DNA from: Bacteroidia bacterium
GTDB taxonomy: Bacteria > Bacteroidota > Bacteroidia > M30B66
Length of the DNA stretch: 42,881 nt
Reading direction: 5' to 3'
Assembly (NCBI GenBank): GCA_019695235.1
Contig: JAIBAI010000020.1
Span: forward strand, 1 to 42,881
Both the position numbers and the translations under genes were made by a program. The notes under the pieces were generated by a model. The model made no database searches. It worked only from the letters and a program-made list of their open reading frames with translations, and was not told the origin of the DNA. Of this stretch, positions 1-42,881 are shown one piece after another (positions within the stretch are counted from its first letter, which is position 1; each line of letters starts with the position of its first letter).

Positions 1-2069
1 AACACGAGAAATCAGTTTTTGACCCTGCCTTCCTGCGCAGATTAGATACATTAAGTCAAAAGTTAAGGGCACTCCCTGCGGTGAAATCAGTCAATGGAAT
101 TACCAATGTGAAGGTGCCGGTTATCAACTCATTTGGCTTTACTGGCATTCCCCTTGTTAATCTTCACCAGCCCGGTTCATTACCTGACGACTCGGCACGT
201 ATGGTAAATGCGGGTATCTATACCGGAAGCCTGCTGTCAAAAGACCTGCATGCCACATTACTTGTGGTAAAACATGTCCAACATCTTGAAAAAGAAGCTG
301 CTGATACTCTCTTGAACCAGGTTGATGAAACAATTGCCAGAGCAGGGCTCGGTAAAGTTTTTGTCACCGGAAAAATCCGTTGGGAACAAACCTATCTTGA
401 AAAAACAAGATCTGAAATGTGGCTGTTTATTGGACTTTCGCTGGCCCTGGTTGTATTATTTCTTTGGCTAACCTTTCGAAGCTTCTGGGGGGTGATTGTT
501 CCACTGCTGGTTGTGCTACTTTCTATTATTTGGACACTCGGCCTGATGGCTGCCACAGGGAAAGCACTCGACCTGATGGTAATTCTTGTTCCCTGTATTC
601 TTTTTGTGGTAGGTATGTCGGATGTGATACATATCACTAGCCAGTTTCATGAGAAAATCGTTGCCGGACTGCCTCCTCAGTCAGCTATTTTTGAAGCTAT
701 CAAAGAAGTGGGCTTTGCAACATTCCTTACTTGCATCGCCACAGCTTTTGCTTTTCTGACCCTTCGTACTACCGCCATCAACCCGATACGCGACTTTGGA
801 ACATACACCGCTTTCGGGGTCATAGCAGCCTATTTATTAAGTATTACAATTCTACCCTGGATGCTGATGCGGGTGAAAAATCCTTCACGACTTAAAATCC
901 ATACCCTCAATTTTGCCTGGGACTCGAGGCTGAAAACTTTGCTACGCTGGGTGTTTCGAAATCCAAAGCCGATTCTGGGAGCTACGCTCGCTTTGGTAGT
1001 GGTTTCTCTTTGGGGTATAAGCCGTATTCAGGTAAACAACGCACTGTTAAATGACTTGAGCAAGAACCATCCGATGATAAAGGATTTTGCCTTTTTCGAC
1101 CAGCATTTTTCCGGGGTAAGAGGATTTGAGATGGAGGTCAGTACCACTGAAGGCCAGAACATTCTTTCATGGGAGAATCTTCAAATTATACAAAAGGTGA
1201 ATAGGTTTTTGCATGACTCTCTTCAGATTGGCAACATTATCTCTCCGGTGGAAGTAATTTCAGGTTTTAATCAGGCTATACATGATGGCGAGCCGCAATG
1301 GTACGGCATGCCCAAATCACAACCAGCATACGATACGCTCATGCAAAAGGTAAAACCTTACCTGAAATACAGTACAGTGAGAGCGTATCTCGCCCCTTCA
1401 GGAAACTCAGCACGGTTCAGCGGGCAAATGAAAGACAAAGGCAGCAAAGCAGTTGGAGCGAAAAACGACCGTCTGATGCAGTTTATTCATGCATTACCAG
1501 CCGCTAACCTTGAATTTAGAATTACCGGAAGTTCTGACCTGATTGACAAGAGTAATAACTACCTGATGGCCAATATGCTGGAAGGCTTGAGCTTGGATGT
1601 TATTGTCTTAATGCTCATCATCTTTCTTATTTTTCGTTCATGGAGAATGATGCTCATCTCGGTGCTCCCAAACCTGATACCGCTCTTGATGGTTGCCGGA
1701 ATCATGGGTATTGCCAATATAGAAATGGCAGTGACCATCTCAATCATTTTTTCGATAGCGTTTGGCATCGCTATTGACGATACCCTGCATTTGTTAAGCC
1801 GACTGAAAGTTGAATTAGATAAAGGTAGTAGCCTGCCGCTTGCCTTGAAAACAACATACCTTTCAACAGGGAAAGCCATGATTTTAACAGCATTAATTAT
1901 TTCGTCGGGCTTTGCAATTCTTATGCTTAGTTCGTTTAAAAGTACCTTTTATGTGGGCTTAATGATTTCACTTACCCTGCTTGTTGCCTTGATTGCTGAA
2001 CTTTTCCTGATGCCGGTATTAATTCTGTACATTTATGGAAGAAATTACCGGAAAAAAGTAAATGTATAA
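1..2069 (+). CDS. MMPL/RND-family transporter, 5' end missing
   Basis: The frame is open from base 3 to the stop at 2069, so this is the C-terminal ~688 residues of a gene that begins before the window; the GTG at 81 is not the true start. Two clusters of hydrophobic helices flank a soluble periplasmic-type domain. Each cluster carries an RND/MMPL motif with a membrane acid: GMSDVIH in the first and GIAIDDTLH in the second. Proteins of this family (PF03176) are proton-driven exporters of lipids or other hydrophobic compounds in the inner membrane. They often sit beside LolA-like outer-membrane lipoprotein-sorting proteins, and such a gene lies at 2656-3375. The substrate cannot be read from the sequence. 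The family call is secure. Confidence 0.9.
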   Translation, partial: HEKSVFDPAFLRRLDTLSQKLRALPAVKSVNGITNVKVPVINSFGFTGIPLVNLHQPGSLPDDSARMVNAGIYTGSLLSKDLHATLLVVKHVQHLEKEAADTLLNQVDETIARAGLGKVFVTGKIRWEQTYLEKTRSEMWLFIGLSLALVVLFLWLTFRSFWGVIVPLLVVLLSIIWTLGLMAATGKALDLMVILVPCILFVVGMSDVIHITSQFHEKIVAGLPPQSAIFEAIKEVGFATFLTCIATAFAFLTLRTTAINPIRDFGTYTAFGVIAAYLLSITILPWMLMRVKNPSRLKIHTLNFAWDSRLKTLLRWVFRNPKPILGATLALVVVSLWGISRIQVNNALLNDLSKNHPMIKDFAFFDQHFSGVRGFEMEVSTTEGQNILSWENLQIIQKVNRFLHDSLQIGNIISPVEVISGFNQAIHDGEPQWYGMPKSQPAYDTLMQKVKPYLKYSTVRAYLAPSGNSARFSGQMKDKGSKAVGAKNDRLMQFIHALPAANLEFRITGSSDLIDKSNNYLMANMLEGLSLDVIVLMLIIFLIFRSWRMMLISVLPNLIPLLMVAGIMGIANIEMAVTISIIFSIAFGIAIDDTLHLLSRLKVELDKGSSLPLALKTTYLSTGKAMILTALIISSGFAILMLSSFKSTFYVGLMISLTLLVALIAELFLMPVLILYIYGRNYRKKVNV

Positions 2070-2188
2070 ACATTTTTAAATTGCTTAAATTCAACAACGT
2101 ACAATAAAGGGGAAGGTGCTGATTGTTTAATTGTTCAAAAAAATCACACTTTTTTTAAAAACCAATGAGAATTAATCAACGCCTCTGT

Positions 2189-2196
2189 TATATTTG
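2189..2196 (+). promoter_or_regulatory. Candidate Bacteroidota -7 promoter element for the 2220 gene
   Basis: TATATTTG matches the Bacteroidota -7 consensus TAnnTTTG and ends 23 bases before the ATG at 2220. I see no good TTTG -33 box at the usual spacing. The 150-base gap upstream and the new gene block make a promoter here plausible. Confidence 0.5.
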
Positions 2197-2219
2197 CCTA
2201 AACTTATATTCAAACGTAT

Positions 2220-2666
2220 ATGAAAAAGACCCTACTATCAATGATTTTTGCATCAGCATTCAGCATAGGTGCTATTGCCGGAAATGCCGAAGTATTTAAC
2301 CTGGATGAACAAGAAATCAATACTGAGTTTGCCCAGTTGAATGAATTAGAGCAGTTTGTTACAGAAAATGAGGGTATTACACTTTCTGAAATAAGCGCTG
2401 AAAACCCGCTTCTTGCAAATGTTAGTAACTCTTCTGATATTCTTGGGGTACTTTCTACGCTGGGTGAACCTCCATTTGGTGTACCTTCAATGCTTTGGGG
2501 CTTCTGCTTCGGTATTGCCGGGGTAGCCTTGGTATATTTCGTTGCTGATGACCGCGACGAAACCAAAAAAGCATTTATTGGTTGTGCTATCAGTGCCGGC
2601 TTGTATATTGTATTCTGGGTAGTGTATGTACTTGTTCTAGGAAACGCATTCTGGTTTGTTGGATAA
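2220..2666 (+). CDS. Small exported protein with two membrane helices
   Basis: 148 residues. A signal peptide occupies about residues 1-20 (MKKTLLSMIFASAFS...). An acidic, Glu/Asn-rich stretch follows at about 23-75, and then two hydrophobic segments (about 94-110 and 119-142) separated by a short charged loop with DDRDETKK. The family is not one I can name; similar small proteins of unknown function occur in Bacteroidota near envelope genes. It is the first gene of the exported-protein block and overlaps the next reading frame by 11 bases, which suggests co-expression. ATG 2220 is favoured because a TAnnTTTG element lies just upstream and the signal peptide starts there. Confidence 0.75.
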   Translation: MKKTLLSMIFASAFSIGAIAGNAEVFNLDEQEINTEFAQLNELEQFVTENEGITLSEISAENPLLANVSNSSDILGVLSTLGEPPFGVPSMLWGFCFGIAGVALVYFVADDRDETKKAFIGCAISAGLYIVFWVVYVLVLGNAFWFVG

Positions 2667-3375
2667 AGTAACTGAACTTAAAAGGAAACACAAGATAGTG
2701 TTCTCCTTTATTTTACTATTCAATTTAATGTTGCCCAATTTTTTAATTGGGCAACATTATTTTAGAATGCAGGCAGAGTTTACCATCAAGGAGAAGTTCA
2801 CTGATGGCAAAATGGCGCTGACAATGGGAACGGTATATTACGACCGTACTTATAAAAAGTTAGTGTATGACATCAGCTTCCCTGAGAAGGAAACATGGCT
2901 AATAGTTGATACGATGTTTTATAAAATCGTTGACAAAAAAATTGTGTCAAAAATGGCCATCCCGATGCTTCCAAACTCCACAATCTATGAGTTTGCATTG
3001 ATGAACAATCTTGATAATTTCGGACTTGAAAACTCATTCTATACTTTAGATAAAGTTGAGAAAGATGGCGAATTGGTGATTGCTTCATGGATGCCGGATA
3101 AGAAAATGCAGAAAGCCTTAGGGAAAATTCTGGTGTCAAAGAAAAATAACAAACTTTTTGGAATCGCTTTTTATACACCTGCCAACGAGTTGATAAAGAA
3201 ACAATTCTTCAAAGAATATATCCGCTCCTCCGGTGTGGCCTTCCCGGCCGAAACAACAGAACTTCTCTATAAGAAAAGCGGAAAAGAAACCAGAGTAACT
3301 ACCTACAAAAACCTTGTGGTTAATAATATCAAGAATGACGCGCTGTATAATTTTACTGCTCCTGGTATTCGCTGA
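2656..3375 (+). CDS. LolA-like periplasmic/outer-membrane lipoprotein-sorting-type protein
   Basis: Up to 239 residues. The frame starts at TTG 2656 (or the adjacent TTG 2659); the first in-frame ATGs lie inside the hydrophobic core of the apparent signal peptide, so a TTG start is needed to keep that signal (charged KRKHK, then a hydrophobic run ending in FLIGQ). The mature part consists of alternating beta-strand-like segments ('TMGTVYYDRTYKKLVYDIS', 'ETWLIVDTMFYKIV') typical of the LolA/outer-membrane lipoprotein-sorting fold. LolA-like proteins bind lipid or lipoprotein acyl chains in the periplasm and often pair with MMPL transporters. A 15-bp perfect hairpin lies in the signal-peptide codons (2726-2759). 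The 3' end overlaps the YidD-like gene by 41 bases. The fold assignment is an inference. Confidence 0.7.
   Translation: MLDKVTELKRKHKIVFSFILLFNLMLPNFLIGQHYFRMQAEFTIKEKFTDGKMALTMGTVYYDRTYKKLVYDISFPEKETWLIVDTMFYKIVDKKIVSKMAIPMLPNSTIYEFALMNNLDNFGLENSFYTLDKVEKDGELVIASWMPDKKMQKALGKILVSKKNNKLFGIAFYTPANELIKKQFFKEYIRSSGVAFPAETTELLYKKSGKETRVTTYKNLVVNNIKNDALYNFTAPGIR
2726..2759 (+). other. Perfect 15-bp hairpin inside a coding region; terminator-like
   Basis: TAATGTTGCCCAATT (2726-2740) is exactly complementary to AATTGGGCAACATTA (2745-2759) around a TTTT loop, followed by TTTTAG. It looks like an intrinsic terminator or attenuator after the 2220 gene, but it lies within the signal-peptide codons of the 2656 gene. 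Confidence 0.7.
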
Positions 3376-3730
3376 TTTTAAATCGTCTGCGCAATCAGAA
3401 TACCTGTATTTCCATACCAGCGAAATGGAGCAGTGCTTTAGAAAAAACACCCCGAAAACAAAGTACCAGATTGCCAGAAACAATACCAACGAATTACAAT
3501 ACCTCTTCTCAGGCTTGTTTCTGTTCTATAAGTTTGCTTTCTCTTCACAAGATGATAACCGCTGTAACTTCCACCCATCCTGCTCAGAATATGGCATGAT
3601 GGCTGTGAAGAAAAAAGGAGTCATTTTGGGTATGCTTGCTACTGTTGACCGACTTCAACGCTGCAATGGCCTAAGTCCGGAACTATACGATATTGACCTG
3701 CAAAAAAAACTACTCATTGATAGCCCCTGA
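3335..3730 (+). CDS. YidD-domain protein with an N-terminal signal peptide
   Basis: 131 residues from ATG 3335; the frame is open to TTG 3314, but ATG 3335 gives a clean signal peptide (MTRCIILLLLVF...SSAQ, residues 1-20). The C-terminal half carries the YidD (PF01809) signature: YKFAFSSQD, then C77-x-F-x-P-S-C83-S-E-Y, a Gly-rich GVILG, and DRLQRC110. Classical YidD is a ~70-85-residue cytoplasmic, membrane-attached factor encoded beside rnpA and yidC that assists membrane insertion. Here it is longer, lies away from that locus and is apparently exported, so the three conserved Cys could be oxidised in the periplasm. It overlaps the upstream gene by 41 bases and shares TGATG with the next gene, indicating translational coupling. 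The family is sure; the role is open. Confidence 0.87.
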   Translation: MTRCIILLLLVFADFKSSAQSEYLYFHTSEMEQCFRKNTPKTKYQIARNNTNELQYLFSGLFLFYKFAFSSQDDNRCNFHPSCSEYGMMAVKKKGVILGMLATVDRLQRCNGLSPELYDIDLQKKLLIDSP

Positions 3731-4548
3731 TGCGTAGTTTAATTGCCTTGATGGTGCTGCTGGTGCATCCGGTTATTGCACAAGACCTCTACAACAAAGA
3801 ACATTCAAAAGCATTTGCTGAGTACCTGTTTAAATCAGGGCAATACCACCTTGCGGCAATTGAGCTTGAACGTATTACTTTCAATGAACCCGATAATGAC
3901 TCCCTGAAAGTGATGCTTGTGAGGGCTTATTCACTCGAGCAATCTTTTGACCAGGCACTCAGAACTATCCAAAGACTTTATCCCAAAACAGAGCAATTGC
4001 AACACCCATTTGCCTCCTTGTTTGCATATAACCTGATTGAAGCAGATGAAACTGACAAGGCAATGGCAATGCTTCGTGTCAACTCAACACTTTCGCCGGA
4101 ACAGAAGCTGTGGTACGAAGGTTTTGCTTACCTCAAAAAGAATGAATTTAAAAAAACACTGCATCTGTTTTCAAATACTGACTTGCAAAACGGCTCCCTG
4201 CTGAAACTCAAAACCTTGGCGCAAGAAGGAGCTGCGCTACGGTTGAAAAAACCCTGGCTGGCAGCTTCCATGTCAACCCTAGTACCCGGAACTGGTAAAT
4301 TGTACACAGGCGACTGGAAAGACGCACTCATCAGCATGGTTTCTATCGGTCTCACAGGATACCAGGCATACAAAGGCTTTGAACGAAACGGGGTAAAAAG
4401 TACCTATGGCTGGATATATGCCACCGTTGGCACTGGCTTCTACCTGGGTAATATATACGGCTCAGTTGCTTCAGCAAAGCGTAGAAACAAGCGAAACCTC
4501 AACCGCATAAAAGCAAAAGTAGATGATACGTTTAGGTTGCACCCTTAA
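3730..4548 (+). CDS. Exported TPR protein with PGTGKLYTGD membrane tail (copy 1)
   Basis: 272 residues with a signal peptide (MRSLIALMVLLVHPVIAQ). About residues 25-165 are helical TPR-like repeats (AEYLFKSGQYHLAAIELERI and similar). A C-terminal membrane region begins at about residue 178 with LVPGTGKLYTGDWKDAL, the P-G-x-G-x-x-Y-x-G-D turn also found in TM2 and DUF5683-like proteins, and is followed by a second hydrophobic segment and a basic tail (AKRRNKRNLNRIK). The start overlaps the YidD stop (TGATG), and the end overlaps the next gene by 26 bases. It is paralogous to that next gene. TPRs usually mediate protein-protein contacts; a role in envelope protein assembly is inference. Confidence 0.8.
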   Translation: MRSLIALMVLLVHPVIAQDLYNKEHSKAFAEYLFKSGQYHLAAIELERITFNEPDNDSLKVMLVRAYSLEQSFDQALRTIQRLYPKTEQLQHPFASLFAYNLIEADETDKAMAMLRVNSTLSPEQKLWYEGFAYLKKNEFKKTLHLFSNTDLQNGSLLKLKTLAQEGAALRLKKPWLAASMSTLVPGTGKLYTGDWKDALISMVSIGLTGYQAYKGFERNGVKSTYGWIYATVGTGFYLGNIYGSVASAKRRNKRNLNRIKAKVDDTFRLHP

Positions 4549-5380
4549 ACTATTGCTGCTGTCGGCCTGGCTGGTCGGACAAACCCCTGCCGAAACATTT
4601 CAGTTCGGGCAGCGTGCTTTGCAGATGCAGAACTTTGCCCTTGCCCGACTTGCCTTCGAGCGCCTTTTGTTTTTTGAACAAGATTCATTTGCTTTTGCCT
4701 CCGCCAGCCAACTTGGACAAATTGCACGTGCTGAAAGTAAATTTCCGGAAGCAATTACCTGGTTTGGCCGTGCTGCAATATTGGCACCAAATGACATGGA
4801 AAAAGCCGGCCTTGAATTACAAAAGGCCGCAGTGTATCTGCGTATGAACGACCCCATGATGGGGCAAGCACTCTTGCTCGGACTGCCTGAAAACTTACCC
4901 GATTCTTTGCTCAAATACCAGGCTTTCCTCATGGGTGTGTCTTACTTTATGCAGTCAGATTTTACGCAAAGTCAGCAGGCGTTCAAAAAGGCACTCAGTA
5001 TAAATGACCAGGCGGGCTTGCAAAAATTAGACAGCCTGTTCGGCAAGCTTGCCCGAATAAAGCATCCCAAACCTAATTTAGCCAGATTGCTGAGCATCAT
5101 CATCCCCGGAGCAGGGCAGTTTTATGCAGGTGACATCAAGAATGGGTTAAACTCATTGCTACTGACCGGAGGCTTTCTTACACTGGGTATCTACTCTATG
5201 CTTTTTTATACCCCCTTCGATGCCATCGTGGCCATTGCTCCCTGGTTTCAACGCTACTACATGGGGGGCTATAAACGCGCCGGAATGATTGCTGCCGACC
5301 GGCTAAATCAAAAACAAAATCAGGTGTTCATGCAAATACTTGCCTGCTTCAACAGCAGCGAACCCCAGTCCCGGCAGTAG
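4523..5380 (+). CDS. Exported TPR protein with PGAGQFYAGD membrane tail (copy 2)
   Basis: 285 residues with a signal peptide (LLLLSAWLVGQ). TPR-like repeats span about residues 22-175 (FGQRALQMQNFALARLAFERL; ESKFPEAITWFGRAAIL; QSDFTQSQQAFKKAL). The tail begins at about residue 190 with SIIIPGAGQFYAGDIKNGL and has further hydrophobic segments. It has the same architecture as its upstream neighbour, so the two are tandem paralogues that have diverged strongly. ATG 4523 lies inside the upstream gene, giving a 26-base overlap. It is the last gene of the exported-protein block; a decayed sirtuin fragment follows. The specific function is unknown. Confidence 0.8.
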   Translation: MIRLGCTLKLLLLSAWLVGQTPAETFQFGQRALQMQNFALARLAFERLLFFEQDSFAFASASQLGQIARAESKFPEAITWFGRAAILAPNDMEKAGLELQKAAVYLRMNDPMMGQALLLGLPENLPDSLLKYQAFLMGVSYFMQSDFTQSQQAFKKALSINDQAGLQKLDSLFGKLARIKHPKPNLARLLSIIIPGAGQFYAGDIKNGLNSLLLTGGFLTLGIYSMLFYTPFDAIVAIAPWFQRYYMGGYKRAGMIAADRLNQKQNQVFMQILACFNSSEPQSRQ

Positions 5381-5395
5381 AAGGCCTATCCTAAA

Positions 5396-5782
5396 CGTTC
5401 AATTAATTCATCTACCACCAAGGGTACCCCAATGCCGGCGTTTTCCTGAACATGCCGGCAATGATGCGGCATGTTCAGGAAAACGTATCCGGGTCAATGA
5501 GTATCTTTTCACAACCATAGGGGGCATGATGAACCAAACCGGCGGCAGGATATACATTCAGCGATGTGCCTATCACCAGCAGATGACTTGCCGCCTGTAC
5601 CAGAGCCTTCGCATCTGTAATCAACGGAACCTCCTCGCCAAACCATACAATATGTGGCCTTAGCTGCGAACCTCCCTCACATAAATCACCCAAGGCAATT
5701 TCCTGCGACCCACTAGTATATACCTTGTCAGGATAATGCTCCCCCCGGGCCTTTCTAAGCTCACCGTGAAGATGCAGAACGC
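5396..5782. repeat. Direct repeat copy 1 (partner at 7818-8205)
   Basis: About 387 bases nearly identical, in the same orientation, to 7818-8205, from CGTTCAAT to GCAGAACGC. It flanks about 2 kb holding an IS remnant and one gene, consistent with a segmental duplication followed by insertion and decay. Confidence 0.9.
5439..5485. repeat. Perfect 19-bp inverted repeat in the sirtuin pseudogene
   Basis: CGTTTTCCTGAACATGCCG (5439-5457) and its exact complement (5467-5485) flank the loop GCAATGATG. The intact sirtuin gene has the same left arm and loop at 7861-7888, but its right arm (7889-7908) matches for only nine bases before diverging. Confidence 0.92.
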
Positions 5783-5932
5783 TCTCCTGACTTGTCCACT
5801 TCATTTTTTTTGATTTTTACAATTGTCTAATAAACAGCATATTGCCTGTGCTTTAGTGCTACATTTGTTGCACTAAGGATTTGAAGGCTCCCCTTAAAAC
5901 AGCTACAATCAAATTAGTTAATTTTGGACATA

Positions 5933-6204
5933 ATGAAAAAATCAAAATTCACAGAGACACAAATTGTAGGAATTCTATCCCAGCATGAGCAAGGATTAAA
6001 TTAGCTGACATCTGCCGCAAGCATGGTATCAGCCAGGCCACCTTCTACCAATGGTAAAAGAAGTATGGCGGAATGTCGGCATCAGAACTGAAACGACTCA
6101 AGGATCCTGAATCGGAGTTAGCGCAGTTTAAACGGATTGTGGCGGATCTGACCTTGCAAAACCGGGTTTTAAAGGATGTGCTTGAAAAAATTTTTAAGGC
6201 CTGA
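5933..6204 (+). pseudogene. IS3-family transposase OrfA remnant
   Basis: It starts as MKKSKFTETQIVGILSQ and reaches a premature TAG at 6002. A lost base moved the frame, because the next frame continues as LADICRKHGISQATFYQW, the OrfA helix-turn-helix. A TAA at 6055 then interrupts before KKYGGMSASELKRLK and the leucine-zipper-like tail, ending in TGA at 6202-6204. Two independent lesions show decay. Confidence 0.85.
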
Positions 6205-6859
6205 CGAGAAGCGCGGACTTGTAGCGATTGCGGTACAAGAGCACAACATGTCCGAATGTCAGGCCTGTAAGCTGTATCAGATCAGCACCTTGGTATATCG
6301 GTATAAGCCATTAAAAAAGAAAGACGACCAGAAGTGTCATACCTTATTGGTTCAGATGGCATACAGACGTCCCACTTGGGATTTTTGGATGATGTATTAC
6401 CGTTTGCGTAATGCGGACTGTCCGATAAACCACAAGCGCCTTTAACGTATATTTAACATTCTTGATGATTTTAACCGTGAAGCGCTGAATGCCATTGCCA
6501 AAAGCATTACGGCTCCCAAGGTGATAGATGCCCTGGGGCAACTCATAGCATGGAGAGGTAAACCGGAAAAGATACGGGTGGATAACGGGCCGGAATTTAT
6601 CGCCGAGGCATTAAAACAATTGTTTGCAGACCAGGGTATTGAACTGGTCTTTATCGAGAAAGGGAAACCATCCCAAAACGGTTTCATCGAAAGGTTCAAC
6701 AGAACCTTCCGGGAAGATGCTCTGGATGCCTACCTGTTTGAACACCTCGAGCAAGCACAGCAATACGTAAACCAATGGATGTATATGTACAACAATGAAC
6801 GGCCACACAGCGCTCAGGCCAGGCTAACTCCAACAGCGTTCCTGTTGAAATATGGATAA
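6176..6859 (+). pseudogene. IS3-family transposase OrfB remnant with internal deletion
   Basis: The first part (to the TAA at 6443-6445) encodes the N-terminal OrfB region ending NHKRL. The same frame resumes at 6446 with FNILDDFNREAL, so the segment that should hold the first DDE aspartate is deleted. The later part keeps RVDNGPEFIAEAL (second Asp) and NGFIERFNRTFRED (the catalytic Glu), and the typical end YNNERPHSAQARLTPTAFLLKYG. Without the first catalytic Asp it cannot be an active transposase. Confidence 0.87.
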
Positions 6860-7113
6860 CTCCACCTCCCACAAGGCTGGAGTGAGTTTCCCACATTCCA
6901 ACAGGACATTGTCATCAACAATAACTTTAAATCTCTATTTTTGACCGAAGCTATTTAAGGGGAGTCTTCACCAAATCTAACATCTACCACTTACACAAAA
7001 TATTTTATTGGCTCGCATATCTTGTCCGATGCTTCTAATGCATAATCTGGGACAAAAAATATATTTCACTGTATGTTTAAAAATCATAAATATATTTTAT
7101 GAAAAAGGGGGGC

Positions 7114-7128
7114 GGCATTTTAAATGCC
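7114..7128. promoter_or_regulatory. Palindrome just upstream of the beta-barrel promoter
   Basis: GGCATTT-T-AAATGCC is a 7+1+7 palindrome that ends five bases before the TATATTTG element at 7133. Its position between the expected -33 and -7 sites would suit a repressor operator. Confidence 0.4.
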
Positions 7129-7132
7129 CGTT

Positions 7133-7140
7133 TATATTTG
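7133..7140 (+). promoter_or_regulatory. Candidate -7 promoter element for the beta-barrel gene
   Basis: TATATTTG matches TAnnTTTG 41 bases before the ATG at 7182, in an AT-rich gap. No clear TTTG -33 box is seen. Confidence 0.5.
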
Positions 7141-7181
7141 CCTCAAATCACAATTCCTAATAATCCTCAATTAATCAAGTC

Positions 7182-7727
7182 ATGAAAAAGACGCTTTTAA
7201 TCTTTGTATTCAGTTTCATTTCCGTATTTTCATTTGCACAGGCATTTGATGAAGGTACCCGTGTGGGGAGTATAGGTATAGGTTTGGGAGGTACATTCGG
7301 CTCTTATACGACTACGAGTCGTATGCCGGCTATCAGTTTGCAGTATGAACAAGGCATCTGGCCGATAAGTGATAAAGGAGTTATTAGTTTAGGCGGTTAT
7401 TTGGGTACCAAAAGCTATAAATATGCAGGAAGCGGCTATACTCAAAGTTGGAACTACTATGTTATAGGGGCGCGGAGTGCGTTCCACTACTCAGGGCTTA
7501 ATATTGAAAAATTTGATCCTTATGCTGGGCTTATGTTGAGTTATAATTACCTCAAGTATCGTTATGATGGGCCTAGTACCTTCCCCATTAGCGGAAATTA
7601 TGCAAGTACCGTTGGGTTTTCGGGTTACTTAGGCGGGAGATACTATTTTACTCCTAAGTTTGCTGGCTTTGGAGAAGTAGGGTTTGGCATTTCTTATGTA
7701 ACCATAGGATTAGCCATTAAAATCTGA
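7182..7727 (+). CDS. Small outer-membrane beta-barrel protein
   Basis: 181 residues with a signal peptide (MKKTLLIFVFSFISVFSFAQ). The mature protein is a run of alternating, aromatic-rich beta-strands with Gly turns (VGSIGIGLGGTFGSY, GVISLGGYLGTKSYKYAG, FDPYAGLMLSYNYLKYRYDG, FSGYLGGRYYFTPKFAGFGEVGFGISYVTIGLAIKI), as in small eight-strand OmpA/OmpX-like barrels of Bacteroidota. The last residues are hydrophobic with an aromatic-poor end, so the C-terminal signature is not classic. It lies alone between an IS remnant and the convergent sirtuin gene, inside the region bounded by the sirtuin direct repeats. The specific function is unknown. Confidence 0.8.
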   Translation: MKKTLLIFVFSFISVFSFAQAFDEGTRVGSIGIGLGGTFGSYTTTSRMPAISLQYEQGIWPISDKGVISLGGYLGTKSYKYAGSGYTQSWNYYVIGARSAFHYSGLNIEKFDPYAGLMLSYNYLKYRYDGPSTFPISGNYASTVGFSGYLGGRYYFTPKFAGFGEVGFGISYVTIGLAIKI

Positions 7728-7742
7728 TTTTCCCTGGAAAAT
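7727..7742. terminator. Weak hairpin at the end of the beta-barrel gene
   Basis: ATTTTCC and GGAAAAT (7-bp arms, 2-base gap) begin at the last base of the stop codon. The loop is tight and there is no strong T-run, so terminator function is doubtful. Confidence 0.25.
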
Positions 7743-7801
7743 AACATTCATAATTGTTCAGGTAGGGCATTCTGTTTATAGGTAATAGATGTTGTGCCTG
7801 A

Positions 7802-8509
7802 TTATTTATTTTTCAGGCGTTCAATCAATTCATCTACCACCAAGGGTACCCCAATGCCGGCGTTTTCCTGAACATGCCGGCAATGATGCGGCATGTTTCC
7901 TGTAAACGTATCCGGGTCAATGAGTATCTTTTCACAACCATAGGGGGCATGATGAACCAAACCGGCGGCAGGATATACATTCAGCGATGTGCCTATCACC
8001 AGCAGATGACTTGCCTCCTGTACCAGAGCCATCGCATCTGTAATCAACGGAACCTCCTCGCCAAACCATACAATATGCGGCCTTAGCTGCGAACCTCCCT
8101 CACATAAATCACCCAAGGCAATTTCCTTCGACCCAATAGTATATACCTTGTCAGGATAATGCTCCCCCCGGGCCTTTCTAAGCTCACCATGTAAATGCAG
8201 AACGCGCTCAGACCCAGCCCGTTCATGCAAATCATCCACATTCTGCGTAATAATTGTAAGCATGAAATGCTTGCTGAGCTTCACTAAGGCAAGATGTGCA
8301 GCATTGGGCTCAACCTGATCGAGCTGCCAGCGACGCTGGTTGTAAAAGCGAAGTACCAGCCCGGGATTACGCTTCCAGGCTTCCGGTGTAGCCACATCCT
8401 CAATAGCATATTCTTCCCAAAGTCCACCGGCATCTCTGAAGGTACGAATGCCACTTTCAGCACTAATCCCTGAACCGGTGACGGCCACAATGTTTACACC
8501 CGAATGCAT
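7802..8509 (-). CDS. cobB: Sir2-family NAD-dependent protein deacylase, class III type, without zinc cysteines
   Basis: 235 residues, the usual length of a bacterial sirtuin. It carries the NAD-binding GSGISAESGIR (residues 12-22), TQNVDDLHERAG with the N and D of the active site (88-99), catalytic H107 in LHLHGEL, and the later NAD-pocket GTSLNVYPAAGL. FYNQRR (residues 55-60) gives the Y-x-x-R pair that marks SIRT5/CobB-like enzymes acting on acidic acyl-lysines (succinyl, malonyl). The four zinc-binding Cys are missing; only one Cys occurs in that region, near GDLCEGGSQLRPH. It removes acyl groups from lysines in cytoplasmic proteins, using NAD. Part of the gene is duplicated at 5396-5782. 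Confidence 0.92.
   Translation of the reverse strand: MHSGVNIVAVTGSGISAESGIRTFRDAGGLWEEYAIEDVATPEAWKRNPGLVLRFYNQRRWQLDQVEPNAAHLALVKLSKHFMLTIITQNVDDLHERAGSERVLHLHGELRKARGEHYPDKVYTIGSKEIALGDLCEGGSQLRPHIVWFGEEVPLITDAMALVQEASHLLVIGTSLNVYPAAGLVHHAPYGCEKILIDPDTFTGNMPHHCRHVQENAGIGVPLVVDELIERLKNK
7818..8205. repeat. Direct repeat copy 2 (within the intact sirtuin gene)
   Basis: Near-identical partner of 5396-5782. Differences are scattered single bases plus one patch in the right arm of a quasi-palindrome at 7889-7908. Confidence 0.9.
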
Positions 8510-8620
8510 TAAGCTTAAAAACCCAAACCTAATGATTTTTTACCTGATATTTGTCTCGAATAGAAAGCCTTAGTCAATACCTTATAATTAATAATCCTCC
8601 CAATCTTGCCCTTTACCTGA

Positions 8621-9193
8621 ATGAAATCAAATTACCTTGCATCTTTTACACGGCGCCTTACCGGATACTTTATCAAAGGCCTCCTGCTGACCGTGCCCAT
8701 TGGCATTACGGTTTATGTGATTGTTGCCGTATTTATGTTTCTCGATGGCTTGCTTCCGTTTGAATGGCCCGGAATAAGTATCCTGCTCATCCTCATCGGC
8801 ACTACCGTACTCGGCTTTCTCGGTACCATCCTGATTCAAACCCCCCTGTTGCAGCTCTTTGACCGCTCGCTTGAAAAAGTGCCGCTGATTAAATTTATCT
8901 ATACCTCCGTCAGAGACATGCTTTCGGCCTTTGTAGGAAAAGAAAAACGCTTTAACAAGCCGGTTGTGGTGAAAATGAGCAGAGAATCAGGCGTTTACAA
9001 GCTGGGGTTCATCACCCTGAAAGACCTGCACGACTTAGGCCTGCCGGAAGGGAAATCTGCGGTTTATTTTCCCCATTCATATAACTTTTCCGGCAATTTA
9101 TTCATCGTTGATAACGACCTGATTAGCCCGCTGAATGCTTCTTCTGATGAAGTCATGAAATTCATCGTCTCAGGCGGAGTAAGTAAAATTTAA
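8621..9193 (+). CDS. DUF502 family inner-membrane protein
   Basis: 190 residues. Two hydrophobic segments occur near the N-terminus (about 20-42, GLLLTVPIGITVYVIVAVFMFL, and 52-73, ISILLILIGTTVLGFLGTIL), followed by the conserved DUF502 (PF04367) core: PLIKFIYTSVRDMLSAFVG, a beta-rich region with VYKLGFIT, and PHSYNFSGNLFIV. These proteins are widespread in bacteria and related to plant COV/LCV proteins, and their biochemical role is unknown. Its own promoter was not recognised. ATG 8621 is followed by a basic N-terminus (MKSNYLASFTRRL), as expected for a cytoplasmic start. Confidence 0.9.
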   Translation: MKSNYLASFTRRLTGYFIKGLLLTVPIGITVYVIVAVFMFLDGLLPFEWPGISILLILIGTTVLGFLGTILIQTPLLQLFDRSLEKVPLIKFIYTSVRDMLSAFVGKEKRFNKPVVVKMSRESGVYKLGFITLKDLHDLGLPEGKSAVYFPHSYNFSGNLFIVDNDLISPLNASSDEVMKFIVSGGVSKI

Positions 9194-9253
9194 CCTGTTC
9201 AAAACACCTGTAAAATTCAAGACAGTTGGGTGCTGAAGACCCCTTCGACTGCC

Positions 9254-9261
9254 TAATTTTG
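9254..9261 (+). promoter_or_regulatory. Candidate -7 promoter element for the DUF4468 gene
   Basis: TAATTTTG matches TAnnTTTG only 10 bases before ATG 9272 and 16 before ATG 9278, implying a very short leader if used. Confidence 0.4.
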
Positions 9262-9271
9262 TTGCCAGTAT

Positions 9272-9841
9272 ATGTTTATGAAACGATTTTCCTTAATTGC
9301 CGCCTTGTTCCTTGCAGGGCAGAGCTTTGCATGGGCACAAACCACCAGCCCCAAAATGCCGGTAGATGAAATTACACAGTTAATTACCTACACCGATGTG
9401 GTTGAAGAAAAAGGCCTGAACAAAGATACCCTCTATAACCGGGCACACCGCTGGTTTAAAACATTCTATAAAAACCCGGTTGATGCCATTAAAAAAGCAG
9501 ACCCGGAGGCCAGAACCATTGATGGTGGATACCGCTTCCAAATTCAAAAACCTGACCCCACCGCAAAAAAACAACCTGCCCCTATGGTCAATGCCGGACT
9601 GGTGAACTACAAAATCACCGTTATGTGCAAGGATGGCAGGTTCAAGTATGAAATCAAAAACATCAACTGGCAGCAGGCATCCGTGTACCCAATTGAGAAA
9701 TGGATGGATGCCAAAGCCCCTGGTTATGACCCTGCTTTTGCCGGATACCTTAAACAGGTTGACGACTACATGAAAGACCTGATTCAAAGCCTTGAACGGG
9801 CAATCGAAACCGAACCACTGAAAAAGAAAGAAGATTGGTAA
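9272..9841 (+). CDS. Exported DUF4468-type protein
   Basis: 189 residues from ATG 9272, or 187 from ATG 9278 (MKRFSLIAALFLAGQSFAWAQ), which is the cleaner signal peptide start. The mature protein resembles the Bacteroidota DUF4468 (TBP-like fold) family: an opening segment ending VVEEKGLNKDTLYNRAHRWFKTFYKN, then RTIDGGYRFQI, and a C-terminal IKNINWQQASVYPIEKW. These are periplasmic or surface proteins of unknown function. It has no clear partner: DUF502 lies upstream, and the S24 regulator gene converges from downstream after a 27-base gap. Confidence 0.8.
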   Translation: MFMKRFSLIAALFLAGQSFAWAQTTSPKMPVDEITQLITYTDVVEEKGLNKDTLYNRAHRWFKTFYKNPVDAIKKADPEARTIDGGYRFQIQKPDPTAKKQPAPMVNAGLVNYKITVMCKDGRFKYEIKNINWQQASVYPIEKWMDAKAPGYDPAFAGYLKQVDDYMKDLIQSLERAIETEPLKKKEDW

Positions 9842-9868
9842 TTGCTTGAAAACAGAGTGGTGCGTCTG

Positions 9869-10633
9869 CTATTCTCTTTGAGAAATACGCGCTAATTCTA
9901 TTTTCATCTCACGCATCATTGCCATAATACTTTCTAAATTGAGTTCCTCGGTCTGGTACGACTGCGTGTCAATGGCACAGGTAAATTCCCAAAGTTCCAG
10001 CACGTCTGAGCCGGCAACCGGATAGGGAGCATACTGCTTGTTGTCAGAATGCAATATCAAAATATCCGGATTGCAAGCATCTAAATAAACACGCTTGTAA
10101 ACAATCCCCTCATTCCGGGTGAGAACTACGTAGGTATGCCCTTCCCGGATGTCTTCCCGGTACTCAACATAACGGCCAACAACGTAAGAACCACTGCGCA
10201 AAGGAGGCATTGAATCACCCTTGATTGGGAACGCCCGGTGCTTGCCTGAAGGCAGAAAGGGCAATTTCAGCCGCTGCAAACCTTCGATATACTCCGGGTC
10301 TGAATAGCCCTGAAGATACCCCGCTGTGGCCTTTTCAGGTATCAACTCCACCAAATCATTGCCTTGCTGGTCTACAACCACCGGGAAAAGTAGCCTGTTT
10401 TGCCCTACCTTCATCAAAGCCTCCGGATGACTTTTGGTCAAATCACCCTTTAACAGGGCATCTACAGAAATATGGAAATACTCCGAAAGCCGTAGTAACA
10501 AATGTATCGGGGGCTCGTTCCGCCCACTCTCATAGGTCACCAGCCGGGCCCTGGATATCCCCAGCTCATCAGCCAATGCCTCCTGCGACAAGCCCCGGAG
10601 CGCCCGCAGGCAACGTATATTATTTGCAATCAT
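9869..10633 (-). CDS. HTH plus S24 autoprotease regulator, LexA/UmuD-like
   Basis: 254 residues from ATG 10633; the frame stays open to 10744 but that extension has no domain and crosses the operator region. Residues 5-60 form an HTH_3/XRE domain (LRGLSQEALADELGISRARLVTYESGR). The C-terminal half is an S24 peptidase: S141 in KGDSMPP and K180 in EGIVYKRVY form the Ser-Lys dyad, and TAG (A104-G105) upstream is a LexA-type Ala-Gly self-cleavage site. Such proteins repress DNA-damage genes until RecA filaments trigger cleavage. It is divergent from dinB-dnaE2 with palindromes in the 87-base gap, so it probably represses that operon and itself. A UmuD-like accessory role after cleavage is also possible. 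Confidence 0.88.
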   Translation of the reverse strand: MIANNIRCLRALRGLSQEALADELGISRARLVTYESGRNEPPIHLLLRLSEYFHISVDALLKGDLTKSHPEALMKVGQNRLLFPVVVDQQGNDLVELIPEKATAGYLQGYSDPEYIEGLQRLKLPFLPSGKHRAFPIKGDSMPPLRSGSYVVGRYVEYREDIREGHTYVVLTRNEGIVYKRVYLDACNPDILILHSDNKQYAPYPVAGSDVLELWEFTCAIDTQSYQTEELNLESIMAMMREMKIELARISQRE

Positions 10634-10648
10634 GATTTCAAAACGAAT

Positions 10649-10663
10649 GTTACAAAACGTAAC
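10649..10663. promoter_or_regulatory. Candidate S24-regulator operator 1
   Basis: GTTAC-AAAAC-GTAAC is a 5+5+5 inverted repeat 16 bases upstream of the S24 regulator start, in the divergent gap. Role as operator inferred from position. Confidence 0.5.
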
Positions 10664-10679
10664 GCAAATATGTTGCGTT
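10661..10679. promoter_or_regulatory. Candidate S24-regulator operator 2 overlapping a promoter
   Basis: AACGCAA-ATATG-TTGCGTT is a 7+5+7 inverted repeat. On the minus strand it contains CATATTTG (10665-10672), one mismatch from TAnnTTTG, so a protein bound here could block transcription of the regulator gene. Confidence 0.5.
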
Positions 10680-10720
10680 TTGTTGTTGTTTTGTACAGGT
10701 ATTCTGTTTTTGTTTTCAAC

Positions 10721-11953
10721 ATGCTTGTTCATAACCACATTCATCCCTCAGCAGACCTCCAGGTGCTGCACATGGACCTTGATACTTTCTTCGTCTCCGT
10801 TGAGCGCCTGCACAACAAAACCCTGCACAATAAACCACTACTGATTGGCGGTATGGGCGACAGGGCAGTGGTGGCCTCCTGTAGCTATGAAGCCCGCTGC
10901 TTTGGAGTGCATTCAGCCATGCCCATGAAACAGGCACTCCGCCTTTGCCCTGATGCCATCGTGCTAAGAGGCGATTTTGAACAGTACAGCCGCTACTCGC
11001 ACCTGGTTACTGATATCATCCGTAACAAAGTACCCGTTTACGAAAAGGCCTCTATTGATGAGTTCTACATTGACCTGAGCGGCATGGACCGCTTCTTCGG
11101 CTCGTACCGCTTTGCGCTTGAACTCCGGCAAACCATCATCCGTGAGTCAGGCCTGCCCATCTCCATGGGCTTTGCAAACAGCAAAACCGTGTCAAAAATT
11201 GCTACCGGTGAGGCCAAACCCAACGGACAGCTCCAAATCGTACAGGGTACCGAAAAAGCTTTTCTTGCCCCATTGCCCGTTCAGAAAATCCCTATGGTCG
11301 GAGAGAAAACCTGTCAGTTACTCCGCAGCATGGGTGTAGAAAAGGTGAAAACCATCCAGGAAATGCCCGTCGAGCTCATGGAACGCCTCCTGGGAGAAAA
11401 TGGACGGGTAATCTGGAAAAAAGCACAAGGCATTGACCGCAGCCCGGTAGTGCCCTACACAGAACAAAAATCACTCTCAACCGAAGAAACCTTTGAGCAG
11501 GATACCATTGACGTGAAAGCCATGAAACAAACCCTGATAACCTTAACCGAGAAATTGGCGTTCCAACTGCGAAAACAAAATAAGCTAAGCGCCTGCATTA
11601 CCATCAAGATACGCTACGCAGGCTTTGATACCTATACAACACAAGCCCGCATTCCCTACACCTCCTGCGACCATATTTTAATAGCCAAGGCCGGAGAACT
11701 GTTCGATAAACTCTATTCGCGCAGGCAATTGGTCAGGCTGCTGGGGGTGCGCTTTAGCCATTTAGTCGGAGGTAACTACCAAATCAGCCTCTTTGAAGAT
11801 ACCGAAGAACTGATTAGCCTCTATCAGGCAATGGATCGCATGCGCATGCGCTTCAACAACCCATGCGCCGTGACACGTGCCGTTAGCCTTGCCCCTCCTC
11901 AGAAAAGAGATAAGAAAAATCAGCCGCAAAAAGCAGAACGAAAAAAACGCTAA
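10721..11953 (+). CDS. dinB: Y-family DNA polymerase (Pol IV / DinB type)
   Basis: 410 residues from ATG 10721; the frame is open to 10502 but that part overlaps the divergent regulator gene. The catalytic acids are D19 in HMDLDTFF and D113-E114 in SIDEFYIDLS. The palm motif with SCSYEARCFGVHSAMPM, the HhH region (QKIPMVGEKTCQLLRSMGV) and the little-finger domain (STEETFEQD onward) are all present. QISLF at residues 354-358 fits the QLxLF beta-clamp-binding pentapeptide; a basic tail follows. The enzyme copies damaged DNA with low fidelity. It is followed after 12 bases by a DnaE2-like gene, and both are probably controlled by the divergent S24 regulator. Confidence 0.93.
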   Translation: MLVHNHIHPSADLQVLHMDLDTFFVSVERLHNKTLHNKPLLIGGMGDRAVVASCSYEARCFGVHSAMPMKQALRLCPDAIVLRGDFEQYSRYSHLVTDIIRNKVPVYEKASIDEFYIDLSGMDRFFGSYRFALELRQTIIRESGLPISMGFANSKTVSKIATGEAKPNGQLQIVQGTEKAFLAPLPVQKIPMVGEKTCQLLRSMGVEKVKTIQEMPVELMERLLGENGRVIWKKAQGIDRSPVVPYTEQKSLSTEETFEQDTIDVKAMKQTLITLTEKLAFQLRKQNKLSACITIKIRYAGFDTYTTQARIPYTSCDHILIAKAGELFDKLYSRRQLVRLLGVRFSHLVGGNYQISLFEDTEELISLYQAMDRMRMRFNNPCAVTRAVSLAPPQKRDKKNQPQKAERKKR

Positions 11954-11965
11954 ATCCCCTGCAAA

Positions 11966-14899
11966 ATGTACCTCCGTTGCCATAGTTGGTTTAGTTTCCG
12001 CTACGGAACCATGTCGGTTGAAGCCCTGCTGGGTGAAGCACAGCAAAAAGGCATCACCCGGATGGCATTGACCGATATCAACAATACCTCCGGCTGCCTC
12101 GATTTTATCCGGCTTGCCAAAAACAAGTACGGCATCAGCCCTGCTGTAGGCATTGACTTTCGCAACCCGGGTAACAACAGCTGTTATGTAGGCCTGGCAC
12201 ACAACCAACAAGGATTCTTCGCATTAAACCGCTTCCTTTCGACTCACCTTGCTTCCGGAAAGGCTTTCCCCACACGCGCCCCACGCCTTGAAGCAGTTTC
12301 GTTCATTTATCCGCTACACAAAGCTCCGGAAGACCTCCAGGCCTTCGAGTATCGTGGTGTGGCTCCTGCCGACCTGCTCAGGTACCTCCGCCGCGGCAAA
12401 CGCAGTCCCTGCGATGTCGCCTTCCCCGCTGCCAGCTTCCGGCACCGAAAAGACTTCAATGCCCACCGCCTGCTAAGGGCAATCGCCGGAAATACCCTGC
12501 TGAGTAAACTCGACCCCGCAAGTCAGGGGCAAATTGCAGATGTGCTGCACACAGAGGCCGAACTGCTACAGCTATACCAAACAGCACCCTTTTTGCTTTC
12601 CAATGCAGCACGCTTACTTGAGCATTGCAGCATCGAAATGACCTTTGGGAAAAGCAAAAACAAAAAACATTTCTCTGCCGATACAGCAACAGATATTGAA
12701 CAGCTCCGCTCGCTTTGTCAGGAAGGCGTGTCTGTACGTTACCAACAATCTACCCCAATTATCCGTGAGCGTATCAACCATGAATTAGACCTGATTAGCC
12801 GCCAGGGTTTTGCCGCTTATTTCCTGATCAACTGGGATATTGTACGCTACGCCCGCTCTCAACAATATTTCTACGTAGGGCGGGGGAGTGGCGCCAACAG
12901 CCTTGTTGCTTATCTGCTTGGTATTACCAATGTAGACCCGCTTGAGCTTGACCTCTATTTTGAGCGCTTCCTTAACGAACACCGGGCTAATCCTCCTGAT
13001 TTTGATATTGATTTCTCCTGGAAAGACCGTGATGCAATTATTGCATATATTTTCCGAAAATACACCCCTGAACATACCGCATTGCTGGCAACCTATAGCA
13101 CTTTTCAGGAAAACGCAGTGCTACGTGAATTAGGTAAAGTGTTCGGGCTGCCAAAAGCCGAAATTGATAGGCTCTCTGAAAGCGAAGCCTCTGACACTGA
13201 CCAAATTACCCGACTGATATTCTTTTACAGCAAATACCTTTATGATTTTCCCTCGCACCTGAGCATTCATGCGGGAGGAATATTGATATCTGAAGCGCCT
13301 ATCCATTGCTATACCGCTACCAGCATGCCCCCCAAAGGTTTCCCTACCACTCAGTTCAGCATGCTCGAAGCAGAAGACCTGGGGCTGTATAAGTTCGATA
13401 TCCTGAGCCAGCGCGGCCTGGGGCATATCAAAGATGCCACTGAACTCATCAGCCTGAACCGAAATCAACGTATTGATATCCATGCGATTACTAAGTTTAA
13501 AAAAGATCCGGCTATCAAAGAATTATTGCGCCACGGTCGTACCATGGGATGCTTCTATGTTGAATCACCGGCAATGCGGATGTTGCTGCGCAAACTCCGG
13601 GCTGAAGAATATCCCGACCTGGTAGCCGCCAGCTCTATCATTCGCCCGGGCGTGGCCCGCTCAGGTATGATGCGTGAATACATCCTGCGCTTTCGCCACC
13701 CTGAGCGAAGGCAATATGTGCACCCCATGATGAAAGAACTCATGCAGGAAACTTTTGGTATCATGGTCTATCAGGAAGATGTAATCAAAGTGGCACACTA
13801 TTTTGCCGGATTAAGCCTGGCAGAAGCCGACTACCTTCGGAGAGGTATGTCGGGCAAATTCAGGGGCAGAGAGGAGTTCAGCAAAGCCCGTGATGCTTTT
13901 ATGAAAGGCTGCAAAAACAGGGGCTATACTGAACAGGTCACCAGCGAGGTATGGCGGCAGATTGAAAGCTTCGCCGGCTATTCGTTCTCCAAAGGCCACT
14001 CGGCATCGTACGCAGTAGAAAGCTACCAGAGCCTGTATCTGAAAGCACATTACCCGCTTGAATTCATGGTAGGGGTAATCAATAATTTTGGGGGCTTTTA
14101 CCGTACTGAATATTACGTGCACGAAGCAAGAATGGCCGGCGGGATTATACAGGCACCCTGCGTGAATAACAGCTTTGAGCAAACATCCATCCGGGGCAAT
14201 GAACTGTTTCTGGGTTTCAACCTGATGGCCGACATGCAACATAAAACCATCGTACGCCTTGTAAAGGAGCGCCAAAGAGGAGGGAGATTCAGAAACCTTG
14301 CCGATTTTGTCGCACGTGTAGAAATCACCCTGGAACAACTCCGCCTGCTCATCCGCATCGGTGCCTTCCGCTTTACCGGGCGTAGCAAAAAGCAGCTGCT
14401 CTGGGACGTACTCAGCCTCTTAGGGCATGAACGAAGGTCAAACCCCGGCCCGGAGCTATTTGAACACCCCCAAAGCAAGCACCGTCTGCCAACGCTGAGC
14501 ACCCATCGCCTTGAAGATGCACATGACGAACTGATGATTCTGGGTTTCCCGCTCTGCTCTCCTTTCGAACTCTTGCCTGAACAGGCGAATAAACCTGATG
14601 GCTTGCATGCTGCTGACCTCAATGCATATATCGGGCAGAACATAGAAATCACAGGCTATTATGTCTGCCGGAAACCTACCCGCACCGTGCGGGGTGAGAC
14701 CATGTACTTCGCCTCCTTCCTCGACCGGCAAGGCGCTTTCTTCGATACCACTCATTTCCCTCCCGTAGCAGCCAGATTCCCCTTTCGGGGGCATGGCTGC
14801 TATCTGCTCAAAGGTAAAGTGGTGGTAGAATTTGATTGCCCAAGCCTGGAAGTCAGCCAAATGGAGAAATTAATACCCCAATTTGAAAAATATAGATAA
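11966..14899 (+). CDS. dnaE2: Error-prone DNA polymerase III alpha subunit, DnaE2/ImuC-like
   Basis: 977 residues, shorter than replicative DnaE (~1160). The N-terminal PHP domain is recognisable but its metal ligands are lost: RCHS replaces the usual HxHS, and TDIN replaces TDH. The polymerase core has GRGSGAN (306-311) and PDFDIDF (344-350), whose aspartates at 347 and 349 correspond to the catalytic pair. SKGHSASYAVESYQ lies in the fingers, and an OB-like domain occupies about residues 870-960. The C-terminal tau-binding region of replicative DnaE is absent. ATG 11966 is 12 bases after dinB, so they form an operon. DnaE2/ImuC enzymes perform mutagenic translesion synthesis with a Y-family partner; no imuA gene is present here. 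Confidence 0.9.
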   Translation: MYLRCHSWFSFRYGTMSVEALLGEAQQKGITRMALTDINNTSGCLDFIRLAKNKYGISPAVGIDFRNPGNNSCYVGLAHNQQGFFALNRFLSTHLASGKAFPTRAPRLEAVSFIYPLHKAPEDLQAFEYRGVAPADLLRYLRRGKRSPCDVAFPAASFRHRKDFNAHRLLRAIAGNTLLSKLDPASQGQIADVLHTEAELLQLYQTAPFLLSNAARLLEHCSIEMTFGKSKNKKHFSADTATDIEQLRSLCQEGVSVRYQQSTPIIRERINHELDLISRQGFAAYFLINWDIVRYARSQQYFYVGRGSGANSLVAYLLGITNVDPLELDLYFERFLNEHRANPPDFDIDFSWKDRDAIIAYIFRKYTPEHTALLATYSTFQENAVLRELGKVFGLPKAEIDRLSESEASDTDQITRLIFFYSKYLYDFPSHLSIHAGGILISEAPIHCYTATSMPPKGFPTTQFSMLEAEDLGLYKFDILSQRGLGHIKDATELISLNRNQRIDIHAITKFKKDPAIKELLRHGRTMGCFYVESPAMRMLLRKLRAEEYPDLVAASSIIRPGVARSGMMREYILRFRHPERRQYVHPMMKELMQETFGIMVYQEDVIKVAHYFAGLSLAEADYLRRGMSGKFRGREEFSKARDAFMKGCKNRGYTEQVTSEVWRQIESFAGYSFSKGHSASYAVESYQSLYLKAHYPLEFMVGVINNFGGFYRTEYYVHEARMAGGIIQAPCVNNSFEQTSIRGNELFLGFNLMADMQHKTIVRLVKERQRGGRFRNLADFVARVEITLEQLRLLIRIGAFRFTGRSKKQLLWDVLSLLGHERRSNPGPELFEHPQSKHRLPTLSTHRLEDAHDELMILGFPLCSPFELLPEQANKPDGLHAADLNAYIGQNIEITGYYVCRKPTRTVRGETMYFASFLDRQGAFFDTTHFPPVAARFPFRGHGCYLLKGKVVVEFDCPSLEVSQMEKLIPQFEKYR

Positions 14900-15049
14900 A
14901 AGTATGAAGCAGTAGATATTTGAAATATAAACATAAGTGCCTACTATTCAGCAATTAAGCGGTGTTCACTTGTTTGCAACTTATAAACTGTGCCGTCTGA
15001 TGAAAGATAGACTAATGTATTTTCGGATAAACCTAAAAATCATTCACTT

Positions 15050-15466
15050 ATGAAAACAAAATGGATTTATGGAGGCCTCTCAGGTGGAATAACACTGTTC
15101 TTGCTGGGTTGGATTGTTTTTGGCATGCTTCTTCCACACGACACCATGGCAACGTTTTACGACATGAGTTTAAGCCGGCCCGATGAAGAAATGCTCATGT
15201 GGGCGCTTTTCTTGAGTAATCTCATGTATGGAAGTCTTTTGTCAGTAGTATTAGACTGGGCAGGAAGCACCACCTGGCTTGATGGAATGAAACGAGGTGC
15301 TGTGATTGGGTTGTTGATGACTGCCGCCTACGACCTGAACTTTTATGCGATGACAACCATGTTTCTGGTTCCAACCGGCATATTCGTAGATATGTTGATT
15401 TTTTCTTTTTTGATGGCATGCAGCGGAGGTGTCATAGGTTTTGTTTATGGTAAATTGAATAAATAA
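15050..15466 (+). CDS. Four-helix membrane protein of unknown function
   Basis: 138 residues with four hydrophobic segments: about 7-28 (GGLSGGITLFLLGWIVFGMLL), 49-68, 80-100 and 103-132 (VPTGIFVDMLIFSFLMACSGGVIGFVYGKL). The opening GGLSGGxxLFLLGWxVFGMLLP is common in Bacteroidota membrane proteins of unknown function, some annotated as DUF1761-like, but I cannot fix the family. It is a single gene with 150 bases upstream and a hairpin terminator candidate downstream. Confidence 0.72.
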   Translation: MKTKWIYGGLSGGITLFLLGWIVFGMLLPHDTMATFYDMSLSRPDEEMLMWALFLSNLMYGSLLSVVLDWAGSTTWLDGMKRGAVIGLLMTAAYDLNFYAMTTMFLVPTGIFVDMLIFSFLMACSGGVIGFVYGKLNK

Positions 15467-15473
15467 ATTGCAC

Positions 15474-15508
15474 AGGCAGGGGCGTGTTGCTTTGACAGGC
15501 TCCTGCCT
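15474..15508 (+). terminator. Candidate intrinsic terminator
   Basis: AGGCAGGGGC (15474-15483) can pair with GCTCCTGCCT (15499-15508) with one G-U pair and a 15-base loop; the sequence continues TTATAC. It lies eight bases after the stop of the four-helix protein. Confidence 0.55.
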
Positions 15509-15696
15509 TTATACTTAAACCGGCTGCTAATGCAGTAATTTGTTAGAACTTAAAATTTAGCTTAAAACCAATCCTAAAGTTTAGTAAAATCGCATTTATT
15601 GCAGAAAAAATTGCCTGATAAACATATTATTGCCCTTGTTGTTATGGCACTGGTAAAATTTCAACAAATAATTATCAAACACTCATCCTGATTTTG

Positions 15697-15704
15697 TAAC
15701 TTTG
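15697..15704 (+). promoter_or_regulatory. Candidate -7 promoter element for pdhB
   Basis: TAACTTTG matches TAnnTTTG and ends 18 bases before ATG 15723. It overlaps the alternative TTG start at 15702, which argues against that start. Confidence 0.6.
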
Positions 15705-15722
15705 CCGGATAAACGCTTTCCA

Positions 15723-16706
15723 ATGAGAATTATCCAGTTTCGTGAAGCCCTACGTGAAGCATTGCGTGAAGAAATGCAACGCGATGAAAATGTTTTCCTC
15801 ATGGGTGAAGAGGTCGCTGAATACGATGGTGCTTACAAAGTAAGCCAGGGCCTTTTGGCTGAATTTGGTGAGAAAAGGGTAATTGATACCCCCATCGCCG
15901 AACTGGGGTTTGCCGGTATAGGGGTTGGAGCTGCAATGAACGGACTGCGACCTGTGATAGAGTTTATGACTTTTAACTTCTCATTGGTGGCAATTGACCA
16001 GGTGGTGAATGCTGCTGCCAAAATGATGTCAATGTCGGGTGGACAGTTTACCGTACCCATTGTGTTTCGTGGCCCTACCGCCTCTGCCGGTATGCTTAGC
16101 TCGCAACACAGTCAGGCTTTTGACTCCTGGTATGCCAATACCCCGGGCTTAAAGGTAATTGTTCCTTCCAATCCTTATGATGCAAAAGGTTTGCTGAAAA
16201 GTGCCATTCGTGATAACGACCCTGTTATCTTTATGGAAAGTGAACAGATGTACGGCGATAAAGGCGAAGTGCCTGAAGAAGAATACCTGATTGAAATCGG
16301 TAAGGCAGATATCAAACGTCATGGAACTGATGTTACCTTGGTATCATTCGGAAAAATCATCAAAACTTGCTACGCAGCCGCTGAAGAACTTGAAAAAGAA
16401 GGCGTTTCTTGCGAAATAATTGATTTACGAACTATCCGCCCCATTGACTATGAAACAGTAATCAATTCGGTGAAGAAAACCAACCGGATGGTATTTGTAG
16501 AAGAGGCCTGGCCTTTGGGCAGCATCGCTACTGAGGTGACCTTCAAGGTGCAGAAAGATGCATTCGACTACCTTGATGCGCCTGTATTACGTGTTACTAC
16601 GGCTGATGTGCCCCTGCCTTATGCTCCCACCTTGATTGAAGCCTCATTGCCTAATCCGGCAAGAATAATCAGAGCGGTAAAACAGACGATGTACGCTAAG
16701 GCATAG
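15723..16706 (+). CDS. pdhB: Pyruvate dehydrogenase E1 component, beta subunit
   Basis: 327 residues from ATG 15723 (MRIIQFREALREALREEM), the typical start of bacterial E1 beta. It contains the TPP-pyrimidine-binding part with GEEVAEYDGAYKVSQGL and PIAELGFAGIGVGAAMNGLRP, the potassium-site region, and the transketolase C-terminal domain (IDLRTIRPIDYETV; EEAWPLGSIATEV). With E1 alpha it decarboxylates pyruvate and passes the acetyl group to lipoyl-E2. No E1 alpha or E2 gene is adjacent; a stand-alone pdhB is common in Bacteroidota. A branched-chain 2-oxoacid E1 beta is the alternative, but the sequence pattern favours pyruvate. The TAnnTTTG element at 15697 settles the start. Confidence 0.93.
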   Translation: MRIIQFREALREALREEMQRDENVFLMGEEVAEYDGAYKVSQGLLAEFGEKRVIDTPIAELGFAGIGVGAAMNGLRPVIEFMTFNFSLVAIDQVVNAAAKMMSMSGGQFTVPIVFRGPTASAGMLSSQHSQAFDSWYANTPGLKVIVPSNPYDAKGLLKSAIRDNDPVIFMESEQMYGDKGEVPEEEYLIEIGKADIKRHGTDVTLVSFGKIIKTCYAAAEELEKEGVSCEIIDLRTIRPIDYETVINSVKKTNRMVFVEEAWPLGSIATEVTFKVQKDAFDYLDAPVLRVTTADVPLPYAPTLIEASLPNPARIIRAVKQTMYAKA

Positions 16707-16732
16707 TGTCACCTACACCAAACGCTATTAGA

Positions 16733-17716
16733 TTACACATCATCATAATTCAAACCGAGAATTTCCCAGTTTGAGCAATCTGTGATTGACGTGTCGGAAG
16801 CCTTGAAATTGTAAACGTCAAAATCAAGTATTGCCTTGAGTGGCCCCTTGCCAAATGGATTCATCAGGTAATTGCAGCTTTTCATAAATGCATAAAACGC
16901 AGTACCCTCTGTTGCCAGTGCCGTAACGCCACGATACCCCTCCTGAATTGCAATGGCTTCGGCATGATGTACCAGGCCTTTCGCTATGCCTTTGCGGTTG
17001 TTCGACGCAGCTTCCAAATCAATGATAGATAATAGTTTGTTGCCGGAGGTGCTAAATAGTAAATATCCGTTGATTTTATTGTGCTTGTCGCGACTACAAA
17101 TTAGCCGGTATGAGAAATTGGGGTTGGCAGTTCTCCATTTTAAAAATGCTGGCGACTTCATTAAATGAATCCGGTCTTGCATATTTTGAAAGGGGTAATC
17201 ATCCAAATGATGGTCAATTGAATGATGTATAGAAAAGGACATGTTAGACCTTTTCTTTAACAAATGACTTATCCGGAGTAGTGAAACAGGCTTAAAAAAG
17301 TTAAACACTTTCGACATGAAAACCCAGCCATTGCTCACAAAACTCTTGGTTGAAACATTTGAACACAGCGTGTATATAAAAGATATATTTATCTTCTTTC
17401 CTTCTTCCTTCAAAAGTGCATTGATGTTTTTTGAAAGTCCTTTTCGTTGATGCTCCGGGTGTGTCATCAAGTCGGTAAATTTAAAGACGACCTCTTGTTG
17501 CGAAAAAACACTCATCATTTCAGGTATCATGGCTCCTGAACCTACCAACTGGCCTTTATAAAAAGCTCCGGCTACCAATGCATCGCCAGCAGGGTTGCTG
17601 AAGTATTTCCAGCGAATAAAATTGTCTTTCGGCTGTAATTGAAAAGCTGCAGTGAACAGGTCATTGATGGCTCCAACATCATCTTTACTTAAAATCCGGT
17701 AAGTGTATTGGCTCAT
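16733..17716 (-). CDS. GNAT-family acetyltransferase with two GNAT-like lobes
   Basis: 327 residues. The N-terminal lobe has the acetyl-CoA-binding signature MTHPEHQRKGLSKNINALL (about residues 86-105). A second, weaker GNAT-like lobe near the C-terminus has IDLEAASNNRKGIAKGLVHHAEAIAIQEGY. Tandem GNAT folds occur in sugar, amino-sugar and peptidoglycan-type acyltransferases. It starts four bases after the polysaccharide deacetylase stop, so they form one transcription unit, which suggests a surface-glycan substrate. The substrate itself is unknown. Confidence 0.8.
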   Translation of the reverse strand: MSQYTYRILSKDDVGAINDLFTAAFQLQPKDNFIRWKYFSNPAGDALVAGAFYKGQLVGSGAMIPEMMSVFSQQEVVFKFTDLMTHPEHQRKGLSKNINALLKEEGKKINISFIYTLCSNVSTKSFVSNGWVFMSKVFNFFKPVSLLRISHLLKKRSNMSFSIHHSIDHHLDDYPFQNMQDRIHLMKSPAFLKWRTANPNFSYRLICSRDKHNKINGYLLFSTSGNKLLSIIDLEAASNNRKGIAKGLVHHAEAIAIQEGYRGVTALATEGTAFYAFMKSCNYLMNPFGKGPLKAILDFDVYNFKASDTSITDCSNWEILGLNYDDV

Positions 17717-17720
17717 CAGT

Positions 17721-18563
17721 TTAGCGCAAAACCTTTTTAAGCTTATTTACCATTCCATAGGTATGGGCAAGTGCTTCATCCAGGCTCTGATGGTATTGAT
17801 TTACACGTGTATAGCTTTTGGGCTCTTGCTGGCCGGATACAAATTCGTTGATTTGGTCTTTAGTTTGAAGTAAAACACTGTACCCTGATTGTTTTGCTGT
17901 TTCTTCAATTGACGCATCGTAAATCCTATTTGGATAGGCCAAAACATTTACCTCTTTCTCCGTTAGCTTTTCTAAAACTTCCTTTGAATGATTTAACTCA
18001 AATTGTGCCTGCTCAGATGGTATTTTTGTCAGGATAGAATGGGTATGGCTATGAGAGCCAAACTCAACATCCTGCTTGCTTAGCCACTGTATATCTTCTT
18101 TTGAAAGCATTTTTGAGAAATCATCTTGCTTTGCACCTGCTTTTAACGCTAAATCTTCGGTAATCTCTCTTTTTTCCGCCGTAGTAATGCCTGTCAATAG
18201 ATCTGTAAATTCTTGTTCTGTTTGCATAGGATTGCCCCGATTTACCTCAATGGGTTTTTTCATGTATTTGGGGTTGTAATAATTGTCAATACTTGTGTGA
18301 TTGAGTATATCGTAAACTCTCACATAGTCATGAGCCTTTCCGGTTTCTAATATTTCGGTATCAATGTTTATGTTGAAAGGCATTTTCAATGAAGATAAAA
18401 CCGGATATGCGTTCTCGAGAATATCATAATGACCATCATCAAATGAAATAATTGCCGCAGGCTTATTGCTTTTGCTAAAATGGGCATCTATTCCTGACAA
18501 ATGTATCACCGCATAATTTGATTTGATAAATCGGCACAATTGCGAGAATGCTGTAACAGACAT
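17721..18563 (-). CDS. Polysaccharide deacetylase (NodB homology), main frame of a frameshifted gene
   Basis: 280 residues in this frame. It has the NodB motif 1 SFDDGHYD (D42-D43), which supplies the catalytic base and a metal-binding Asp, and motif 2 FGSHSHTH with the two metal-binding His. The enzyme removes acetyl groups from N-acetyl sugars in surface or secreted polysaccharide. The ATG at 18563 is probably not native: the true N-terminus (MRKLFFAALRLL...LILMFHQIND) lies upstream in another frame. One extra A in the A7 run (T7 on the + strand, 18580-18586) would join the two parts as QINDKKNTFYPAMSVTAF, giving about 324 residues. Confidence 0.85.
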   Translation of the reverse strand: MSVTAFSQLCRFIKSNYAVIHLSGIDAHFSKSNKPAAIISFDDGHYDILENAYPVLSSLKMPFNINIDTEILETGKAHDYVRVYDILNHTSIDNYYNPKYMKKPIEVNRGNPMQTEQEFTDLLTGITTAEKREITEDLALKAGAKQDDFSKMLSKEDIQWLSKQDVEFGSHSHTHSILTKIPSEQAQFELNHSKEVLEKLTEKEVNVLAYPNRIYDASIEETAKQSGYSVLLQTKDQINEFVSGQQEPKSYTRVNQYHQSLDEALAHTYGMVNKLKKVLR

Positions 18564-18694
18564 TGCCGGATAAAATGTGTTTTTTTATCATTTATCTGAT
18601 GAAACATTAAAATCAAAAGGCTGTTTTTTTGCTTTCGCTGAAAATAATAGTTCAGTGTCAACAACCTTAAAGCAGCAAAAAACAGTTTTCTCAT
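18506..18694 (-). pseudogene. 5' fragment of the frameshifted polysaccharide deacetylase
   Basis: Its first ~38 residues (MRKLFFAALRLLTLNYYFQRK...LLILMFHQINDKK) are the usual start of this deacetylase type. After the A7 run the frame goes out of phase and is nonsense. A promoter candidate lies 72 bases upstream, so this ATG is the likely gene start. Confidence 0.75.
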
Positions 18695-18765
18695 AATGGC
18701 TCATCTGATGCGTCTCAGCCTCACATTTCTTCATGTTTTTAGTGTCAGAAGCCAAACAGATAAGG

Positions 18766-18795
18766 CAAAGATAACGATGTACCTGAAGAAACAAA
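18766..18795 (-). promoter_or_regulatory. Promoter candidate for the deacetylase-GNAT operon
   Basis: On the minus strand, TTTG (18792-18795) is followed after 18 bases by TATCTTTG (18766-18773), close to the Bacteroidota TTTG-N19-TAnnTTTG promoter. It is the best two-box match in the window. Confidence 0.6.
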
Positions 18796-18842
18796 ACAAA
18801 GCGTAGCCCTATGCTTATATGAGGGGGCCTGAAAACGAATTG

Positions 18843-20132
18843 TTAAGCAGGTCTTGTGCCGTTTAATTCTTCCACAGCAAATCTTTCCATATTTGTTTTT
18901 GAGCAATACTGTTGCTGGTAAATTTGATAACCCGCTTGTTGAAGCAAAAGGTAATCTGCCGGGCTGATAGAGGCTAACTCTCGTAATTGCTTGCTTATTT
19001 CATGAATTGTTGGGTTGGGTGAAAGCAAAAACCCATTCAGCCCATGATGTATTATTTCCGGAACACCCCCCACAGCTGTTGAGACAACCGGAATCCCGTA
19101 ACAATTTGCCTCCATCATTGATACTGGCAAGCCTTCAGATGAACTGGTACAAACCAGGAAATCAGATTTGTGCTCAGCCAAGTACTGCTGAACTTCTAGG
19201 TTCGTTAATGCTCCCAGAAATGTATATTGAATGTTTTTATTTGTGCTGAGCTTTGTTTCGATAGCGCGTTGTATCCATTGTGTTTCTGGTAAAAAATCAC
19301 CAATCTGTACCCACTCAATCGGGATATCGGTAATCTCTGCCAGCGCATTCACCAATAGTTCAATACGCTTTACGGGTTGAACAAATGATATGGTAAGAAT
19401 GCGAAGCATACCAGGTGTATAGGTAGATAAATTATTTTCGGCTAACTGCTCAACCCCCAGCTTGTGTACCCTCAATTTGCTTTCATCTACGTCAGGCAAC
19501 TTTTTAAGAAGATGGTCAAACCCTGCTTGTGTCACCGGACAAATGCTATTGAGGTGCTGACTTAACCAATATCGCAAGGGCAGATAGTTGTCTGAACTAC
19601 GGTCGAAGAAACAATCCCAGCCATGGGTGCGGCTTACGGCATGGTACGCTTTGTTTTGCTCACGCATCAGTGCAATGCCGGCTGTAGCATAAGTAATCCA
19701 ATAGCTATAAAGTGTTACTTCTGAAGGCTTATGCTGCTTATGTGAAATTACCCTTTCGAGTTCATTCTTAAACGCACATGCCATTGAAAAGTAGCCGACA
19801 AGTATTCTTGCAAGTTTGAGGCTGAATTTCAGTTTAAGATGGCCACGAATTAGTTGAATTTCCTGGCGAAACGAAGGGTGAAAAAAGCGCAATAAACCCT
19901 TAAATTTATATTTGGTCTTGGGCGCACATTTTAACAAAACAACTTCAACGTTTTCCGGAAGAGCATAACGAGCTTGCCTGTTTGAAATGTTCTGCGACTC
20001 AGGTATTACCACATACACCGTTTTAAAAAACGGAGCTATATATTTTAGCTCTGTTTCGATAAAAGGCTCCTGAAAACCAAATGGAAAAGTGGTACCAATA
20101 AGGTACAGATATGGCCTGCCTGTGTTTCTCAC
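18843..20132 (-). CDS. GT4-family glycosyltransferase
   Basis: 429 residues with a GT-B fold. The C-terminal Rossmann domain has the GT4 signature: LVCTSSSEGLPVSMMEANCYGIPVVSTAVGG, including the E-x7-E pair that binds the nucleotide-sugar donor, followed by VPEIIHHGLNGFLL. The N-terminal acceptor domain starts near YLIGTTFPFG. Retaining GT4 enzymes build lipopolysaccharide, capsule or exopolysaccharide at the cytoplasmic membrane face. The deacetylase and acetyltransferase genes downstream suggest a small surface-glycan locus, though no flippase or polymerase is here. It follows the usp gene by 37 bases holding a terminator-like hairpin. Confidence 0.88.
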   Translation of the reverse strand: MRNTGRPYLYLIGTTFPFGFQEPFIETELKYIAPFFKTVYVVIPESQNISNRQARYALPENVEVVLLKCAPKTKYKFKGLLRFFHPSFRQEIQLIRGHLKLKFSLKLARILVGYFSMACAFKNELERVISHKQHKPSEVTLYSYWITYATAGIALMREQNKAYHAVSRTHGWDCFFDRSSDNYLPLRYWLSQHLNSICPVTQAGFDHLLKKLPDVDESKLRVHKLGVEQLAENNLSTYTPGMLRILTISFVQPVKRIELLVNALAEITDIPIEWVQIGDFLPETQWIQRAIETKLSTNKNIQYTFLGALTNLEVQQYLAEHKSDFLVCTSSSEGLPVSMMEANCYGIPVVSTAVGGVPEIIHHGLNGFLLSPNPTIHEISKQLRELASISPADYLLLQQAGYQIYQQQYCSKTNMERFAVEELNGTRPA

Positions 20133-20134
20133 TC

Positions 20135-20160
20135 TTAAGTACTTAAACCCTTAGAAGGGT
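20135..20160 (-). terminator. Palindrome and hairpin between usp and the glycosyltransferase gene
   Basis: ACCCTT and AAGGGT (20147-20160, 2-base gap) form a hairpin just after the usp stop on the minus strand, followed by the palindrome TTAAGTACTTAA (20135-20146). It could be a weak terminator or a regulatory site. Confidence 0.35.
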
Positions 20161-20169
20161 AAACTTCAC

Positions 20170-21030
20170 TCATGCCTTGATACTCACCACCGGCACTTCT
20201 GCATGGTAGGCCAAGCCTTTGCTTTTTGAGGGTGTAATCATGTTACCTATCCAGGAGCGTTTGTGTGAAAACATTGCAATTAAGCCTGGCTTTGCTTTGC
20301 GTACATACTTGTAAACCCCGCCGTAGAAGTCATTGTCGTATTTTGTTTTAACCAATTGGTATTCAAGCGACTTGAGTTTCAATTTGGTTTTTAGCGCCGG
20401 GATGTCCTTTTCGGGTTTGAATGCCAGAAAACCTTTACTTGTTGGGAAGGTAGGTTCAACGTGAAATATCTCTATCTCAGCACCCAAAATTTGTGCAATG
20501 GGTTGTAATGCAGTTAATTCTTTTTCCGGATGCGCCAGGTCAGAAGCATAACCGATTTTATTTACAGCTTTCCTACGGTAAGAACGTGGGATAACTATCA
20601 CCGGAACTTTTGATTTCTCAACAATTTTGGCGGCCACACTGCCGATGAATATCCGTTTCATGCCGCTGGCACCCGTGGTACCCATGATTACGATATCAGC
20701 CTTGAATTTCTGGGTCATTTGCAAAATCACTTCCGCAGCACCGGCACCTGGAACAACCTCCGTTTTTACCTGCTTTTCAAGGTTTTTGTCTTTGAATGGA
20801 GCCAATGCTTTTTTTACAAATCGCGTAAGTTCTTTCTCAACAAAGCGAATCTGATCTGTAGCAACCGGAATATAGAAACCTGTAAAGGTAGTATCTGCAG
20901 TAATTTCAAGCAGACTCAGTGTATGCATCACTACAACCTCTTGCTTGTTTTTCAAAGCAATATCTAAAGCAAAACGCAATGCATTCATCGAATTGGTTGA
21001 AAAGTCAACGGGAACAAGAATCTTTTTCAT
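20170..21030 (-). CDS. Universal stress protein with two UspA domains
   Basis: 286 residues with two tandem Usp domains (about 1-148 and 155-286). The first starts MKKILVPVDFSTNSMNAL and has the ATP-binding motif G-x2-G-x9-G-S as MGTTGASGMKRIFIGSVA, ending VPVIVIPRS. The second lacks that glycine motif (it reads MFSHKRSWIGNMI) and is probably a non-binding partner. Such proteins aid survival under stress or starvation in the cytoplasm. A TAnnTTTG element lies 16 bases upstream of the ATG. Confidence 0.9.
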   Translation of the reverse strand: MKKILVPVDFSTNSMNALRFALDIALKNKQEVVVMHTLSLLEITADTTFTGFYIPVATDQIRFVEKELTRFVKKALAPFKDKNLEKQVKTEVVPGAGAAEVILQMTQKFKADIVIMGTTGASGMKRIFIGSVAAKIVEKSKVPVIVIPRSYRRKAVNKIGYASDLAHPEKELTALQPIAQILGAEIEIFHVEPTFPTSKGFLAFKPEKDIPALKTKLKLKSLEYQLVKTKYDNDFYGGVYKYVRKAKPGLIAMFSHKRSWIGNMITPSKSKGLAYHAEVPVVSIKA

Positions 21031-21045
21031 AAAAGTGATTTGTTA

Positions 21046-21053
21046 CAAATCTA
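21046..21053 (-). promoter_or_regulatory. Candidate -7 promoter element for the usp gene
   Basis: On the minus strand TAGATTTG matches TAnnTTTG 15 bases before the ATG at 21030. No -33 TTTG at normal spacing. Confidence 0.45.
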
Positions 21054-21172
21054 ACAAGAAGCTTTGAAGGCAGTGCTATTTAAAATCATATTTAATATTG
21101 ACTTTTATCAATTTTAAACCATTAACACTTGCGCTGCCTTAGCCTGAAAAACAATTTATTGATTGAAAACCA

Positions 21173-22801
21173 TTATTGAATAATACCCTGAATCACGAAA
21201 GAACGATGCTCTGTTTGCACGCTTAAGAAATAAAATCCGGCATCAAGATTGGATATTTCTTGCTCTGTCAAGCCACTGTTTTTATAGGTTCTGACGAGTT
21301 TGCCATCTGCTGAGTAAACATTGATTGAGCTGATGCGTTCACCGGCAGTTTTTAGCGTAAATCCTCTTTCATCGGCAGGGCATGGGTAAAGAACAGGCAG
21401 GGCAGGATGCACTTCATCTGTTATCGTACAAATCGCCAACTCAACAGTGTCTGCTACCGATGCAGAACATCCAAACGTATTGGTATACTGGTATTGAATG
21501 ACAAATGTACCGGGCTCCTGGTTCAAATCGAAAGCATTATCTGCGACACCGGTTCCGGTATATGTTCCTCCTTCGGGAAGTCCACCGGTAAGAGCCAGAC
21601 TTGAAGCCCCTTTGCAAAACAATTCAGGCAGTGTTAAGCTCACTTCCGGCCGGGGTTGCACCCAAAAGAATGATTCGGTTGAAGCAATGGTATCGGCAGT
21701 TCTGCAAAGCGCATTGCTCACGATAAACGCCTGAATTACTGAACTGTTATTTTGTTGGATGGCGATTGCACTAAGCGTATCTGTGTGGATGAATGCATTA
21801 CCGAAACGCCAGAACACCTCTGGTGCACTACCGCCATTCGTAAAGCTTGCTGCAAACAGAACGGTGTCTCCCTCGCAAAATACTGTTTGTCCCAAAGGCT
21901 GGAAGCTGATAGTGGGGGCCATCAGAGGGCTTACCTGTACACTTACAATATCAGAATACTGATCAGGGCAGCCATCAGCCCCTAAAACTGCCCTAAATTG
22001 GGTGTTTTCAGTCAAAGGCGCAGTGGTAAAGTTTGCGGTTGAATTGTTGTTGCTAATATTCACCCAATCGCCCTGGCTGGTTTTACTTTGCCAGAGGATG
22101 CTTCCGGAAGAGCCGGTCAGACTTAACCCCACTGTTTGTCCGCTACAAACACTTGTTACACTTGGGCTTATTGTACCGCCAACATTGGTACACGAACCTG
22201 TACGCCCTTCGATTTTTAAATTGTCAACCGCAAATGCCGGATTGGTACCATAGGCTGAATTCACCCAGCCGAAACGCAGTTTTAGGCTCGACTGGTTTAG
22301 CAGTCCGGGCACCTGGCTGCTGCTGATACTGGCGCTTGTCCAACTTGTTTGGTTGTTGTATTGGCTGCGCGGACTGGTAATCTGGGTCCAGGTAGCGCCT
22401 CCATTGGTGCTGTATTCTACTTTACCATAAGTAGGTAAGGCACCTGATTGCCCTTTGCACAACCAGTCGAAAGTTATTGTGACCTCTGACTGTCCGACAG
22501 TGTTTATCGGATTTTTCATGCTTGCAAAACAGCTGCCGGCCCCGCCAATACCATAATAGGCGGCATAAGCACACATTTCACCATCAAGGTCGTTGTAAAT
22601 ATGCATGTATTTTCCCCCACCTGCATCCGGGGTAGGATTGCTACAGTTGTAGGTGTTGTTGATGGTCCATGTGTCAAAATTGTTCGCACTTCCAAGTTCC
22701 CATTCAGAAGCATTGTCAAAATTGGTAGTGTACAAAACAGTCTGTGCCTGCAAACCAAAGGCGAGTAGGCAAAGCATTGTAAGAGGTAAAAGTTGTTTCA
22801 T
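21173..22801 (-). CDS. Secreted multidomain protein with T9SS type A sorting domain
   Basis: 542 residues. A signal peptide (MKQLLPLTMLCLLAFGLQAQ) is followed by a jelly-roll or MAM-like domain (about 22-200; TNFDNASEWELGSANNFDTW and VTITFDWLC with VEYSTNGGATW). Two Ig/PKD-like segments follow (about 205-290 and 300-450; SVCSGQTVGLSLTGSSG, TVFCEGDTVLFAASFT). The last ~75 residues are a type IX secretion sorting domain (LYPCPADERGFTLK, ISSINVYSADGKLVRTY, LDAGFYFLSVQT). It is secreted through the outer membrane by T9SS and is probably surface-anchored. No enzymatic domain was recognised; adhesion or structure is possible. Confidence 0.88.
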   Translation of the reverse strand: MKQLLPLTMLCLLAFGLQAQTVLYTTNFDNASEWELGSANNFDTWTINNTYNCSNPTPDAGGGKYMHIYNDLDGEMCAYAAYYGIGGAGSCFASMKNPINTVGQSEVTITFDWLCKGQSGALPTYGKVEYSTNGGATWTQITSPRSQYNNQTSWTSASISSSQVPGLLNQSSLKLRFGWVNSAYGTNPAFAVDNLKIEGRTGSCTNVGGTISPSVTSVCSGQTVGLSLTGSSGSILWQSKTSQGDWVNISNNNSTANFTTAPLTENTQFRAVLGADGCPDQYSDIVSVQVSPLMAPTISFQPLGQTVFCEGDTVLFAASFTNGGSAPEVFWRFGNAFIHTDTLSAIAIQQNNSSVIQAFIVSNALCRTADTIASTESFFWVQPRPEVSLTLPELFCKGASSLALTGGLPEGGTYTGTGVADNAFDLNQEPGTFVIQYQYTNTFGCSASVADTVELAICTITDEVHPALPVLYPCPADERGFTLKTAGERISSINVYSADGKLVRTYKNSGLTEQEISNLDAGFYFLSVQTEHRSFVIQGIIQ

Positions 22802-22961
22802 GAATATCAGGTAATTGAATTGCGTATTAATCCGGCAATATCAGGTTTTAAGTTCAAATACCTGTCAATTTTGGACAATGAGAACCAAAAGTTAATCCTG
22901 TTTTAATGTGGGTTTTGTGAATGAACATAGCTTATAGCAAGGCAATTTCATTCAATTAGGC

Positions 22962-23711
22962 TTAGTGTTGATTGAGAAAATAACAGCCAATAACCCCTGC
23001 CAGAATTGTAAGCATCTTTACCAGATTGAAGCGGTGGTTTTTATCAGATTCAAATAGAATGGTGGTGCTGATATGTAAAAAGATACCAATAACGAAGGCA
23101 AGGCTCAGTGGGGCTGCCAATTGTTGTATTGTATTGTTGCTTGCCGGAAGCAGATAATACGCAAGCCAGGCGCCTGTGGGTGTCATCAGGGCAAAAAGTA
23201 ACAAAGCCATGAAGCTACTTAGAACCGAACGACCTGAATGGAGCAAAAATGCCATCAGGGTAATTGAAATCGGAATGTTATGCAGAATGATTCCGGTAAG
23301 TAACTCGCTGCCTCCCTGGTCTATGAAAAGCGGAATTCCTTCAATAAATGCATGAATTGAAAGGCCTGCCAGCATCATAATCGGGAAGCGTTGCGAGGCC
23401 GGATGGTGATGATGGTGTTCATCAGGATGTTTATCAAGGTGAACATGACCATGTTCTATTCCACCTGAAATAAAGTCAAGGGCAAGTTGCAATACAAAGC
23501 CACTCACGATTGCCCAGCCAGCATAGGATGCATCAAGGTCATGATACACTTCCGGTAGCAGATGAAACAAGCAAAGTGCTAAAATATAAGCCCCGCTAAA
23601 AGATAAAAGGAGTTTAATACCCTTTTCTCCTTTAATCTGAAAGGTAAGTACCAAAGCCCCACACGCCAGTACAGAAAAGATAAGTAAAAAGCTGTCAAAA
23701 AGAAGGCTCAT
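22962..23711 (-). CDS. ZIP-family metal transporter
   Basis: 249 residues with about seven to eight membrane helices. A His-rich cytoplasmic loop lies near residues 93-110 (HGHVHLDKHPDEHHHHH). The metal-path motifs are SIHAFIEGIP (H-x3-E) and ILHNIPISI (the HNIP helix), the hallmark of ZIP helices IV and V. ZIP proteins carry Zn2+ or other divalent metals into the cytoplasm. The start overlaps the methyltransferase stop by four bases (ATGA type). Whether it imports Zn, Fe or Mn is not evident. Confidence 0.9.
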   Translation of the reverse strand: MSLLFDSFLLIFSVLACGALVLTFQIKGEKGIKLLLSFSGAYILALCLFHLLPEVYHDLDASYAGWAIVSGFVLQLALDFISGGIEHGHVHLDKHPDEHHHHHPASQRFPIMMLAGLSIHAFIEGIPLFIDQGGSELLTGIILHNIPISITLMAFLLHSGRSVLSSFMALLLFALMTPTGAWLAYYLLPASNNTIQQLAAPLSLAFVIGIFLHISTTILFESDKNHRFNLVKMLTILAGVIGCYFLNQH

Positions 23712-24448
23712 TTTTTTCGGAGAATAAAAATTAGTCTTTCAGATGATTCAGGCATGAAAGTTTGCAGGTCGTATGAACCATAAACAGCATCAATATGTAG
23801 ATTAGCGGCAGCGAACCATGATTCAAACTGTGCTTTACTTATCATCAATACGTTTTCTTCATAATGAAAATTACGGTTGTTGGCAGTAAACCGGATGTCT
23901 TTAATCATTCGCTGGCCTTTTTTCCGGCGTTGAATATGAAAAGTAATGCCATCAACTTCTCTGGTAGTTTGTGGTTGAAAATCATTGCTTAGCTTCTCTG
24001 CGTTGAAGAAATCAATCACCAGATAACCGTCGGTTTTTAATGCGGCTACCATGTTTTTAAGCACCATGAGGTTTTCATGTGCCCATTTGAAATATCCCAG
24101 GCTGGTAAACAAATTGAATATACCATGATACATGTTGCTGCCTATGTGTTGGCGCATATCATGAACGTAGAACTGTAGGTTTTTACTGGCAAAAGCTTCG
24201 GCCACCCTGATATTTGCCGGCGACAGGTCCATACCTCTGACACGAAAGCCTTTGCTTTCAAGGTAAATAGCATGGCGCCCTCTGCCACAGGGGATGTCGA
24301 GCAAATCAGCATTTTCCGGAAGATGCAGGTTTGCCAGCAGATGATCAAGAAAACTGCGGGCTTCATCCTCATCGCGGTGCTTGTACAACAAATGATAATA
24401 AGGCGAGTCAAACCAATTCCGGAACCATTCTTCCGTATCCTTTTCCAT
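23708..24448 (-). CDS. Class I SAM-dependent methyltransferase
   Basis: 246 residues. The SAM-binding motif I is LLDIPCGRGRHAIYL (about residues 40-54), followed by GMDLSPANIRVA (motif post-I) and FNLFTSLGYF in place of the usual motif II strand. It opens WFRNWFDSPYYHLLYKHRDE, a pattern seen in a bacterial methyltransferase_25/11 group of unknown substrate. It lies between the sugar transporter and the ZIP gene and overlaps the latter by four bases. The substrate is unknown. Confidence 0.88.
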   Translation of the reverse strand: MEKDTEEWFRNWFDSPYYHLLYKHRDEDEARSFLDHLLANLHLPENADLLDIPCGRGRHAIYLESKGFRVRGMDLSPANIRVAEAFASKNLQFYVHDMRQHIGSNMYHGIFNLFTSLGYFKWAHENLMVLKNMVAALKTDGYLVIDFFNAEKLSNDFQPQTTREVDGITFHIQRRKKGQRMIKDIRFTANNRNFHYEENVLMISKAQFESWFAAANLHIDAVYGSYDLQTFMPESSERLIFILRKK

Positions 24449-24483
24449 ACGGCAAAACTACTGAATATCGGCTCAAATGCCCT

Positions 24484-25764
24484 TTATACAGGGCTTGTTT
24501 TTTTTCTTTTCCGGTGCCCTGCGATGGCATAATAAAAAATAAAACCATAGCAGGGAATAAGCAGCCAATAGGCATTTTGTCGGCCTACACTTGGCATGTC
24601 AGCAGCCAGTCCATATAACAGTGGTAGCAAAGCACCTCCGGCAATAGCCATGATAAGCAATGCCGAGGCAACAGGAATCAGCTTACCCAAGCCGTCAAGT
24701 GCAAGTGGCCAGATGGCAGGCCATACCAGGGCATTTGCCAGGCCCAGTAAGGCGATACACAACACTGCCTGATAGCCATTTAATTCAATTGCCAAAACAG
24801 TAAGCAGGCAGCCGAGTACTGCTGAAATAGCCAATGCTTTTGCCTGACTGATGAATTTTGGTATCAGGGCAATTCCGGCAAAATAGCCTAATACCATGGC
24901 GGCTAAGGTGAAAGAAGCGAAGTTTTTGGCCTGTGAAAGCGGTATGTGCTGTGCCTGACCAAACAAGCCAATGGTGTCGGCTGCAATTACTTCTGCTCCA
25001 ACATAAAGAAACAAGGCAATGACTCCAAGGCGCAACTGTGGGTATTGCAATGCCTGCCCAACTGTTCCCTTTACCAGTTCGGGTTCTGCTTCTATCTCCG
25101 GAAGCGCAGAAAAACGAATCCCAGCTGCCAGCAATAGCAAGGTAAAACCCATAAGCGCATAAGGTAAAATAACCCTCCGTGCTAATTCATCTAACATTGC
25201 AACTCTTTCAGGTTCGTTCAAAAGATGCACCTGACCCGTAATAGCATCTGCATCCTGAAGTATTACTGCTCCCATAATAAGTGGCGCCAATACCCCCGCA
25301 AACTTATTGCAAATACCCATGATTGAAATACGCTTAGCTGCGCTTTCGATGGGACCAATAATAGTCACATAAGGATTGGCTGCGGTCTGCAGCAGGGTAA
25401 GGCCTGTACCGATGATAAACAGCCCCATTAGAAAGAGTTCATAGGTGCGTGTGATGGCGGCCGGAATAAAAATGGCAGCACCTATTGCCATGATTACCAA
25501 TCCGACCATCATTCCCTTTTTCATGCCAAAGCGGCGTAGGATGCGCGACATCGGCAAGGCAGTAAAGAAGTAGGCAATGTAAAAGGCAAAAGCGACTAAC
25601 AGACTCTGGAAGTCGTTCAATTCACAAGCAATTTTCAGGTAGGGGATAAGTGTAGCATTGAGCCAGGTAATAAATCCAAAAAGAAAAAACAGGGTACCAA
25701 TGATGATGGTTGCCATCATGGTACCCTGCTTTGTAGTTTGTTCCTTCATCGTTGAATGCATCAA
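24484..25764 (-). CDS. Sugar:H+ symporter of the FucP/GluP (FHS) MFS family
   Basis: 426 residues with 12 predicted membrane helices. The opening FFLFGFITWLNATLIPYLKIACEL and the later LLQTAANPYVTIIGP motif are hallmarks of the fucose/glucose/galactose:H+ symporter family, which imports hexoses at the inner membrane. ATG 25764, 25761 or 25749 are all possible starts (MMHSTMKEQ). The exact sugar cannot be told; glucose/galactose or fucose are the usual ones. It lies in the long minus-strand run, 81 bases after the DUF4139 gene. Confidence 0.9.
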   Translation of the reverse strand: MMHSTMKEQTTKQGTMMATIIIGTLFFLFGFITWLNATLIPYLKIACELNDFQSLLVAFAFYIAYFFTALPMSRILRRFGMKKGMMVGLVIMAIGAAIFIPAAITRTYELFLMGLFIIGTGLTLLQTAANPYVTIIGPIESAAKRISIMGICNKFAGVLAPLIMGAVILQDADAITGQVHLLNEPERVAMLDELARRVILPYALMGFTLLLLAAGIRFSALPEIEAEPELVKGTVGQALQYPQLRLGVIALFLYVGAEVIAADTIGLFGQAQHIPLSQAKNFASFTLAAMVLGYFAGIALIPKFISQAKALAISAVLGCLLTVLAIELNGYQAVLCIALLGLANALVWPAIWPLALDGLGKLIPVASALLIMAIAGGALLPLLYGLAADMPSVGRQNAYWLLIPCYGFIFYYAIAGHRKRKKTSPV

Positions 25765-25845
25765 GGATGAAAAGTACTGTCTCCTAAATTGTCTGCCGGC
25801 CTTTCGTCAAATAGTTATCAACGGGTTCTTGCACACCGGAGCGGC

Positions 25846-27456
25846 TTAAAGTCCGCTGACAATAAATTTTTTCGGATAACGCACCGAGTAACTCATCGTC
25901 AACTTTTGATGTTCACCGGGCTTCAATTTAAGTTTCCAGCTAAGTTTTCCGGTTTCTGCATCGTACACAGCATTACTGCGTTCGAGCACTTCAATGCTGA
26001 TAGCTTCATTGCTACTTAACGGAATTTGATCTTCAAGTTCAATAGTTATTTCTGATTTCCGTGTGTTTTTTACGGTGATTTCAAAGGTTCTGGTCAGCTT
26101 TTTCATGCTACCGGTCAGGTTCTTCTCATTGAAATCCTTGACCAGTTTTCGTTCGATTTTTATCTGGTTATCACGACCCAGCGCCAAAGTAAGGGTATCA
26201 CCTGTTAACTGGGTATTGAACCATGATTTACCGATATAGTTGTTCTCGAAATAAACATTGGCATCGCCCGGGAGCAATTCGCTGTTTTGCCAGTCGCTGA
26301 TTTTAGCCACCAGAAAGGCATCGCGGTCAAGTTTTGGGATACTGAAATAGGAATAGCTTGCCGGAACGCTGTACTTCTGAATTTCAACAAAATTTTCTTT
26401 ACCACTGCTCAAAATGGTAAATGGGGTATTTATTCTGAATAGCGCATTGGTAGCTGTGCTATTGTCAACTATAACGTTTTCGGCCATTGATCTTGAACCA
26501 GCAGCATCCATTGCACTTGGAGCGCCTGTACTTTCAGGCGCATCTTCGTAGCGTAATGCCTTTGATTTCATCATCGGGCGCCTTATTTCATTGGGGTCAG
26601 TCAGGTACAATGTCCAGGGGTATAAGCTTGGCTGTGTGTTTCCAATAGATGGATTGCCGGTGCAGAGGGTGATGTCAACGTTTTTCCAGTCTTGCCCGGT
26701 GTTTTGAAACACATTGGCTTTGGCTGTGATTGATGCAGGCGCACCTACTTCTTTTACCCGGATGTCGTACAGAGGGCTCCAGCCGCAATTGCCAGTATAA
26801 TAGCTGAGTTCAAAGTTAACCGGTCCGGCAAGGGGAGCCGAAAGTTGTACCAATACCTCACCACTGGGTGTAGCTGAGGCACTACGTAATACATTCATTT
26901 GTTGCTGAATAAGTCGAATCCGTTCATTGATGCGTTCAACTTTATCTTCTGTTTCAAGTTTTTTCAGGCCGGTATCATTCATTCTTGTTCTTACGAACTC
27001 TGCCATCTTGGTTAATTCAGCAACGCTCACCCCTGAATTGGCGCCCCCAATAGACCTGTTTTCCTGAAGCATTGTAATTTCTTCGGTAAGGGCAAGTACC
27101 TGAATCTGCAGCCGGTCTGTTTGGGCGGTGTAAATTTTTAATGAATCTTCAAGCAGCTTGTATGCTTTATTATCCTGAGGTTGCAGGTAATTGACCTGAA
27201 AATCAACTGAGTAAATCAACACATTTGTGTTTGACTTCACCTGAACGGAGTTTTGGTCAATGCCGGCAGGAAGTCCAGTAAATAAGATTGATTGCATACC
27301 TTCTTTCAGACTCCCGGAAGCGGTTGCTGTGATTTGTGCCCCACTCAGGTACAGGGTAACATCTTTCGGCTTTGAGGTGATACGTAAGTCAGCATTAGTT
27401 TGTGCCACAATGGTATTGCCAACCAGCAAGCACAATGTGAGATAAATCATTTTCAT
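25846..27456 (-). CDS. Exported DUF4140/DUF4139 (mucoidy inhibitor A-like) protein
   Basis: 536 residues from ATG 27456 (MKMIYLTLCLLVGNTIVAQ signal peptide); the open frame extends to 27552 but that part overlaps the gamma carbonic anhydrase gene. An N-terminal DUF4140 region is seen (VTLYLSGAQITATASGSL ... FTGLPAGIDQNSVQV). A coiled-coil-rich stretch at about 95-190 (LLEDSLKIYTAQTDRLQIQVLALTEE) follows, then DUF4139 (FELSYYTGNCGWSPLYDIRV, VFQNTGQDWKNVDITLCTG, through the C-terminal WKLKLKPGEHQKLTMSYSVRYP). The family is a beta-rich envelope protein of unknown function in many bacteria. Confidence 0.87.
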   Translation of the reverse strand: MKMIYLTLCLLVGNTIVAQTNADLRITSKPKDVTLYLSGAQITATASGSLKEGMQSILFTGLPAGIDQNSVQVKSNTNVLIYSVDFQVNYLQPQDNKAYKLLEDSLKIYTAQTDRLQIQVLALTEEITMLQENRSIGGANSGVSVAELTKMAEFVRTRMNDTGLKKLETEDKVERINERIRLIQQQMNVLRSASATPSGEVLVQLSAPLAGPVNFELSYYTGNCGWSPLYDIRVKEVGAPASITAKANVFQNTGQDWKNVDITLCTGNPSIGNTQPSLYPWTLYLTDPNEIRRPMMKSKALRYEDAPESTGAPSAMDAAGSRSMAENVIVDNSTATNALFRINTPFTILSSGKENFVEIQKYSVPASYSYFSIPKLDRDAFLVAKISDWQNSELLPGDANVYFENNYIGKSWFNTQLTGDTLTLALGRDNQIKIERKLVKDFNEKNLTGSMKKLTRTFEITVKNTRKSEITIELEDQIPLSSNEAISIEVLERSNAVYDAETGKLSWKLKLKPGEHQKLTMSYSVRYPKKFIVSGL

Positions 27457-27499
27457 AATACAAGTTTTTTGTCTGAATTCAAAAATCAGACCAAACCGA

Positions 27500-28015
27500 T
27501 TATTCCTTGTACCATGAAGAGTAGAGCAAGTAATTATCGGCAATTCGGTCAATCTGCCCAGTCAGTAGTTCGGGGCTTACTTTTTTTACTGGTTTGGCTG
27601 GAACTCCAGCCCATATCCAACCTGATTCAATAATTGAATTTTCAAGTACCACAGCACCGGCGGCAATAATGCTACCAGAATGAACAACAGCGTTGTCCAT
27701 AATGATAGCTCCCATGCCTACCAGCACATTATCATGCAGGGTGCAGCCATGTACAAGGGCGTTATGACCAATTGAAACCCTATTGCCAATATTGGTTGCT
27801 GCCTTCATGTAGGTACAATGTATAATGGCACCATCCTGTACATTTACCTTGTTGCCCATCCTGATACTGTTCACATCTCCCCGAAGTACTGCATTGTACC
27901 ATATACTGCAATCATCGCCCATTACAACGTCACCGATAATTACGGCAGTTTCTGCCAGAAAGCAGTTGTTTCCAACAACAGGGCTAATTCCTTTAAGGGT
28001 TTTGATGACAGGCAT
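27500..28015 (-). CDS. Gamma-carbonic-anhydrase-like left-handed beta-helix protein
   Basis: 171 residues of hexapeptide repeats in the YrdA/PaaY/CaiE family. The putative metal-binding His residues are present (GAIIHCTY, SIGHNALVHG), as are WYNAVLRGD and the end segment GWIWAGVPAKPVK. Proteins of this group form trimers with a metal at the subunit interface. Some hydrate CO2 or cleave thioesters, but the activity of this subgroup is often not shown. It follows hisS by 30 bases. Confidence 0.9.
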   Translation of the reverse strand: MPVIKTLKGISPVVGNNCFLAETAVIIGDVVMGDDCSIWYNAVLRGDVNSIRMGNKVNVQDGAIIHCTYMKAATNIGNRVSIGHNALVHGCTLHDNVLVGMGAIIMDNAVVHSGSIIAAGAVVLENSIIESGWIWAGVPAKPVKKVSPELLTGQIDRIADNYLLYSSWYKE

Positions 28016-28045
28016 TGTGAGGAGTGAATTGAAGGTGAGGCGTAA

Positions 28046-29467
28046 TTATAAAAGTAGGGTGTGCAGGTCCTGGATAGGGTTTATGGTTTGTTCGCCCGAT
28101 TGAAGATGCTTTAATTCAATCATGGGTTTTTCACGGTTTCTAACGTCTTCGCCAAAGAGGCCCACGTAGGGTATGCCTTTTTTCTCGGCAAACTCAAATT
28201 GCTTTCTGATTTTTACTGCTTCAGGGTACAGCTCACAGCTAATTCCCTGGGCACGTAAATCATGAACAAGTGAAAGGGCAGCCAGCTCGTCATTGCCACC
28301 AAAATTAATCATTAAGAGGCGGGTGGTACCCAAAAGTTCTTCCGGAAAGCATTTCAATTGCTCCATAATGTCGTAAATACGATCGGCCCCAAATGAAATG
28401 CCCACCCCCGGCACCCCCGGTAATCCAAAAATACCAGTAAGGTTGTCGTAACGACCACCTCCGCCGATACTGCCAAATGGTATATCACGGGCTTTTACTT
28501 CAAGAATGGTTCCGGTGTAGTAATTAAGTCCTCTTGCGAGGGTAAGGTCAAGTTGAAGTTTTGCCTGTTTGAGTGGTTTTGCCTGGTTTGCTTCAAAGTA
28601 TGCAAGTACCTGGCGTATTTCAGCGATTCCAAGTTTTCCAGTTTCAGACGTGCTGAGGTAGGTGTCAAGAAAATCGAGCTGTTCATTGTTGGTTCCTTTT
28701 ATTGAGAACAGCGGACTTAGGAGTTCGATTGCCTGATGGCTAACACCTTTTGCAAGCATTTCCTCTTCAACTTTGTCGCGGCCGATTTTATCTAATTTGT
28801 CTAAGGCAACAGTAATGTCAGTGAGCCTGTCAGGTTCTCCAATTACTTCGGCGATACCAGATAGGATTTTCCGGTTGTTGAGTAAAATATTGACAGGAAT
28901 CCGAAGTGCCGCAAACACATCATCATAGATGCGGATAAACTCAGCTTCATTGATCATTGAGCTAGTGCCAACTACGTCGGCATCGCATTGCCAGAACTCT
29001 CTGTATCTGCCTTTCTGTGGTCTGTCGGCACGCCATACCGGTTGAATCTGATAACGTTTGAAGGGGAAGGCCAGTTTATCGCGGTTCATTGCAACAAAGC
29101 GGGCGAATGGAACGGTGAGGTCGTATCGTAATGCTTTTTCGCAAATCAGTGGACTAAGCATTTTTTCATGCAGGAGTTCCGAAAGTAGAACCGTGTTTGA
29201 TTCAGGTTTCACAGGGGGCTTTTCAGCATTCAGTGAAATTCGGATATCTTTCAGGTATTCGCCTGAGTTGAGGATTTTAAAAATAAGCCGGTCGCCTTCA
29301 TCGCCATATTTCCCGGTGAGGGTATCGAGGTTTTCCATGGCCGGCGTTTCCAGCGGATGGAAGCCGTAGAGTTCAAAAATGCGCCGGATTTGGTCGAATA
29401 TGTATCTTCGTTGAATGACTTCAAGCGGTGCGAAGTCGCGTGTTCCTTTTGGCAGGGATGGCTTCAT
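28046..29467 (-). CDS. hisS: Histidyl-tRNA synthetase
   Basis: 473 residues. Class II motifs are present: motif 1 begins after LPKGTRDFAPLEV; motif 2 has YQIQPVWRADRPQKGRYREFWQCDADVVG; the HisRS-specific LARGLNYYTGTILEV and GGGGRYDNLTGIFG bind histidine; motif 3 is GVGISFGADRIYDIM. The C-terminal anticodon-binding domain follows (LGTTRLLMINFGGNDEL). The enzyme charges tRNA-His in the cytoplasm and is essential. Its ATG overlaps the stop of the upstream lipoprotein gene (ATGA). Confidence 0.97.
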   Translation of the reverse strand: MKPSLPKGTRDFAPLEVIQRRYIFDQIRRIFELYGFHPLETPAMENLDTLTGKYGDEGDRLIFKILNSGEYLKDIRISLNAEKPPVKPESNTVLLSELLHEKMLSPLICEKALRYDLTVPFARFVAMNRDKLAFPFKRYQIQPVWRADRPQKGRYREFWQCDADVVGTSSMINEAEFIRIYDDVFAALRIPVNILLNNRKILSGIAEVIGEPDRLTDITVALDKLDKIGRDKVEEEMLAKGVSHQAIELLSPLFSIKGTNNEQLDFLDTYLSTSETGKLGIAEIRQVLAYFEANQAKPLKQAKLQLDLTLARGLNYYTGTILEVKARDIPFGSIGGGGRYDNLTGIFGLPGVPGVGISFGADRIYDIMEQLKCFPEELLGTTRLLMINFGGNDELAALSLVHDLRAQGISCELYPEAVKIRKQFEFAEKKGIPYVGLFGEDVRNREKPMIELKHLQSGEQTINPIQDLHTLLL

Positions 29468-29997
29468 GGGCGCAAAGGTACATTTTGCCCGCTGTTCAAA
29501 TCATTCCTTTCGCGAAAAACCTTTCCGGCCAGTTGTACCTGTTCAAACCCTTTTTCAGCAAGTACTTTCACTTCATCGTTCAGAAACCCAAGCCTTGCTT
29601 CGTCACTTTCGTTAAAACGCTCAGTAGGTTTTTCAAGCAGCTTGGCTATTTCCGGTGCTTTTTGCCTTACAATTTGTTGGTAGTTCTTCAGGCATAATTC
29701 TACTGCCAGGCGCAAACTACTATCGTTATTACAGTTGCCCATTATTTTCACATTCTCAAGCTTAGCTGCCAAATTTGCGTCCCATTGGTCGGCCCGGTAC
29801 TGTTCAGGATGTTGGGCCAATGTTTGATTGATTTGTTCGAGGATGTATGCAGCCCTTGCCTGTGTGGCCATTAAACTATCGTGATAGCTGAGAGGGTCGG
29901 GCTTTTGCGCTCCATTACAGGAGATAAATACAGCGATAAAAGCCAAAATGCATAAAATCGAAAATTTTTGGAGGGCAGAATGTATGAATGTGCTCAA
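29464..29997 (-). CDS. Putative lipoprotein of unknown function
   Basis: 177 residues. The N-terminus has a hydrophobic segment ending in a lipobox-like AVFISC, with the Cys near residue 27, followed by NGAQKPDPLSYHDSL. The rest is helical and charged (YILEQINQTLAQHPEQYRADQWDANLAAKLENVK). No family was recognised; such small helical lipoproteins are common in Bacteroidota. It overlaps the fatty acid hydroxylase gene and hisS by four bases each. Confidence 0.75.
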   Translation of the reverse strand: MSTFIHSALQKFSILCILAFIAVFISCNGAQKPDPLSYHDSLMATQARAAYILEQINQTLAQHPEQYRADQWDANLAAKLENVKIMGNCNNDSSLRLAVELCLKNYQQIVRQKAPEIAKLLEKPTERFNESDEARLGFLNDEVKVLAEKGFEQVQLAGKVFRERNDLNSGQNVPLRP

Positions 29998-30632
29998 TTT
30001 GGGATATTATTTTCTTGGGTCCGGGCTGATTTTTTTGGCATGGTATTAAAAACCAAATCCCATAAGGGTGAACTTACCCCAAATGCCTTGTCAGGATATT
30101 TGTAATGGTGCAGGGAATGGTGGGTCCACCAGAATTTGAAGTTTCTGAAAGGCTTTCTTGCATGGATGATAAAATGGATGTAGGCGTACACGAAATATCC
30201 GGCCAAAAACCCGGGAAGGAATGCATAGACTTTGTTTTGAAGCAAGGCCCAAAAAAGGCAGTAGAATGCGAGTACGAAAAGTGTTCCAGGGGCAGGAGGC
30301 ATAAATACACGTTTTACATCGCGGGGGTATGCATGATGAATGCCATGCAGGATATAGGTGAATCGCTGCACCCATTTGGCTTCGCTGACCCAGTGAAAAA
30401 GGAAGCGATGCAAAATGTATTCGAAGAAGGTCCAGGCAAACAGACCCGCAAGAAACCACAAAAAGGTGTGGTATAGAGACGTCTGTGCATTCAGCTTCGT
30501 GTTGAGCCAAAGCAGAACGCCGGCATAGAGGCCTACCCAGGTAAAAGTAATAAGCGGTGAGGTTTTGGATAAGAATTCCAAAACCGGATTTTTAAAGATG
30601 ACACCCGAGGCCTTATTTTCGATGTTTTTCAT
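29994..30632 (-). CDS. Fatty acid hydroxylase / sterol desaturase family protein
   Basis: 212 residues with about four membrane helices and the His boxes of the family: HRFLFH, HGIHHAYPRD, HFIIHARK and HHSLHHYKYPD. These ligate a di-iron centre. The similarity is closest to fatty-acid 2-hydroxylase-type enzymes that modify lipid acyl chains (for example, of sphingolipids or ornithine lipids) in the inner membrane; the substrate cannot be told. It lies 69 bases downstream of aconitase and overlaps the lipoprotein gene. Confidence 0.88.
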   Translation of the reverse strand: MKNIENKASGVIFKNPVLEFLSKTSPLITFTWVGLYAGVLLWLNTKLNAQTSLYHTFLWFLAGLFAWTFFEYILHRFLFHWVSEAKWVQRFTYILHGIHHAYPRDVKRVFMPPAPGTLFVLAFYCLFWALLQNKVYAFLPGFLAGYFVYAYIHFIIHARKPFRNFKFWWTHHSLHHYKYPDKAFGVSSPLWDLVFNTMPKKSARTQENNIPN

Positions 30633-30701
30633 AAGGATTAGGATTGTTGTTAAACGGGGTTAATCAGGCCATATTGCGTGATTATGCTACAGGTAATTCC
30701 C

Positions 30702-32966
30702 TCATGCCAGTTGCTTTTTGATGAGATTCAGTGCAGAGCCTGCCTTAAACCATTCAATTTGCCCTTCGTTGTAGGTATGATTAAGCTTAATGTTTTCTTC
30801 AGAGCCGTTGGCATGGCTAATTTTCAGCGTTACCTGTTTCCCTTCTGCAAAGCTGCTGAGGTCAGTAAACGCAAAGGTGTCGTCTTCCTGAATCTTATCG
30901 TAATCGGCTTTGTCGGCGAAGGTAAAGGCGAGCATCCCTTGTTTTTTCAGGTTGGTTTCATGTATCCGGGCAAAAGATTTAACGATAACCGCTCTAACGC
31001 CCAGGAACCGTGGTTCCATAGCGGCATGTTCACGTGAAGAGCCTTCTCCGTAATTTTCATCACCTACCACAATGGAGCCAATGCCGGCTGCCTTGTAGGC
31101 TCTTTGTGTAGCCGGAACCGCACCGTATTCGCCAGTAAGCTGGTTTTTTACATTGTCGGTTTTGTCGTTAAAAAAGTTTACTGCCCCGATAAGCATGTTA
31201 TTGGAGATATTATCGAGATGTCCGCGGTATTTCAACCAAGGGCCTGCCATAGAAATATGGTCGGTGGTACATTTGCCTTTCACCTTGATAAGCAGTTTCA
31301 GGCCACTAAGGTTCGTCCCGTCCCATGGGGTGAAATTGGCAAGTAGTTGCAAGCGGTCTGATTTTGGGTCAACAATTACCTGCACCTGGCTACCATCTGC
31401 TGCCGGTGCCTGGTATCCTGCGTCTTCCACTGCAAATCCTTTCAGGGGAAGCTCAACGCCCATTGGCTCGTCGAGTTTTACGTTTTCACCTTTTTCATTT
31501 ACCAGGGTATCGGTGATGGGGTTAAAGGTCAAATCACCTGCGATAGCAAAGGCAGTAACCAGTTCGGGCGAAGCAACAAATGCATGGGTATTGGGGTTTC
31601 CATCGTTTCTTTTGGCAAAATTTCGGTTGAACGAGGTGATGATTGAGTTTTTCTCTCCTTTTTCAGCACCATGTCTTGCCCATTGGCCGATACAAGGGCC
31701 ACAGGCATTTGCCAGCACCATACCACCAATTTTATCAAATTCTTTCAGAAACCCATCGCGTTCAACGGTATAGCGTACCTGTTCAGAGCCGGGGGTGATT
31801 GTAAATTCTGCTTTTGCCTTGAGTCCTTTTTCGGCAGCTTGCCTTGCTAATGAAGCTGAGCGGCTGATATCTTCATAAGAGGAGTTGGTACACGAGCCAA
31901 TCAGGCCAACATCTAATTTAGCCGGCCAGTTGTTTTCTTTAACAGCGGTAGCAAATTTACTCAGAGGCCAGGCCAGGTCAGGGGTAAACGGTCCATTCAC
32001 ATGTGGTTCTAATTCGCTCAGGTTGATTTCGATTACCTGGTCGAAATATTTCTCAGGTTGCGCATAAACCTCAGCGTCACCACGCAGGTGCTCAGCAATA
32101 TTATCGGCCATATCAGCAACCGAGGCACGTTCAGTACCACGCAGGTAATCTGCCATTTTTTGGTCATACCCAAACACAGAAGTGGTAGCACCTATTTCGG
32201 CGCCCATGTTGCAGATGGTACCTTTTCCGGTACAGGAGAGGGCGTCGGCTCCCGGGCCAAAATATTCAAGAATAGCACCGGTACCTCCTTTTACTGTAAG
32301 GATACCCGCAACCTTGAGGATAACGTCTTTTGAGGAAGTCCAGCCACTAAGTTTGCCAGTAAGTTTCACGCCAATCAGTTTTGGGAATTTAAGTTCCCAG
32401 GGCATGCCCGCCATCACATCAACTGCATCAGCGCCCCCCACGCCAATAGCAATCATACCAAGGCCGCCGGCATTTACGGTATGGCTATCGGTTCCGATCA
32501 TCATTCCTCCGGGGAATGCGTAATTTTCGAGTACCACCTGGTGAATAATACCCGCACCGGGCTTCCAGAATCCGATTCCGTACTTATTAGAAACTGAGGA
32601 AAGGAAATCGTAAACCTCTGAGTTCACGTCTAATGCGGTTGCCAAATCAGATGCAGCACCTGTTTTTGCTTGTATAAGGTGGTCGCAATGAACGGTACTG
32701 GGTACAGCAACTTTTTTACGACCGGCTTGCATAAATTGCAATAGTGCCATTTGTGCTGTTGCATCTTGCATGGCTACCCGGTCGGGGTTAAAATCAACAT
32801 AAGATTTGCCCCTTTCGTACGGTTTTGCGGGCAGTGTTTCGCTCAGGTGAGCATAAAGAATTTTTTCGATAAGGGTTAAGGGTTTGCCAACCAGGCTGCG
32901 GGCAGCGTTAACTTTAGGTCCGAAATTGGCGTAAACGCCCTTAATCATTTCAATGTCGAATGCCAT
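30702..32966 (-). CDS. acn: Aconitate hydratase, mitochondrial type
   Basis: 754 residues, the length of mitochondrial-type aconitases rather than AcnA (~890) or AcnB (~860). Iron-sulfur ligand Cys occur in [15 protein letters not shown] and [10 protein letters not shown]. The substrate-binding [20 protein letters not shown] and the swivel-domain [21 protein letters not shown] are present. It converts citrate to isocitrate through cis-aconitate in the TCA cycle. Only 159 bases lie upstream, before the YjbR gene. Confidence 0.96.
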
Positions 32967-33125
32967 AATTCAATTGCTTTTAAAGAGTATAGATTTCCGT
33001 TTGCGAAATTATCCAAATTATCCCATTTTTTTATAGGTTGGTTTGAATAAAAACCAAACACGATTTGTTTGTTGAATACTTTTATTAGCGGAGGTACAAC
33101 ACTTGCAGGCTTACAGCTATCTGGT

Positions 33126-33461
33126 TCAGGTTCTAAGCCTTTTAGGCAGACTGTTCCAAACCAATCGGTAGGCATCTGTGATAAGTTGTGTGATAAAAAC
33201 ATCTGACAAGTGTTCGTAATACAACGTATTCCAATGTTTTTTGTTCATGTGGTAACCGGGAATGATTTCCGGATATTGTGCGCGCAGCTCAATGGCTTTT
33301 TCGGGCTCGCATTTCAGATTGATGGTACGTACTTCAGATAGCGATAGCAGGGCAAATATTTTGCCATGTACCCTGAACACCAGTACAGCGTCACCGAAGG
33401 GCATATCTTCGGATGTGTTTTCAAGTTGAAGGCAAAAATCACGAATAGTTTCAATATTCAT
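33126..33461 (-). CDS. MmcQ/YjbR family protein
   Basis: 111 residues with the family pattern: MNIETIRDFCLQLENTSEDMPFGD at the start, then FRVHGKIFALLSL, LKCEPEKAIELR, and MNKKHWNTLYYE near the end, with a final helix DAYRLVWNSLPKRL. Members of PF04237 resemble cytoplasmic DNA-binding folds; the role is unclear. It overlaps the Lrp-type regulator by 11 bases, so both are probably one transcription unit. Confidence 0.9.
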   Translation of the reverse strand: MNIETIRDFCLQLENTSEDMPFGDAVLVFRVHGKIFALLSLSEVRTINLKCEPEKAIELRAQYPEIIPGYHMNKKHWNTLYYEHLSDVFITQLITDAYRLVWNSLPKRLRT

Positions 33462-33927
33462 ATTTCAGCGGAAGCACCCTGGAGTTTTTTAACTCAGAAA
33501 TCATCAACATGGTGTGCAGACTCCCAATTTCATCCATACGGCTGAGGTTTTCAGAAATGAGTTTCTCAAAAGCCGGAATATCAGTTACCATAATCTTCAT
33601 CAGGTAGTCGGAGTTGCCGGTTACCTGATAGCATTCAACAATTTCGGGGAGTTCAGCAATGCGTTTTTTAAATTTCACAACCACATTGTCAACTTGACGG
33701 CTCAGCGAAACTTGTATAAAAACGCAAACGCCCAGTTTTAGCTTAATGCGGTTAAGTTTGGCATGATACCCTTCAATGATTTTGGCTTTTTCAAGTTTTT
33801 TAACTCTTTCGAGGGTTGGGGCTGGTGAGAGGCCAATTCTGGCACTAATTTCAAGGTTTGTCATTCTGCAATCTTGTTGTAACAATTGCAGAATTTTATA
33901 GTCTAATGCATCCAGTTTGTCGCTCAT
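33451..33927 (-). CDS. Lrp/AsnC-family transcriptional regulator
   Basis: 158 residues, the normal length. The N-terminal HTH reads DYKILQLLQQDCRMTNLEISARIGLSPAPTLERVKKLEKAKII, and the C-terminal RAM ligand domain runs from about 70, with ECYQVTGNSDYLMKIMVTD. Such regulators sense amino acids and control metabolism genes. The target is unknown; YjbR overlaps its 3' end. Confidence 0.93.
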   Translation of the reverse strand: MSDKLDALDYKILQLLQQDCRMTNLEISARIGLSPAPTLERVKKLEKAKIIEGYHAKLNRIKLKLGVCVFIQVSLSRQVDNVVVKFKKRIAELPEIVECYQVTGNSDYLMKIMVTDIPAFEKLISENLSRMDEIGSLHTMLMISELKNSRVLPLKYEY

Positions 33928-33961
33928 GCCTGTTGTTTTGACATCAATTTACCGGAATAAG

Positions 33962-34021
33962 AGAAATGAATTTATTCTGCCGGAAGGTGTGAATACTGCG
34001 TCAGAATTTCATTTCTTTTTT
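33962..34021. other. Imperfect long hairpin between the kinase and Lrp genes
   Basis: AGAAATGA (33962-33969) pairs with TCATTTCT (34009-34016), and inside it TTCTG (33975-33979) pairs with CAGAA (34002-34006). A T-run (to 34020) follows on the + strand. On the minus strand, the direction of the genes, the T-run is weak, so function is uncertain. Confidence 0.35.
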
Positions 34022-34100
34022 TGTCCGGTAACGACAAATTTAACTGAATTTATATTTAATTGTTTGAAATTGTTAAGTAAAATTTGTTTCACACTGAAAC

Positions 34101-35906
34101 TCAGGCAACAGAAATTGCTTTTGATTGCGTTTCAGTGCCCTTATCCTGAACTGAGAATTGGAATGGTTTAAATTCTGTGTTGCTCACTTTAGGCCATTTG
34201 AACATAAATCGGGTGAATTGTTGCATTTCAGATTCAATCCAGATTTTACCACCTGTTTCATCAATAATCTTTTTAACAATTGCCAGTCCAACCCCGGTAC
34301 TTTCAAAGTTGTCGCGTGCCTGAAGGGTTTGGAATATTACGAATACTTTTTCGTGGAACTGAGGGTCAATTCCGGGGCCGTTGTCTTGTATGCCAAACAG
34401 GTATTCATCTTGTAGTTCTTCACAGGTAATGGTGATTTCAGCCTGTGGTTTGTCGTTGTGTTTAATAGCATTGCTTATCAGGTTCGTAAATACCTGATCA
34501 AGTTTCATCCGCTCAGTCATCAGTACCGGTAGTTTATCAGGAACGGTGAAGTGAGCGTTTGACTCAAGGGTAGCAAGGTCAATGGTTTCTTTGAGTAGTT
34601 CGGCCACATCTACCTTTTCATTAGGGCTTTTAATGCGGTCGGCACGTGAGTAGTCAAGAATACCGTTAATAAGTCCTTCCATTCTTACAACACGTCCTTT
34701 GAGTATCTTGAAATGCTCACTGGTTTCAGCGGTGAATTGTGCGCCCATGTCTTCTTCAATCCATGTTGAAAGGTTGGCGATAGCTCTCAGTGGTGCTTTC
34801 AAGTCGTGCGAAACCACATAGGCAAATTTGTCAAGTTCCTTATTGGCTTTCTCAAGGTAGCGATAATATTCAGCTATTTTTTCTTCAGCCATTTTTCTTT
34901 CGGTAATGTCTGACTCTACCATGATGAATTTACTAATCAGTTGTTGTTCATCGAAGATAGGGGTAATGGTTAATTGAACCCAGAAAGCCTGCCCGTCTTT
35001 GCGCATTTTCTGAAGTTCACCCGAATACGATTGCCGGGCTTGTACCCTTTCGAGAATGAGCTGCGCGATAGCCTTGTCGGTCATTGGGCCATGTAACATG
35101 GTGGTTTTATTGCCGATAATCTCCTGGAAGCTATAACCAGTGAGTCGCGTAAAACCGTCGTTGACCCATTCAACAGTACCCTGAGGGTCGGTAATTACTA
35201 CGGCGTTGTCTGTATTAGAGGCCACAAGTGAGAGTTTCTTCAATTCTTCGTTTTGTTCTTCCAGTACTATTTTTGATTGCATCACGCTGGAGATAACGAT
35301 GTTCTTGCTGCTTTCAAGGTTATTGGAGAGGCTGTATATGAGCAGGGTGCCCGTAGTAAAGCTAAGCAGGTAGTCGAGGTTCAGGTTTTTGCCTTCTGCA
35401 TCCGTATCGAGAATGTTTTTAAGTTCGGCTCCGTATAAGTTAGTAATGATGTAGAAATAAATTAGATTCAGAACGATAATAAAGGTAATTATTTTGCCGG
35501 CCCTGTTACCCAGGAGCATAAAGGTTGTCAGAATAAAGCCACCCATGTAAACCATGCCTGAATTTCGAATACCGCCAGAATAATAGGTTACTACATGAAG
35601 TACCAAAAGAGCAGCAATGACTATAACCAGGTAGGCATTTTTGTAGTTCTTGTGACGCTCTAAAAGGAAGTAGTTGGTCACAATTACCAGTGTTAACAAG
35701 GCAATGACTTCAAAAATAAAGTCAGTTGGTCCATACATTGACAAAATTTGCAGTGATAGCAAAGCACTAATCAAAAACGCGGTCAGCGAAAATGTACGAA
35801 ACAGGTTAAAGCGTTGAAGGGCCTGGAGGTTCTCGGTACCTAATGCTTTCTTGGCGTTCCTGATGAGCAGGATGTCAAGTAATTTGGATGTAAACTTATT
35901 TTTCAT
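34101..35906 (-). CDS. Membrane-bound PAS sensor histidine kinase
   Basis: 601 residues from ATG 35906 (MKNKFTSKLLDILLIRN); the longer open frame adds 35 residues with no domain. Five or six hydrophobic segments lie in about residues 35-185. A PAS domain follows at about 220-345 (NAVVITDPQGTVEWVNDGF; ITPIFDEQQLISKFIMVESDITERK). The HisKA box is VSHDLKAPLRAI, and the ATPase domain has NLISNAIKH (N box) and DNGPGID (G1) with GVGLAIVKKI (G2). It should autophosphorylate on the H-box His in response to a membrane or PAS signal. No response regulator gene is adjacent. Confidence 0.92.
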   Translation of the reverse strand: MKNKFTSKLLDILLIRNAKKALGTENLQALQRFNLFRTFSLTAFLISALLSLQILSMYGPTDFIFEVIALLTLVIVTNYFLLERHKNYKNAYLVIVIAALLVLHVVTYYSGGIRNSGMVYMGGFILTTFMLLGNRAGKIITFIIVLNLIYFYIITNLYGAELKNILDTDAEGKNLNLDYLLSFTTGTLLIYSLSNNLESSKNIVISSVMQSKIVLEEQNEELKKLSLVASNTDNAVVITDPQGTVEWVNDGFTRLTGYSFQEIIGNKTTMLHGPMTDKAIAQLILERVQARQSYSGELQKMRKDGQAFWVQLTITPIFDEQQLISKFIMVESDITERKMAEEKIAEYYRYLEKANKELDKFAYVVSHDLKAPLRAIANLSTWIEEDMGAQFTAETSEHFKILKGRVVRMEGLINGILDYSRADRIKSPNEKVDVAELLKETIDLATLESNAHFTVPDKLPVLMTERMKLDQVFTNLISNAIKHNDKPQAEITITCEELQDEYLFGIQDNGPGIDPQFHEKVFVIFQTLQARDNFESTGVGLAIVKKIIDETGGKIWIESEMQQFTRFMFKWPKVSNTEFKPFQFSVQDKGTETQSKAISVA

Positions 35907-36071
35907 GTTACAGGTTTGCTTTGCGTCAGGCCGGAGGTCTTTTGCAAAATCCTGTGTGTTTATTCGTAATAAGGTGCTGGATGGTTTCCGAATTCGGTAT
36001 TGAATTGTCAACAGAATTGACCGGAATCTTACAGGATGAAATCAAAACAATGGGGGTGAAATTTGACGATG

Positions 36072-36746
36072 TTATTGCCTGATAATCAGACCGTCTTCCA
36101 TTTCGATGATATGGTCGGTTTGAGCCGCAAACTCCTGGTCGTGCGTTACTGTAATGATGGTTTGCTTGTTATCAGCAGCCAGCTTTTTCAGGATGTCGAG
36201 TACGATGAAGCTATTGGTTTTATCGAGATTACCGGTAGGTTCATCGCCCATGATAATTGAAGGGTCATTAATGAGTGCCCGGGCGATTGCCACACGTTGT
36301 TGTTGTCCGCCAGAAAGTTTTGATGCGGTATTGAAGGCGAAGTTATCCATGCCAACAAGCTGAAGTTTCTCGATGGCTCTATGTTCAATTTCTTTGTGCG
36401 AGAACCGTTTGAGCTTCAATGCGGGCAACATTACATTTTCAAGTACTGTAAATTCGGGAAGAAGGAAGTGAAACTGGAAGACAAAGCCGAGATGTTCGTT
36501 TCTAAATTTCGATAATTCGTCCTGGTTTTTGCCGGTAATCAAATGGTTTTCAAAAAGCAATTCGCCTTCGTAGTCGGTATCCATTGTAGAAAGCACGTAC
36601 AATAGCGTTGACTTGCCGCAACCTGATTTGCCAACAAGTGAAACGAAATGCCCTTTTTCAACGGTAAATGAAATTTGTTTCAGTACCTGAAAAGTAGTTG
36701 GTTCGTGGAAGAACTTGGTGATATTTCGCGCTTCGATGGCGTTCAT
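36072..36746 (-). CDS. ABC transporter ATP-binding protein, LolD/MacB type
   Basis: 224 residues with all motifs: Walker [10 protein letters not shown] (39-47), signature [18 protein letters not shown], Walker [11 protein letters not shown] and the switch VTHDQEF. It belongs to the LolD/FtsE/MacB-type ATPases, which power FtsX-like permeases. It lies three bases after the permease stop, the last gene of the TolC-MFP-permease-ATPase operon. Confidence 0.94.
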
Positions 36747-36749
36747 GGT

Positions 36750-38015
36750 TTAGCCCCGGATGATTGCTACCGGATCAATTTTTGATGCTTTGCGTGAGGG
36801 GAAATATCCGGCAAGCAGGGTGGTTAAGAAGCCGAAAAAGATTGCCAGAAGGTAATGCTTCATCTTAAAGGCAACCGGGAAGGTTTCTATTTTGATAACA
36901 TCACTTGTTGGAAAGGGAATCTGGTTGATACCGTAGCTAATCAAAATTCCTGTTAAAACACCCATAAGTGCTCCGATAATGCCAATAATGATACTTTGTA
37001 ACAAGAAAATCAGTATGATATCAGTACCTTCATAGCCGGTAGCTTTCAATATTGCAATATCTCTCATTTTATTGACCACCGTCATGTTCATGATATTGTA
37101 TATGCCAAACCCTGCAACAATGAGCATGGTAATTGCCACAACATAAGTCATGGTATTTCTTACCATTTCACCGGTCAGGATAGAAGCATTTGATTGTTCC
37201 CAGTCTTCTGTTTTGAAGCCGTAGCGTGCTTTCAATATGGGTGCAAGTGTTGATGCTTTACGGTAATCTTTCAGTTTGATATTTAAGTCGGTGAAGTAAT
37301 CGGCACTTTTCCCGAGGAGCTTTTGCGCAGTTTGCAGGTCAACATAGCAGCGCACATCGTCAATAGTTGTTATGCCGAAGGCAAATATTCCGACCACCTT
37401 CATCATAAATACATCACCATTAGCTGTAGTGAGGCTCACCCTGTCGCCCGGTACAATGTTCATTTTTTTCGACAGTTTTTCGCCCACTAAAATCCCGTTC
37501 CGGTTTGAGAGGAGTTTTTCGACGGTACCTGAAATCATTTTCTCATGCAGCTTGTACATTGCGTTTTCCTGCTTCACATCAATGCCAACTACCATACCAC
37601 TGAATCTGATGGCGCCATTGTTAAAGAATACCTGCGAGGTTAATTGTGGAGATGCGAACGAAACATCTGGATGCTGCCTTATTTCACGAAGGATTTGAAA
37701 TCCATTTTTTATTCTGGGTAGTTCTTGTTTTGGCTTTTGGTGGTGCAGAATAATCCGGGTCTGGCTGGTGTCGTAAGCTGCGGCAGCCAGTGGTGCTCTT
37801 TCTGTTTTAACCGGATTGTTGATATGGATATGTGGTGAGCCATCGAGGGTAAGGTCCATCAGGAAATCATTCACCCCTGTCATGAAACTTATCATTACAA
37901 TAAACATAGATATGCCGAAGGTTACACCCAGCATAGCCACGAGGGTCTGTTTCTTTTTAGAAAGCAGGTGTACCAGGGCAATACGCAAAGCAAGTTTCAG
38001 GTTGCTGCTTTTCAT
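36750..38015 (-). CDS. ABC permease, MacB/FtsX type
   Basis: 421 residues. An N-terminal helix (LVAMLGVTFGISMFIVMISFMTG) precedes a large periplasmic MacB_PCD domain (about 45-280). Then comes the FtsX domain with three C-terminal helices (MTYVVAITMLIVAGFGIYNIMNMTVV, IILIFLLQSIIIGIIGALMGV, and LLAIFFGFLTTLLAGYFPS) and the conserved end RKASKIDPVAIIRG. Such permeases act by mechanotransmission to expel periplasmic substrates or move lipoproteins. It overlaps the MFP gene by four bases. Confidence 0.93.
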   Translation of the reverse strand: MKSSNLKLALRIALVHLLSKKKQTLVAMLGVTFGISMFIVMISFMTGVNDFLMDLTLDGSPHIHINNPVKTERAPLAAAAYDTSQTRIILHHQKPKQELPRIKNGFQILREIRQHPDVSFASPQLTSQVFFNNGAIRFSGMVVGIDVKQENAMYKLHEKMISGTVEKLLSNRNGILVGEKLSKKMNIVPGDRVSLTTANGDVFMMKVVGIFAFGITTIDDVRCYVDLQTAQKLLGKSADYFTDLNIKLKDYRKASTLAPILKARYGFKTEDWEQSNASILTGEMVRNTMTYVVAITMLIVAGFGIYNIMNMTVVNKMRDIAILKATGYEGTDIILIFLLQSIIIGIIGALMGVLTGILISYGINQIPFPTSDVIKIETFPVAFKMKHYLLAIFFGFLTTLLAGYFPSRKASKIDPVAIIRG

Positions 38016-39118
38016 GGTTTTTCTCCCGGCATGATTACCTGGTCAGATTCATTGAGGCCTTTGGTGATTTCAATATAGCTCAAATCTCCCGCACCGGTAC
38101 TTACTTTGATGGTCATTGCCTTGCCGCTGCGCTGGATGCGCAGTGAGTCGCCAATCAACAATGCCTGCCTTGGGATGCTCAGTGCATTTTTAACCGAACG
38201 AATGATGATATTGGCCTCAAGGTTCATGCCATAAACTGTTTTTTCAAGTGAATCAGGCATCCTGGTATCAACTCTGAACGATTGTTCTGTTTTGTTCACT
38301 TTTGGGAAGATGCGTTCAACTGAGGCATTGAACATTTTCCCGGGCCAGGCATCAAAGCTTATCATGACCTTTTGACCCGGCTGAACCAGGCGCATGTCGG
38401 CTTCGTCAACACTCAGACGGGCAATTGGCCTGCCTGAACCCAACAAGGCAATTGCTTCATTTTGGTGGATAAAATCACCTCTTTGCTTGTTGAGTTCGTA
38501 AACCACACCATTGGTCTGACTGGTGATAAGCGCATCACCAAGGTTATTTTTTGCCTGATTGTAGCGGTTGAGTGCTTGAGCCAGATCGAGCTGCAGGCTT
38601 TTTTGCTGTGCCCGGAGCTGATCATTCAGGGCAAGGTAGTCGCGGCGACTAGCTTCAAGCGTGGTACTTACTTTGTCGTAATCTGCCTGTGCGATAGCTT
38701 CTGACTGAAGAAGCTTTCGGTAGCGGGTTTGTGTAAGGCTGTCGTTGTGTAGCCTGCTTTTTGCTGCTGCAATTTTTTCGTGTATTTGGGCTAATACAGG
38801 ACTTTTAGCTCCTGCATTTTCTTCAGCAATCTGCATTGCTGTTTTCGCAGCTTCCAAATCGCTCTGCCGGTTTGAAGACTGCACAACAAATAGAGCCTGG
38901 CCTTGTTTTACGGTATCTCCTTCTTGAACAAGCACTTCTGTAAGGTAGCCAGTAATGTTGCCAATTACTTTGTATTCTGATTCAGGAAATAGATTGCCGG
39001 ATGCGTAAACTACCTCTACAATGTCTTTGCGCTCGGGACTTACGGTTGCATTTTTGTTTTTGCATGCCCCAAAGGTGAGGATAAAAATAGATGCAATTAG
39101 AATTTGCTTTCGTTTCAT
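38012..39118 (-). CDS. Periplasmic adaptor (MFP) of the efflux system, lipoprotein
   Basis: 368 residues. A lipobox-like end ILTFGACKNK puts a lipidated Cys near residue 19. A lipoyl/biotinyl half-domain occupies residues 45-75 (GNITGYLTEVLVQEGDTVKQGQALFVVQSS), a coiled-coil hairpin about 80-180 (QAQKSLQLDLAQALNRYNQAKNNL region), the second lipoyl half begins near DALITSQTNGVV, and a beta-barrel follows (VDEADMRLVQPGQKVMISFDAWPGKMF). It bridges the permease and the TolC-like channel. It overlaps both neighbours by four bases. Confidence 0.93.
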   Translation of the reverse strand: MKRKQILIASIFILTFGACKNKNATVSPERKDIVEVVYASGNLFPESEYKVIGNITGYLTEVLVQEGDTVKQGQALFVVQSSNRQSDLEAAKTAMQIAEENAGAKSPVLAQIHEKIAAAKSRLHNDSLTQTRYRKLLQSEAIAQADYDKVSTTLEASRRDYLALNDQLRAQQKSLQLDLAQALNRYNQAKNNLGDALITSQTNGVVYELNKQRGDFIHQNEAIALLGSGRPIARLSVDEADMRLVQPGQKVMISFDAWPGKMFNASVERIFPKVNKTEQSFRVDTRMPDSLEKTVYGMNLEANIIIRSVKNALSIPRQALLIGDSLRIQRSGKAMTIKVSTGAGDLSYIEITKGLNESDQVIMPGEKP

Positions 39119-40428
39119 GGCCGTTTTGCTTCTATCATGAAATAAGTTTGAAAGATGGCTGCATCGGTACAGGTTTGAATAAAAGAGCTTTTAGCCTGAG
39201 CGTATTCGTTGTAAATGTTAAACAACTGATCTAAGCTGATGACTCCCTGGTTGTATAAATCAAGTCCAAGCTGAATGTTTTGAAGGGCAAGTGTTTCTTT
39301 GTGTGCTGCGAGCGTTCGTGCCTGAACTTTTTCGTCAAGTCTGGTTGTCCATTCTGTTAGCTCTGCAGCAGATTCTGTTAATGTTTGTTGCTTTTTATAC
39401 AAAGCCTGTTCGCTGAGCAGTTGATTTTTCTTAAACAGAAGGGTATTGGTTCTTCCTTTGAACAATGGTACGTTTAGCTGAAGGCCTACTGTACCATAAT
39501 CAAAGTGGGTTGCTGAAGGGTCAGAGAGCTTGTTCGACTGGCTTGAGAAGGTGTAACGTGAGTTCAGGCTGAGTCTGGGGAGGCCAGTATATAAATGTTG
39601 TTTTGCCCGCCAGCGCTGTGCAATTTCTGCCTCTGTTGCAGCGCGGCTTGCCGGGCGTTCAGCAGCTTTGAGTTGGTTTTCGGGAGTGCTAAGTTGATAA
39701 GAGACCAAATGGTCATCTATTTTCATGTTACTCAATTCAGAGATATTTAAAAGGGCTGCCAGCTTAGCTCTGGCGATTTGAAGTGATGCCGTTGTATTCA
39801 GGCTTTGCTGTTTGTTGGCATTCATCAGGTTTTCGGCTCTGTTAAGGTCTAAGCGGCTGACCAATTGTTGATTGAAACGGGCAAGTGTTGCCTTATACAG
39901 CTGTTCAGCGGTAGAGTCGAGCATGCTGTTTAAAGCGAGGTTTTCTTCAAGCTGTAATACCTGAAAGTATTGGGCTGCAACTTTTTGCAATGTCAGGTTG
40001 ACCCCTGCCTGCTGTTCGAATTTAACCTGTTCAGCTGCGTAGCTTGCAGAACGACCCGCGGCGTATTTCTCCGGATGGAAAATTGGCAGGCTGAAATCAA
40101 AAGCAGCGCTTTGGTTCCAGTTTTGTCCGAAACGTACTTGTTTAAATGTGCCTGCGGGGCCTCCAAATATTTCAGCAGGAATCAGTTGAACCGGGAGGTT
40201 CAGGTTGTAGTCTGAATTAAGGTTAAGGCCAAGCGAAGGATAATAAGCTGCCCAACCCAGCGCTTTGTCACGCATTGCCACCTTTTGTTGCAGGCGGGCC
40301 ATCTGAATAGCAGGATTGTCAGACTCAGCCCTTGCCAGCACCTGTTCAACTGAATGAAAAACCAATTTCTGGCTCATACCCTTTGAGAAGGAAGCCAATA
40401 GAAACAGAAAAGCAAAAAGCCGTGGCAT
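39115..40428 (-). CDS. TolC-like outer-membrane efflux channel
   Basis: 437 residues from ATG 40428 (MPRLFAFLFLLASFSKGMSQ signal peptide); the frame is open to 40494, but that start would precede a non-signal extension. Two OEP repeats show the TolC pattern: ARAESDNPAIQMARLQQKVAMRDK and a matching second-half segment (KQQTLTESAAELTEWTTRLDEKVQ), with a long alpha-helical tunnel. It forms the outer-membrane duct of the efflux system and is the first gene of the four-gene operon. The substrate may be a drug, lipid or peptide. Confidence 0.92.
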   Translation of the reverse strand: MPRLFAFLFLLASFSKGMSQKLVFHSVEQVLARAESDNPAIQMARLQQKVAMRDKALGWAAYYPSLGLNLNSDYNLNLPVQLIPAEIFGGPAGTFKQVRFGQNWNQSAAFDFSLPIFHPEKYAAGRSASYAAEQVKFEQQAGVNLTLQKVAAQYFQVLQLEENLALNSMLDSTAEQLYKATLARFNQQLVSRLDLNRAENLMNANKQQSLNTTASLQIARAKLAALLNISELSNMKIDDHLVSYQLSTPENQLKAAERPASRAATEAEIAQRWRAKQHLYTGLPRLSLNSRYTFSSQSNKLSDPSATHFDYGTVGLQLNVPLFKGRTNTLLFKKNQLLSEQALYKKQQTLTESAAELTEWTTRLDEKVQARTLAAHKETLALQNIQLGLDLYNQGVISLDQLFNIYNEYAQAKSSFIQTCTDAAIFQTYFMIEAKRP

Positions 40429-40520
40429 AAGAATACTATGCAAAGGTGAAAGAAAAATGCTTTGCGTAATAAACTTGGAATTATATTCTCTCATTGGCTG
40501 GTTAAATGCAGCCGGGACAA

Positions 40521-41567
40521 CTATTTTTTTTCAAAGGCGTTCCAGCCTTGTGCTGTCAGGTGATGGGTATTTCCACTTTTGTCAACCAGCAAGTGTTCGT
40601 TTGGGGTATCTGTAATATAGCCGATAATACTTAATAGCGGGCAATTTCTGATTTTTTCAAAATGCTCTTGCGGCAGGGTGAACAATAGTTCGTAGTCTTC
40701 GCCACCATTGAGGGCGCATACGGTAGGGTCTATTTCGAATTCACGTGCCAGATTTACCGTTGTTGGGTCAATGGGTAATTTATCTTCAAATACCCTGCAG
40801 CCGGTATTACTTTGGGTGCAGAGGTGAAGAATTTCAGAACTCAGGCCATCGGAGATATCAATCATGGCGTTGGGTTGAATCGCATTCTCAGCGAGGAACT
40901 CAACGACATCACGTCTTGCTTCGGGGCGCAGTTGTCTTTGAAGGATGTAATCAAAACCCTGCAGGTCAGGCTGTGCACCAGGGGTTTCCATAAAAACTGC
41001 TTTTTCGCGTTCAAGCAGTTGAAGGCCCATGTAAGCCCCTCCCAGGTCGCCTGATACAACAATCAGGTCGCCCGTTTTGGCACCGGAGCGGTACACTGCC
41101 TTGCCCGGTTCAACAGCGCCAATGATGGTTAGGCTGAGTAGAAGGCCGGCTTTAGAAGAAGCGGTATCGCCACCCACAAGGTCAACCCCGTATTCATTGC
41201 AGGCCAATAGCAGGCCCTCATATATTTGTTCAATAGCTTCGAGGGGGAATCGGTTGGAACATGCCAGTGCCACGGTGAGTTGCTCAGGTTTGCCGTTCAT
41301 GGCGTAGATGTCGGAGAAGTTCACCACTGCTGCCTTGTAGCCTAAATGTTTGAGCGGAACATAAGTAAGGTCGAAATGGATACCTTCGAGAAGCATGTCG
41401 GTGCTTACCAGCAGGTCTTTTTCGTGTTGGCGTATCACAGCAGCATCATCGCCAACACCTTTGATGCTTGAAGTGTTTTGTAGCCGGATAGTACTGGTGA
41501 GGTGGTTAATCAGGCCAAATTCACCCAATTGTTTGAGTTCGGTTTTGGATTGTTCTTGCTGAAACAT
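40521..41567 (-). CDS. thiL: Thiamine-monophosphate kinase
   Basis: 348 residues from ATG 41567 (MFQQEQSKTELKQLGEFGLI), the normal length; the frame extends to 41621, overlapping the dus gene. It has an AIR-synthase-like fold. Diagnostic segments are GVGDDAAVIR, VSTDMLLEGIHFDLTY, LVGGDTASSKAG, MIDISDGLSSEILH and LNGGEDYELLFT, which hold the Asp residues binding Mg-ATP and TMP. It makes thiamine diphosphate from thiamine monophosphate in the cytoplasm. It follows dus by 37 bases. No other thi genes are here. Confidence 0.95.
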   Translation of the reverse strand: MFQQEQSKTELKQLGEFGLINHLTSTIRLQNTSSIKGVGDDAAVIRQHEKDLLVSTDMLLEGIHFDLTYVPLKHLGYKAAVVNFSDIYAMNGKPEQLTVALACSNRFPLEAIEQIYEGLLLACNEYGVDLVGGDTASSKAGLLLSLTIIGAVEPGKAVYRSGAKTGDLIVVSGDLGGAYMGLQLLEREKAVFMETPGAQPDLQGFDYILQRQLRPEARRDVVEFLAENAIQPNAMIDISDGLSSEILHLCTQSNTGCRVFEDKLPIDPTTVNLAREFEIDPTVCALNGGEDYELLFTLPQEHFEKIRNCPLLSIIGYITDTPNEHLLVDKSGNTHHLTAQGWNAFEKK

Positions 41568-41604
41568 CGTATTTCTTTTGATTGAATTGGTAATTGAGGC
41601 AGAA

Positions 41605-42609
41605 TTAAATTCCTTCGACAAGTTGTTGCCCGATTACTTGTTCGATTTCCTCCAACACATTTAGAATTTCTGTGTAATTGTTGAGGGTAACCAGTTTCAT
41701 GCGGTATTCTTTAAAATGAGGAATACCTTTAAAGTAATTAGTGTAGTGACGGCGCATTTCTAAAATACCAAGTACCTCGCCTTTCCATTGTATAGAGGCA
41801 TCGAGGTGGGTTCGGCAAACTTGGATGCGGTCGGCTATGCTTGGAGCAGCAAGGTGCTGGCCGGTTTGCATAAAATGTTTAATCTGGTTAAATATCCAGG
41901 GGTTTCCAATTGAAGCTCTGCCAATCATCAGGCCATCAATGCCATAGGTGTTTTTCATTGCCAGGGCTTTTTCGGGGCTGTCAATGTCGCCATTACCAAA
42001 GATGGGGATGTGAATCATTGGGTTGTTCTTGACCTCTCCGATGAGGGTCCAGTCGGCAGCGCCTTTGTAAAGCTGTGCCCGTGTACGTCCGTGGATGGTA
42101 AGTGCCTGAATTCCAATATCCTGAAGGCGTAGAGCTACTTCGGCAATGTTTTTTGTGTTATCGTCCCAACCCAGACGGGTTTTTACGGTTACCGGCAGGT
42201 GGGTGCAGCGTACAATCTCGGCGGTCATGGCAACCATCTTTGGGATATCCTGAAGGAGTGCTGCACCGGCACCTTTACAGGCTACATTTTTTACTGGACA
42301 GCCATAGTTGATATCAATCAGGTCGGGTTGCGCTTCGGTAGCTATTTGTGCAGCCTCACGCATAGAGTCAATATCGCTTCCGAAAATTTGAATGCCAATG
42401 GGGCGTTCGTATTCGAAAATGTCGAGTTTTTTCTTGCTTTTTGCCGCATCACGAATCAGGCCTTCGGAGGAGATGAACTCGGTGTACATCATGTCAGCTC
42501 CGTACTGTTTGCATACCAGACGGAAGGGCGGGTCGCTGACATCTTCCATGGGAGCAAGAAGCAGAGGGAATTCGCCTAAATCAATTGAGCCAATTTTTAC
42601 CTTGTTCAT
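41605..42609 (-). CDS. dusB: tRNA-dihydrouridine synthase, DusB type
   Basis: 334 residues from ATG 42609 (MNKVKIGSIDLGEFPLLLAPMEDVSD); the frame extends to 42771 only by reading through a non-coding repeat-like segment. FMN-binding TIM-barrel motifs are LAPMEDVSDPPFR, DINYGCPVKNVACKGAGAALLQ with the catalytic Cys, VKTRLGWDDN, TIHGRTRAQLYKG, GNGDIDSPEKAL and GRASIGNPWIF. It reduces uridines in tRNA D-loops using NADPH. A TAnnTTTG element lies just before the start. Confidence 0.94.
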   Translation of the reverse strand: MNKVKIGSIDLGEFPLLLAPMEDVSDPPFRLVCKQYGADMMYTEFISSEGLIRDAAKSKKKLDIFEYERPIGIQIFGSDIDSMREAAQIATEAQPDLIDINYGCPVKNVACKGAGAALLQDIPKMVAMTAEIVRCTHLPVTVKTRLGWDDNTKNIAEVALRLQDIGIQALTIHGRTRAQLYKGAADWTLIGEVKNNPMIHIPIFGNGDIDSPEKALAMKNTYGIDGLMIGRASIGNPWIFNQIKHFMQTGQHLAAPSIADRIQVCRTHLDASIQWKGEVLGILEMRRHYTNYFKGIPHFKEYRMKLVTLNNYTEILNVLEEIEQVIGQQLVEGI

Positions 42610-42618
42610 TTGCGGCTG

Positions 42619-42626
42619 CAAAGATA
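42619..42626 (-). promoter_or_regulatory. Candidate -7 promoter element for dusB
   Basis: On the minus strand TATCTTTG matches TAnnTTTG nine bases before the ATG at 42609, implying a very short leader. No -33 TTTG at normal spacing. Confidence 0.45.
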
Positions 42627-42660
42627 CGAAAGTACAGGTGATAAGGTGCTCTATTGGGAT

Positions 42661-42775
42661 GGCAGGAGGCTTAGCGCAAAGGATTGAAGTGGAAAGCCCG
42701 AAGCGGGCAATGGCCTGTGTGGGGCCGGACTTGTAGCGGAAAGCCTGGTGCGCTTTAGCGCATGCGCCCAAAGAG
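42661..42775. repeat. GC-rich, hairpin-containing non-coding segment, possible dispersed repeat
   Basis: This part of the gap upstream of dusB is richer in G+C than its surroundings. It has hairpins GCCCG-AAG-CGGGC (42696-42708) and TGCGC-TTTA-GCGCA (42749-42762), and TTAGCGCA occurs twice (42671-42678 and 42755-42762). It is open in two minus-strand frames without resembling a protein, which suggests structured repeat DNA. No second copy is present in the window. The flanks 42610-42660 and 42776-42881 hold nothing else I recognise. Confidence 0.5.
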
Positions 42776-42881
42776 AAATATCAATATGCAGGCAGTTTGG
42801 GATTTTGTTGAATGAGGCGGAAATTTTACAATATTCATTGGGTATGCCCGTTAGAACAAACCGAAAAACCATTTAATTTGC

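Follow-up and report, generated by a model that had tools for sequence, protein, structure and literature searches.

YidD is a small intracellular protein of bacteria known to assist in inner-membrane construction. To our knowledge it is nearly universal in bacteria, and we know of no biochemical activity for its canonical form. In E. coli, YidD has been linked to Sec/YidC insertion (review PMC8082313), and PMC9643414 describes YfgM-PpiD, in which a TPR protein of the inner membrane works with a partner at the translocon, as a case in which a periplasmic TPR protein serves the translocon. Other described proteins with which the present locus can be compared are the LolA-like/DUF4292 proteins found near MMPL/RND exporters and the DUF5683 and TM2 domains, in which a PGxG(Q/K)xY motif is followed by two helices.

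The locus analysed here lies in a 42,881-nucleotide stretch (the window) of contig JAIBAI010000020.1 from a Bacteroidia bacterium and encodes a YidD-domain protein of a putative exported form. This form shares with canonical YidD the C-x5-C-S and R-x2-R motifs, a terminal D-P and the helix before the first Cys. However, it carries a signal peptide and a linker in front of the domain, has no rnpA/yidC neighbourhood, often lacks the third Cys, has TPR-PGxG proteins as companions or fusion partners and falls outside the canonical clade. The partners resemble YfgM-PpiD at SecYEG in pairing a putative periplasmic-face TPR protein with a second component, which serves as a working analogy only: YfgM has an N-terminal anchor, whereas the proteins described here have apparently cleavable signals, a PGxG domain and no sec linkage. 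The window's family likewise pairs a LolA-like gene with an RND gene, but the LolA match is weak and both genes are missing in Ignavibacteria. The PGxG domains share the motif and two helices of DUF5683 and TM2 but occur in one chain with TPR repeats and a conserved tail at the C-terminus, and their scores against the DUF5683/TM2 profiles (17.2 bits vs 26.7 and 17.4 bits vs 27.9) are both under cut-off.

Gene layout of the locus

The genes follow one another in the order RND, small exported protein, LolA-like, signal-peptide YidD, TPR1 and TPR2:

3-2069, forward strand: RND/MMPL-type transporter, truncated at its 5' end by the edge of the contig
2220-2666, forward strand: small exported protein, 148 aa, with a two-helix hydrophobic C-terminus
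2656-3375, forward strand: exported LolA-like protein starting at TTG, a lineage-specific accessory
3335-3730, forward strand: exported YidD-domain protein, 131 aa, ATG start (signal peptide about 3335-3391, linker, YidD domain residues 57-119 at 3503-3691)
3730-4548, forward strand: TPR1, exported TPR protein with a C-terminal PGxG domain
4523-5380, forward strand: TPR2, exported TPR protein with a C-terminal PGxG domain

The overlaps given in a preliminary description of this DNA were confirmed: LolA-like and YidD share 41 bases (3335-3375), YidD and TPR1 share the A of TGATG (3728-3732) and TPR1 and TPR2 share 26 bases (4523-4548). The interval of that description omitted the two linked upstream genes, RND and the small exported protein. 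An in-frame TTG at 3314, upstream of the ATG, provides an alternative YidD start.

Exported YidD and its separation from canonical YidD

The window protein matched Pfam PF01809 with an E-value of 1.6e-17 (63.5 bits, cut-off 27) and NCBIfam TIGR00278 with 57.6 bits (cut-off 40); PF01809 matches were obtained for 48/48 members of alignment A3 at E <= 0.1, and TIGR00278 matches for 48/48 exported-type YidDs. Its motifs comprise C77/C83/C110, with C-x5-C-S, R106/R109 (R-x2-R-C) within DRLQRC and the terminal D129-x-P131, and the residues invariant in alignments A1/A3 are Y65, S70, D73, C77, P81, C83, S84, D105, R106, R109 and D129. The signature had been called intact, which holds for the three Cys of the window protein and not for the branch as a whole: most Ignavibacteria members have RFTRD in place of RLQRC in the alignments, and the third Cys is therefore not a defining part. 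A pseudogene or mis-start was ruled out, the reading frame and motifs being kept across many families.

The N-terminus of the window YidD, MTRCIILLLLVFADFKSSA/Q, resembles a classic Bacteroidota signal peptide. Among 94 distinct exported-type YidDs, scored with a home-made sequence rule and not with SignalP, 98% had a hydrophobic core averaging >=2 in hydropathy, 97% had an n-region of net positive charge and 98% had a small residue preceding Q around the position where cleavage is expected. By these rules, nearly all YidD homologues in the module context carry the n-h-c pattern of a signal peptide, and the lack of signals that would have counted against the preliminary description was not seen. 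The possibility that the apparent signal is the normal YidD helix was rejected, as exported YidDs have both; the usual helix is separate, some 35 residues further on, and exported YidDs show lower amphipathicity than canonical ones in this helix before the CxFxPSC motif (mean z 1.07 vs 1.51). The same evidence bears on whether the N-terminal stretch is an uncleaved anchor on an ordinary cytoplasmic-face YidD: in principle, a hydrophobic N-terminal stretch bearing basic residues might anchor the protein, but the n-h-c pattern, the small residue and Q at the expected cleavage site, the separate YidD helix and the export signals of the partners make this reading scarcely credible.

Unlike canonical YidD, which is a short protein without a signal peptide encoded beside rnpA/yidC, the window protein has a signal-peptide pattern and its gene lies elsewhere. 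The window genome also encodes an ordinary 73-aa YidD after rnpA, and the exported protein is therefore not the housekeeping copy. Canonical YidDs formed one clade (support 100/99) on a branch of 1.22, with the window protein and the signal-peptide types outside it; the signal-peptide YidDs of Bacteroidia, Kapabacteria and Ignavibacteria were set apart from the canonical clade, and the exported YidD represents an ancient sister branch of YidD. Long-frame, apparently exported YidDs without a PGxG partner (L023, L026, L050, L153 and L185) were set aside; four of them fell inside the canonical clade and L026, on a very long branch, did not. The large open frames of L046-L048 were uninformative and were left out.

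An AF2 model of the window YidD had a pLDDT of 75 and a pTM of 0.54. PDB searches with the window YidD and the A3 profile, and a Foldseek search with the model, returned no meaningful relative. A plasmid collection yielded no exported YidD at the sensitivity used, the matches being of canonical type only and covering 40-50% of the query.

TPR-PGxG partners and conservation of gene order

The PGxG motif reads PGTGKLY in TPR1 (from residue 186, about position 4285) and PGAGQFY in TPR2 (from residue 195, position 5105). TPR2 matched Pfam TPR_2 over cut-off (E 4.8e-10, 39.2 bits, cut-off 27) and TPR1 matched TPR_19 just under it (E 9.7e-5). Residues R47, P195, G196, G198, Y201, R244 and G248 are invariant among TPR2 relatives (alignment A2), 37/48 of which had a weak DUF5683 match; a literature search on DUF5683 found nothing useful. 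The AF2 model of TPR2 had a pLDDT of 92, and Foldseek matched it to generic TPR superhelices only, which is uninformative for the PGxG domain. The partners had been described as membrane proteins. This was not borne out: after the signal, TPR1 has no 19-residue stretch above a mean hydropathy of 1.0 and TPR2 reaches 1.5, and only 15% of 133 PGxG domains reach 1.6, so that the domain is mildly hydrophobic, rarely enough for a classical membrane span, and membrane anchoring is uncertain.

Gene order was surveyed across Bacteroidota in the GTDB sense, including Bacteroidia, Kapabacteria and Ignavibacteria. A same-strand PGxG ORF lay no more than 600 bp downstream of 89/97 exported YidDs vs 0/33 intact canonical YidDs, and two such ORFs were present downstream of 64 of the 69 exported YidDs with enough flank. 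Most of the eight exceptions were canonical YidDs with falsely long frames, or had their partner slightly further off. In the reverse test, a TPR2 profile identified 10 new loci, seven with an exported YidD directly upstream, one a YidD-TPR-PGxG fusion, one an apparent decayed second copy and the last a solitary TPR1 whose genome retains LolA-YidD-TPR2 at another site.

In three genera from two lineages (G109, G337 and G398), YidD and TPR-PGxG are fused as a single protein with an export signal; the fusions of G109 and G337 are 41% identical, and their TPR-PGxG parts group with the TPR1 type. Where one genome holds duplicated modules (G247, G251), each copy keeps its own YidD and TPR sets. The split between TPR1 and TPR2 is the deepest fork of the partner tree (support 99). 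Each half again contains lineages A, B and Ignavibacteria, which indicates that the order YidD-TPR1-TPR2 predates the lineage split and is ancestral to the sampled lineages. The rows that break this first/second rule (L157_A1 and L165_A1) come from loci in which the search pattern missed TPR1. A chance origin of the overlaps and gene order was ruled out by the downstream-partner counts and the partner tree.

The conservation anticipated in the preliminary description thus extends far beyond close relatives for YidD-TPR-PGxG, while the LolA-like gene, absent in Ignavibacteria, is not core. Likewise, the joint function suggested there is likely for YidD and the TPR-PGxG parts because natural fusions exist, with the LolA-like protein as an accessory only.

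Accessory genes

The LolA-like label is a weak one: the window protein matched PF17131 under threshold (E 0.012), weak matches were found in 5/14 relatives (best 8.9e-5) and the LolA-superfamily structure 3buu was reached with an E-value of 0.28 only. In Kapabacteria and 13 Bacteroidia families, the gene immediately precedes that of the exported YidD. The small exported protein, which has a signal and two hydrophobic segments and matched no Pfam/NCBIfam family over cut-off, is kept upstream of the LolA-like gene in several Bacteroidia families. The RND/MMPL protein matched MMPL PF03176 with an E-value of 5.4e-42 and measures 688 aa here, where its 5' end is cut, and 752-758 aa in intact relatives; it adjoins the module mainly in the window's family, in members whose contigs reach that far. 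A PAP2 phosphatase is found further upstream in relatives. Ignavibacteria loci have the core module without LolA-like or RND, and both are therefore regarded as accessory, the LolA-like gene being a lineage-specific addition and not core.

Proposed function and alternatives

We give an even chance to the proposal of an ancestral core of three genes whose products, the exported YidD and two TPR-PGxG proteins, form one periplasmic-side complex. Such a complex would most likely help hydrophobic clients to enter or leave a membrane; the client, the localisation and the contact we infer, as we infer from the sequences an envelope-assembly or export function of the module. After Sec export, the YidD domain would lie on the membrane surface via the helix preceding the CxFxPSC motif, TPR1 and TPR2 would bind YidD and the client, and the PGxG domains may dock at the membrane. 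The YidD part would then repeat on the periplasmic side the supposed cytoplasmic-face role of canonical YidD, helping a hydrophobic segment or a client with a lipid modification to enter (or leave) the lipid layer; the LolA-like carrier of Bacteroidia and Kapabacteria and the RND pump of the window's family could have been added to feed or receive the client. Transfer of mechanism from canonical YidD is weak, because the latter has no known biochemical activity and there is no solved relative.

The accessory genes would fit a lipid or lipoprotein export path in which RND lifts an amphiphile from the inner membrane and YidD and the TPR proteins unload it into the outer membrane, with the LolA-like protein as its carrier. 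RND, the small protein and the LolA-like gene share a run with the core in the window's family, the LolA-like gene is widely placed directly before YidD, and relatives have the PAP2 gene upstream; however, the Ignavibacteria core lacks both LolA-like and RND, RND adjacency is mainly confined to one family and the LolA assignment is weak, leaving this path unlikely. Service as an exit-side Sec/YidC helper for inner-membrane or secreted proteins, on the periplasmic side as in YfgM-PpiD, draws on the link of E. coli YidD to Sec/YidC insertion (PMC8082313) and on the precedent of PMC9643414, but is improbable given that the loci read have no yidC or sec genes beside the exported module and that many Bacteroidota do without it.

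Biological significance

Searches of the open-access literature, from which most subscription papers are missing, turned up neither an exported YidD nor this module. The automatic annotation 'membrane protein insertion efficiency factor YidD' misleads here, since compartment, neighbours and clade differ. With somewhat less than even confidence, the periplasmic YidD branch and its dedicated TPR-PGxG partners are interpreted as an undescribed envelope-assembly machine, which Bacteroidia, Kapabacteria and Ignavibacteria would have inherited from an early ancestor and which would perform an insertion-helper reaction on the side of the membrane opposite to that of canonical YidD. The natural relocation of the YidD domain, with fixed partners and fusions, offers a route to learning the domain's own activity and could also reveal which membrane surface the domain needs, and it suggests that Bacteroidota and their relatives possess a so far unstudied machine of the cell envelope.

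The exported YidD and its gene run

Six codirectional genes extend from the contig edge to position 5380 of the window, the last five of which (2220-5380) are tightly packed.

Genes of the run, all codirectional
3-2069: RND/MMPL transporter, 5' end cut by the contig edge
2220-2666: small exported protein, without a curated family and carrying two hydrophobic helices
2656-3375: LolA-like protein
3335-3730: exported YidD, comprising a YidD domain and a signal peptide
3730-4548: TPR protein with a C-terminal PGxG domain (TPR1)
4523-5380: TPR protein with a C-terminal PGxG domain (TPR2)

The gene overlaps reported in the preliminary description (41 bases, TGATG and 26 bases) are exact in the window sequence, and the cysteines that it placed at 77, 83 and 110 of the YidD protein were found there. 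The YidD-domain identity of this protein is beyond doubt (profile match of 63.5 bits, cut-off 27). Its N-terminus reads MTRCIILLLLVFADFKSSA/Q, followed by a linker and the YidD domain; since the usual YidD helix comes only after these two elements, the signal peptide has been added in front and does not represent the normal N-terminus. Using a home-made rule rather than a trained predictor, 94 distinct exported-type YidDs displayed a median peak N-terminal hydropathy of 3.15, with a net positive n-region in 97% and a small residue plus Q at the expected cleavage position in 98%, a uniform pattern.

Relatives of the small exported protein keep W-G-C and G-C motifs at its two helices. Elsewhere in the window, an intact SIR2-family gene (PF02146) has an incomplete and almost identical second copy before it (5475-5804 and 7802-8509, both on the minus strand), the two being separated by an IS3-like transposase region with broken frames (about 5930-6860).

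Separation from canonical YidD

The window's genome encodes a second YidD of 73 residues directly after rnpA (named from its own sequence), and the exported YidD at 3335-3730 is not the housekeeping form. A YidD tree of 129 rows and only 84 columns, unrooted and thus informative on separation but not on the direction of change, placed the canonical rows in a single clade (support 100/99, branch length 1.22) and the signal-peptide rows outside it. Four loci called exported by a length rule (L023, L050, L153 and L185) fell inside the canonical clade and are canonical genes with extended frames, and locus L113, labelled canonical, grouped with the exported YidDs, being an exported gene truncated at a contig end. 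Annotation models nevertheless give the exported proteins the canonical name, 48/48 of those tested matching TIGR00278. No description of the exported YidD or the YidD-TPR module was found in the open-access literature searched.

Conservation and ancestry of the gene order

Around 100 distinct exported YidDs were gathered from a phylum-wide search of 247 genomes, a search of 60 relatives and a named-genome scan (Ignavibacteriales, Melioribacteraceae, Kapaibacterium). A same-strand PGxG ORF that starts no more than 600 bp downstream accompanied 89 of the 97 with enough flank, 64/69 were followed by two such ORFs, and none followed the 33 intact canonical YidDs. The YidD-TPR-PGxG part of the order named in the preliminary description was seen in over 15 families of the window's class as well as in Kapabacteria and Ignavibacteria. 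In the reverse test, a TPR2 profile matched 22 of 149 genomes of that class at 1e-15 and yielded 10 new loci, of which seven carried an exported YidD immediately upstream, one was a fusion, one was a lone TPR1 (with LolA-YidD-TPR2 elsewhere in the same genome) and one resembled a decayed second copy. The divergent exported YidD of locus L194 was met only via its TPR-PGxG neighbour.

In 13 families of the window's class, and in Kapabacteria, the gene immediately ahead of YidD is LolA-like, with the small exported protein co-occurring in several families; the LolA-like gene was not found in the Ignavibacteria loci, where an acyl-CoA dehydrogenase-like gene (named by sequence reading), often with a small protein, takes its place. 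The RND gene adjoins the module in the window's family, where CrcB and PAP2 genes stand ahead of it, and lies slightly downstream on the same strand at locus L172. Because these three genes vary by lineage, the LolA-like/YidD/TPR unit proposed earlier is better read as a YidD-TPR core, which stands, plus accessories, the LolA-like protein among them. In Ignavibacteria loci such as L034 and L037, a conserved block (names by sequence reading) flanks the module, with the acyl-CoA dehydrogenase-like and a 92-aa protein upstream and 142-aa, 453-aa and LemA-like proteins downstream.

A partner-protein tree with 72 members has TPR1 and TPR2 splitting at its deepest fork (support 99), and the same lineages recur inside each half; the YidD-TPR1-TPR2 order therefore, barring whole-module transfer, predates the split of the sampled lineages. 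Two apparent rule-breakers (rows L157_A1 and L165_A1) arose where the search pattern missed TPR1 and TPR2 was counted as first. The module is duplicated within genomes G247 (head to head) and G251, each copy keeping its own partners. Single-protein fusions of signal peptide, YidD, TPR and PGxG occur in genomes G109 and G337 (41% identity; partner parts grouping with TPR1-type sequences) and in G398, of the window's class; these natural fusions offer good evidence of joint action by YidD and a TPR-PGxG protein.

Strongly diverged additional YidD-PGxG pairs occur in the window's family (L180-L183, genus g124), the downstream protein of L182/L183 measuring about 475 aa, having its PGxG domain mid-protein and ending in another hydrophobic hairpin. 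The exported YidD of L169 (genome G288) lacks a PGxG partner, and the gene after it encodes a membrane protein of 975 aa that contains many hydrophobic segments and has TPRs at its C-terminus.

Structural models and proposed function

TPR2 was modelled confidently by AlphaFold2 (pLDDT 92) as a TPR stack followed by the PGxG turn and then by two helices of 24 and 47 residues. The PGxG domain is no more than mildly hydrophobic (median best 19-mer 1.27, 15% reaching 1.6) and may form a membrane hairpin. The exported YidD model was of middling confidence (pLDDT 75), with a helix at 53-73, two further helices and a small hairpin; the helix ahead of the Cys motif is slightly less amphipathic than in canonical YidD, and structure searches found no solved structure resembling YidD.

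The protein shares its domain with canonical YidD but differs in predicted compartment, neighbours, clade and partners. That it is an ordinary YidD with an anchor seems highly improbable. An exit-side Sec helper, by analogy with YfgM-PpiD, appears unlikely, and only slightly less so is a route dedicated to exporting lipids or lipoproteins, to which the lineage-dependent LolA-like carrier would belong. Canonical YidD is linked, in a passage of PMC8082313 citing Yu et al. 2011, to SecYEG/YidC-dependent insertion. We give an even chance, with doubt falling mostly on the client and the reaction and much less on the existence of a joint module, to the reading in which the exported YidD, held by the two TPR proteins and supplied in some lineages by the LolA-like carrier, would perform a related task at the periplasmic face.
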